The notes under the pieces were generated by a model. It was not told the origin of the DNA. It searched no databases and saw nothing but the letters and a program-made list of their open reading frames with translations. Source: a virus. From it: 26,933 bases of DNA. Location of the stretch: the IMG/VR virus record IMGVR_UViG_3300021375_000133, positions 1-26,933 of that record; one strand, written 5' to 3'. The first letter of the stretch is position 1, and the number at the start of each line of letters is the position of its first letter. Positions 1-26,933 of the stretch are shown here, one piece after another. The position numbers and the translations under genes were made by a program.

Positions 1-195
1 ATAAAAAAACAAGTGAAAGATAAACTAGAAGATTATCTAGTAAAATACTCTGACAATTTAAATATTTGTGGTAATATCAAGAACTGTTTAACAGAACTTG
101 AGTATGATGCAGTTGATGATTATAGACAATATTTTGATAATATTGATAAATTGCAGGGCAGTAACTGGCAAAATCTTTACCCGGAGTTAGTATGA
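1..195 (+). CDS. Small acidic protein, 5' end probably outside window
   Basis: The reading frame is open from the first base and ends with TGA at 193-195. The first possible start inside the window is GTG at 13, which would give 60 residues. No stop lies upstream in frame, so the gene may begin before the window. The product is acidic and rich in Asp, Tyr and Asn, with no motif I recognise. Its stop overlaps the ATG of the next gene (ATGA), so the two are probably co-translated. The function is unknown. The frame is believable because of this overlap and because the downstream genes are spaced the same way. Confidence 0.55.
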   Translation: MKKQVKDKLEDYLVKYSDNLNICGNIKNCLTELEYDAVDDYRQYFDNIDKLQGSNWQNLYPELV

Positions 196-803
196 AAAAT
201 GCAATTATAGTAGGTGGCGGGCAAGGAAACGGGGCAATTATTGTTGATACACTGATTGAAAAGGGATATTCAGTCACCAATATTGGAAGTAGTAAACATC
301 CGGATTGTGAAAACATTACAGTTGATTGGAAAAATATTGATATACCATTTGTACAAAGACATTGTAGGTTTGATCATCTGATAGATTTTATATTTTTTAG
401 TCAGAATTCCAGCAGTCTTGCTGACCAAAACTTTAGTATAAAAACAGATACTCTTCAAACATGGAGACTTATTAAAGACTGGACACAGAGCAATTGGTTA
501 AGTTGCCAACTGCCTTTTTTACTTGTACACACATTAAGAGATAGCATACATGCAGATACTAAAATTGGTTGGATGTTGAGTAGTTACATAAAACATACTG
601 CAAAAGGCAATAATAAGCATCCTGATTATAGCAGTTTTAAATATTTCAATTATCTTCAAATGAAATGTTTTTCAGAACAAAACAATTTTAAAACATTCGG
701 AATCTATCCTGATTTTAGTGTTGACAAAAGTGAAAATGTTCTGTATAATACTATTTTGCAGGTACTGTCGGATACTGATAAACACAAGGAGTATGACTTT
801 TAA
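192..803 (+). CDS. SDR-like NAD(P)-binding Rossmann protein
   Basis: The protein has 203 residues. An N-terminal beta strand leads into a glycine-rich nucleotide-binding loop (GGGQGNGAI, residues 8-16). A YxxxK pair (Y154, K158) sits where the catalytic Tyr and Lys of short-chain dehydrogenases/reductases lie. It is shorter than most SDRs (about 250 residues), and the usual NNAG segment appears as a Ser/Asn-rich FFSQNSSS (68-75). The likely role is cytosolic redox chemistry on an unknown substrate; whether it is active is uncertain. It starts inside the upstream stop and its TAA overlaps the nadE ATG by one base, so it is part of an operon with NAD synthetase. Confidence 0.65.
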   Translation: MKNAIIVGGGQGNGAIIVDTLIEKGYSVTNIGSSKHPDCENITVDWKNIDIPFVQRHCRFDHLIDFIFFSQNSSSLADQNFSIKTDTLQTWRLIKDWTQSNWLSCQLPFLLVHTLRDSIHADTKIGWMLSSYIKHTAKGNNKHPDYSSFKYFNYLQMKCFSEQNNFKTFGIYPDFSVDKSENVLYNTILQVLSDTDKHKEYDF

Positions 804-1564
804 TGGATTTACACACTGAGATTAAAGACTGGATTAAAGACTATTGTAAACAAAATAACATTCAGCAGTTGGTTGTTGGCGTAAGCGGAGGCATTGATAG
901 TGCAGTAGTAAGCACTCTTTGTGCATTAACAGGCATTCCTACATTAACACTTGTGATGCCAATACGTCAGAAGCAAGAGCAAACCGACCTAGGGGTAGAT
1001 CATTGCTTATGGCTAGGTGAGCACTATATGAATGCTAGTTTTGAAATGATTGATCTTACACCAGTATTCGAAAAGTTTGAGGATCTCTTTCAGTTTCCAA
1101 AAAATGAACTAGCACTAGCAAACTCACGTGCAAGACTGCGTATGATGACACTGTACCAAAAAGCACAAACATTTGGCGGTATAGTTGTTGGCACCGGAAA
1201 CAAAGTAGAAGACTTTGGTGTTGGCTTTTTTACCAAGTACGGCGATGGTGGAGTAGATATAAGCCCAATAGCAGACTTGTATAAAACAGAAGTATGGGCA
1301 CTAGGTCAAGAACTAGGAATTGATCCGCGTATTATCAATGCCGAGCCAACAGATGGCTTGTGGGAAGATGGTAGAGTAGATAGCGACCAATTAAATGGAC
1401 TATCCTACGAACAACTAGAATGGTGTATGGAATATATAGATGCACCAGAGGATATGATGACAGAAGAAGATCGTGAAAACATTGAATTGTATAAAACAAT
1501 TAGAAACAAAAATTTACACAAAATGAACCCAATCCCGGTGTTCACAAAATCTAAGGAGGTTTAG
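803..1564 (+). CDS. nadE: NAD+ synthetase, ammonia-dependent type
   Basis: This 253-residue protein matches the NadE family: deamido-NAD + ATP + ammonia gives NAD+. The N-type PP-loop SGGIDS is at residues 28-33. The long signature GTGNKVEDFG (130-139), followed by FFTKYGDGGVDISPIADLYK to about 161, is the substrate and ATP-site region of this family, and EPTDGLWEDGR (181-191) follows. There is no glutaminase or nitrilase domain, and the length is normal for the ammonia-dependent form. It overlaps the SDR-like gene by one base. A strong AAGGAGG ribosome binding site for the next gene lies in its last codons. In a phage it would top up host NAD, either for biosynthesis or against NAD-depleting defences; that role is inference. 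Confidence 0.93.
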   Translation: MDLHTEIKDWIKDYCKQNNIQQLVVGVSGGIDSAVVSTLCALTGIPTLTLVMPIRQKQEQTDLGVDHCLWLGEHYMNASFEMIDLTPVFEKFEDLFQFPKNELALANSRARLRMMTLYQKAQTFGGIVVGTGNKVEDFGVGFFTKYGDGGVDISPIADLYKTEVWALGQELGIDPRIINAEPTDGLWEDGRVDSDQLNGLSYEQLEWCMEYIDAPEDMMTEEDRENIELYKTIRNKNLHKMNPIPVFTKSKEV

Positions 1565-1774
1565 ATGAAAGTAGGAGACTTAATTTTAGAGGCCGCTCGC
1601 AAGCAAGCCGAAGGCGAAATTGCAGTGCATCAAGCAAACATTGAGGTATATAAAAGTATGCCAGCAGGAATTGGTGAGCATTCGGATGTTACTGAAGCAG
1701 TTATTGCAGAACTAAACAAACTAGCAGAAGCTGATGATAGGCTAGAGATGCTGGACAAATACTTTCCACAATAA
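1565..1774 (+). CDS. Small conserved phage protein, unknown function
   Basis: The product has 69 residues, is mostly helical by composition (Ala, Glu, Leu, Lys) and has no transmembrane segment. It starts at the ATG immediately after the nadE stop and is preceded by AAGGAGGT at 1553-1560, one of the best Shine-Dalgarno matches in the window, so it may be strongly translated. I recognise no catalytic motif. It is the first of two small genes leading to the SGNH-like pair and is probably in the same transcript as nadE. Confidence 0.8.
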   Translation: MKVGDLILEAARKQAEGEIAVHQANIEVYKSMPAGIGEHSDVTEAVIAELNKLAEADDRLEMLDKYFPQ

Positions 1775-1785
1775 GGAATCGCCGC

Positions 1786-2172
1786 ATGTTTGATAAAATT
1801 AAAAAAGCAATAGGCATTAAAGAAAAGCCTGTTGTAAAAGAAAAGCCAAAGTCTAAAACGAAGAAAACAGACAAAGAAATTGCAACTGCAGCCGGAGAAC
1901 CATATGTTAACATTATCAGTATGGACATTGATCCAGAGCAAATTAACAACGGTGCATTTGAACTAGACTGGAATGAAAAGTTTATTGCAAATCTTGTACG
2001 TGCTGGCTATCAACAAAAGCCAAACGAAGAAGAACACGTAATTGTTGATAGATGGTTTCAAAACGTATGCCGTAATGTTGCACTAGAAACATACGAAAAT
2101 GAACAAGCTGATCCTGATGTACGTTATACTCAAAGCAGAGATCTAGGCGACGGCTACACAGAAGTAAAATAA
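1786..2172 (+). CDS. Conserved marine T4-like phage protein, unknown function
   Basis: This protein has 128 residues. The N-terminal third is a Lys-rich, probably disordered tail (residues 3-30). The remainder is an acidic globular domain with the segment NGAFELDWNEKFIANLVRAG (55-74) and a DRWFQNVCRNVALETYE stretch. I recall similar segments in marine T4-like cyanophage proteins of unknown function, which is one reason to place the window in that phage group. The TAA stop overlaps the next ATG by one base. The role is unknown; no enzyme motif is visible. Confidence 0.8.
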   Translation: MFDKIKKAIGIKEKPVVKEKPKSKTKKTDKEIATAAGEPYVNIISMDIDPEQINNGAFELDWNEKFIANLVRAGYQQKPNEEEHVIVDRWFQNVCRNVALETYENEQADPDVRYTQSRDLGDGYTEVK

Positions 2173-2774
2173 TGTTACTGTATGCAAACGGTGATAGTCA
2201 TACTGCACCATGGAGCTTTGTAGATGTTATTGGCGAAAACTTTGGTACAGAGTTTGTTAACCAAGCACAAGGTGGTAGCAGTAATGCTAGTATTATTAGA
2301 CGCACACGTGATTATCTTAAGCACACAACTCCAAACTTGATTATAATTGGTTGGAGTACGTGGGAACGAGAAGAATGGCAATATAATAACAAATATTATA
2401 ATGTTAACAGTAGCGGACACGATGGTTTGCCAGATCAATTGCAAAGTAAATACAAAAAGTGGGTAACTGCACAAACACAAGAAGAACTTATTAAAAAAAG
2501 CAAGCACTGGCATACAAAAATATTTGAATTTCATCAAGAACTTGGTGCAATTCCGCATGTATTTTTCAATTGCATGTATGATTTTTTAAACACATCATAC
2601 GAATATCCGTGGGGCAAGTGTTTTATTGGCCCTTATGATAATGATCAAAGTTATTACCATTGGTTAAAAGCACAAGGATGTACTCCAGACGAATGGTATC
2701 ATTATAAAGAAGACGGACACAGATTATGGGCAGGTAAGATAATGAATTATATTAAGAACAATCACATAATATGA
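2172..2774 (+). CDS. SGNH/GDSL hydrolase-like protein, copy 1
   Basis: The 200-residue protein begins directly with a beta strand and GDSHT (7-11), the block I Ser motif of SGNH/GDSL esterases. It continues with a Gly/Asn-containing GGSSNASI (about 35-42) and ends with DGH (181-183), matching the block V Asp-x-x-His or Asp-x-His dyad. There is no signal peptide, so it would act in the cytoplasm, possibly on acetylated sugars or other esters, or have only a structural role. It is a clear paralogue of the next gene, sharing WSTWEREEW and the DGHR-x-WA ending. The genes overlap by four bases, as expected for a tandem duplication. Confidence 0.75.
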   Translation: MLLYANGDSHTAPWSFVDVIGENFGTEFVNQAQGGSSNASIIRRTRDYLKHTTPNLIIIGWSTWEREEWQYNNKYYNVNSSGHDGLPDQLQSKYKKWVTAQTQEELIKKSKHWHTKIFEFHQELGAIPHVFFNCMYDFLNTSYEYPWGKCFIGPYDNDQSYYHWLKAQGCTPDEWYHYKEDGHRLWAGKIMNYIKNNHII

Positions 2775-3469
2775 TATTATATACCAACGGAGATTCGCAC
2801 ACTGCAGCCGCTGAATGTGTAAACAATCATGCATTTGCAGAAGATGATAGTCGTTATTGGATGATGGGCAGGGCTCCACATCCTGACAACCTAGAGAAGA
2901 GTTTTTCAAAACTACTAAGCAATAGGCTTAGTTGTGGTATGGTGTGTGCCGCAGAGAGTGCCAGTTCAAATGATCGCATTATAAGAACCTCTAAACAATG
3001 GATAAAAAAGCACGAACACGAATTATATCGTACATTTATGGTTATACAATGGAGCACATGGGAAAGAGAAGAGTGGAAAATAGACAATAATTACTATCAG
3101 ATTAATGCAAGTGGTATAGATGTAGTCCCAAAAAGTCATCAGCAAAAGTACAAAGAATATGTTGCAAACATAGACTGGGAAAAGAAAACAAAATCAGCAC
3201 ACACAAAAATATGGAACTTCCATCAATTACTAAACAAAAAGAAAATTAAACACATATTCTTCAATGGCAACAATACCTTTGGTAAAATAAAAACTAAAAT
3301 GAAATGGGGCAATAGTTATATTGATCCTTATGGCGATACGACATTTGATAAAGTAGTAGGAGCAAGTTGCGATACTGTATCACCTGCCAGTTGGCATTAT
3401 GGTGCTGATGGGCATAGAGTATGGGCACAATTTTTAACAAAATATATAGTTGACAATCGTCTAATCTAG
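2771..3469 (+). CDS. SGNH/GDSL hydrolase-like protein, copy 2
   Basis: This 232-residue protein is a tandem paralogue of the preceding gene. It has GDSHT near the N terminus (7-11), SASSNDRII as the block II-like Gly/Asn region, the shared IQWSTWEREEWK core and DGHRVWA at 213-219. It is longer than copy 1, chiefly through an insertion after the GDSHT motif (about residues 12-40). There is no signal peptide or membrane segment. The last codons contain a consensus -35 box at 3450-3455, so a new transcript starts inside the end of this gene. Substrate and activity are unknown. Confidence 0.75.
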   Translation: MILYTNGDSHTAAAECVNNHAFAEDDSRYWMMGRAPHPDNLEKSFSKLLSNRLSCGMVCAAESASSNDRIIRTSKQWIKKHEHELYRTFMVIQWSTWEREEWKIDNNYYQINASGIDVVPKSHQQKYKEYVANIDWEKKTKSAHTKIWNFHQLLNKKKIKHIFFNGNNTFGKIKTKMKWGNSYIDPYGDTTFDKVVGASCDTVSPASWHYGADGHRVWAQFLTKYIVDNRLI

Positions 3470-3478
3470 TGTTATAAT
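3450..3478 (+). promoter_or_regulatory. Sigma70-type promoter before the FEN nuclease
   Basis: A TTGACA box (3450-3455) and a TATAAT box (3473-3478) are separated by exactly 17 bases. Both hexamers are perfect consensus matches. The promoter overlaps the end of the SGNH copy 2 gene and precedes a short leader with AAAGGA before ATG 3506. Confidence 0.9.
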
Positions 3479-3505
3479 AAGTGTATTATTAACAAAAGGA
3501 TTCGT

Positions 3506-4507
3506 ATGAAGTATCTATTGATTGACACTGCTAACATGTTTTTCCGTGCAAGACACGTTGCCTTTCGTGCAAGTGACCCATGGGAGAAAGTTGGTTATGC
3601 ACTGCACATAAGCATGGCTGCTATCAACAAAGTTGTAAAAAAGTTTGATGCTGATCATGTTGTGTTTTGTTTAGAAGGTCGTAGTTGGCGTAAGGATTAC
3701 TACAAGCCATACAAGGCTAATCGTACTGAAGCAAGAGCTGCACAAACTGAACGTGAACAAGAAGAAGACAAACTGTTTTGGGAAACATTTGACGACTTTA
3801 ATCAATATCTACGTGATAAGACAAATTGTAGTGTGTTACGTGATGCCAATGCAGAAGCAGATGATCTTATTGCACGTTGGATTGCACTGCATCCTACAGA
3901 TGAACATATTATTATCAGTAGCGACAGTGACTTTTATCAGTTGATTACAGAGAACGTAACACAGTTTAATGGCATTACTGATAACTTGATTACACTAGAA
4001 GGTATATTTGATGCTAAAGGCAAGCAGGTTATAGATAAGAAAACAAAAGAACCTAAACTGTTAGGCGACCCTGAGTACTTGTTATTTGAAAAGTGCATGC
4101 GAGGCGACAGCAGTGATAACGTGTTTAGTGCATTTCCTGGTGTACGTAAGAAAGGCACTAAGAACAAAGTCGGCTTGTTAGAAGCATATGCAGATAGACA
4201 TGCTAAAGGATATGCTTGGAACAACATGATGTTACAACGTTGGACTGATCATGAGGACAAAGAGCATAGAGTGTTAGATGACTACAACAGAAACAAACAG
4301 CTAATTGATCTTACACAACAACCTGAAGAGATAAAAGACAGGGTTGACTTAGAAATTATTAATCAAATAACCAACAAGGACATAGGACAAGTAGGTTCAA
4401 AGTTCTTAAAATTTTGTGGTAAATACGAGTTGAATCGACTCAGTGAACATGCAGAACAGTATGGACGTTGGTTGAATCAAACATATCAAGGAGCATTAAA
4501 GCAATGA
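3506..4507 (+). CDS. T4 RNase H/FEN-like 5'-3' exonuclease
   Basis: The 333-residue protein belongs to the FEN/5'-3' exonuclease family that includes T4 RNase H, which removes RNA primers from Okazaki fragments. Visible metal-site motifs are LIDTAN (5-10, Asp7), the Arg/Lys-rich arch GRSWRKDYYKPYKANR (58-73), NAEADD (115-120), SSDSDF (138-143) and RGDSSDN (199-205) followed by FPGV, the helix-hairpin-helix side. The length is close to T4 RNase H (about 305). It has its own consensus promoter and an AAAGGA ribosome binding site. It heads a run of small genes with overlapping starts, typical of marine T4-like replication-gene surroundings. Confidence 0.88.
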   Translation: MKYLLIDTANMFFRARHVAFRASDPWEKVGYALHISMAAINKVVKKFDADHVVFCLEGRSWRKDYYKPYKANRTEARAAQTEREQEEDKLFWETFDDFNQYLRDKTNCSVLRDANAEADDLIARWIALHPTDEHIIISSDSDFYQLITENVTQFNGITDNLITLEGIFDAKGKQVIDKKTKEPKLLGDPEYLLFEKCMRGDSSDNVFSAFPGVRKKGTKNKVGLLEAYADRHAKGYAWNNMMLQRWTDHEDKEHRVLDDYNRNKQLIDLTQQPEEIKDRVDLEIINQITNKDIGQVGSKFLKFCGKYELNRLSEHAEQYGRWLNQTYQGALKQ

Positions 4508-4950
4508 GTACAACTATAGCAAGACCAATTGTAAACGGAAAGTTTTGGGTAATTAAACAAGACGAGAAGAAGATTGGATCAGTTGAAAAAGATAATAACG
4601 GTTACTTTGTTACAACTCAACAAGGCAATGCTCGATTTAAAACAATTAAAAGTTTACGTGATGTAACCAATATTGCATTTGAAGATGATCAAGAACGTAT
4701 AAAGTATCCTGAGAATCAAGTAAACAACTTTCCCACTGACGTAAAACCATTCAATGGTGTATATAATATAAACACACGATTACCAATATACACCAAAGAA
4801 AAGAAGTCACGTAGTTGGTATGCCGCTGGATATTACAAAATTAAGATTGGTAAAAAAGTAAAAATGCACTTCTGTCCAAAATTGATCTTGTTAGAACGTT
4901 ACGGATACATGGGTCCGGCTAAATCAGCAGATGGTTTTGAGTATAAATGA
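4504..4950 (+). CDS. Conserved marine T4-like phage protein, unknown function
   Basis: I chose ATG 4504 (148 residues) over the possible upstream start at 4468, because AAGGAG lies about 10 bases upstream and the start overlaps the nuclease stop by four bases. The product begins MSTTIARPIVNGKFWVI and is rich in beta-strand-forming residues, with no transmembrane segment and no enzyme motif I know. I recall similar proteins of unknown function next to the RNase H gene in marine T4-like phages. Its TGA overlaps the next ATG. A link to replication is suggested only by position. Confidence 0.8.
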   Translation: MSTTIARPIVNGKFWVIKQDEKKIGSVEKDNNGYFVTTQQGNARFKTIKSLRDVTNIAFEDDQERIKYPENQVNNFPTDVKPFNGVYNINTRLPIYTKEKKSRSWYAAGYYKIKIGKKVKMHFCPKLILLERYGYMGPAKSADGFEYK

Positions 4951-5150
4951 GCGGACTCTACATTAGAAAGTTTATTGATCGTGTTGCACAATGTGAAGCA
5001 ACAAGTGCAAACGATTTTGTTTGGAACATGCAGGATGCCAAAAACTTGCATGGTGATATAACAAAATTATTATTAGACCTAAGGCTTTTACAATCTAATC
5101 CTGTAGAAGAAACTCCACAAACAATAGAAGTTGATGGTGGAAATTGGTAG
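4947..5150 (+). CDS. Small conserved phage protein, unknown function
   Basis: This 67-residue, largely helical protein starts in an ATGA overlap with the preceding stop. The N-terminal half (YIRKFIDRVAQCEA, then QDAKNLHGDITKLLLDL) resembles a short helical conserved protein that I associate with marine T4-like phages. No catalytic residues or membrane segment are visible. It probably depends on translational coupling to the upstream gene, since no ribosome binding site is obvious. It ends at a small hairpin-forming region (5150-5205). Confidence 0.75.
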   Translation: MSGLYIRKFIDRVAQCEATSANDFVWNMQDAKNLHGDITKLLLDLRLLQSNPVEETPQTIEVDGGNW

Positions 5151-5206
5151 TTAACTAAGCAGTTAACAGATTATCTACGCAGTTTATGGTAAATAACTGT
5201 GGAGAT
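5150..5206 (+). other. Short intergenic dyad with GTTAAC repeat
   Basis: The GTTAAC palindrome occurs twice (5150-5155 and 5162-5167) with a 6-base gap, able to form a 6-bp hairpin right after the upstream stop. A second, bulged pairing is possible between ACAG-A-TTAT near 5167-5175 and ATAACTGT near 5191-5198. No T-run follows, so this is not a classic terminator. It may be a processing or regulatory hairpin before the gene at 5213. Confidence 0.35.
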
Positions 5207-5212
5207 AATGAA

Positions 5213-5509
5213 ATGAGTAGACCAAAACCAACTATATTAGTAGAAGTCACTGATAAAGCAACATACAAAACAGAGCAAGTACTTGCTAGTGATGGAATAT
5301 GGGCAGTATACTTTAAAGGCTCGCCTATTAACCTAAAAACATCAAACTTGCTTGTACAGTATCCAGGACCAAAGTATAAGAAAGTTAGCTTCTCTAACCC
5401 AGGACATGCCATTAGTTTAGCAAAAAAACTTAATGCACAATTTAAAACCGAAGATTTTAGTGTTGTGTTGCTACACAAGGGTGAGCAAGTGTACCCTAAT
5501 GGAAAATAA
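5213..5509 (+). CDS. Conserved marine T4-like phage protein, unknown function
   Basis: I chose ATG 5213 (98 residues, MSRPKPTILVEV) because GGAG lies about 10 bases upstream; an in-frame ATG at 5186 has no ribosome binding site. The protein is a small mixed alpha/beta fold with a YPGPKYKKVSFSNPGHAISL segment in the middle and a second half that alternates helix and strand. I recall similar proteins of unknown function in T4-like cyanophages. There is no membrane segment. It overlaps the next gene, which starts at 5499, by 11 bases. Confidence 0.78.
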   Translation: MSRPKPTILVEVTDKATYKTEQVLASDGIWAVYFKGSPINLKTSNLLVQYPGPKYKKVSFSNPGHAISLAKKLNAQFKTEDFSVVLLHKGEQVYPNGK

Positions 5510-6137
5510 AACACTAGTTACGTTCGGAGACAGCTGGCCGCAAGGTTCCGAGCTTTTGCCAAACGAGAAGACATTTGGTGAACTAGTTGCAAACCAACTT
5601 GGATGCAAGCAATTTAAAAACTATGCATATCCTGCCAGCAGTATAAACCATCTAGCAGTACAACTAAAACGTTTCCTTCATATGTTATCTCATTCTCATA
5701 TAGCAGATCCTAGCGATTGTATTGCAATATTTTTCCTTACGGACCCTAGTCGAAACATGGTTGGCGATAAAAATGAACTATGGATGTTCCAAACTCCAAA
5801 TGGTGGATTTAGCGGGCCAACACAAGACAAGTCTCTTACAAACATAATCAATACAAACTATTGGAAATATTTTTACAGTGACAAACTTCTTGATGTTACA
5901 AATAACACAACTATTATTACACTACAAACAATGTGTGCTATTCATAAAATAAATGATTACTATGTTACAGGATGGAAATCAGTAGATTTTTGGAAAGAAG
6001 TTGATCAAACAAAAATATATAGTAAAACATGCAAAGATATTGTACAGGATAATAAAGCCAATGGCGGACATCCTAATCAACGCGGACATGAATTAATTGC
6101 TGACGAACTAATTGATTGGATACGCAGTGAGGGATAG
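5499..6137 (+). CDS. SGNH/GDSL hydrolase-like protein, copy 3
   Basis: This is a 212-residue protein from ATG 5499, chosen because the longer frame from 5433 lies inside the upstream gene. GDSWPQG (10-16) is the block I Ser motif. YAYPASSINHL (about 41-51) supplies the block II/III-type Asn. HPNQRGHELIADEL near the C terminus fits block V, with the second His as the catalytic base. It is only distantly related to copies 1 and 2 but has the same overall plan. No signal peptide is present. It interrupts an otherwise conserved run of small phage genes, which suggests later insertion. Confidence 0.72.
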   Translation: MENKTLVTFGDSWPQGSELLPNEKTFGELVANQLGCKQFKNYAYPASSINHLAVQLKRFLHMLSHSHIADPSDCIAIFFLTDPSRNMVGDKNELWMFQTPNGGFSGPTQDKSLTNIINTNYWKYFYSDKLLDVTNNTTIITLQTMCAIHKINDYYVTGWKSVDFWKEVDQTKIYSKTCKDIVQDNKANGGHPNQRGHELIADELIDWIRSEG

Positions 6138-6498
6138 AAAAGAAAAACTTACTAAAACTTTTATAGCACTACATTTTGACGGCTCCACTGAACGTGCTAA
6201 TTTAGACTTCAAAACTGCATTTCATTCTTGGTGGTACAACACACGTGAAAATGGCGGCATGCGATTAACAAGCACAGGATTCAAGATATTAAAAGATCTC
6301 AAGTTTGAATATTGGGATTTTGTTTTACCAGAAAACTTTGCCCGTAAAAACAAACGAATTTTATTAGGCTTAGATCGTAAGTTACACTTTCCATACTACT
6401 ACGGCAGAAAACGTTTGAGCTTTTTTGGTTCACAAGAAGCAATGATGGCCAATCTCACTGGTGATCTAGAACAATGGTTAAACAATAATTTTGGATGA
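6127..6498 (+). CDS. Conserved marine T4-like phage protein, unknown function
   Basis: I prefer GTG 6127 (123 residues); TTG 6112 in the same frame would add five residues, and neither has a clear ribosome binding site. The start lies inside the end of the SGNH copy 3 gene, so coupling is likely. The sequence contains FIALHFDGSTERANLDFKTA and a WWYNTRENGG segment that I recall in T4-like cyanophage proteins of unknown function. It is basic and aromatic-rich, with no membrane helix. It could bind nucleic acid, but no domain shows this. Confidence 0.75.
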   Translation: MRDRKEKLTKTFIALHFDGSTERANLDFKTAFHSWWYNTRENGGMRLTSTGFKILKDLKFEYWDFVLPENFARKNKRILLGLDRKLHFPYYYGRKRLSFFGSQEAMMANLTGDLEQWLNNNFG

Positions 6499-7090
6499 TC
6501 ACCCAGAAGATATAGTGTGGCGTACTGTTGACCCAGATGATATTTGGGTAATGGATAAACTAATCCTTTCAAGAAAATTAGGTTACAACTGCGGACCAGT
6601 GGGGCAAGATGTTACTGTACCTGGTGTGTACATAGTACGTCCTTGTATTAACATCTTAGGATTAGGACTAGGTGCAAGTAAAGTATGGTTGGATAAAGGC
6701 ACTACACATTTGCCCGTTGGATACTTTTGGTGCGAGTGGTTTGCAGGCATACACCTAAGTGTAGACTATCAATGGGGATCACAAAGTTTGTGTGTAGAAG
6801 GAATAAAACCTCCTGATACTCTAACACATTGGAAAGAATGGATACGTAGAGAGAATCAAATAGCATTACCTCTAATGCTACGCAATATTGGTACCAAGTA
6901 TGAATGGTTAAACTGTGAATACATTAATGGTAAACTTATAGAAGTACATTTGAGAAACAACGAAGACTTTGCTAACAATATAAGTCATTTCATTCCTGTA
7001 TGGGAAGGTGAGTCCACAGTACCGCCTCCAGGTTATACATATAGACAGTATCCTGATGTGCATGGTAGAATTGGTGCATTTATAAAATAA
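6491..7090 (+). CDS. Conserved phage protein, unknown function
   Basis: The 200-codon frame (199 residues plus stop) opens with TTG at 6491, eight bases inside the previous gene; the first ATG is at codon 21 (VMDKLILS). I keep TTG because the residues before that ATG (DIVWRTVDPDDIWVMDKL) look like genuine protein. The segments SRKLGYNCGPVG, YIVRPCINILGLGLGA and HLPVGYFWCEWFAGIHLSVDY resemble a marine-phage protein of unknown function; an ATP-grasp-like fold is conceivable but not shown. Four Cys are scattered. It ends immediately before a new promoter at 7091. Confidence 0.75.
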   Translation: MDDHPEDIVWRTVDPDDIWVMDKLILSRKLGYNCGPVGQDVTVPGVYIVRPCINILGLGLGASKVWLDKGTTHLPVGYFWCEWFAGIHLSVDYQWGSQSLCVEGIKPPDTLTHWKEWIRRENQIALPLMLRNIGTKYEWLNCEYINGKLIEVHLRNNEDFANNISHFIPVWEGESTVPPPGYTYRQYPDVHGRIGAFIK

Positions 7091-7119
7091 TTGACGTAAT
7101 GCTTTTTTAATGTTATAAT
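7091..7119 (+). promoter_or_regulatory. Sigma70-type promoter
   Basis: TTGACG (7091-7096), 17 bases, TATAAT (7114-7119). The -35 box directly follows the upstream TAA stop. AAAAAGGA lies about 10 bases before ATG 7140. Confidence 0.85.
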
Positions 7120-7139
7120 AAATTAAAAAGGAACGTAGT

Positions 7140-7823
7140 ATGCATTTACAAACCAAAGATGTGTCGCTTTACACAAAAGTAAGTAGTAAACTTAAAAACG
7201 GCAGGTATTATAGAAACTTTGAAGAAGAACGTGCAGGATTGCAACTTCAACAGTTTACCGTACAAAAAACTGCACAAGAACACAGTGTACAAAATCAAAA
7301 AGAAATACTATGGCGTGCAGAAGCACTTTTTATACCTACAGTATTAATAACACCAAGAACTATACAGTTTTTAGGCAATAACAATGTGATAGCAGATGAA
7401 ATAATGACAGACGCACAGATAAAAGCATTTGATACCAGCGAAAATCATTGGAGTAGAACCACTTGGAGAAGTGAAGTAAGTGACGAAGGAACTGAATGTC
7501 TTGAACTTAATTTAAACTATGAAAATTATTCTGTGCTAACAAGTGAACAAGGATTTTTTCACTATGTAGATGGCAAGTTTACTAGAATTAAAAACAGACA
7601 TACACAGATTGAAATGCTATGGAACTATGGCTTTGCAAGTAAAAGAGGTAGGCCGTTAACAGTGGGAAGAGCTACACACAGTGGTACTAAAACAGAAATA
7701 AATGGATTGGTTAACTGGTTAGGAACACTTCGGAGATTAAACAAAGGCAGTGAAATTCAATTCAAAACACAACAAATTTATAATACATTGAATAGACATT
7801 ACGCCTGGCCAGAGCATTGGTAA
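7140..7823 (+). CDS. Hypothetical protein
   Basis: This 227-residue soluble protein is not recognised. It is basic, with an N-terminal helical portion (about 1-60) and a C-terminal part containing ASKRGRPLTVGRATHSGTKTEINGLVNWLGTLRRL. This Arg/Lys-rich stretch could be a nucleic-acid-binding surface, but I see no defined domain. There is no signal peptide. It forms a single-gene cassette, with a consensus promoter at 7091-7119, a good ribosome binding site (AAAAAGGA), and the next promoter starting four bases after its stop. Confidence 0.75.
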   Translation: MHLQTKDVSLYTKVSSKLKNGRYYRNFEEERAGLQLQQFTVQKTAQEHSVQNQKEILWRAEALFIPTVLITPRTIQFLGNNNVIADEIMTDAQIKAFDTSENHWSRTTWRSEVSDEGTECLELNLNYENYSVLTSEQGFFHYVDGKFTRIKNRHTQIEMLWNYGFASKRGRPLTVGRATHSGTKTEINGLVNWLGTLRRLNKGSEIQFKTQQIYNTLNRHYAWPEHW

Positions 7824-7826
7824 AGG

Positions 7827-7855
7827 TTGACAAATAGAGTTTATTATCGTATACT
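7827..7855 (+). promoter_or_regulatory. Sigma70-type promoter with AGTTAGAAA leader
   Basis: TTGACA (7827-7832), 17 bases, TATACT (7850-7855). The -35 box is part of AAAGGTTGACA, repeated at several other promoters here. An AGTTAGAAA element (7870-7878) lies in the leader, followed by AAAGGA before ATG 7893. Confidence 0.88.
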
Positions 7856-7892
7856 ATAAGTATAGTAACAGTTAGAAACAAAGGAAAGATCT

Positions 7893-8084
7893 ATGGCAAT
7901 AATTATACTAGCACTATTGTTCTCTATAGGAAACAATGAATTTTTTGATACAGTACAAGCACAAAAAGCACAAGGCTATAAATGGTCTGAGCTACAGGAC
8001 TGTAGAGTTGTAACCGAAGGTTTGCCTGCTATTACAATTGATAGTGTTAAAGGCAAAAGGGTTTGTTATAAGTTGATAAAATAA
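7893..8084 (+). CDS. Small protein with hydrophobic N terminus
   Basis: The product has 63 residues. The first 11 (MAIIILALLFS) are strongly hydrophobic and could be a short signal or anchor. The mature part has two Cys (CRVV and VCYK, about residues 36 and 58) that could form a disulfide in the periplasm. It starts after a clear AAAGGAA ribosome binding site in a promoter-led cassette and its TAA overlaps the next ATG by one base. I do not recognise it. An envelope location is likely, but the hydrophobic segment is short. Confidence 0.65.
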   Translation: MAIIILALLFSIGNNEFFDTVQAQKAQGYKWSELQDCRVVTEGLPAITIDSVKGKRVCYKLIK

Positions 8085-8317
8085 TGACTGAATGGTTTGT
8101 TGTAGCATTTTTGACATTTGCACATACTGATCGAGTAGAAATAAAACTCATGCAGGAAAGTTTTAGCAGCCGGCCTGCATGTGTTGCTTATGTGCGGAAC
8201 AATCCAGACATTGTTAACGACATGTTTATACTTGAACCCAATAATAATGGCATGCGGTTTGAGTGCTTAGATGCTGACACAGTAAAGCGGTACAGTATAA
8301 AAAGAAAAGCCATATAA
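8084..8317 (+). CDS. Small hypothetical protein, possibly exported
   Basis: This 77-residue protein follows the previous small gene with a one-base overlap, and the two are probably made together. The N terminus (MTEWFVVAFLTFAHT) is moderately hydrophobic and the rest is soluble. It contains SRPACVAYVRNNPDIVNDMF and a second Cys (FECLD), again a two-Cys pattern as in its partner. A function in the envelope is a guess from this pairing; there is no recognised domain. A 215-base noncoding leader follows. Confidence 0.65.
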   Translation: MTEWFVVAFLTFAHTDRVEIKLMQESFSSRPACVAYVRNNPDIVNDMFILEPNNNGMRFECLDADTVKRYSIKRKAI

Positions 8318-8532
8318 ATTTAACCCCCATCAAATTCAACTATAAATATTCACATCGACAGCGCCAGCAATGACGCGAGCATAAAACGGACGCCTGAGCA
8401 ATATGCTCTTTACTTAACACGAACGCCCAGCTCTATTCTTCTAGTCGAAATCATATAAAAGGTAAAAGTAAGTATTGAAATTAAACCTATTTTGTGTTAA
8501 TATGTAGGTGTAATTTTTAATAGGAATTTGTA
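8318..8532 (+). promoter_or_regulatory. Noncoding leader: late-promoter match, repeats, promoter before tctA
   Basis: This is a gene-free stretch. CTATAAATA (8340-8348) matches the T4-type late promoter. From 8356 to 8437 three imperfect copies of a CGrAC(n)GCC(n)AGC unit occur, with the GCC cores at 8363, 8392 and 8425. TGCTC at 8404-8408 can pair with either GAGCA 8396-8400 or, as ATGCTC 8403-8408, with GAGCAT 8377-8382, giving alternative hairpins. TCGAC (8355-8359) and GTCGA (8444-8448) could close the structure. Near the gene is a sigma70-like promoter, TTGAAA (8475-8480), 17 bases, TAATAT (8498-8503). Confidence 0.55.
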
Positions 8533-9942
8533 ATGATTGAAGATGGCGTTGTTCATATTGTAGGTGGATTTGAATGGATAGACTTTATCCATGTGATGGG
8601 AGGTATTCTTGCAGGATTTTTAGCAGGTTTGATTCCCGGCATTGGCAATACTATAATGTTGTTTATGCTTTATCCTTTCCTTATGGAATCAACTCTTTTT
8701 CAAATGTTAGTTTTCTATCTTGGACTTGCATCAGTATCTCAGTTTAGTGGCAGTGTAATTGCAACTGTATTTGGTATCCCAGGTGAGTCAAGTAGTTTGC
8801 CAGCAGTACGTGAAGGTAAACGACTATTTGAAAGAGGGCAAGGCAACTTTGCTATAAGTGGAGCTGCCATTGGATCAGTGTTTGGAAGTTTCATAAGTGT
8901 GTGTGTTATTTTTGCAGTGCTTCCGTTTGTAATACATGGACTTATGAACTTCTACAGTGCTGAAATACAGTTTGGAATACTTTGGATTGCAACCTGTAGT
9001 GTGGTATTCTTACTAGGCAAAAGTTGGAAAGAAAATGCAGTTGTATTTGCACTTGGAGCCGCACTAGGACTAGTAGGACAACATAATGTTCCATTCTTTA
9101 TATTCGGAGAAGGCTATCTGCCTTATGATATGTTCCCAAGCCTATATGAAGGCTTACCTCTGTTTCCAGTTGTTGTAGCACTCTACGTATTTCCAACACT
9201 GTTAAACACAATTGAACAATTCAAAGACTTCAAGTATGAAAACGACCGAGACTACTTTGATGATAGCTCACCATTGTTGCACTTTAAACATTGGTGGCAA
9301 AACAAGTGGGCCAGTATACGTGGTAGTATATTTGGTGCTATTGTTGGCTTGGTGCCACATATTGGTACAGGTATAGCCAGTAACTTCAGTTATGCAGTTG
9401 AAAAGAAACGTGCCATTAAGAATGGTAGTTATCGCGAAGATGGACACATGAAGAGTCTAATCAGTGCTGAAACTGCCAACAACAGTTGTACACTAGTATT
9501 GTTGTTGCCATTAATGCTGATTGGTATTCCAATGTCGCCAAGTGAAACAATTCTTATATCCCTAATAGAAATGAACAGCTATGTGATCAATTGGAGAATC
9601 AGCATTGAACAAAACTTTTTTGAAAGACTAACCTATTGGTTTGTTTTTATCAACATGGTTGCAGTGGTACTGTGTTGGCCTGCAGTGAAATATGTCAATG
9701 TACTGAAAAAACTTAACATGGTTCATATGATCTATGCTACTGGTGTTATACTGGTTGGACTTGTGCTATACACAGGGTTTCAGCAATATGACATGTGGTA
9801 TCATTTTACTGTTATGATTATACTTTTACCTTTAGGATATTTTTTACGTAGAACAGAAACATTAATACTTTTAATTGCATTTATATTGCAAGACAAATTG
9901 TTGATGAGTTCTAATGTTCTATATAATTTGCATTTTGGTTAA
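8533..9942 (+). CDS. tctA: Tripartite tricarboxylate transporter, large membrane subunit (TctA family)
   Basis: This 469-residue multi-pass membrane protein matches TctA, the large permease of secondary tripartite tricarboxylate transporters. The family's duplicated signature is visible: GLIPGIGNT near residues 32-40 and its counterpart GLVPHIGTGIAS in the second half. Also present are FGIPGESSSLPAV in place of the usual GxPGxxxxA loop, SAETANNS (family PETANN) and MLIGIPMSPSET. The length is slightly below the usual 500. It sits behind its own promoter and is followed by a TctC-type binding protein, but no TctB small subunit is found in the window. The substrate is not predictable from the sequence; carboxylates are typical for the family. 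Confidence 0.9.
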   Translation: MIEDGVVHIVGGFEWIDFIHVMGGILAGFLAGLIPGIGNTIMLFMLYPFLMESTLFQMLVFYLGLASVSQFSGSVIATVFGIPGESSSLPAVREGKRLFERGQGNFAISGAAIGSVFGSFISVCVIFAVLPFVIHGLMNFYSAEIQFGILWIATCSVVFLLGKSWKENAVVFALGAALGLVGQHNVPFFIFGEGYLPYDMFPSLYEGLPLFPVVVALYVFPTLLNTIEQFKDFKYENDRDYFDDSSPLLHFKHWWQNKWASIRGSIFGAIVGLVPHIGTGIASNFSYAVEKKRAIKNGSYREDGHMKSLISAETANNSCTLVLLLPLMLIGIPMSPSETILISLIEMNSYVINWRISIEQNFFERLTYWFVFINMVAVVLCWPAVKYVNVLKKLNMVHMIYATGVILVGLVLYTGFQQYDMWYHFTVMIILLPLGYFLRRTETLILLIAFILQDKLLMSSNVLYNLHFG

Positions 9943-9953
9943 TATTAACCAAA
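9934..9953. promoter_or_regulatory. Perfect 20-bp palindrome, possible operator
   Basis: TTTGGTTAAT followed by ATTAACCAAA forms a perfect 20-base inverted repeat without a gap. It spans the tctA stop codon (9940-9942) and ends seven bases before the -35 box of the tctC promoter. The position suits a dimeric repressor or activator site. As RNA it would be a poor hairpin because there is no loop. Confidence 0.55.
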
Positions 9954-9960
9954 TGGACGG

Positions 9961-9989
9961 TTGACAACAAACCTAAACTGTTGTATAAC
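9961..9989 (+). promoter_or_regulatory. Sigma70-type promoter of tctC
   Basis: TTGACA (9961-9966), 17 bases, TATAAC (9984-9989), with the extended GGTTGACA form. It gives tctC a transcript separate from tctA. The leader ends in CGGAGA about nine bases before ATG 10025. Confidence 0.87.
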
Positions 9990-10024
9990 ATTAACTTAAC
10001 TTAGGTACATTACGGAGAATATAT

Positions 10025-10990
10025 ATGACCTTACTACAAAGACTAAGTGCAACAATTATAGCACTAACAATAACAGTTACAGGCTTGACTGGAACTGCAA
10101 TGGCAGACAAGAAGATACTAGACGTTATTGTTGCATCTTCTAATACAGGTAACAACTGGAAACAGGGTGTTATGTTACAAAAGGCTCTTACTGAAAGAGG
10201 CTATGACAGTAAATTAGTACATACTGCTAACTGTCATAAAAACAAAAAATACATTGCGTCAACAGACCGTCCAGGATTTTACTTTAAATCTGGATCATCA
10301 TGGATCAGTGATGTAGTTAGAAAGAAGTGCTTTATTGCACCAGAAGTTACTAAGGACGTAAGTTATGTAACTCCTTTCTTTTACAGATCAAATGCAATGT
10401 GTGTACGTAAGTCAGACAACATTGGTTCAAATTTAAAAGATATCATGGCATGGATCAAAGCAAAAGATCGTGTTACAATTGGTACTTTTAATAACTTACC
10501 AGATGATTTCTCAGACTTAGGTAAGCAGTTTGGAAACAAGTGGAAGAAAGTTGCATACAACGGTTCTTCAAATACACTTAAAGGTTTCTTAGCAGGCGAT
10601 ACAGACTTAATGTATTTAGGTTATACTGCAAGAGAAATTAACACGCCAGACCTACATTGTTTTGCTACAACAGGTGGTGTAAACGGTACTGCAAAATTTG
10701 CTGATTTGTTTCCAAATTGGGGCCTATCAAGTTTAGTTGAATTTCCAATCGTTTTTGGAATCAAACTAGATGATGCACAGAAAGCAGATACTAAAGCAGT
10801 AATGGCAGATATGATGTCAAATGATCCTGCACTAAAGAAGTACTACGGTACTGCATTTATTCCAACTGCTGCTGAGTTAGAAAAAAGAGGACTTGGACTT
10901 GCAGACTGGTGGCAAGATGCTGCCGATTGGATGCCAGGTGGTGTTAAAGCTGATACAGTAAACAACTGGAAAGCTGGTAAACTTCAATAG
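10025..10990 (+). CDS. tctC: Tripartite tricarboxylate transporter substrate-binding protein (TctC-like)
   Basis: The 321-residue protein begins with a clear Sec signal peptide: basic start, hydrophobic core to about residue 23, and likely cleavage after AMA (27). The mature part resembles a TctC/BugT-type periplasmic binding protein of about 290 residues, with an early strand (LDVIVASSNTGNNW), a central IGTFNNLPDDF region and KGFLAGDTDLMYLG, where the family has a ligand-site segment. The match is weaker than that of TctA, but the gene pairing supports it. It would capture a carboxylate-type solute in the periplasm for TctA. Its own promoter and strong terminator allow the higher expression usual for binding proteins. 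Confidence 0.78.
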   Translation: MTLLQRLSATIIALTITVTGLTGTAMADKKILDVIVASSNTGNNWKQGVMLQKALTERGYDSKLVHTANCHKNKKYIASTDRPGFYFKSGSSWISDVVRKKCFIAPEVTKDVSYVTPFFYRSNAMCVRKSDNIGSNLKDIMAWIKAKDRVTIGTFNNLPDDFSDLGKQFGNKWKKVAYNGSSNTLKGFLAGDTDLMYLGYTAREINTPDLHCFATTGGVNGTAKFADLFPNWGLSSLVEFPIVFGIKLDDAQKADTKAVMADMMSNDPALKKYYGTAFIPTAAELEKRGLGLADWWQDAADWMPGGVKADTVNNWKAGKLQ

Positions 10991-11008
10991 AGTTTACAAC
11001 TAAACTTT

Positions 11009-11044
11009 ATAGTGTGACGACTTATTTCGTCACACTATTTCTGC
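11009..11044 (+). terminator. Strong hairpin terminator after tctC
   Basis: A perfect 12-bp stem (11009-11020 with 11027-11038) has a 6-base loop and is followed by a short T-rich tail (TTTCTG). It lies 19 bases after the tctC stop. The short T-run makes it a slightly imperfect intrinsic terminator; it may also protect the tctC mRNA 3' end. Confidence 0.85.
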
Positions 11045-11060
11045 GTCTTAAGGACCAAAC

Positions 11061-12404
11061 GTGTATAGAGATAAACTAGAAGAATTAGTTAGTACAGGCG
11101 ATAGCCAAGCAAGGAAGATGAACTATCACTTTTATTGGCAAACACCTGATGGCAAAAGATTAGGCAATGTGTTCCTAGCAAAGTGGTACGAAAAAGAGTT
11201 TGATTGCTGGTTACCTTTTGTAACTGCACCAGCACATATGGACGAGTTCAGAGCTACACTTGCAGACAAAACTCTTGACATGGATTACAACTACAGTTTG
11301 GATTTTATAAAAAGGCTTAAAAAAGAATACCAACATGTTGCCTTACTATACAGTGGCGGATATGACAGTCAAAGAATTTTGTTAGATTTTATTGAGAACA
11401 ATATTCGCATAGATGAGACTGTTATGCATTTTTTTACTGAAACTGATGACAACATGAATGAAGAGTATAGAGAAAATGCATTTCCTAGTCTTTACAAATA
11501 TCGTGATTGGATAGATAAGCAAACTTTTTTATATCAACATGAAGACGAATTACTAAAACATTTCTCAGATGAATATGCAATATTCAAACGCCCACAATGT
11601 GGTACTATAATTGAGCCAATGAGCTCGTTACAAATTGAAAATTTTTACAATGGAGCAACGCCATATGATTATGGTGTGCCTGCAAATTTAGATAAAAAAT
11701 TTGATATGGACCCATTGGGTTGCTTTATCATTGGCAAAGACAAACCGCAATTGGTCTATTACAAAAATCGTTGGTACGTAACATTTCTTGACAGTGCAAT
11801 GAACGATAGAGGTGGCTTGTTGAATACAATTTACTTTTGGGCTCATCCAGGAAATGTAAAAACGTTAATTAAAGAAAGCAGACTGTATCGGTCTTATATA
11901 CTGAATAACAAAAATTTTGACATTACAAATACCTTATCCTTTTTTAAATTTTATGATCAAGACGACCTAAACCATGTAATTTCTCGCCCTGAAATATTTA
12001 ATGCGGATAAAAAATTAGGAAAAAATGCAAAGTACCCAATGGAAAAAGGCAATTTTTTAGTAGCTGATCGATGGGATATAGTTAGTAAATATGCACGTTG
12101 TATGGAAAAGTTTTTTGAAATATTTCCTGAATGTCGCACAGGCTTTGATCCTTTAGTAAGCCAAGGCAAGTTTGCTTGGTTTATAGATATAGATAACTTA
12201 GAAATATATAGCCAACAAGAACTTATTCCGAACGGTTTTGAAGACGTAAGCACTGCTAAACATCAAGGTTTAGACTATTCAGAAGTAGAATACAAAGGTT
12301 CTAAAACAAAAATAAATCGTGTTGGGGATAGACATATAAGAGAAATAAACAAATTAAGTGATAAAAAACTTGCAAACAAACTTATAAAAATATATAATAC
12401 ATAG
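11061..12404 (+). CDS. PP-loop ATP pyrophosphatase, amide- or amidino-forming type
   Basis: This 447-residue protein starts at GTG 11061 with AAGGA about eight bases upstream. Following a strand, SGGYDS (98-103) forms the N-type PP-loop that adenylates a substrate and releases pyrophosphate. This motif is shared by asparagine synthase, NAD synthetase, QueC and WbpG-like sugar-modifying enzymes. There is no N-terminal Cys2 glutaminase domain, so nitrogen would come from ammonia or a partner. The C-terminal two-thirds are not assigned. It is the first gene of the metabolic island after the terminator. A role in modifying a sugar, nucleotide or amino acid is inferred; the exact reaction is unknown. 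Confidence 0.75.
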   Translation: MYRDKLEELVSTGDSQARKMNYHFYWQTPDGKRLGNVFLAKWYEKEFDCWLPFVTAPAHMDEFRATLADKTLDMDYNYSLDFIKRLKKEYQHVALLYSGGYDSQRILLDFIENNIRIDETVMHFFTETDDNMNEEYRENAFPSLYKYRDWIDKQTFLYQHEDELLKHFSDEYAIFKRPQCGTIIEPMSSLQIENFYNGATPYDYGVPANLDKKFDMDPLGCFIIGKDKPQLVYYKNRWYVTFLDSAMNDRGGLLNTIYFWAHPGNVKTLIKESRLYRSYILNNKNFDITNTLSFFKFYDQDDLNHVISRPEIFNADKKLGKNAKYPMEKGNFLVADRWDIVSKYARCMEKFFEIFPECRTGFDPLVSQGKFAWFIDIDNLEIYSQQELIPNGFEDVSTAKHQGLDYSEVEYKGSKTKINRVGDRHIREINKLSDKKLANKLIKIYNT

Positions 12405-12413
12405 GAGCTAAAC

Positions 12414-12989
12414 ATGGACAAAATAGGACACTTAGATATTGATTGGCAAGCATTCAATACTAGGATCGACAAAATAGATGGAGTGGTAAAAAAGCCAACA
12501 GAATACAACTGGCCTCTAAAACAAGAAACATACGACAACAACTACAAAGTAAATGAACATCATTATGATAAAGCAACTTGCATTTACACAGAATACGTAA
12601 GCGATGACTTTGTTGATATGTTTCCAAAAGATTTTTGGCCAACAGTCGGTATGGATGGTCGTGTTATAATTAAAGTACTTGAACACGAGCCAGGAGTTGT
12701 AACACAACCTCATTTGGATGGATATCATATTACAAAAGAAAAATTTGATCTTGCTGAGGATGGACCAGTAAAAAGATTGTGGATACCATGCACAGACTAT
12801 AAGTTTGGACATATCCTTTGTGTTGGTGATGATTTTATTATGACAGATTATAAAGCAGGTGATGTGTTTGAGATACCAGGTGACATATTGCACAGTGCTG
12901 GTAACATCGGAGTTGAAACACGCAGAATAATCACAGTAACTGGCGAAGCACTAGACCGTAAAGGCTTTAGAGGAGTTGAAGTTTGCTAA
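12414..12989 (+). CDS. 2OG-Fe(II) oxygenase-like protein, tandem copy 1
   Basis: The 191-residue protein fits a double-stranded beta-helix dioxygenase: PHLD gives the metal ligands H100 and D102, ILHS gives H160, and the 2-oxoglutarate-binding Arg would be R170 or R171 (VETRR). RLWIPCTDYKFGH and DYKAGDVFEIP are the core strands. It starts at an ATG after GGAGC. It shares the LDIDW start and the whole core with the next two genes, so the three are a tandem triplication. It could hydroxylate an amino acid, nucleotide or glycan precursor made by the neighbouring enzymes. A cupin without this activity is the alternative. Confidence 0.75.
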   Translation: MDKIGHLDIDWQAFNTRIDKIDGVVKKPTEYNWPLKQETYDNNYKVNEHHYDKATCIYTEYVSDDFVDMFPKDFWPTVGMDGRVIIKVLEHEPGVVTQPHLDGYHITKEKFDLAEDGPVKRLWIPCTDYKFGHILCVGDDFIMTDYKAGDVFEIPGDILHSAGNIGVETRRIITVTGEALDRKGFRGVEVC

Positions 12990-13540
12990 AACAAGATCGA
13001 TTAGATATTGATTGGCATGCATTTAACAAACAACTGGACAACAGAGATAATGTAGAAGTCAGCAGAGGTGCTTTGTTAGAAAATGTCTACGACAAAGAAG
13101 GTTATGAACAGATACCTGATGAGCTACAAGCGATTCTTAACCAACTTAATGCACAAAAAATTATGTATGAGTCAGACACATTTGTCCCACTACTGCCCAA
13201 TGGCTTCTTAGAACGTAACCGCATAAGCACAACAAATGTTTTAATTAAAATACTTGAACATCCGCCAGGAACAAACACATGGCCTCACATGGACACATAT
13301 AATAGTGCCAAACGGAAGTTTGGATTGGCTAAAGATGCTCGAATAAAACGCCTTTGGATTCCATGCATGGACTATGAGTTTGGTCATGTACTTTGTGTTG
13401 AGAGACAAGTTGTGATTGATTATAAAGCCGGAGACGTTTTTGAATTTCCGCAAAACATAATGCATAGTGCATTTAACATAGGAATAAAGACACGCAGAGT
13501 CATGACTGTTACTGGAGAAGAAGTTGCTGAAGCCGCATAG
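12983..13540 (+). CDS. 2OG-Fe(II) oxygenase-like protein, tandem copy 2
   Basis: This 185-residue paralogue of the preceding gene starts at TTG 12983, with AGAGGAG about eight bases upstream, and overlaps it by seven bases. The metal and cosubstrate residues are kept: H102 and D104 (PHMD), H161 (MHSA) and R171/R172 (KTRR). The N-terminal half, after RLDIDWHAFN, differs most from copy 1, so substrate choice may have diverged while the core remained. The low-efficiency TTG start may set the ratio of the three proteins. The function is inferred from fold motifs only. Confidence 0.74.
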   Translation: MLKQDRLDIDWHAFNKQLDNRDNVEVSRGALLENVYDKEGYEQIPDELQAILNQLNAQKIMYESDTFVPLLPNGFLERNRISTTNVLIKILEHPPGTNTWPHMDTYNSAKRKFGLAKDARIKRLWIPCMDYEFGHVLCVERQVVIDYKAGDVFEFPQNIMHSAFNIGIKTRRVMTVTGEEVAEAA

Positions 13541-14060
13541 TAAACTAGATATCGATTGGAAATGGTTTAATGATAGATTGGACCGTGAAGATGGTTGTGT
13601 ACGTAAGCCGGCTCCGCACATTACACTTAGACAGATGATGGCCGATGGTGAAAAATACTACAATACAGACAACTGTGCCCATCATTGTTATACCAGCGAT
13701 ACCTTTCATACATGGTTACCAGATGGCTTTCTAGCATCAGAAGGATACACCGGAAAAACACTGATTAGAGTAATTGAACTGCCACCTGCAAGTTTTACTG
13801 AACCGCATGTAGACGCCTATACACAGTCACGTAAAAAATATAGATGGGTAAACAGAGACATAAAAAGGCTTTGGATACCCTGTGGTAACTATAAAATGGG
13901 TCATGCACTTTTTATGGGTGATGATCAAGTTGTAACTAATTACAGTGCAGGCGATGTATTTGACATTACACCTTGGCAGAAAATACTACACAGTGGCGTG
14001 AATGCAGGTGTAGAGATAAGACGTACAATGACAATAACAGGAACAGTAGATGGCAGCTAA
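13524..14060 (+). CDS. 2OG-Fe(II) oxygenase-like protein, tandem copy 3
   Basis: This third 178-residue paralogue starts at TTG 13524, 17 bases inside copy 2, with GGAGAAG upstream. The ligands are again H95 and D97 (PHVD) and H156 (ILHS), with R166/R167 as the likely 2OG-binding Arg. A W-containing insert (DITPWQKILHS) precedes the distal His. Preservation of all key residues in three copies argues that each is active. It overlaps the next small basic gene by 11 bases. Confidence 0.74.
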   Translation: MLKPHSKLDIDWKWFNDRLDREDGCVRKPAPHITLRQMMADGEKYYNTDNCAHHCYTSDTFHTWLPDGFLASEGYTGKTLIRVIELPPASFTEPHVDAYTQSRKKYRWVNRDIKRLWIPCGNYKMGHALFMGDDQVVTNYSAGDVFDITPWQKILHSGVNAGVEIRRTMTITGTVDGS

Positions 14061-14253
14061 AAAAAACAAAGACTCCAAAGCATGGATGATACCCGAAGGC
14101 GAGAAACGTGAAAATGCAACCTATCATTATCTAGCACATAAAACTGTTAGTATGATACGTGAAGGTAAAAAGATACGTGTAAAGAAGTATCATCCTAAAT
14201 TACAAAAGCATGTTTGGTTTATAGAGACCAAAATGCCAAGTCACAGTAAGTAG
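14050..14253 (+). CDS. Ribosomal protein bL33-like small basic protein
   Basis: The product has 67 residues and is very basic. Its C-terminal half, KKIRVKKYHPKLQKHVWFIETK, lines up with the end of bacterial ribosomal protein L33, which reads KLELKKYDPVVRKHVxxKEAK in typical members. The ATYHYL segment lies where L33 has GTGHFY. L33 is about 50-55 residues and sits near the large-subunit E site. The zinc Cys pairs are absent, as in many L33 forms. Viruses are known to carry ribosomal proteins, so a translation role is plausible, but the match is short and could be chance. Start ATG 14050 overlaps the preceding gene, and its stop is followed in overlap by a GTG start. Confidence 0.5.
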   Translation: MAAKKNKDSKAWMIPEGEKRENATYHYLAHKTVSMIREGKKIRVKKYHPKLQKHVWFIETKMPSHSK

Positions 14254-15002
14254 TGCAATTACAAATTCCAAGTGAAAGCATAAGAATACGAGAACAGTTG
14301 TTTCCGTATCTACTAGAACATTATGATTGTAAAATTATCAACTGTGCAGAAGATATTGAAATCAATAGAACACTTGTGTTCAGTGCTCCTTTTGACAACT
14401 ACTTAAAACAAGCAATAAAAAAACACAACATAAACTTCTTTTATATTGACAATGGCTACATAGGCAATCACAACTACAAGAAGCCTTGGTACTATAGAAT
14501 AAGTTACAACAGTTTACAAAACACACGTGTAGGTACCTTTGGTAGCAGTAGAATACACACACTTGAATTAGACGACCGATGGGCAGATTGGAACACACTC
14601 GGTGACTATGACTTGCTGGTTATGCCATTGCCTAATAAACTGTTCACTTGGTTTGGAAAAAACTACGACACGTGGCGTGAACAAGTATTAGCAAAATATC
14701 CACATGCACTAGTTAGAGATAAGCCAGGTGGTAGAGCAAGTAGACAACAACGTTATCGAGATATATTACCGTTAATACGTAACAGTCGTAAGGTAATTAC
14801 ACATCATAGTATGGCCGCAGTAGAAGCATTATGTTTAGGAAAACCTGTAGAAATACTAGGAGAAAGTGCAGTACAACATTGGCAAAAGCAAAGTAATTTT
14901 GATAGAACAGACATGCTTGAACACATAGCACACAGTCAGTTCAGCAGAGATGAATTTGCAGATGGTACTGCTTGGCAAGTAACAATGGAGTATCAATTAT
15001 GA
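14253..15002 (+). CDS. Glycosyltransferase-like (capsule-synthesis GT-B type) protein
   Basis: This 249-residue protein starts at GTG 14253, overlapping the preceding TAG by one base. The most telling part is near the C terminus, where SRKVITHHSMAAVEALCLGKPVEILG matches the nucleotide-sugar-binding pattern of GT-B and capsule-export/KpsS-like enzymes (V-T-H-x-S-x-x-x-E-A-L-x-x-G-K-P-V). An FFYIDNGYIG segment lies about a quarter of the way in. The protein is shorter than a full two-domain GT-B enzyme, so it may be a single domain or a divergent form. It would act at the inner face of the membrane on surface sugars, or on phage DNA or protein. The acceptor is unknown. Confidence 0.6.
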   Translation: MQLQIPSESIRIREQLFPYLLEHYDCKIINCAEDIEINRTLVFSAPFDNYLKQAIKKHNINFFYIDNGYIGNHNYKKPWYYRISYNSLQNTRVGTFGSSRIHTLELDDRWADWNTLGDYDLLVMPLPNKLFTWFGKNYDTWREQVLAKYPHALVRDKPGGRASRQQRYRDILPLIRNSRKVITHHSMAAVEALCLGKPVEILGESAVQHWQKQSNFDRTDMLEHIAHSQFSRDEFADGTAWQVTMEYQL

Positions 15003-15106
15003 TTTATGCAATGTGGTATGTACTAGGAATCTTAACTGTGTTAGTTCTTCCATGGGCGGCACGTAACAGTGAAATGCTACAATTTTTAAGCACCTGTGTA
15101 GGTTGA
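14999..15106 (+). CDS. 35-residue membrane peptide
   Basis: This short frame starts in an ATGA overlap with the glycosyltransferase-like gene and ends one base before the asparagine synthase ATG, filling the gap exactly. The product has one hydrophobic segment (about residues 4-20, MWYVLGILTVLVLPWAA) and a short polar tail with one Cys. The close fit to both neighbours supports real translation. It may anchor or regulate a neighbouring enzyme, but nothing in the sequence shows this. Confidence 0.6.
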   Translation: MIYAMWYVLGILTVLVLPWAARNSEMLQFLSTCVG

Positions 15107-15107
15107 T

Positions 15108-16616
15108 ATGTGTGGTATCCTATTAGTTAAAAGCAATCAAGAACTACCAGTAGAACAGCATCTTCGAGCATTAAGCACTCTTAAAAGTAGAGGTCCTGAT
15201 AGAACACGTTATCAGTATGAAAACGGTATCTTTATTGCACAAGTAGTATTACATATTACAGGTACAGATGATTACTACAAACAAACACACACAAACTTCT
15301 TAGCATACAACGGCGAGATATACAACTACAAAGAACTAGGCAACTATTCAAACGATATAGAATTTGTAGATAAATGTGTAAATCGCAATGCACGTGGCTT
15401 AGCACGTGGATGGGGTCCTTGGGCATGGGCATGGACTGACGGTGTAACTGTGCGTTATGCCGCTGACCCACAAGGTGAGAAAACACTGTTCCAATATAAA
15501 GATGACGATATTCTTATTGTGTGTTCAGAAGTAGCACCTATACTAGAATATATTACACCAGCAAAGGTCAAGGGCAGTTATGCCACACGCCATTGGACCA
15601 TGCTAGAACAAACACCATATGTGGGTATAACAAGAGTGATACCAGGGTGGGAATATACAAACGGTACAGTAAGTCAACCCATTGACATGCTTTGGAATTG
15701 GATCAAACCAGTTGAATGTACCTATCAAGAAGCACAAGAACAGTTTGCCAGCATATGGAAGCAAACACTTAAAACAATGACACCCAAATGTGACTATGCA
15801 CTTACATACAGTTGTGGACTTGATTCAAGCATAATACTGAGCCACTTGGATGCACCAGAATTATATGCAACCAACATGCAGGGCAAAGATCCTATTGTTG
15901 ATCACATACGTGATTTTTTATCTGATGAACAAATGCAACGTCTTCACCATTTGTCAATTGATGCAGAGCAGTGGGCTGAACTGTTTACACAAGTGATTGA
16001 ACGTACACGAATGCCTGTGCAAAGTTGGAGTTTTGTTGGACAATGGGCAATAGCAAGTGCATGTGATCAACGTGTACTGTTTACAGGTGCGGGTGCTGAT
16101 GAACTGTTTGGTGGATATGATATATATCAAAAACTAAACTACAATAACAACAGCCCTTACAGTGTGGACTCACCGTTGTGGAGATGGTGTATGGACAGTT
16201 ACGATCAGCATGCTGGACAAGCAACTTTACTTGCTGACTACTGGCATCAAATAAGTGGGTGTGACATAAGAGGTGTTGATGCGATAGCAGGTGCTCATGG
16301 TATCGAAGCACGCAATCCATTTCTTGCAAAGCCTGTGATGCAGTTTGCACTTAACTTACCATTTGAATACAAAGTAGGATCAGTGCCAAAGCCTCTAATA
16401 AGAGATTTATTTTTAGAACAATGGACTGTAAAGCATATATGGCCAAAGCAAGGTTTCAGCGGACATTGCAACGATAGTCTGCCCTATTTAGATGTAACAG
16501 TTAGTGACACAGATAGAAATACACAATGGCGTGATGCAGTTATTGAAAGTTTTTTCACTCCCAAAGATTCCCGTTATGAGGCTCCCAAAAAGGTGTCCAG
16601 TCTACGGCATTATTAA
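15108..16616 (+). CDS. asnB: Asparagine synthase, glutamine-hydrolysing type
   Basis: The 502-residue protein has both AsnB domains. The N-terminal Ntn glutaminase has MCGI with catalytic Cys2, RGPD (28-31) and YNGEIYN (67-73). The C-terminal synthase has the PP-loop SCGLDSS (235-241), GAGADELFGGY (327-337) and HGIEARNPFL. Ammonia from glutamine would amidate an adenylated carboxylate, aspartate or, as in related enzymes, a sugar acid or peptide. The PP-loop reads SCGLDS, with Cys where the family has Gly. The length is close to that of E. coli AsnB (554). The 3' end overlaps the convergent ParB-like gene by 62 bases. Confidence 0.9.
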   Translation: MCGILLVKSNQELPVEQHLRALSTLKSRGPDRTRYQYENGIFIAQVVLHITGTDDYYKQTHTNFLAYNGEIYNYKELGNYSNDIEFVDKCVNRNARGLARGWGPWAWAWTDGVTVRYAADPQGEKTLFQYKDDDILIVCSEVAPILEYITPAKVKGSYATRHWTMLEQTPYVGITRVIPGWEYTNGTVSQPIDMLWNWIKPVECTYQEAQEQFASIWKQTLKTMTPKCDYALTYSCGLDSSIILSHLDAPELYATNMQGKDPIVDHIRDFLSDEQMQRLHHLSIDAEQWAELFTQVIERTRMPVQSWSFVGQWAIASACDQRVLFTGAGADELFGGYDIYQKLNYNNNSPYSVDSPLWRWCMDSYDQHAGQATLLADYWHQISGCDIRGVDAIAGAHGIEARNPFLAKPVMQFALNLPFEYKVGSVPKPLIRDLFLEQWTVKHIWPKQGFSGHCNDSLPYLDVTVSDTDRNTQWRDAVIESFFTPKDSRYEAPKKVSSLRHY

Positions 16617-17295
16617 ACCAATCAACATTGAACACAATGTCAGGATATTTTTTGAGATAATTGTGTAGTGTTTTTCTTGCTGTTTGTTGGCCAGGTGTCA
16701 CGTTAGCAGTCTTCTGGTTGTTATACTCGTACCATTCTATACCATAAGGGGCATCCTTATCGGTATATTTAAAAAGAAATTCCTGTCCAACATCTGCTCT
16801 ACAAATTTCTGCAAACTGTTCAAAGTTTTCTATCTGTGGTAAGTTCTTAAAATTATCTGCATACTTTGTATGTGTGGTAATAAAAGTTTCTACAGTGGTT
16901 ATTTCAGGTATACACTCCGCTGCCCTTAAACGGCTTTCACCATTGTTTATTCCAAATTTTTCATTGCCAGTGTAGTTCAACAACATTGGTTTGACTATGC
17001 CTTGTTCACGTATATCTTTTACCCACAGGTTAAGTTTCACAACATTTGCAATGTCGTACCAGTTCTTCGGTTCATTGATAAATTCTTCAAGTGTATCTTC
17101 TTTTAATCGTACGTTAATCCAAAGACATATATCTGCTAGGCTATGCCCTGGTTGTATTCTAGCCTTGTGTACTCCTGGATCGTAAAATAAACAATGTTCA
17201 CCATTGTGCAAACTTGCAACGATAGGGTCAGTATCCTTAGGATAAGGAAGCACAGTATTGGTGAATGTTTTTATAGGGTTGTTCCAGTATTCCAT
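16555..17295 (-). CDS. ParB/Srx-like domain protein
   Basis: I chose the ATG at 17295 (MEYWNNPI, 246 residues) over a GTG at 17319 that lies inside the divergent neighbour. The middle of the protein (about 85-130) has a ParB-type pattern: VKDIREQGIVKPMLLNY, then GINNGESRLRAAECIPEI, close to the GxRRxxAA core of ParB/sulfiredoxin folds. Such domains bind or hydrolyse nucleotides (CTPase in ParB) and also occur in phage DNA-modification enzymes. No helix-turn-helix is evident. It is one of two minus-strand genes in the window, convergent with asnB and divergent from the gene at 17310. It is probably independently transcribed; no clear promoter was found. Confidence 0.65.
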   Translation of the reverse strand: MEYWNNPIKTFTNTVLPYPKDTDPIVASLHNGEHCLFYDPGVHKARIQPGHSLADICLWINVRLKEDTLEEFINEPKNWYDIANVVKLNLWVKDIREQGIVKPMLLNYTGNEKFGINNGESRLRAAECIPEITTVETFITTHTKYADNFKNLPQIENFEQFAEICRADVGQEFLFKYTDKDAPYGIEWYEYNNQKTANVTPGQQTARKTLHNYLKKYPDIVFNVDWFNNAVDWTPFWEPHNGNLWE

Positions 17296-17309
17296 ATAAT
17301 TAATTAGCA

Positions 17310-18185
17310 ATGATAACACATACCGATGGAATTTGGATCTCCGATAAGAAGGAGAGAGAAACTGTTAAACAGTTAACAGATTATATCAGTGCCTGTGGTT
17401 ATACTCCAGTTGCCCCAAACAACAATAACTTTGGTTATCCAACACAGTTCTCAAAAGGCAAAACAACATTAGCCAGTCGATTGGTGGATCTAGTAGAGGA
17501 TGCAGATATCGTTATTACGGATAATCATCCGCTTGTCCCATATAAAGGTCGTTTACAGAGTGTGTTGCCAGAGTTTTGGCATCAATGGCGATTTGATCCT
17601 GTGTATATTGAGCGTCCTTCTAGTATTGGTTACAATTGTTTTATGGCACGAGAACGTGGCGATAGAGACAGGGTATTTAATATACTCAAGCAACGAAATA
17701 TTATAGATAAAGGACTTGTAAGTTATCTTGCACAAGGATACGATAAAGTAAACTCACATGGTACATTAGAACAGTGTATCATTGATACAAATGTTAGTCT
17801 GATATTAGAAACTTACATACGTGATGATGTTATTGTATTCAGTGAAAAGATATTTCGTGCATTACAAATGCCACGTCCATGGTTGTTGTATTGCAGTCCA
17901 CACAGCATAGAATTACTGCGAACTCATGGTTTTGATGTCCTAGAGGATATAGTAGACAATGAATATGACACTGTTAGCAATCATTGGAATAGACTTGATA
18001 AGATAATTGACCAACTCGAAACGTTTGTTACCCGGCAATACACACGCAGAGATTACGAGCGATTTCAGCAGGCTGCAACTACCAATAAACAGTTGCTGGA
18101 TAAGTTTGCACGTGAATGGCCTTTAGTTCTAGATGAATTAATGCTGGACATTAAACATCCAGAACTTGATTGGACTGTAACTTGA
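17310..18185 (+). CDS. Phage protein with GT10-like C-terminal motif, copy 1
   Basis: The product has 291 residues. The second half contains a conserved block: LILETYIRDDVIVFSEKIFRAL, PWLLYCSPHSIELLRTHGFD, then EDIVDNEYDTVSNHWNRLDKI. The order E-T-Y, F-x-E-K, then Gly-Phe-Asp and Asp-x-x-Tyr resembles the donor-binding end of fucosyltransferase-like (GT10) proteins, and I recall similar unassigned proteins in marine phages. The gene at 18891 carries the same block. A glycosyltransferase role is inferred, not shown. GAAGGAG-like bases are not clear before ATG 17310. It is separated by 14 bases from the divergent ParB-like gene. Confidence 0.6.
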   Translation: MITHTDGIWISDKKERETVKQLTDYISACGYTPVAPNNNNFGYPTQFSKGKTTLASRLVDLVEDADIVITDNHPLVPYKGRLQSVLPEFWHQWRFDPVYIERPSSIGYNCFMARERGDRDRVFNILKQRNIIDKGLVSYLAQGYDKVNSHGTLEQCIIDTNVSLILETYIRDDVIVFSEKIFRALQMPRPWLLYCSPHSIELLRTHGFDVLEDIVDNEYDTVSNHWNRLDKIIDQLETFVTRQYTRRDYERFQQAATTNKQLLDKFAREWPLVLDELMLDIKHPELDWTVT

Positions 18186-18898
18186 CTGATGCACTGATAC
18201 TTGGTTGTTCGCATGCGGCTGGCGCTCTAATGCATGAAGATCCTGAATATGGAGCACAGAACAGTTATCCTGTGCTTCTTGCAAACATGCTTGGATATAC
18301 TGCACATAACCATGCTATCTCAGGTGGATCAAATGATGCAATGTTTAGAATATTTACAGAACAAGAACAACACTATGATTTAATCATTGCCTGCTGGACC
18401 GGCATGGACAGAGGAGAATATTTTCACCCAACACATGAACAATGGGTACCAATCAACTATGGTGCAGGCGACAGTTATGTTCGCAAGCCTAGCAAACATC
18501 TCTTGCAGGGCATACCAGTTGGTGTTGAAATTGATGATAAACAAATGTATGAACACTACGGCAAACGGTGGCTTGCAATTGAAGGCAACCAACAACGTGG
18601 ATTCAATAACAAACTTAAAAATATTCTAGCATTAAATGTGTATGCACAGAGCAAAGGTAGCCGTGTTATTAATATTGATAGCTTCGACGGCATACATGAA
18701 AAACGCATTAGACCTTTTGCATATCCAACTACAGTATATCGCCCATTGAATGGTCCAATAAATGAATTTATAGGTTATTGCACTAGAAAGGGTTATCCTA
18801 CTGAGCCACGTGGGCATTTTTTTCGACCAGCACATTTAGCATATGCTCAACATCTTAAACACAAACTTGTAAATACCAGGAGTCCACTCAATGATTGA
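18182..18898 (+). CDS. SGNH/GDSL hydrolase-like protein, copy 4
   Basis: This is a 238-residue protein if started at TTG 18182, which overlaps the previous TGA by four bases; TTG 18170 would add four residues. GCSHAAG (8-14) is the block I Ser motif with Cys replacing Asp, and ISGGSNDAMFR supplies a Gly/Asn block. Near the end, FFRPAHLAYAQHL has the block V His but with Pro-Ala before it rather than Asp, so the acid of the triad is uncertain. It lies between the two GT10-like genes, suggesting deacylation of a glycan or related ester. There is no signal peptide. Confidence 0.65.
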   Translation: MTDALILGCSHAAGALMHEDPEYGAQNSYPVLLANMLGYTAHNHAISGGSNDAMFRIFTEQEQHYDLIIACWTGMDRGEYFHPTHEQWVPINYGAGDSYVRKPSKHLLQGIPVGVEIDDKQMYEHYGKRWLAIEGNQQRGFNNKLKNILALNVYAQSKGSRVINIDSFDGIHEKRIRPFAYPTTVYRPLNGPINEFIGYCTRKGYPTEPRGHFFRPAHLAYAQHLKHKLVNTRSPLND

Positions 18899-19940
18899 AA
18901 TACACGGACCTACATATAGATACAATGGTGAAAAACTAACCAAGCCTGAAATAATGTTTGTCAACGATCACCATTATGATGAAGAAGCACATTGCTTTCA
19001 TATTGAAAAACTTTTAGAAAATAGTGTGTGCGATCCAAAATTGCATACTCTGGTTTTTGATCACGTGCTACACGATGATGCACTTAACAAATACAACTGT
19101 ATATGTTTACCAATGTTTCTAGCAGTCGAAGCAGAAGAATTTAGAAAACAAGAAATTACACTTGATTGGAACAAAAAGACACATTTGTTTAATTTTTCAA
19201 TTAACAAGCCCCGTATACATCGACAATTACTTTTGAAAGAAATTAAACGGTTAGAATTAAAAAACTATACATATAGTTTGCCATGGAAAACAAATAATAT
19301 CAATGACATTCCAGTTACAGACTATAAATTTGGTCCCGAGGTATGTCTGGAACAAGGTATTAGAAACGGAAATTTTAAAAATGGCGAAACATACAAGCAT
19401 CTGTTGAAAGAATCAGTATATGAGCCAAGTTGTATTAGTATAATTACAGAACCTCTATACTATGAACGTGAGGCTTTTGCCACAGAAAAAAGTTACATGG
19501 CTATGTTTGGTGGCACATTTCCAATTTGGTTTGGAGGATGGAAAATACCTCAATCTATGCGGGATCTCGGATTTGATGTGTTTGATGATATCATTGACCA
19601 TAGTTACGAAACATTGTCAGATCCATACGAACGTTGCGTAAATTCACTTTTATATAATCAACATCTATTTAAAGATATAGAAAACTTAAAAAACTTGCTA
19701 TTGAAAAATACAAGTAGATTGTTGCACAATGTAGAACTGATAAAAGACAATGTGTTTTTAAAAGAATGTTTACGGCAAGCAGATTTACATCAAGGACCAG
19801 TCAGAACAGAGTTATTAAAATTTATTCCAAGTTTCCGTAACGGCACATTTACAGTATTCATGGAAGACTTTAATAATCATAAAGTATTAGGATCAGAAGC
19901 ATTTGACACTAGATATGACAAAAGCATGTTGAAGCAATGA
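18891..19940 (+). CDS. Phage protein with GT10-like C-terminal motif, copy 2
   Basis: This protein has 349 residues, starting at ATG 18891 with CAGGAG about nine bases upstream. The central block IITEPLYYEREAFATEKSYMAMF, IWFGGWKIPQSMRDLGFDVFDDIIDHSYETLSDPYERC aligns with copy 1: both have E-x-x-Y, an xTEK/xSEK site, a GFDV segment and D-x-x-Y-x-T. The FxTEK motif is a hallmark of the GT10-like donor site. The N-terminal 170 residues are different from copy 1 and not assigned. Stop and next start overlap (ATGA) with the amidinotransferase gene. It is probably an inner-face glycosyltransferase. Confidence 0.62.
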   Translation: MIEIHGPTYRYNGEKLTKPEIMFVNDHHYDEEAHCFHIEKLLENSVCDPKLHTLVFDHVLHDDALNKYNCICLPMFLAVEAEEFRKQEITLDWNKKTHLFNFSINKPRIHRQLLLKEIKRLELKNYTYSLPWKTNNINDIPVTDYKFGPEVCLEQGIRNGNFKNGETYKHLLKESVYEPSCISIITEPLYYEREAFATEKSYMAMFGGTFPIWFGGWKIPQSMRDLGFDVFDDIIDHSYETLSDPYERCVNSLLYNQHLFKDIENLKNLLLKNTSRLLHNVELIKDNVFLKECLRQADLHQGPVRTELLKFIPSFRNGTFTVFMEDFNNHKVLGSEAFDTRYDKSMLKQ

Positions 19941-20977
19941 GTGTATATTACCACTGGGACAAACTAGAAGAATGTGTAGTAGGCAAAGGCTATCCGCCTG
20001 AATACTATTCATGGATACAAGATGTTCCTACACGTAGGTTGTTTGAACAACTGGCAATAGAAACAGAAGAAGATTTACAAAAACTCTGTAGACTTTTAGC
20101 ACAGTTTGGAGTTGATGTTGTACGTCCAACCATACCAGACTATGAGCAGTGCATGGTGAACGGTATATTGGTACCACCGCCGGTGCAACCACGTGATCAT
20201 TTTATACAGATTAGAGATAAACTTTGGGTATGCACTACACCAAATGCAAACTTTGCACGCAATGCATTTGCTAATCAAGATATTCTTACATGGTCACAGT
20301 TTCAAGCACGTGATCAAGCAAAGCATGATATAAAACTAAAGTTCTATCAAGACATATTTCGTGGACGTGATATTCAAGAAACAGATCTTAGTTATATTAG
20401 CGGATGTTTTGTAAGCAGGTTAGGAGACAACTTATACTTTGCAACACAGACCATCTATGATAACTGGAATCAAATACAACGTGAAGTAGATACATTATTT
20501 ACGGATACCCACAATACTATTGTTGATGCCCAAGGACACGGAGATGCAGTGTATTGTCCAGTAACTGAAGGCTTAATAATCAGTATAGCCAATGAAGATT
20601 ATAAAGATACTTTTCCTGATTGGGAAGTAGTGCATTTAGCAGAAAGCGATTATGCAAAACATAATAAGTTCCAAAGCAGTATGAAACTTAATGCAGGTAA
20701 ATGGTATATACCAGGCTTTGATAAAAATCCAAAGATACTTGAAACTGTTGATCAGTACTTTAATGAATGGGTTGGCGAAGCTCATGAGACAGTGTTCGGT
20801 GTAAATATTTTAGTTATTAATCCAACTAATGTAGTAATTGCTGAATATAACAAACGTACAGTAGACGCACTTGAACGATATGGTATTACTGCACATATCT
20901 CTCCATTTAGACACAAATACTTTTGGGATGCCGGTATACACTGTCTTACTAACGATCTGAGGCGAACATGCGAATAA
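19937..20977 (+). CDS. Glycine amidinotransferase-like enzyme
   Basis: The 346-residue protein matches the amidinotransferase family (pentein fold), which moves an amidino group from arginine to an amine. It opens with WDKLEECVVGKGYPP, a typical first strand. Candidate catalytic residues are D87 (QPRDHF), H201 in GHGD and C336 in AGIHCLTNDLRR, the last a close match to the Cys region of glycine amidinotransferases. The length is slightly shorter than the vertebrate enzyme but usual for bacterial and phage forms. An arginine deiminase relative is the alternative. Its place beside PP-loop, asparagine synthase and glycosyltransferase-like genes suggests making an amidino- or amide-decorated product. 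It overlaps the next small gene. Confidence 0.85.
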   Translation: MSVYYHWDKLEECVVGKGYPPEYYSWIQDVPTRRLFEQLAIETEEDLQKLCRLLAQFGVDVVRPTIPDYEQCMVNGILVPPPVQPRDHFIQIRDKLWVCTTPNANFARNAFANQDILTWSQFQARDQAKHDIKLKFYQDIFRGRDIQETDLSYISGCFVSRLGDNLYFATQTIYDNWNQIQREVDTLFTDTHNTIVDAQGHGDAVYCPVTEGLIISIANEDYKDTFPDWEVVHLAESDYAKHNKFQSSMKLNAGKWYIPGFDKNPKILETVDQYFNEWVGEAHETVFGVNILVINPTNVVIAEYNKRTVDALERYGITAHISPFRHKYFWDAGIHCLTNDLRRTCE

Positions 20978-21117
20978 TATTAGAAGATTACATATGGTGG
21001 TACAAAACACAAGCACCAAAATATGGATACATCAGCAGTATATACACTGCTTACTTTAATGCTCGCCATTTTAAAAGAGACGGAACCTACAGAAAGGCCA
21101 CCTATGAAACCAAGTGA
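20968..21117 (+). CDS. 49-residue basic aromatic protein
   Basis: A short frame starts at ATG 20968, ten bases inside the end of the amidinotransferase gene. The product is basic and rich in Tyr (eight) with WW near the N terminus; it has no membrane segment and no known motif. A weak GAGGCGA ribosome binding site precedes the ATG. The overlap with its upstream neighbour and the typical codon make-up support it, but it could be spurious. Confidence 0.5.
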   Translation: MRIILEDYIWWYKTQAPKYGYISSIYTAYFNARHFKRDGTYRKATYETK

Positions 21118-21196
21118 CTACATAGCACTGCATCTATTGAACTGTGTGATATGTGCAATAACAATTGGCATATTATATAATGTATATTTTGGTTGA
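21104..21196 (+). CDS. 30-residue membrane peptide
   Basis: A short frame overlaps the previous small gene by 14 bases, with AAAGG about seven bases before ATG 21104. The product has one hydrophobic segment (LLNCVICAITIGILYNVYF, about residues 11-29) after a short polar start. Its TGA stop lies inside the next promoter's -35 box, as for another gene in this window. It is probably a single-pass microprotein, but the evidence is limited. Confidence 0.45.
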   Translation: MKPSDYIALHLLNCVICAITIGILYNVYFG

Positions 21197-21220
21197 CTTT
21201 TATTATAAAGATGCTATAAT
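21193..21220 (+). promoter_or_regulatory. Sigma70-type promoter before microprotein and tRNAs
   Basis: TTGACT (21193-21198), 16 bases, TATAAT (21215-21220), with the GGTTGAC form. It stands upstream of a 27-codon gene and three tRNA genes and may transcribe all of them, since no terminator is seen between. Confidence 0.85.
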
Positions 21221-21243
21221 GTATTTTTATTTAGGAGAATACA

Positions 21244-21327
21244 ATGGCACCAAATCCACATTATATTAATATGTTAATTAACGTTGGAATTTTTGCATTA
21301 TTAGTTTACGTTGCAATAAACGTATAA
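21244..21327 (+). CDS. 27-residue single-pass membrane microprotein
   Basis: This very short frame has an excellent start: TAGGAGA is eight bases upstream of ATG 21244, itself 24 bases after a consensus -10 box. The product MAPNPHYINM followed by a hydrophobic run (LINVGIFALLVYVAINV) is one transmembrane segment with a short N-terminal tail. The promoter, ribosome binding site and stop six bases before a tRNA make this a real gene by context. The function is unknown; phage microproteins of this kind often act on membrane or host enzymes. Confidence 0.7.
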   Translation: MAPNPHYINMLINVGIFALLVYVAINV

Positions 21328-21333
21328 AAGAAT

Positions 21334-21410
21334 GGACTGTTAGCTCAGCTGGATAGAGCATCTGACTACGAATCAGAAGGTCGGGAGTTCGAATCTCTCA
21401 CAGTTCACCA
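21334..21410 (+). tRNA. tRNA-Arg(ACG)
   Basis: A complete 77-base cloverleaf. The acceptor stem is GGACTGT with ACAGTTC (one G-U pair). The anticodon loop CTACGAA between TCTGA and TCAGA gives anticodon ACG. The T loop TTCGAAT has a GGGAG/CTCTC stem, and CCA is encoded. The gene lies just after the 27-codon gene, probably on its transcript. It reads CGN arginine codons if A34 is deaminated to inosine. Confidence 0.95.
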
Positions 21411-21416
21411 ATTTAT

Positions 21417-21490
21417 AGAGGACAAGTGTTACGGTAGCACGAGTGGCTCCAACCCACTAAGCCAGGGTTCGACTCCTTGGTCCTCTGCCA
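21417..21490 (+). tRNA. tRNA-Trp(CCA)
   Basis: A 74-base cloverleaf: acceptor AGAGGAC/GTCCTCT, D stem GTGT/GCAC, anticodon stem AGTGG/CCACT around CTCCAAC (anticodon CCA), T stem CAGGG/CCTTG with loop TTCGACT, discriminator G and encoded CCA. The G discriminator is as expected for bacterial tRNA-Trp. Confidence 0.92.
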
Positions 21491-21495
21491 AACAT

Positions 21496-21571
<76 letters not shown>

Positions 21572-21572
21572 T

Positions 21573-21914
21573 TTAATCATTCCAATTGTATTCAAAATAC
21601 AGGTTAACAATTTCTGTAAAGAAATACACAACGATTAATGCAAATGGCAATATGATTAAAAACAATACGAGCAACAAGCGACGCACTGGCTTTGAACGTT
21701 TCTCCCACCAATGGATTGCAATTTTTATTCCTGACTTAATTTTATTAACTACGTAATCACCAATTATGTAACGTATTAGTCTTACTACGATAAGAACTGG
21801 TGAAGCAATAACATCAATTAATAGTAACACAAGATCAACTGCTACATCAACACTATGATCAACTGTCCATTTCTCACGCCAATTTTGCCATTTTGTTTTA
21901 ATTTTATCAAGCAT
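21573..21914 (-). CDS. Small membrane protein, antisense to the region
   Basis: This is a 113-residue protein from ATG 21914; a TTG start at 21929 would add five residues. After an amphipathic, basic N terminus (KIKTKWQNWREKW) come hydrophobic segments at about 25-50 and 80-105, separated by a Lys-rich stretch. It looks like an inner-membrane protein with two helical regions. Its stop lies one base beyond the tRNA-Thr gene, and it diverges from the + strand gene at 21941 with only 26 bases between. Function and promoter are not recognised. Confidence 0.68.
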   Translation of the reverse strand: MLDKIKTKWQNWREKWTVDHSVDVAVDLVLLLIDVIASPVLIVVRLIRYIIGDYVVNKIKSGIKIAIHWWEKRSKPVRRLLLVLFLIILPFALIVVYFFTEIVNLYFEYNWND

Positions 21915-21940
21915 GAAAATACTTATCAATAAATATTAGC

Positions 21941-22474
21941 ATGTTAGAAGCAGTACAATTAGATTACGACTACGATATATTCACAAAGGCTGACTATAGT
22001 GTTCATAGTGGCAGTTGCATATCACATCAAGTGCATGAACTAAAAGACATACATGAAAAGTTTGGCGGCTTTCCGGACAGCTACGACATGGGCAATACAT
22101 TAATTAGACAACTATGGTGGACCAGAGAACAGGTTGACTTTGACGAACTAGGTAGTAAACTTGGCATAGAAGTTGTAACCGTTAGTAGTATATTACAACC
22201 GCCTGGCAATGTTATTCCTGTACACAGAGATACATTCTTTCAAATTAAACGTGCCTACCCAGATGATACTAGACTTAAAGTAAGAGCAAACATGTACTTA
22301 GAAGACTGGCATGTAGGCGAGTACATACAGTATCAAAAAGACAATGAATGGCACAACAGTACCCATTGGAGTGCCGGCGATGGATGGATATGGGATAGCG
22401 ATCACATGCATTTAAGTGCCAACGCAGGCATGCAAGACAAGTATACACTACAAGTGTCAGGCTTTTTAAAATAA
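21941..22474 (+). CDS. 2OG-Fe(II) oxygenase-like protein, distant fourth copy
   Basis: The 177-residue protein has the same plan as the three tandem copies at 12414-14060: PVHRD gives H95 and D97, WSAGDGWIWDSDHMHLS gives the AGD strand and distal His (H157), and a basic/aromatic C-terminal strand ends the barrel. The N-terminal part is different (DYDYDIFTKADY). It starts with ATG six bases after an AATAAATAT element, and there is no obvious ribosome binding site, so a leaderless transcript is possible. The substrate is unknown. It may belong to a larger phage oxygenase family. Confidence 0.68.
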   Translation: MLEAVQLDYDYDIFTKADYSVHSGSCISHQVHELKDIHEKFGGFPDSYDMGNTLIRQLWWTREQVDFDELGSKLGIEVVTVSSILQPPGNVIPVHRDTFFQIKRAYPDDTRLKVRANMYLEDWHVGEYIQYQKDNEWHNSTHWSAGDGWIWDSDHMHLSANAGMQDKYTLQVSGFLK

Positions 22475-22477
22475 AGG

Positions 22478-22506
22478 TTGACAAAGCACTAATTTAGCCA
22501 TATACT
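22478..22506 (+). promoter_or_regulatory. Sigma70-type promoter
   Basis: TTGACA (22478-22483), 17 bases, TATACT (22501-22506), with the AAAGGTTGACA form placed directly after the upstream TAA. The leader has GAGGAT before GTG 22532. Confidence 0.88.
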
Positions 22507-22531
22507 GTATATAGAGTTTGAGGATAATTAA

Positions 22532-23029
22532 GTGTATAGAGTTACAGGCTATTGGCGTGATACAAAAATTGTGCAATATTTCTACAATAGATTTGATGCA
22601 ATTGATTTCAAAGACATAGTTGATGCTAATTATCCTTTAAATGTAACATTTGAAAAAGGAGTTTATCCAGTGAGAGAATGGATAGTAAGCAGTTGGAATG
22701 TAATTATGGATGATCGAAGAAATCCACTAAGTGCTATTCCAGATACCAACGTTAGACATATGGTTATGCAAGTACTAGCATGGATGTGGTGTATTATTTT
22801 TAGCATGAGCTTGGGCAGTATTACAGTATTTGCCTATACCACTATTGCACATACTTTACTGATTGCAGGAATTGTTGCAACAGTTGCTATATTTGAAACT
22901 GCTAAACGCAAGCCAGGTTTCTTTTTAGATACATTATATCACACACCAAGCAGAAGCAGAGGCTATATGTGGATAAATGGCAAAAAGGTTAAGTTAGATA
23001 AAAATGATCCAGGAGGGGAACATGAATAA
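22532..23029 (+). CDS. Membrane protein with two transmembrane segments
   Basis: This 165-residue protein starts at GTG 22532 after GAGGAT. Residues 1-70 are soluble, with aromatic and charged segments. Two hydrophobic helices follow at about 77-97 (MVMQVLAWMWCIIFSMSLG) and 103-123, and then a basic tail. The cytoplasmic N-terminal domain has no known motif. It shares its promoter with the following gene, which begins eight bases inside it. Together they look like an envelope-directed pair, possibly for host membrane alteration; this is inference. Confidence 0.72.
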   Translation: MYRVTGYWRDTKIVQYFYNRFDAIDFKDIVDANYPLNVTFEKGVYPVREWIVSSWNVIMDDRRNPLSAIPDTNVRHMVMQVLAWMWCIIFSMSLGSITVFAYTTIAHTLLIAGIVATVAIFETAKRKPGFFLDTLYHTPSRSRGYMWINGKKVKLDKNDPGGEHE

Positions 23030-23462
23030 GATAGTAATTGGTGCTATTGTAACGGCAATATTAATTGCTGTATTTTTTCAACAAGCACGTGCTGACTCAG
23101 TAAATGCATACGTACAAGATCATTATAAAAGTGTTGTACACCAAACACCACACAATCAACAGGTGTGCCAAGATGTAGTTGTGCCTAACAGAGTAGGACC
23201 AGATAACATGATCAGTGGTGCATTGTTAGGTGGTTTTATTGGACAGAATGTAACCAAAGATCTTCCAGACGGTGGTACTGCTGGTGCAATCATTGGTGGG
23301 TTGCTTGGACATATGAATCAAGGAAATGCAGGTAGCACTACACAAACACGTTGTAGTACACGAACAACCTATACAGAAACACAATCAAATGTATACTCAC
23401 ACAGTACAATTACATTTACTGATTCAACAGGCACTAGACGAACATTAAGATTTAAAAAATAA
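23022..23462 (+). CDS. Glycine-zipper envelope protein with signal sequence
   Basis: I chose ATG 23022 (146 residues) because GGAGGGG lies just upstream; the in-frame start at 23004 is earlier inside the previous gene. A hydrophobic signal or anchor (IGAIVTAILIAVFFQ) ends at about A22-D23. The central segment ISGALLGGFIGQ, then GTAGAIIGGLLGH is a two-part glycine zipper as in 17-kDa surface-antigen proteins and other outer-membrane-associated proteins. The Thr/Ser-rich C-terminal part has two Cys. It would be exported and may insert in a membrane. A role in superinfection exclusion or lysis is possible but not shown. Confidence 0.75.
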   Translation: MNKIVIGAIVTAILIAVFFQQARADSVNAYVQDHYKSVVHQTPHNQQVCQDVVVPNRVGPDNMISGALLGGFIGQNVTKDLPDGGTAGAIIGGLLGHMNQGNAGSTTQTRCSTRTTYTETQSNVYSHSTITFTDSTGTRRTLRFKK

Positions 23463-23476
23463 TATGCAAATAAAGG

Positions 23477-23505
23477 TTGACAGACACAATATGTTGTGCT
23501 ACTAT
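23477..23505 (+). promoter_or_regulatory. Sigma70-type promoter with AGTTAGAAAA leader
   Basis: TTGACA (23477-23482), 17 bases, TACTAT (23500-23505), with the AAAGGTTGACA form. The leader element AGTTAGAAAA lies at 23515-23524, followed by GAAAGGA before ATG 23540. Confidence 0.86.
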
Positions 23506-23539
23506 TAAGTATAAAGTTAGAAAATGAAAGGACTTTAAT

Positions 23540-23755
23540 ATGGAAAAAGTAAAATATATTGTCAAAGGCTTAGGTGCAGTTCTTGCAGGTGTAGGCTTAA
23601 TGTTAGCACTAGGATATGGTTTAGTTGCAATTGGTAAACTATTAGGCTTAGAAGCAGAACATGTTACAGGTGGTGTAGTTGTTCTTATAGCACTTGGCAT
23701 GATGGTGTTTTGGTTATCAGAAGATTACGAGCTTAAAAAACTAAAAGACAAGTAA
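23540..23755 (+). CDS. Small two-helix membrane protein
   Basis: The 71-residue product has two hydrophobic helices (about 8-31 and 42-60) joined by a short GLEAEHVTGG loop, with a charged C terminus. Glycines are spaced as in tightly packed helices. It starts after GAAAGGA in a promoter-led cassette. No family is recognised. A small holin-like or membrane-modulating role is conceivable because of the two-helix shape, but no lysis genes adjoin it. The structured RNA region begins six bases after its stop. Confidence 0.72.
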   Translation: MEKVKYIVKGLGAVLAGVGLMLALGYGLVAIGKLLGLEAEHVTGGVVVLIALGMMVFWLSEDYELKKLKDK

Positions 23756-23761
23756 ACTGAA

Positions 23762-23963
23762 TTACAATGCAGAGTGTGTGAATGGTAATTAGTGAAAAAT
23801 TTGCAACGATATTGCAAGGATTATTACAGCCTAACTGCAAAGAGCACGGGGGCCATAGCCTCTATTAGATATGCATGGTGGACCTGGTCGGCAGTGAAAC
23901 TCAGCACTGCCCGTTTAGATCGTGAGAGGGTCCTTAAACGCGATGCAGTACTCTGCATTGTAA
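23762..23963 (+). ncRNA. Structured RNA, riboswitch-like candidate
   Basis: A gene-free stretch, richer in GC than its surroundings. Its ends pair perfectly over 14 bases plus two G-U pairs (23762-23777 with 23948-23963), closing a roughly 200-nt domain. Inside are three hairpins: TTGCAA 23801-23806 with 23812-23817; GGGGGC 23848-23853 with GCCTCT 23858-23863; and a two-tier arm, GGACC 23880-23884 with GGTCC 23929-23933 around GGCAGTG 23890-23896 with CACTGCC 23905-23911. The 3' closing strand can instead form an 8-bp hairpin (23941-23948 with 23953-23960). The ribosome binding site GAGGAG follows four bases after. No known class is recognised. Confidence 0.6.
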
Positions 23964-23977
23964 CACGAGGAGACAAA

Positions 23978-24184
23978 ATGTATTTAGAAAACAGAGATAC
24001 AAAGTATAAAAAAGTCGGCAACAAACACTATGTCGAGTTTTACGAGGACAACAAAATGCTAGGTGTAATTGATTATACCAAACACAGTATGCATTATGTT
24101 GAAGATGCTGTGGATAACTTTCGCAGTGGATTAATGAAAATAGAAACAATAAAAGGATATGATATCAATGGCAAGAATCAGTAA
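23978..24184 (+). CDS. Small hypothetical protein downstream of structured RNA
   Basis: I chose ATG 23978 (68 residues) with GAGGAG eight to ten bases upstream. The in-frame GTG at 23792 would run through the structured RNA and lacks a ribosome binding site. The protein (MYLENRDTKYKKVGNKHYVEF...) is a small charged alpha/beta-looking domain with no known motif. Its last 17 bases overlap the start of the omega-like gene, so the two are probably translated together. If the upstream RNA is a switch, this is its first target. Confidence 0.7.
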   Translation: MYLENRDTKYKKVGNKHYVEFYEDNKMLGVIDYTKHSMHYVEDAVDNFRSGLMKIETIKGYDINGKNQ

Positions 24185-24431
24185 TACTAAAGGAATCAAG
24201 CAAGTAGGCGGAAGTCAATTTGAATTAATAATGGCCGCTTCAGGAAGAGCCAGAAGTTACAGTGCTGATAATCAGCCATTAACGCCTCATTTTAATAAAA
24301 GAGGAATGACTGCTCTTAGAGAAATAGAGCAAGGCTTGGTAGCATATGATGATATCAAAGAAATGATGATAAACAAAAATCAGACTGTTAGGCCTAAAGA
24401 AGAAGAGGCTGATCCTATATTGGATAACTAA
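24168..24431 (+). CDS. rpoZ: RNA polymerase omega subunit-like protein
   Basis: The product has 87 residues from ATG 24168, chosen because AAAGG is about 12 bases upstream and MARI matches the omega N terminus; an ATG at 24159 is too close to AAAGG. The whole core aligns with RpoZ. QFELIMAASGRAR here corresponds to RFDLVLVAARRAR in E. coli, followed by a PLxP segment, and ALREIEQGL corresponds to ALREIEEGL. Omega folds against the C-terminal end of beta' and helps assemble the polymerase. A phage copy could replace or compete with the host subunit during infection. The C-terminal tail is acidic, as in many omegas. Located beside the structured RNA. Confidence 0.85.
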   Translation: MARISNTKGIKQVGGSQFELIMAASGRARSYSADNQPLTPHFNKRGMTALREIEQGLVAYDDIKEMMINKNQTVRPKEEEADPILDN

Positions 24432-24449
24432 AAATAAACGGAGGCGTTT

Positions 24450-25022
24450 ATGAAAATAATTTTATTACTAGTGGCTCTACTTTGGAGCCACTCTTCATTT
24501 GCAGACAAAGGCATAACAATATGCAACGGACAGTTTGCTTTATGTGCAGCCAGTGCATGTGAACCCACTGGGGGAACTATAACCAATCAAAACGGTGATT
24601 CCTTTCCAGAAGTCAAGTGTACATGTCCTATATTATATGGTGATAACATTGCTGACCTCAGTGCTGGTAACATGACAAGTTGTGAGCCAACTGATGAGAA
24701 TTCAGTGTGGAGCACCTTTTGGCCAAGATTTGATTATCCAAGACAACAGAACGATTTCTCACACAATGAAGCACAAATGAAAGGCAACATAGTGGAGTGT
24801 CCAGCAAGTTTAAAACAAGGGCATAAAGCAAGTAATTGTTTTAGTTGGAACTGCAAAATAGACAAAAACGGCGTAGCCATATGTTCATGTCCAATGGGAC
24901 AAGAACCACCGGAGACTGCTTTTTTAATTGAAAGTACAGAAACAGGCACAGATCGTTGTTCACAACATCCTGTTAGTTTGCCACTTGTGAGTCAGATGTT
25001 TGAACGCAAAAAACAAAATTAA
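24450..25022 (+). CDS. Exported Cys-rich protein
   Basis: The 190-residue protein starts after CGGAGGCG (excellent ribosome binding site). A signal peptide covers residues 1-18 (MKIILLLVALLWSHSSFA, cleavage before DKG). The mature part has 12 or so Cys in pairs and CxC clusters (CTC, CSC, NC), spaced like disulfide-bonded small modules, so it is probably folded in the periplasm or outside the cell. No known domain is recognised. It could bind an envelope component or be attached to the virion. It stands alone between the omega-like gene and the short gene cluster downstream. Confidence 0.75.
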   Translation: MKIILLLVALLWSHSSFADKGITICNGQFALCAASACEPTGGTITNQNGDSFPEVKCTCPILYGDNIADLSAGNMTSCEPTDENSVWSTFWPRFDYPRQQNDFSHNEAQMKGNIVECPASLKQGHKASNCFSWNCKIDKNGVAICSCPMGQEPPETAFLIESTETGTDRCSQHPVSLPLVSQMFERKKQN

Positions 25023-25033
25023 TAAATATCTAC

Positions 25034-25141
25034 ATGAACAGACAAGAATTCAGAGAACTTATGGGGCAAATGTTATTTGCCTTTCTCTTTGTCATGTTGC
25101 AGTTGCTAGGAGTTTTGATTATTTTTAAGGATCAACTATGA
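25034..25141 (+). CDS. 35-residue membrane peptide
   Basis: This small frame starts at ATG 25034, six bases after AATAAATAT, and its stop overlaps the next ATG (ATGA). One hydrophobic segment (MLFAFLFVMLQLLGVLIIF, about residues 13-31) follows a charged N terminus. The overlap with the next gene and the fit after the upstream stop support a real gene. No family is recognised; it may be leaderless. Confidence 0.58.
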   Translation: MNRQEFRELMGQMLFAFLFVMLQLLGVLIIFKDQL

Positions 25142-25317
25142 AGTGGGAAGACTTTGAAGAAGGTATAATAGCACTGGACCCTGCAGATCGTCCTTGGGAA
25201 TATGACGGAGACGGCTCACAAATATATCGATTAGAATGTGGCTTTACTGGCAAAACTCCGTGGGACGGCGGTTATGCACTATGGCTAAAGCAGTATGGGA
25301 GTGAATGGGATGACTGA
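25138..25317 (+). CDS. Small acidic protein, unknown function
   Basis: The product has 59 residues, acidic and Trp-rich (WEDFEEG, RPWEYDGDG, PWDGGYALWLKQYG). It starts in a four-base overlap with the microprotein gene, and AAGGA lies about eight bases upstream. No membrane segment or known motif is seen. Its last eight bases overlap the next frame. Soluble, perhaps a protein-inhibitor-like fold, but this is only suggested by charge and size. Confidence 0.62.
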   Translation: MKWEDFEEGIIALDPADRPWEYDGDGSQIYRLECGFTGKTPWDGGYALWLKQYGSEWDD

Positions 25318-25426
25318 TAAAGAACAGGCACACTATATCCAAGTGCTAATTAAACATGACAAAGAAAGCACACCATGGAATGATAGAATGGCCTATTGGG
25401 AGAACTACAATGCCAAACGGCAGTAA
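25310..25426 (+). CDS. Small hypothetical protein
   Basis: A 38-residue frame starts at ATG 25310, eight bases inside the previous gene, and ends 17 bases inside the next gene. The product is hydrophilic (MTDKEQAHYIQVLIKHDK...) with no membrane segment. Overlapping start and stop fit the packing of this region. The product is not recognised; the frame is plausible by context only. Confidence 0.5.
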   Translation: MTDKEQAHYIQVLIKHDKESTPWNDRMAYWENYNAKRQ

Positions 25427-25619
25427 ATTTGCTAACGAATTGATGTTTGGAGTAAAAGGACAACTAGTACCAGACGAATATACTGAGTCAGATATCCGTC
25501 ATATGGAAAACCAATATATCAAAAGACTTTGGGGCAATCACGAACGTCTTCCGCGTTGCGAAGCACGTTTTGAACAAGCATGGAGACAAGCAAATGGGCA
25601 AGAAGAAATCAAGAACTAG
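25410..25619 (+). CDS. Small hypothetical protein
   Basis: I chose ATG 25410 (69 residues) because GGGAG lies about nine bases upstream; an in-frame start at 25356 falls inside the previous gene. The sequence has NELMFGVKGQLVPDEYTESD and an Arg/Glu-rich helical end. It is soluble, with a single Cys. The last 26 bases overlap the next gene. No family is recognised. Confidence 0.65.
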   Translation: MPNGSKFANELMFGVKGQLVPDEYTESDIRHMENQYIKRLWGNHERLPRCEARFEQAWRQANGQEEIKN

Positions 25620-25851
25620 TCAAACATCAACTGGTACAGTCGGAAGATCAAATCAGTATGCTAGTAAACTTAAACGCCGTGAATACAACCAAAGTGTTGA
25701 ACGAGCAAACAATCAATTGGCTGCATTCTACAGAGGTAGAAACGTAGTCTTAACCGTTGAAAATCCTAACAAGAACGAAACCAACAAACGTTTTATACGT
25801 GTAAATGCACGTGATGTTTGGACAGGTGGCGGTAAAGAAAAGAAACGTTAA
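25594..25851 (+). CDS. Conserved basic phage protein, unknown function
   Basis: I chose ATG 25594 (85 residues) with GGAGACAAG upstream; the longer in-frame start at 25570 lies deeper in the preceding gene. The protein is strongly basic at both ends (MGKKKSRTSQTSTG and GGGKEKKR). The C-terminal NPNKNETNKRFIRVNARDVW pattern resembles one I recall in T4-like cyanophage proteins. It could bind nucleic acid. A short A/T-rich dyad follows at 25837-25862 (AAGAAAAG with CTTTTCTT), then the next promoter. Confidence 0.75.
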   Translation: MGKKKSRTSQTSTGTVGRSNQYASKLKRREYNQSVERANNQLAAFYRGRNVVLTVENPNKNETNKRFIRVNARDVWTGGGKEKKR

Positions 25852-25869
25852 TCTTTTCTTAGAAAAAGG

Positions 25870-25897
25870 TTGACAATATACTATTCTGTGCTATGCT
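25870..25897 (+). promoter_or_regulatory. Sigma70-type promoter with AGTTAGAAAA leader
   Basis: TTGACA (25870-25875), 16 bases, TATGCT (25892-25897), with GGTTGACA. AGTTAGAAAA at 25906-25915 is nine bases after the -10 box. CGGAG precedes ATG 25928. Confidence 0.82.
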
Positions 25898-25927
25898 GTA
25901 TATACAGTTAGAAAACGGAGATAGTAT

Positions 25928-26146
25928 ATGACAAATCCAATTAGTATAAATTCACTTAAAAAAATTATTGAAAAGTCGCCTGATAGAATTGCTCTATTAT
26001 GCAGGACACTTCCTTATACCATTGAACAGGAACAAGCACGTGAAGAGCCTAACAAAAAGGTTATTGACGGTCTTATTCAAAAATTGTTAATGGTTAGATC
26101 ATTAGCAAGGAAAAATAATATTCCAACACACGGATTAATAGGTTGA
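25928..26146 (+). CDS. Small helical protein, unknown function
   Basis: The 72-residue protein is mostly helical by composition (Leu, Lys, Glu, Ile), for example LKKIIEKSPDRIALLCRTL and GLIQKLLMVRSLARKNNI. It starts after CGGAG in a promoter-led single-gene cassette. The TGA stop (26144-26146) lies within the next -35 box (26143-26148). No family is recognised. Small helical early proteins of phages often bind host enzymes, but there is no direct evidence here. Confidence 0.72.
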   Translation: MTNPISINSLKKIIEKSPDRIALLCRTLPYTIEQEQAREEPNKKVIDGLIQKLLMVRSLARKNNIPTHGLIG

Positions 26147-26170
26147 CATATACTAAAAGTATGTTATTAT
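26143..26170 (+). promoter_or_regulatory. Sigma70-type promoter of the MoxR-like gene
   Basis: TTGACA (26143-26148), 16 bases, TATTAT (26165-26170). The -35 box contains the upstream TGA stop. AGTTAGAAAA at 26179-26188 and AAAAGGA precede ATG 26209. Confidence 0.83.
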
Positions 26171-26208
26171 AAAGACACAGTTAGAAAACAAACAAAAGGA
26201 TATAGCCC

Positions 26209-26933
26209 ATGTCAAGTTCAAGTCAAGTCGAATATAGAACAGTTACTACTGCTGGTGCAAAAAGTGCAATTAAAGTAGCATTCAAAAAACAAAGACCAAT
26301 ATTTTTATGGGGACCTCCAGGTGTTGGTAAGTCAGATATAGTTCAGCAGATCACAGATGATGCTGGTGGTTATATGTTTGATTTACGTTTAGGTCAAATG
26401 GATCCAACAGACCTTAGAGGTATGCCCTACTTTAACAAAGAAGATGGTGTAATGGATTGGGCTCCGCCTATTGATCTTCCATCTCCAGAGTTTGCTAAAG
26501 ACTATCCAATGATCACAGTGTTCTTGGATGAGATGAATTCAGCTCCGGCAAGTGTGCAAGCGGCCGCTTATCAGTTGGTGCTAAACAGAAGATTAGGCAA
26601 GTATGTGTTACCGGACAATGTGGTTATTATTGCCGCAGGTAATAGAGAGTCAGATAAAGGTGTTACGTTCCGTATGCCTACTCCGCTTGCAAATAGATTT
26701 GTACATGTTGAAATACGTGCAGATTTTGAGGCTTGGTTAGATTGGGCAGTGGATAAAAACATTCATCCTGATGTGGTAGGTTACTTGAGTTTTGCCAAGC
26801 AGGACCTGTATGACTTTGATGCTAAGAGTGCTTCAAGAGCTTTTGCTACTCCGAGATCATGGAGTTTTGTAAGTGAGCTTATTGAAGAAGACATGAGTGA
26901 TACTACTGCAACTGATCTTATTGCAGGTACTGT
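26209..26933 (+). CDS. MoxR-like AAA+ ATPase, 3' end outside window
   Basis: The frame runs from ATG 26209 (AAAAGGA upstream) past the window end with no stop, 241 codons seen. GPPGVGKS at about 35-42 is Walker A; VFLDEMNSAP at about 104-113 is Walker B with the Glu that activates water; AAGNRES follows as sensor 1. TDLRGMPYF and an arginine-finger-like LANRF fit the MoxR/CobS branch, which remodels proteins or inserts metals, often with a VWA partner encoded downstream. Similar ATPases occur in marine T4-like phages. Its target here is unknown; the partner would lie beyond this window. Confidence 0.88.
   Translation, partial: MSSSSQVEYRTVTTAGAKSAIKVAFKKQRPIFLWGPPGVGKSDIVQQITDDAGGYMFDLRLGQMDPTDLRGMPYFNKEDGVMDWAPPIDLPSPEFAKDYPMITVFLDEMNSAPASVQAAAYQLVLNRRLGKYVLPDNVVIIAAGNRESDKGVTFRMPTPLANRFVHVEIRADFEAWLDWAVDKNIHPDVVGYLSFAKQDLYDFDAKSASRAFATPRSWSFVSELIEEDMSDTTATDLIAGT

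Follow-up and report, generated by a model that had tools for sequence, protein, structure and literature searches.

Known TctA-Type Transporters

The closest described systems to the phage locus considered here are the bacterial TctCBA transporters (TC 2.A.80), such as Salmonella TctCBA and the systems of the Bordetella Bug proteins, with which it shares adjoining genes for a TctA-family protein and a solute-binding protein (SBP) of the TctC/Bug fold. The phage version differs, however, in having no TctB, in a TctA only about 21–30% identical to the cellular ones and in an SBP beyond the reach of the Pfam TctC family, and also in forming an all-viral clade, in having a PP-loop partner and in carrying a promoter-like site for each gene. 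As encoded, the phage pair is of the TctA/TctC type but is not tripartite. The stand-alone archaeal TctA proteins (arCOG04469/DUF112) likewise do without TctB, however, most of them also lack an SBP (PMC5898192), whereas the phage pair retains one. These archaeal proteins offer a precedent for action without TctB, an older suggestion (PMC5898192; reviewed in PMC5812351). The TRAP transporters (DctPQM) are also SBP-dependent secondary transporters and have two membrane subunits, one large and one small, but they are not homologous in sequence and their small subunit, DctQ, was found to be essential (PMC5812351), whereas the phage pair has no small subunit; the TRAP case therefore counts against a TctB-independent reading of the phage genes.

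Earlier papers had already mentioned tctA on marine viral contigs. A tctA domain was reported from SUP05 single-cell viral contigs (PMC4164917), and a marine viral scaffold was described as having tricarboxylate transport genes close to norB/nirK (PMC8115048). The relevant portions of these two papers give a domain match or a passing mention, and do not describe pairing with an SBP, a survey for TctB, a second type of TctA or a cassette with a PP-loop gene. Within the portions of the literature covered by our search, no description was found of a TctB-free pair in two types or of a PP-loop cassette.

The Phage Locus and Its Relatives

The window, meaning the whole stretch of DNA analysed, is a virus record of 26,933 bp and a fragment of a jumbo phage. 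Most of it aligns, largely collinearly, with a 328,292-bp relative (IMGVR_UViG_3300021964_000012), the main aligned blocks being 66–92% identical at the DNA level. This relative is probably a complete genome, since it has 105-bp identical ends and the join between them is spanned by another contig (106 kb). It encodes the same TctA/SBP pair (96% and 92% identical), and its putative terminase, over the N-terminal part, is nearest to that of Pseudomonas phage PA5oct-like jumbo phages (55%). Elsewhere the window encodes a phage NAD synthase (NadE; 803–1564), also present in the 328-kb and a 316-kb relative, an asparagine-synthase-like (AsnB-like) protein with a glutamine amidotransferase domain (15108–16616), an amidinotransferase-like protein assigned by inspection (19937–20977), of which the 328-kb relative has several, and a tRNA-Arg, -Trp and -Thr cluster (21334–21571) in which 80 bp over the tRNA-Thr gene are identical in the 328-kb relative.

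The tctA gene (8533–9942, plus strand), here termed TctA1, encodes 469 residues with about 12–13 hydrophobic segments, and the earlier note's assignment of it to the TctA family is borne out by PF01970, which matches residues 20–442 with 212 bits (cut-off 28.9; E = 1.4e-62). The glycine-rich TTT motif, G-x3-G-x3-G-x2-P-G-x-G, was sought in both repeats. It is intact in the first (GGILAGFLAGLIPGIG) and altered in the second (RGSIFGAIVGLVPHIG), where PG has become PH (PHIG). The full second-repeat motif occurs in 0/14 TctA1 proteins vs. 29/30 of the other viral TctA type, and the altered form might signify a changed function. However, few proteins of the cellular sample have the strict form either (9/79), and for that reason the motif does not decide TTT membership.

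The adjoining gene (10025–10990, plus strand) encodes a protein of 321 residues, SBP1, whose N-terminus is signal-peptide-like by inspection, ending AMA|DKK. A single-sequence search found no family match for it in Pfam (PF03401 included), NCBIfam or PHROGs, so the label TctC cannot be demonstrated in this way. A profile of the viral SBP1 family nevertheless matches SBP-like ORFs beside tctA at 30/79 cellular loci (best E 1.6e-8), and in Foldseek an AlphaFold2 model (mean pLDDT 71) has TctC/Bug structures as its leading matches (E 1e-11). In VIA-align, TctC-family structures hold ranks 1–11 (Z 13.8–16.1), with the next fold at Z 12.1; the structures matched include TphC, Bug27, TBP, BugD, MatC and other members of the family. 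Family profile and predicted fold thus agree with the proposal that a tctC homologue adjoins tctA, albeit without a PF03401 match, and on these two grounds we identify SBP1 as a TctC/Bug-type binding protein.

It had also been proposed that each gene has its own promoter and that a strong hairpin follows tctC. A promoter-like site precedes the SBP1 gene (TTGACA-17-TATAAC, 9961–9989, plus strand), with a -35 block invariant in three homologues and an 11-bp block, GGTTGACAACA, kept in two. The site upstream of tctA (TTGAAA-17-TAATAT, 8475–8503, plus strand) is only weakly kept in homologues, and promoter-like matches in the region number 12 vs. 11.5 in shuffled sequence. Since this count shows no excess, support for the promoters is comparative only, and the proposal holds better for the SBP1 gene than for tctA. 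The hairpin (11011–11036, plus strand) has a 10-bp stem and a 6-nt loop, and lies in a 76-nt stretch with a folding z of -5.6. In the 328-kb relative a G-C pair of the stem is replaced by A-T, a compensatory change, and so the claim of a hairpin stands. No proper T-run was found behind the stem, and the element is possibly a processing site or a weak terminator.

A PP-Loop Partner and a Second TctA Type

While the description of the locus as a TctA/SBP pair without TctB was correct, the earlier note overlooked two features, namely a PP-loop partner gene and a second TctA/SBP pair in the related 328-kb phage. The partner (11061–12404, plus strand) encodes a PP-loop ATP-pyrophosphatase-like protein of 447 residues (SGGYDS). 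A PP-loop gene lies within 3.5 kb of TctA at 12/12 TctA1 loci, 10 of which supplied the profile used for the count, vs. 0/114 loci of the second type and 0/79 cellular loci (Fisher p 5e-17, with the TctA1 loci being related to each other). SBP1 is detected by profile in 10 of the 12. The order of the genes varies, with the PP-loop gene before or after the others, the genomic settings differ, some adjoining tail-fibre-like genes, and beyond nearest relatives the cassette proteins are just 13–46% identical; for these reasons recent hitch-hiking is an unlikely explanation for the joint retention of the three genes. The SGGxDS phosphate-binding loop is invariant in the PP-loop family, which matches N-type ATP pyrophosphatases only weakly (E 0.015), and a structural model too low in confidence to be relied on (pLDDT 53) gives weak LarE/NadE/CysD fold matches (E over 0.05). 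Between phages, dN/dS is 0.039 for TctA1, 0.094 for SBP1 and 0.116 for the PP-loop gene, the TctA1 value being the lowest but one among the genes measured. All three genes are under purifying selection, which is strong on the whole of TctA.

Three tandem paralogous 2OG-oxygenase-like ORFs, assigned by inspection, follow the cassette in the window (12414–14060, plus strand). At another TctA1 locus (L237), KipI and KipA (PxpB/C, 5-oxoprolinase subunits B and C) are encoded between the SBP1 and PP-loop genes (10803–12357), and a further TctA1 locus adds two AsnB-like genes. A half-length Na/phosphate-cotransporter-like protein of 155 residues was noted by inspection on two other phage contigs (L016, 13488–13955; L254, 4102–4569).

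The second TctA of the 328-kb genome (162614–164053), termed TctA2, is 23% identical to the first and has its own binding protein, SBP2. This type is common on marine viral contigs, with 52 loci recovered from one query, and SBP2 lies within 3.5 kb of TctA2 at 109/114 loci; a combined query returned 344 viral stretches that code for a TctA relative of some kind. Both types also occur in the 316-kb relative (G042) and in an 81-kb one (G023). In a tree that also included 79 cellular sequences, TctA1 forms a single all-viral clade with full support, although long branches, a quick method and a cellular sample chosen by motif leave the depth of the clade unsure. Profile comparison of SBP1 with SBP2 gave only 44% probability of homology over 33 columns. 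Genes of the TctA2-SBP2 type are also seen on cellular MAG contigs (L088, L090). On L090, from marine bacterium B5-7, they lie with a phage-like sulfotransferase-like gene (4980–8139), possibly through gene transfer, and a contig binned as Candidatus Pelagibacter that resembles a phage contig carries a viral TctA2-SBP2 locus (L099, 401–6729).

Absence of TctB

The small subunit was sought by family search and by a scan for transmembrane (TM) segments, and the earlier observation that the window lacks tctB was upheld by both. No PF07331 (TctB) match was obtained in the 328-kb genome or in any of 50 viral TctA records (3.1 Mb in total), while the same search scored above cut-off in 38/40 bacterial genomes, which had been picked for carrying TctA. 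The possibility had been raised of a tctB gene elsewhere in the phage genome, but the 328-kb relative, which looks complete, and 49 further viral records yielded none. Conservation among TctB sequences is poor, TctB being the least conserved subunit (PMC5812351), and the profile could therefore miss a distant one, yet the TM scan also found no small four-TM ORF in the window or the 328-kb genome. Independently of the profile, a TctB-like neighbour (an adjacent ORF of 110–300 residues with at least three hydrophobic segments) accompanies tctA at 71/79 cellular loci vs. 0/43 viral loci. Many of the viral records are fragments, and absence is weak evidence for any one record but not across all of them. 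A DUF6552 small membrane protein was considered as a substitute for TctB and rejected; it lies behind SBP2 at many but not all TctA2 loci, as behind the second TctA/SBP pair of L018 (5780–6016), and none was seen at TctA1 loci.

Function of the Phage Pair

We think it fairly probable that these genes encode a viral two-component TTT-type importer that lacks the small subunit, is under selection and is coupled to an ATP-using enzyme. In the infected cell, SBP1 would be exported to the periplasm, where it would capture a small, probably carboxylate-bearing solute and hand it over to TctA1, which we infer to be an ion-coupled symporter operating without the four-TM TctB. The imported compound may then be adenylated or amidated by the co-conserved PP-loop ATP-pyrophosphatase-like enzyme. 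The KipI/KipA, AsnB-like and NadE neighbours give a hint that such a compound may undergo amide or acyl chemistry dependent on ATP. A carboxylate is suggested as the substrate by family membership only. Bug27 and Bug69 bind quinolinate (PMC11452294). Import of an NAD precursor is a weak candidate, with NadE absent from 7 other TctA1 contigs (mostly fragments) and from TctA2-only records, as is import of 5-oxoproline, with PxpA absent from 20/20 records tested and KipI/KipA near the L237 locus only.

The earlier note had left it open whether the phage pair works alone or uses host TctB. Working without TctB is favoured because every viral TctA locus, in two separate types, is without it. The phage pair could instead be incomplete alone and assemble a hybrid transporter with host TctB, and both the frequency of TctB among TctA-carrying bacterial genomes and the usual presence of a TctB-like neighbour beside bacterial tctA speak for such borrowing. 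However, with neither viral type having TctB in any record, a suitable host TctB would be needed everywhere, this being the least conserved of the subunits, and the pairing of DctP with its membrane partner is specific in TRAP systems (PMC5812351); we regard a hybrid as unlikely. A little less likely again is that TctA1 and SBP1 are not a nutrient importer but serve changes to the cell surface or host signalling, for example the supply or export of precursors for phage-directed surface modification. Many 2OG-oxygenase-like, sulfotransferase-like, methyltransferase, DegT and AsnB-like genes lie in the neighbourhoods, the SBP fold is common to sensor domains such as those of BvgS and EvgS, and the TctA1 motifs are altered, all of which would fit such a role. 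However, the pairing of a TctA with its own dedicated SBP of the TctC fold is how an uptake system is organised, and selection is strong across the whole of TctA. Host contamination, the first of which the earlier note had warned, a decayed passenger gene or misassembly might be suspected because TctA is mainly a bacterial family, but the intact ORFs, the dN/dS of 0.04, the synteny with the 328-kb phage, the hundreds of viral relatives and the all-viral clade exclude contamination and make the whole group of explanations highly improbable.

The expectation that close relatives of these genes would reveal the host was not borne out. The best cellular relatives of the window TctA reach only about 21–30% identity and, with no close cellular relative, the genes do not point to a host. 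Nor were TctA1, SBP1 or the PP-loop protein found in the deposited phages of the collection searched, where the few TctA matches were all below 30% identity.

Implications for Marine Phages

More tentatively than for the TctB-free importer itself, we suggest that a widespread virus family may carry complete, TctB-independent two-component TTT importers, in some genomes two separate ones, and that one of these may be hard-wired to a virus-specific ATP-pyrophosphatase-like enzyme as a viral pathway that takes up and activates a specific metabolite. The invariant PP-loop partner is then a handle on the substrate. If the importer reading is correct, SBP-dependent secondary transporters that lack the small subunit would represent naturally minimal TTT systems with a bearing on the role of TctB, and their spread over large marine phages, some with two importers, would mean that infection at sea is limited by how much of a specific metabolite is taken up.

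Follow-up and report, generated by a model that had tools for sequence, protein, structure and literature searches.

Few structured RNAs are shared by several phage lineages, and a region of viral DNA lying between two small genes raises the question of whether it encodes such an RNA and what the RNA would do there. The DNA analyzed, hereafter the window, is the 26,933-base IMG/VR virus record IMGVR_UViG_3300021375_000133. The original prediction, made from the letters alone, described a riboswitch-like domain of about 200 nt whose two mutually exclusive pairings exchange by strand displacement beside a ribosome-binding site, perhaps in an undescribed class; it named covariation among relatives as its check and translation from GTG 23792 as its refutation.

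Relatives of the RNA in large-phage contigs

Relatives were collected through searches with neighboring proteins and through DNA patterns. Homologous RNA was present on ten other contigs (L002, L003 and three identical copies, L008, L007, L028, and L016/L017), and L018 holds only its 3′ end; each contig carrying the RNA has a single copy. The L002 RNA is 97% identical to that of the window, the four contigs sharing the L003 RNA include one of 328 kb, and the L016 contig measures 316 kb. A covariance model (R1) built from the six closer sequences, leaving out L016 as the most divergent lineage, recovered the L016 RNA at 41 bits, with an E-value of 4e-6 among 688 kb and of 1.9e-6 within its own 316-kb contig. 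This match was the sole one in that contig, and it lay at the syntenic site, directly flanked by the glycine-zipper and omega genes.

For further relatives, we gathered 16 omega, 36 Cys-rich-protein, and 61 glycine-zipper loci, plus loci with core patterns; those of them searched with covariance models R1 and R2 yielded no lineage beyond four, plus the 3′ fragment in L018. Judging by homology, the RNA is kept in at least four lineages (four to five known) of large-phage contigs, all of one phage group. No RNA was found in omega-bearing contigs of another group (L019-L022). Isolate phage records gave no DNA match to the RNA, only weak matches due to chance, and one exact pattern of the RNA was matched in none of 84,980 bacterial genomes, a scan whose reach stops short of a diverged bacterial version. 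A simple stem-plus-motif descriptor proved too loose to discriminate relatives.

As for the phage itself, its exonuclease is closest to those of PA5oct- and CBB-type jumbo phages among isolates, at ~50% identity. The window carries this PA5oct/CBB-like exonuclease (phrog_107) at 3506-4507, an NAD synthetase (phrog_11189) at 803-1564, and, as unusual phage cargo, a TctA-family tricarboxylate transporter gene (PF01970, 212 bits) at 8533-9942. In L019 and L022, contigs of another large-phage group that lacks the RNA, the omega-like gene is served by a promoter of its own and carries a 13-bp hairpin, GCATACACAGTCT...AGATTGTGTATGC, in its leader (~4930-4970).

Compensatory change defines the fold and its strand

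The perfect 14-bp terminal stem of the original prediction is present as P1 (Table 1). The two G-U pairs that had been added to extend it to 16 bp compete with the conserved helix P2. P1 is the only perfect 14-bp inverted repeat in the window with partners within 260 nt, but dinucleotide shuffling of the window produced a comparable repeat in 15 of 300 trials, which makes the stem weak evidence by itself. The fold energy of 23762-23977 is -68.9 kcal/mol, compared with -53.9 ± 4.0 kcal/mol for 200 dinucleotide shuffles, and lies below all of them (z -3.8). L003 and L028 each fold better than their shuffles, but L016 alone does not (z -0.8).

The decisive evidence that the structure exceeds chance is compensatory change across relatives, the very check that had been proposed. 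Without guidance, RNAalifold proposed P1, P2, P4, and P5 from the six closer sequences, aligned with MAFFT, and 11 of the pairs were double-changed. When L016 was added, 98% of cells paired and 15 pairs were double-changed, in an alignment that was fitted to the covariance model and hence leans towards the structure. None of 500 column shuffles of alignment A5 reached its covariation score, and shifting one strand by one to three bases lowered pairing in A5 to 38-51%. Compensatory changes are present in P1, P2, P3, P4, and P5. A hand count over 41 pairs in six sequences, with hand-placed helices, gave 195 Watson-Crick cells out of 220, 23 G-U, no A-C, and 2 other; 15 of these pairs were double-changed. 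Since wobbles would read as A-C on the other strand, the 23 G-U against zero A-C cells assign the RNA to the + strand.

Table 1. Coordinates of the RNA, its helices, and the surrounding transcription unit in the window
Feature	Position	Strand	Basis or remark
Sigma-70-type promoter of the transcription unit, TTGACA-17-TACTAT	23477..23505	+	Pattern unique in the window
Small membrane-protein gene (71 aa), directly upstream of the RNA	23540..23755	+	Homologous ORF before the RNA in L003 and L028
Structured RNA domain, whole	23762..23963	+	Covariation and covariance-model homologs
P1, 5′ strand, TTACAATGCAGAGT	23762..23775	+	Partner 23950-23963; four pairs double-changed in L016
P1a, variable hairpin	23785..23827	+	GUAAU...AUUAC in the window, AAGGCG...CGCCUU in L028, GUGU...ACAC in L016
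CCUA linker before P2, invariant	23830..23833	+	CCUA also in L016
P2, 5′ strand, ACUGCA	23834..23839	+	Partner 23944-23949; 4 of 6 pairs double-changed, 100% paired
P3 hairpin, GCCA...UGGU, 20-nt loop	23852..23879	+	Fourth pair A-U, U-A, and C-G in the three close lineages
P4, 5′ strand, GGACCU	23880..23885	+	Partner 23928-23933; three pairs with compensatory change
P4b/P5 arm, GGUC/GAUC and GGCAGUG/CACUGCC	23886..23921	+	Three compensatory pairs in P5; naturally absent in L007
P4, 3′ strand, GGGUCC	23928..23933	+	Pairing across relatives
Near-invariant core CCUUAAAC, P4-P2 junction	23932..23939	+	Same in every homolog, L016 and L018 among them
P2, 3′ strand, UGCAGU, abutting P1 with zero linker	23944..23949	+	Pairing across relatives
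P1, 3′ strand, ACUCUGCAUUGUAA	23950..23963	+	Pairing across relatives
GAGGAG, ribosome-binding site of the next ORF	23967..23972	+	Sequence
68-aa ORF after the RNA	23978..24184	+	No Pfam or PHROG match
RNA polymerase omega-like gene	24171..24431	+	PF01192, 23.8 bits, just below the cut-off of 26

The predicted inner hairpins and multi-branched shape are borne out by the fold and by the relatives. The 3′ strands of P1 (14 bp) and P2 (6 bp) are contiguous, giving an almost continuous 20-bp helix, and the remaining fold consists of two nested three-way junctions, P1/P1a/P2 and P2/P3/P4. Both helices persist while their letters change: the L016 terminal stem, AUACGGUUUGAAGU/ACUUUGAAUCGUAU, retains 14 pairs with a largely different sequence, and P2 reads ACUGCA/UGCAGU in the window, GUUGCA/UGCAAC in L003, ACUGUA/UACAGU in L028, and ACUGUU/GACAGU in L016. 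P3 takes the general form GCCN/NGGY. An alternative GGGG/CCUC pairing that overlaps this hairpin was rejected, being broken in L028, and GCCA/UGGU fits the three close lineages better. P1a varies in sequence and length, yet a hairpin is possible in each lineage, partly by inspection. In L007 (94-262), a natural deletion, or possibly an assembly error, takes out the P4b/P5 arm and leaves P4 intact, suggesting that the arm is dispensable.

The junctions display a conserved single-stranded core made up of CCUA, UGAGAG, and CCUUAAAC, the last closing off the near-invariant loops around which P3-P5 are arranged. Among the three close lineages, invariant columns number 9 of 54 in P1a (17%), 4 of 4 in CCUA (100%), and 15 of 17 in the segment 157-173 after P5 (88%). 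Two stacked three-way junctions with an invariant core are usually a sign of binding or catalysis.

Early mRNAs of T7-like phages carry intercistronic RNase III sites, which likewise place a double-stranded element between tightly packed cistrons. Given the contiguous 14 + 6 bp of P1 and P2 and the tight placement of the RNA between cistrons, the domain might be an mRNA-processing or mRNA-stability signal, in which host RNase III would cut the ~20-bp helix, parting the membrane-protein mRNA from the downstream mRNA, with the inner fold as a mere cap. We regard this as distinctly unlikely, as a bare site needs neither the lineage-wide core (CCUUAAAC, UGAGAG, and CCUA) nor the compensatory helices P3-P5, and it is in its conserved inner junctions and core that this RNA differs from the T7 sites.

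The region is not translated

Read from GTG 23792, the frame has no stop in either the window or L002, so one could imagine the region extending the 68-aa ORF at its N terminus. However, the same frame contains several in-frame stops in L003, L008, and L007, with indels that are not multiples of three; between the window and L002 it shows non-synonymous plus synonymous changes, and genes other than the 68-aa ORF come after the RNA in L028 and L016. The stops, frameshifts, and different following genes exclude translation from GTG 23792, leaving the extension a negligible probability and disposing of the refutation foreseen by the original prediction. By comparison of the sequences, the RNA region is not protein-coding.

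The RNA keeps its place upstream of omega while its neighbor changes

In the window, the transcription unit runs from the promoter through the membrane protein, the RNA, the 68-aa ORF, and the omega-like gene to the Cys-rich protein, confirming that the RNA leads into a small gene and the omega-like gene. The promoter layout is likewise found 5′ of the membrane-protein gene in L002, L003, L008, and L028. The RNA starts 7 nt past the stop codon of the 71-aa gene, and in every complete copy an upstream stop codon precedes P1 within a few nucleotides. No promoter-like site was found just upstream of the RNA and no terminator-like site directly after it, so the RNA would be made on the operon transcript, having no promoter of its own.

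Two further observations concern this unit. At 23477-23508, a palindrome sits between the -35 and -10 elements; it reads CACAATATGTTGTG in the window, and on the reverse strand of L028, 5′ of the membrane-protein ORF, it is a perfect CACAACATGTTGTG, which makes it a possible operator on sequence grounds. The Cys-rich, secreted-looking protein (24450-25022) recurs at 36 virus loci, is absent from isolate phages, has no Pfam match, and has no relative among bacterial genomes.

These surroundings bear on a second explanation, namely that the RNA is a cis-acting operon regulator, a riboswitch or autoregulated leader whose junctions would bind a ligand or a protein such as omega and alter ribosome-binding-site access or transcription into the omega part. 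The Shine-Dalgarno sequence lies a few nucleotides 3′ of P1 in the window, L003, and L028 (3 nt in the window, and not the four first given), the two nested three-way junctions with their conserved core are aptamer-like, and omega is found further downstream in every RNA-bearing lineage, within ~1.3 kb and in one operon-like run. Against this stands the first gene 3′ of the RNA, which is the 68-aa ORF, an unrelated 98-aa ORF, the omega gene, or a 247-aa ORF depending on the lineage. A riboswitch calls for consistent regulated genes; by this measure the immediate downstream gene, which differs among the window, L028, L016, and L018, speaks against one, and the recurrence of omega further downstream in every lineage speaks for one. 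In L028, four other genes separate the RNA from the 68-aa ORF; in L018, the 247-aa ORF stands between the RNA and omega; and in L016, the RNA begins a few nucleotides past the glycine-zipper stop codon, omega is the next gene, and its start codon is ~40 nt from P1, a distance that also counts against cis regulation. Comparison of the gene orders indicates that the RNA keeps its place after zipper or membrane-protein genes and upstream of omega, and not next to any one immediate neighbor.

The alternative hairpin is neither conserved nor competitive at equilibrium

The original prediction of a switch rested on ATGCAG occurring twice (23767 and 23943) and CTGCAT once (23953), counts that are correct, and on the 3′ strand of P1 folding into a hairpin with its immediate upstream neighbor. 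Such a hairpin is possible in the window (-12.3 kcal/mol), but it is not conserved, and P2 is the conserved pairing of that neighboring strand. Its energy is -10.3 kcal/mol in L002, -5.7 in L003, L008, and L007, -6.2 in L028, and -0.6 in L016, where it is in effect absent. Folds without P1 cost 6.3-13.1 kcal/mol, and the P1 state is favored in every relative. From these energies and the cost of opening P1, we conclude that the alternative hairpin is neither conserved nor competitive at equilibrium, and the two-state switch by strand displacement is not upheld; in the close lineages, the hairpin could conceivably still act briefly while the RNA is being transcribed.

Among the seven sequences, we found no conserved mutually exclusive pairing that could serve as an expression platform. 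Nor did we find a conserved terminator or an alternative that sequesters the Shine-Dalgarno sequence. For a cis-acting regulator, it counts that three of four lineages can form the alternative 3′ hairpin; its loss in L016 and a P1 of 14 perfect or near-perfect pairs, favored by 6-13 kcal/mol, count against it. Weighing these points together with the gene neighborhood, we consider cis regulation possible but somewhat unlikely.

Comparison with known RNAs

At the gathering threshold, Rfam 15 reported only three tRNAs in the window, and its E-value mode, applied to the RNA region of the window, L016, L003, and L028, returned nothing but two chance matches far under threshold. With no Rfam 15 family matching the window or the relatives, the suggestion of an undescribed class stands, and literature searches found no described counterpart among the papers covered, which is not proof of absence. 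The RNA resembles 6S RNA in its ~200 nt, its long terminal stem, and a polymerase-subunit gene nearby, but 6S RNA is one long hairpin with a bubble, whereas the phage RNA has a branched fold. The 6S model (RF00013) hit none of four phage contigs at E<=5 and detects 8 of 14 control genomes.

In retron msr-msd RNA, a long terminal inverted repeat encloses inner hairpins, and the domain described here is closed in a similar way. It differs in that the retron reverse transcriptase (PF00078) was absent from the four contigs searched, in a search that detected it in control genomes. The Ro (TROVE) protein of the Y RNA/Ro system (PF05731; phage contigs only) and a TnpB/Cas12f-like nuclease (PF07282) were also absent from four contigs. 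Retron, Ro/Y RNA, and TnpB-type guide RNA were rejected on the absence of these partner proteins from the four contigs.

The EAR element of the eps operon is a processive antitermination RNA. HK022 putRNA is an antitermination RNA that acts on polymerase in cis (PMC9378689). The phage RNA shares with both an operon-internal position, and its place in mid-operon, with an RNA-polymerase omega-like gene downstream, would suit a role in processive antitermination, with the RNA working in cis on RNA polymerase as they do. It is larger and of different architecture, however, with no sequence or structure match to a known antitermination RNA in Rfam and no convincing intrinsic terminator found between the RNA and the omega gene, which makes this explanation very unlikely.

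The phage-borne aptamer motifs manA and wcaG regulate recognizable gene sets (PMC2864571). Like these riboswitch-type elements, the RNA is a conserved multi-junction phage RNA close to a ribosome-binding site; it departs from them in sitting between cistrons, in its varying downstream gene, in its 14-bp P1, and in having no Rfam match. GOLLD and ROOL are ornate phage-associated structured RNAs (PMC12286853), and with HEARO (Rfam) they share an occurrence in or near phages and a function that is unknown. The phage RNA is far smaller than GOLLD and ROOL, and none of the three models matches it.

A proposed stable module of the operon transcript

Comparative sequence evidence establishes a conserved ~200-nt structured RNA of large phages, on the + strand, tight between genes and without a matching Rfam family. 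What the fold does is less certain. The explanation we prefer, though tentatively, is a constitutively folded, processed or stable module of the operon transcript that would act through its conserved core. P1 closes the domain with P2 stacked on it end to end, and the long, non-switching P1/P2 helix would delimit the RNA, probably as a processing boundary, so that a stable module would persist and its core would bind a protein or another partner, from the phage or its host. Four of the contigs yielded no phage RNase III, and any processing would therefore depend on enzymes of the host.

In favor of the module, the core shows much stronger conservation than P1a, and the RNA stays while the downstream gene changes. 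Against it, the RNA is always 5′ of omega and in many cases immediately precedes a ribosome-binding site, an arrangement equally compatible with a cis role, and it comes from four to five lineages of one phage group, with L016 unremarkable when folded alone. Because the alternative hairpin is unconserved, P1 is costly to open, and the downstream gene varies, a stable, perhaps excised module is more likely than a riboswitch that switches P1. A bolder version, which we think rather unlikely, is a new class of stable trans-acting jumbo-phage RNA, excised via the P1/P2 helix, whose CCUUAAAC/UGAGAG core would bind host or phage machinery, RNA polymerase for instance, with the phage omega encoded alongside. 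This RNA of very large phage genomes, absent from Rfam 15, has its strand, ends, helices, core, and natural P5 deletion defined and is therefore ready for direct tests.

Elsewhere in the window, the sigma-70-type promoters at 7827, 23477, 25870, and 26143 share a leader motif, AGTTAGAAA(A), located a short distance 5′ of the ribosome-binding site, which from its recurrence is possibly a common 5′ UTR element of the phage.
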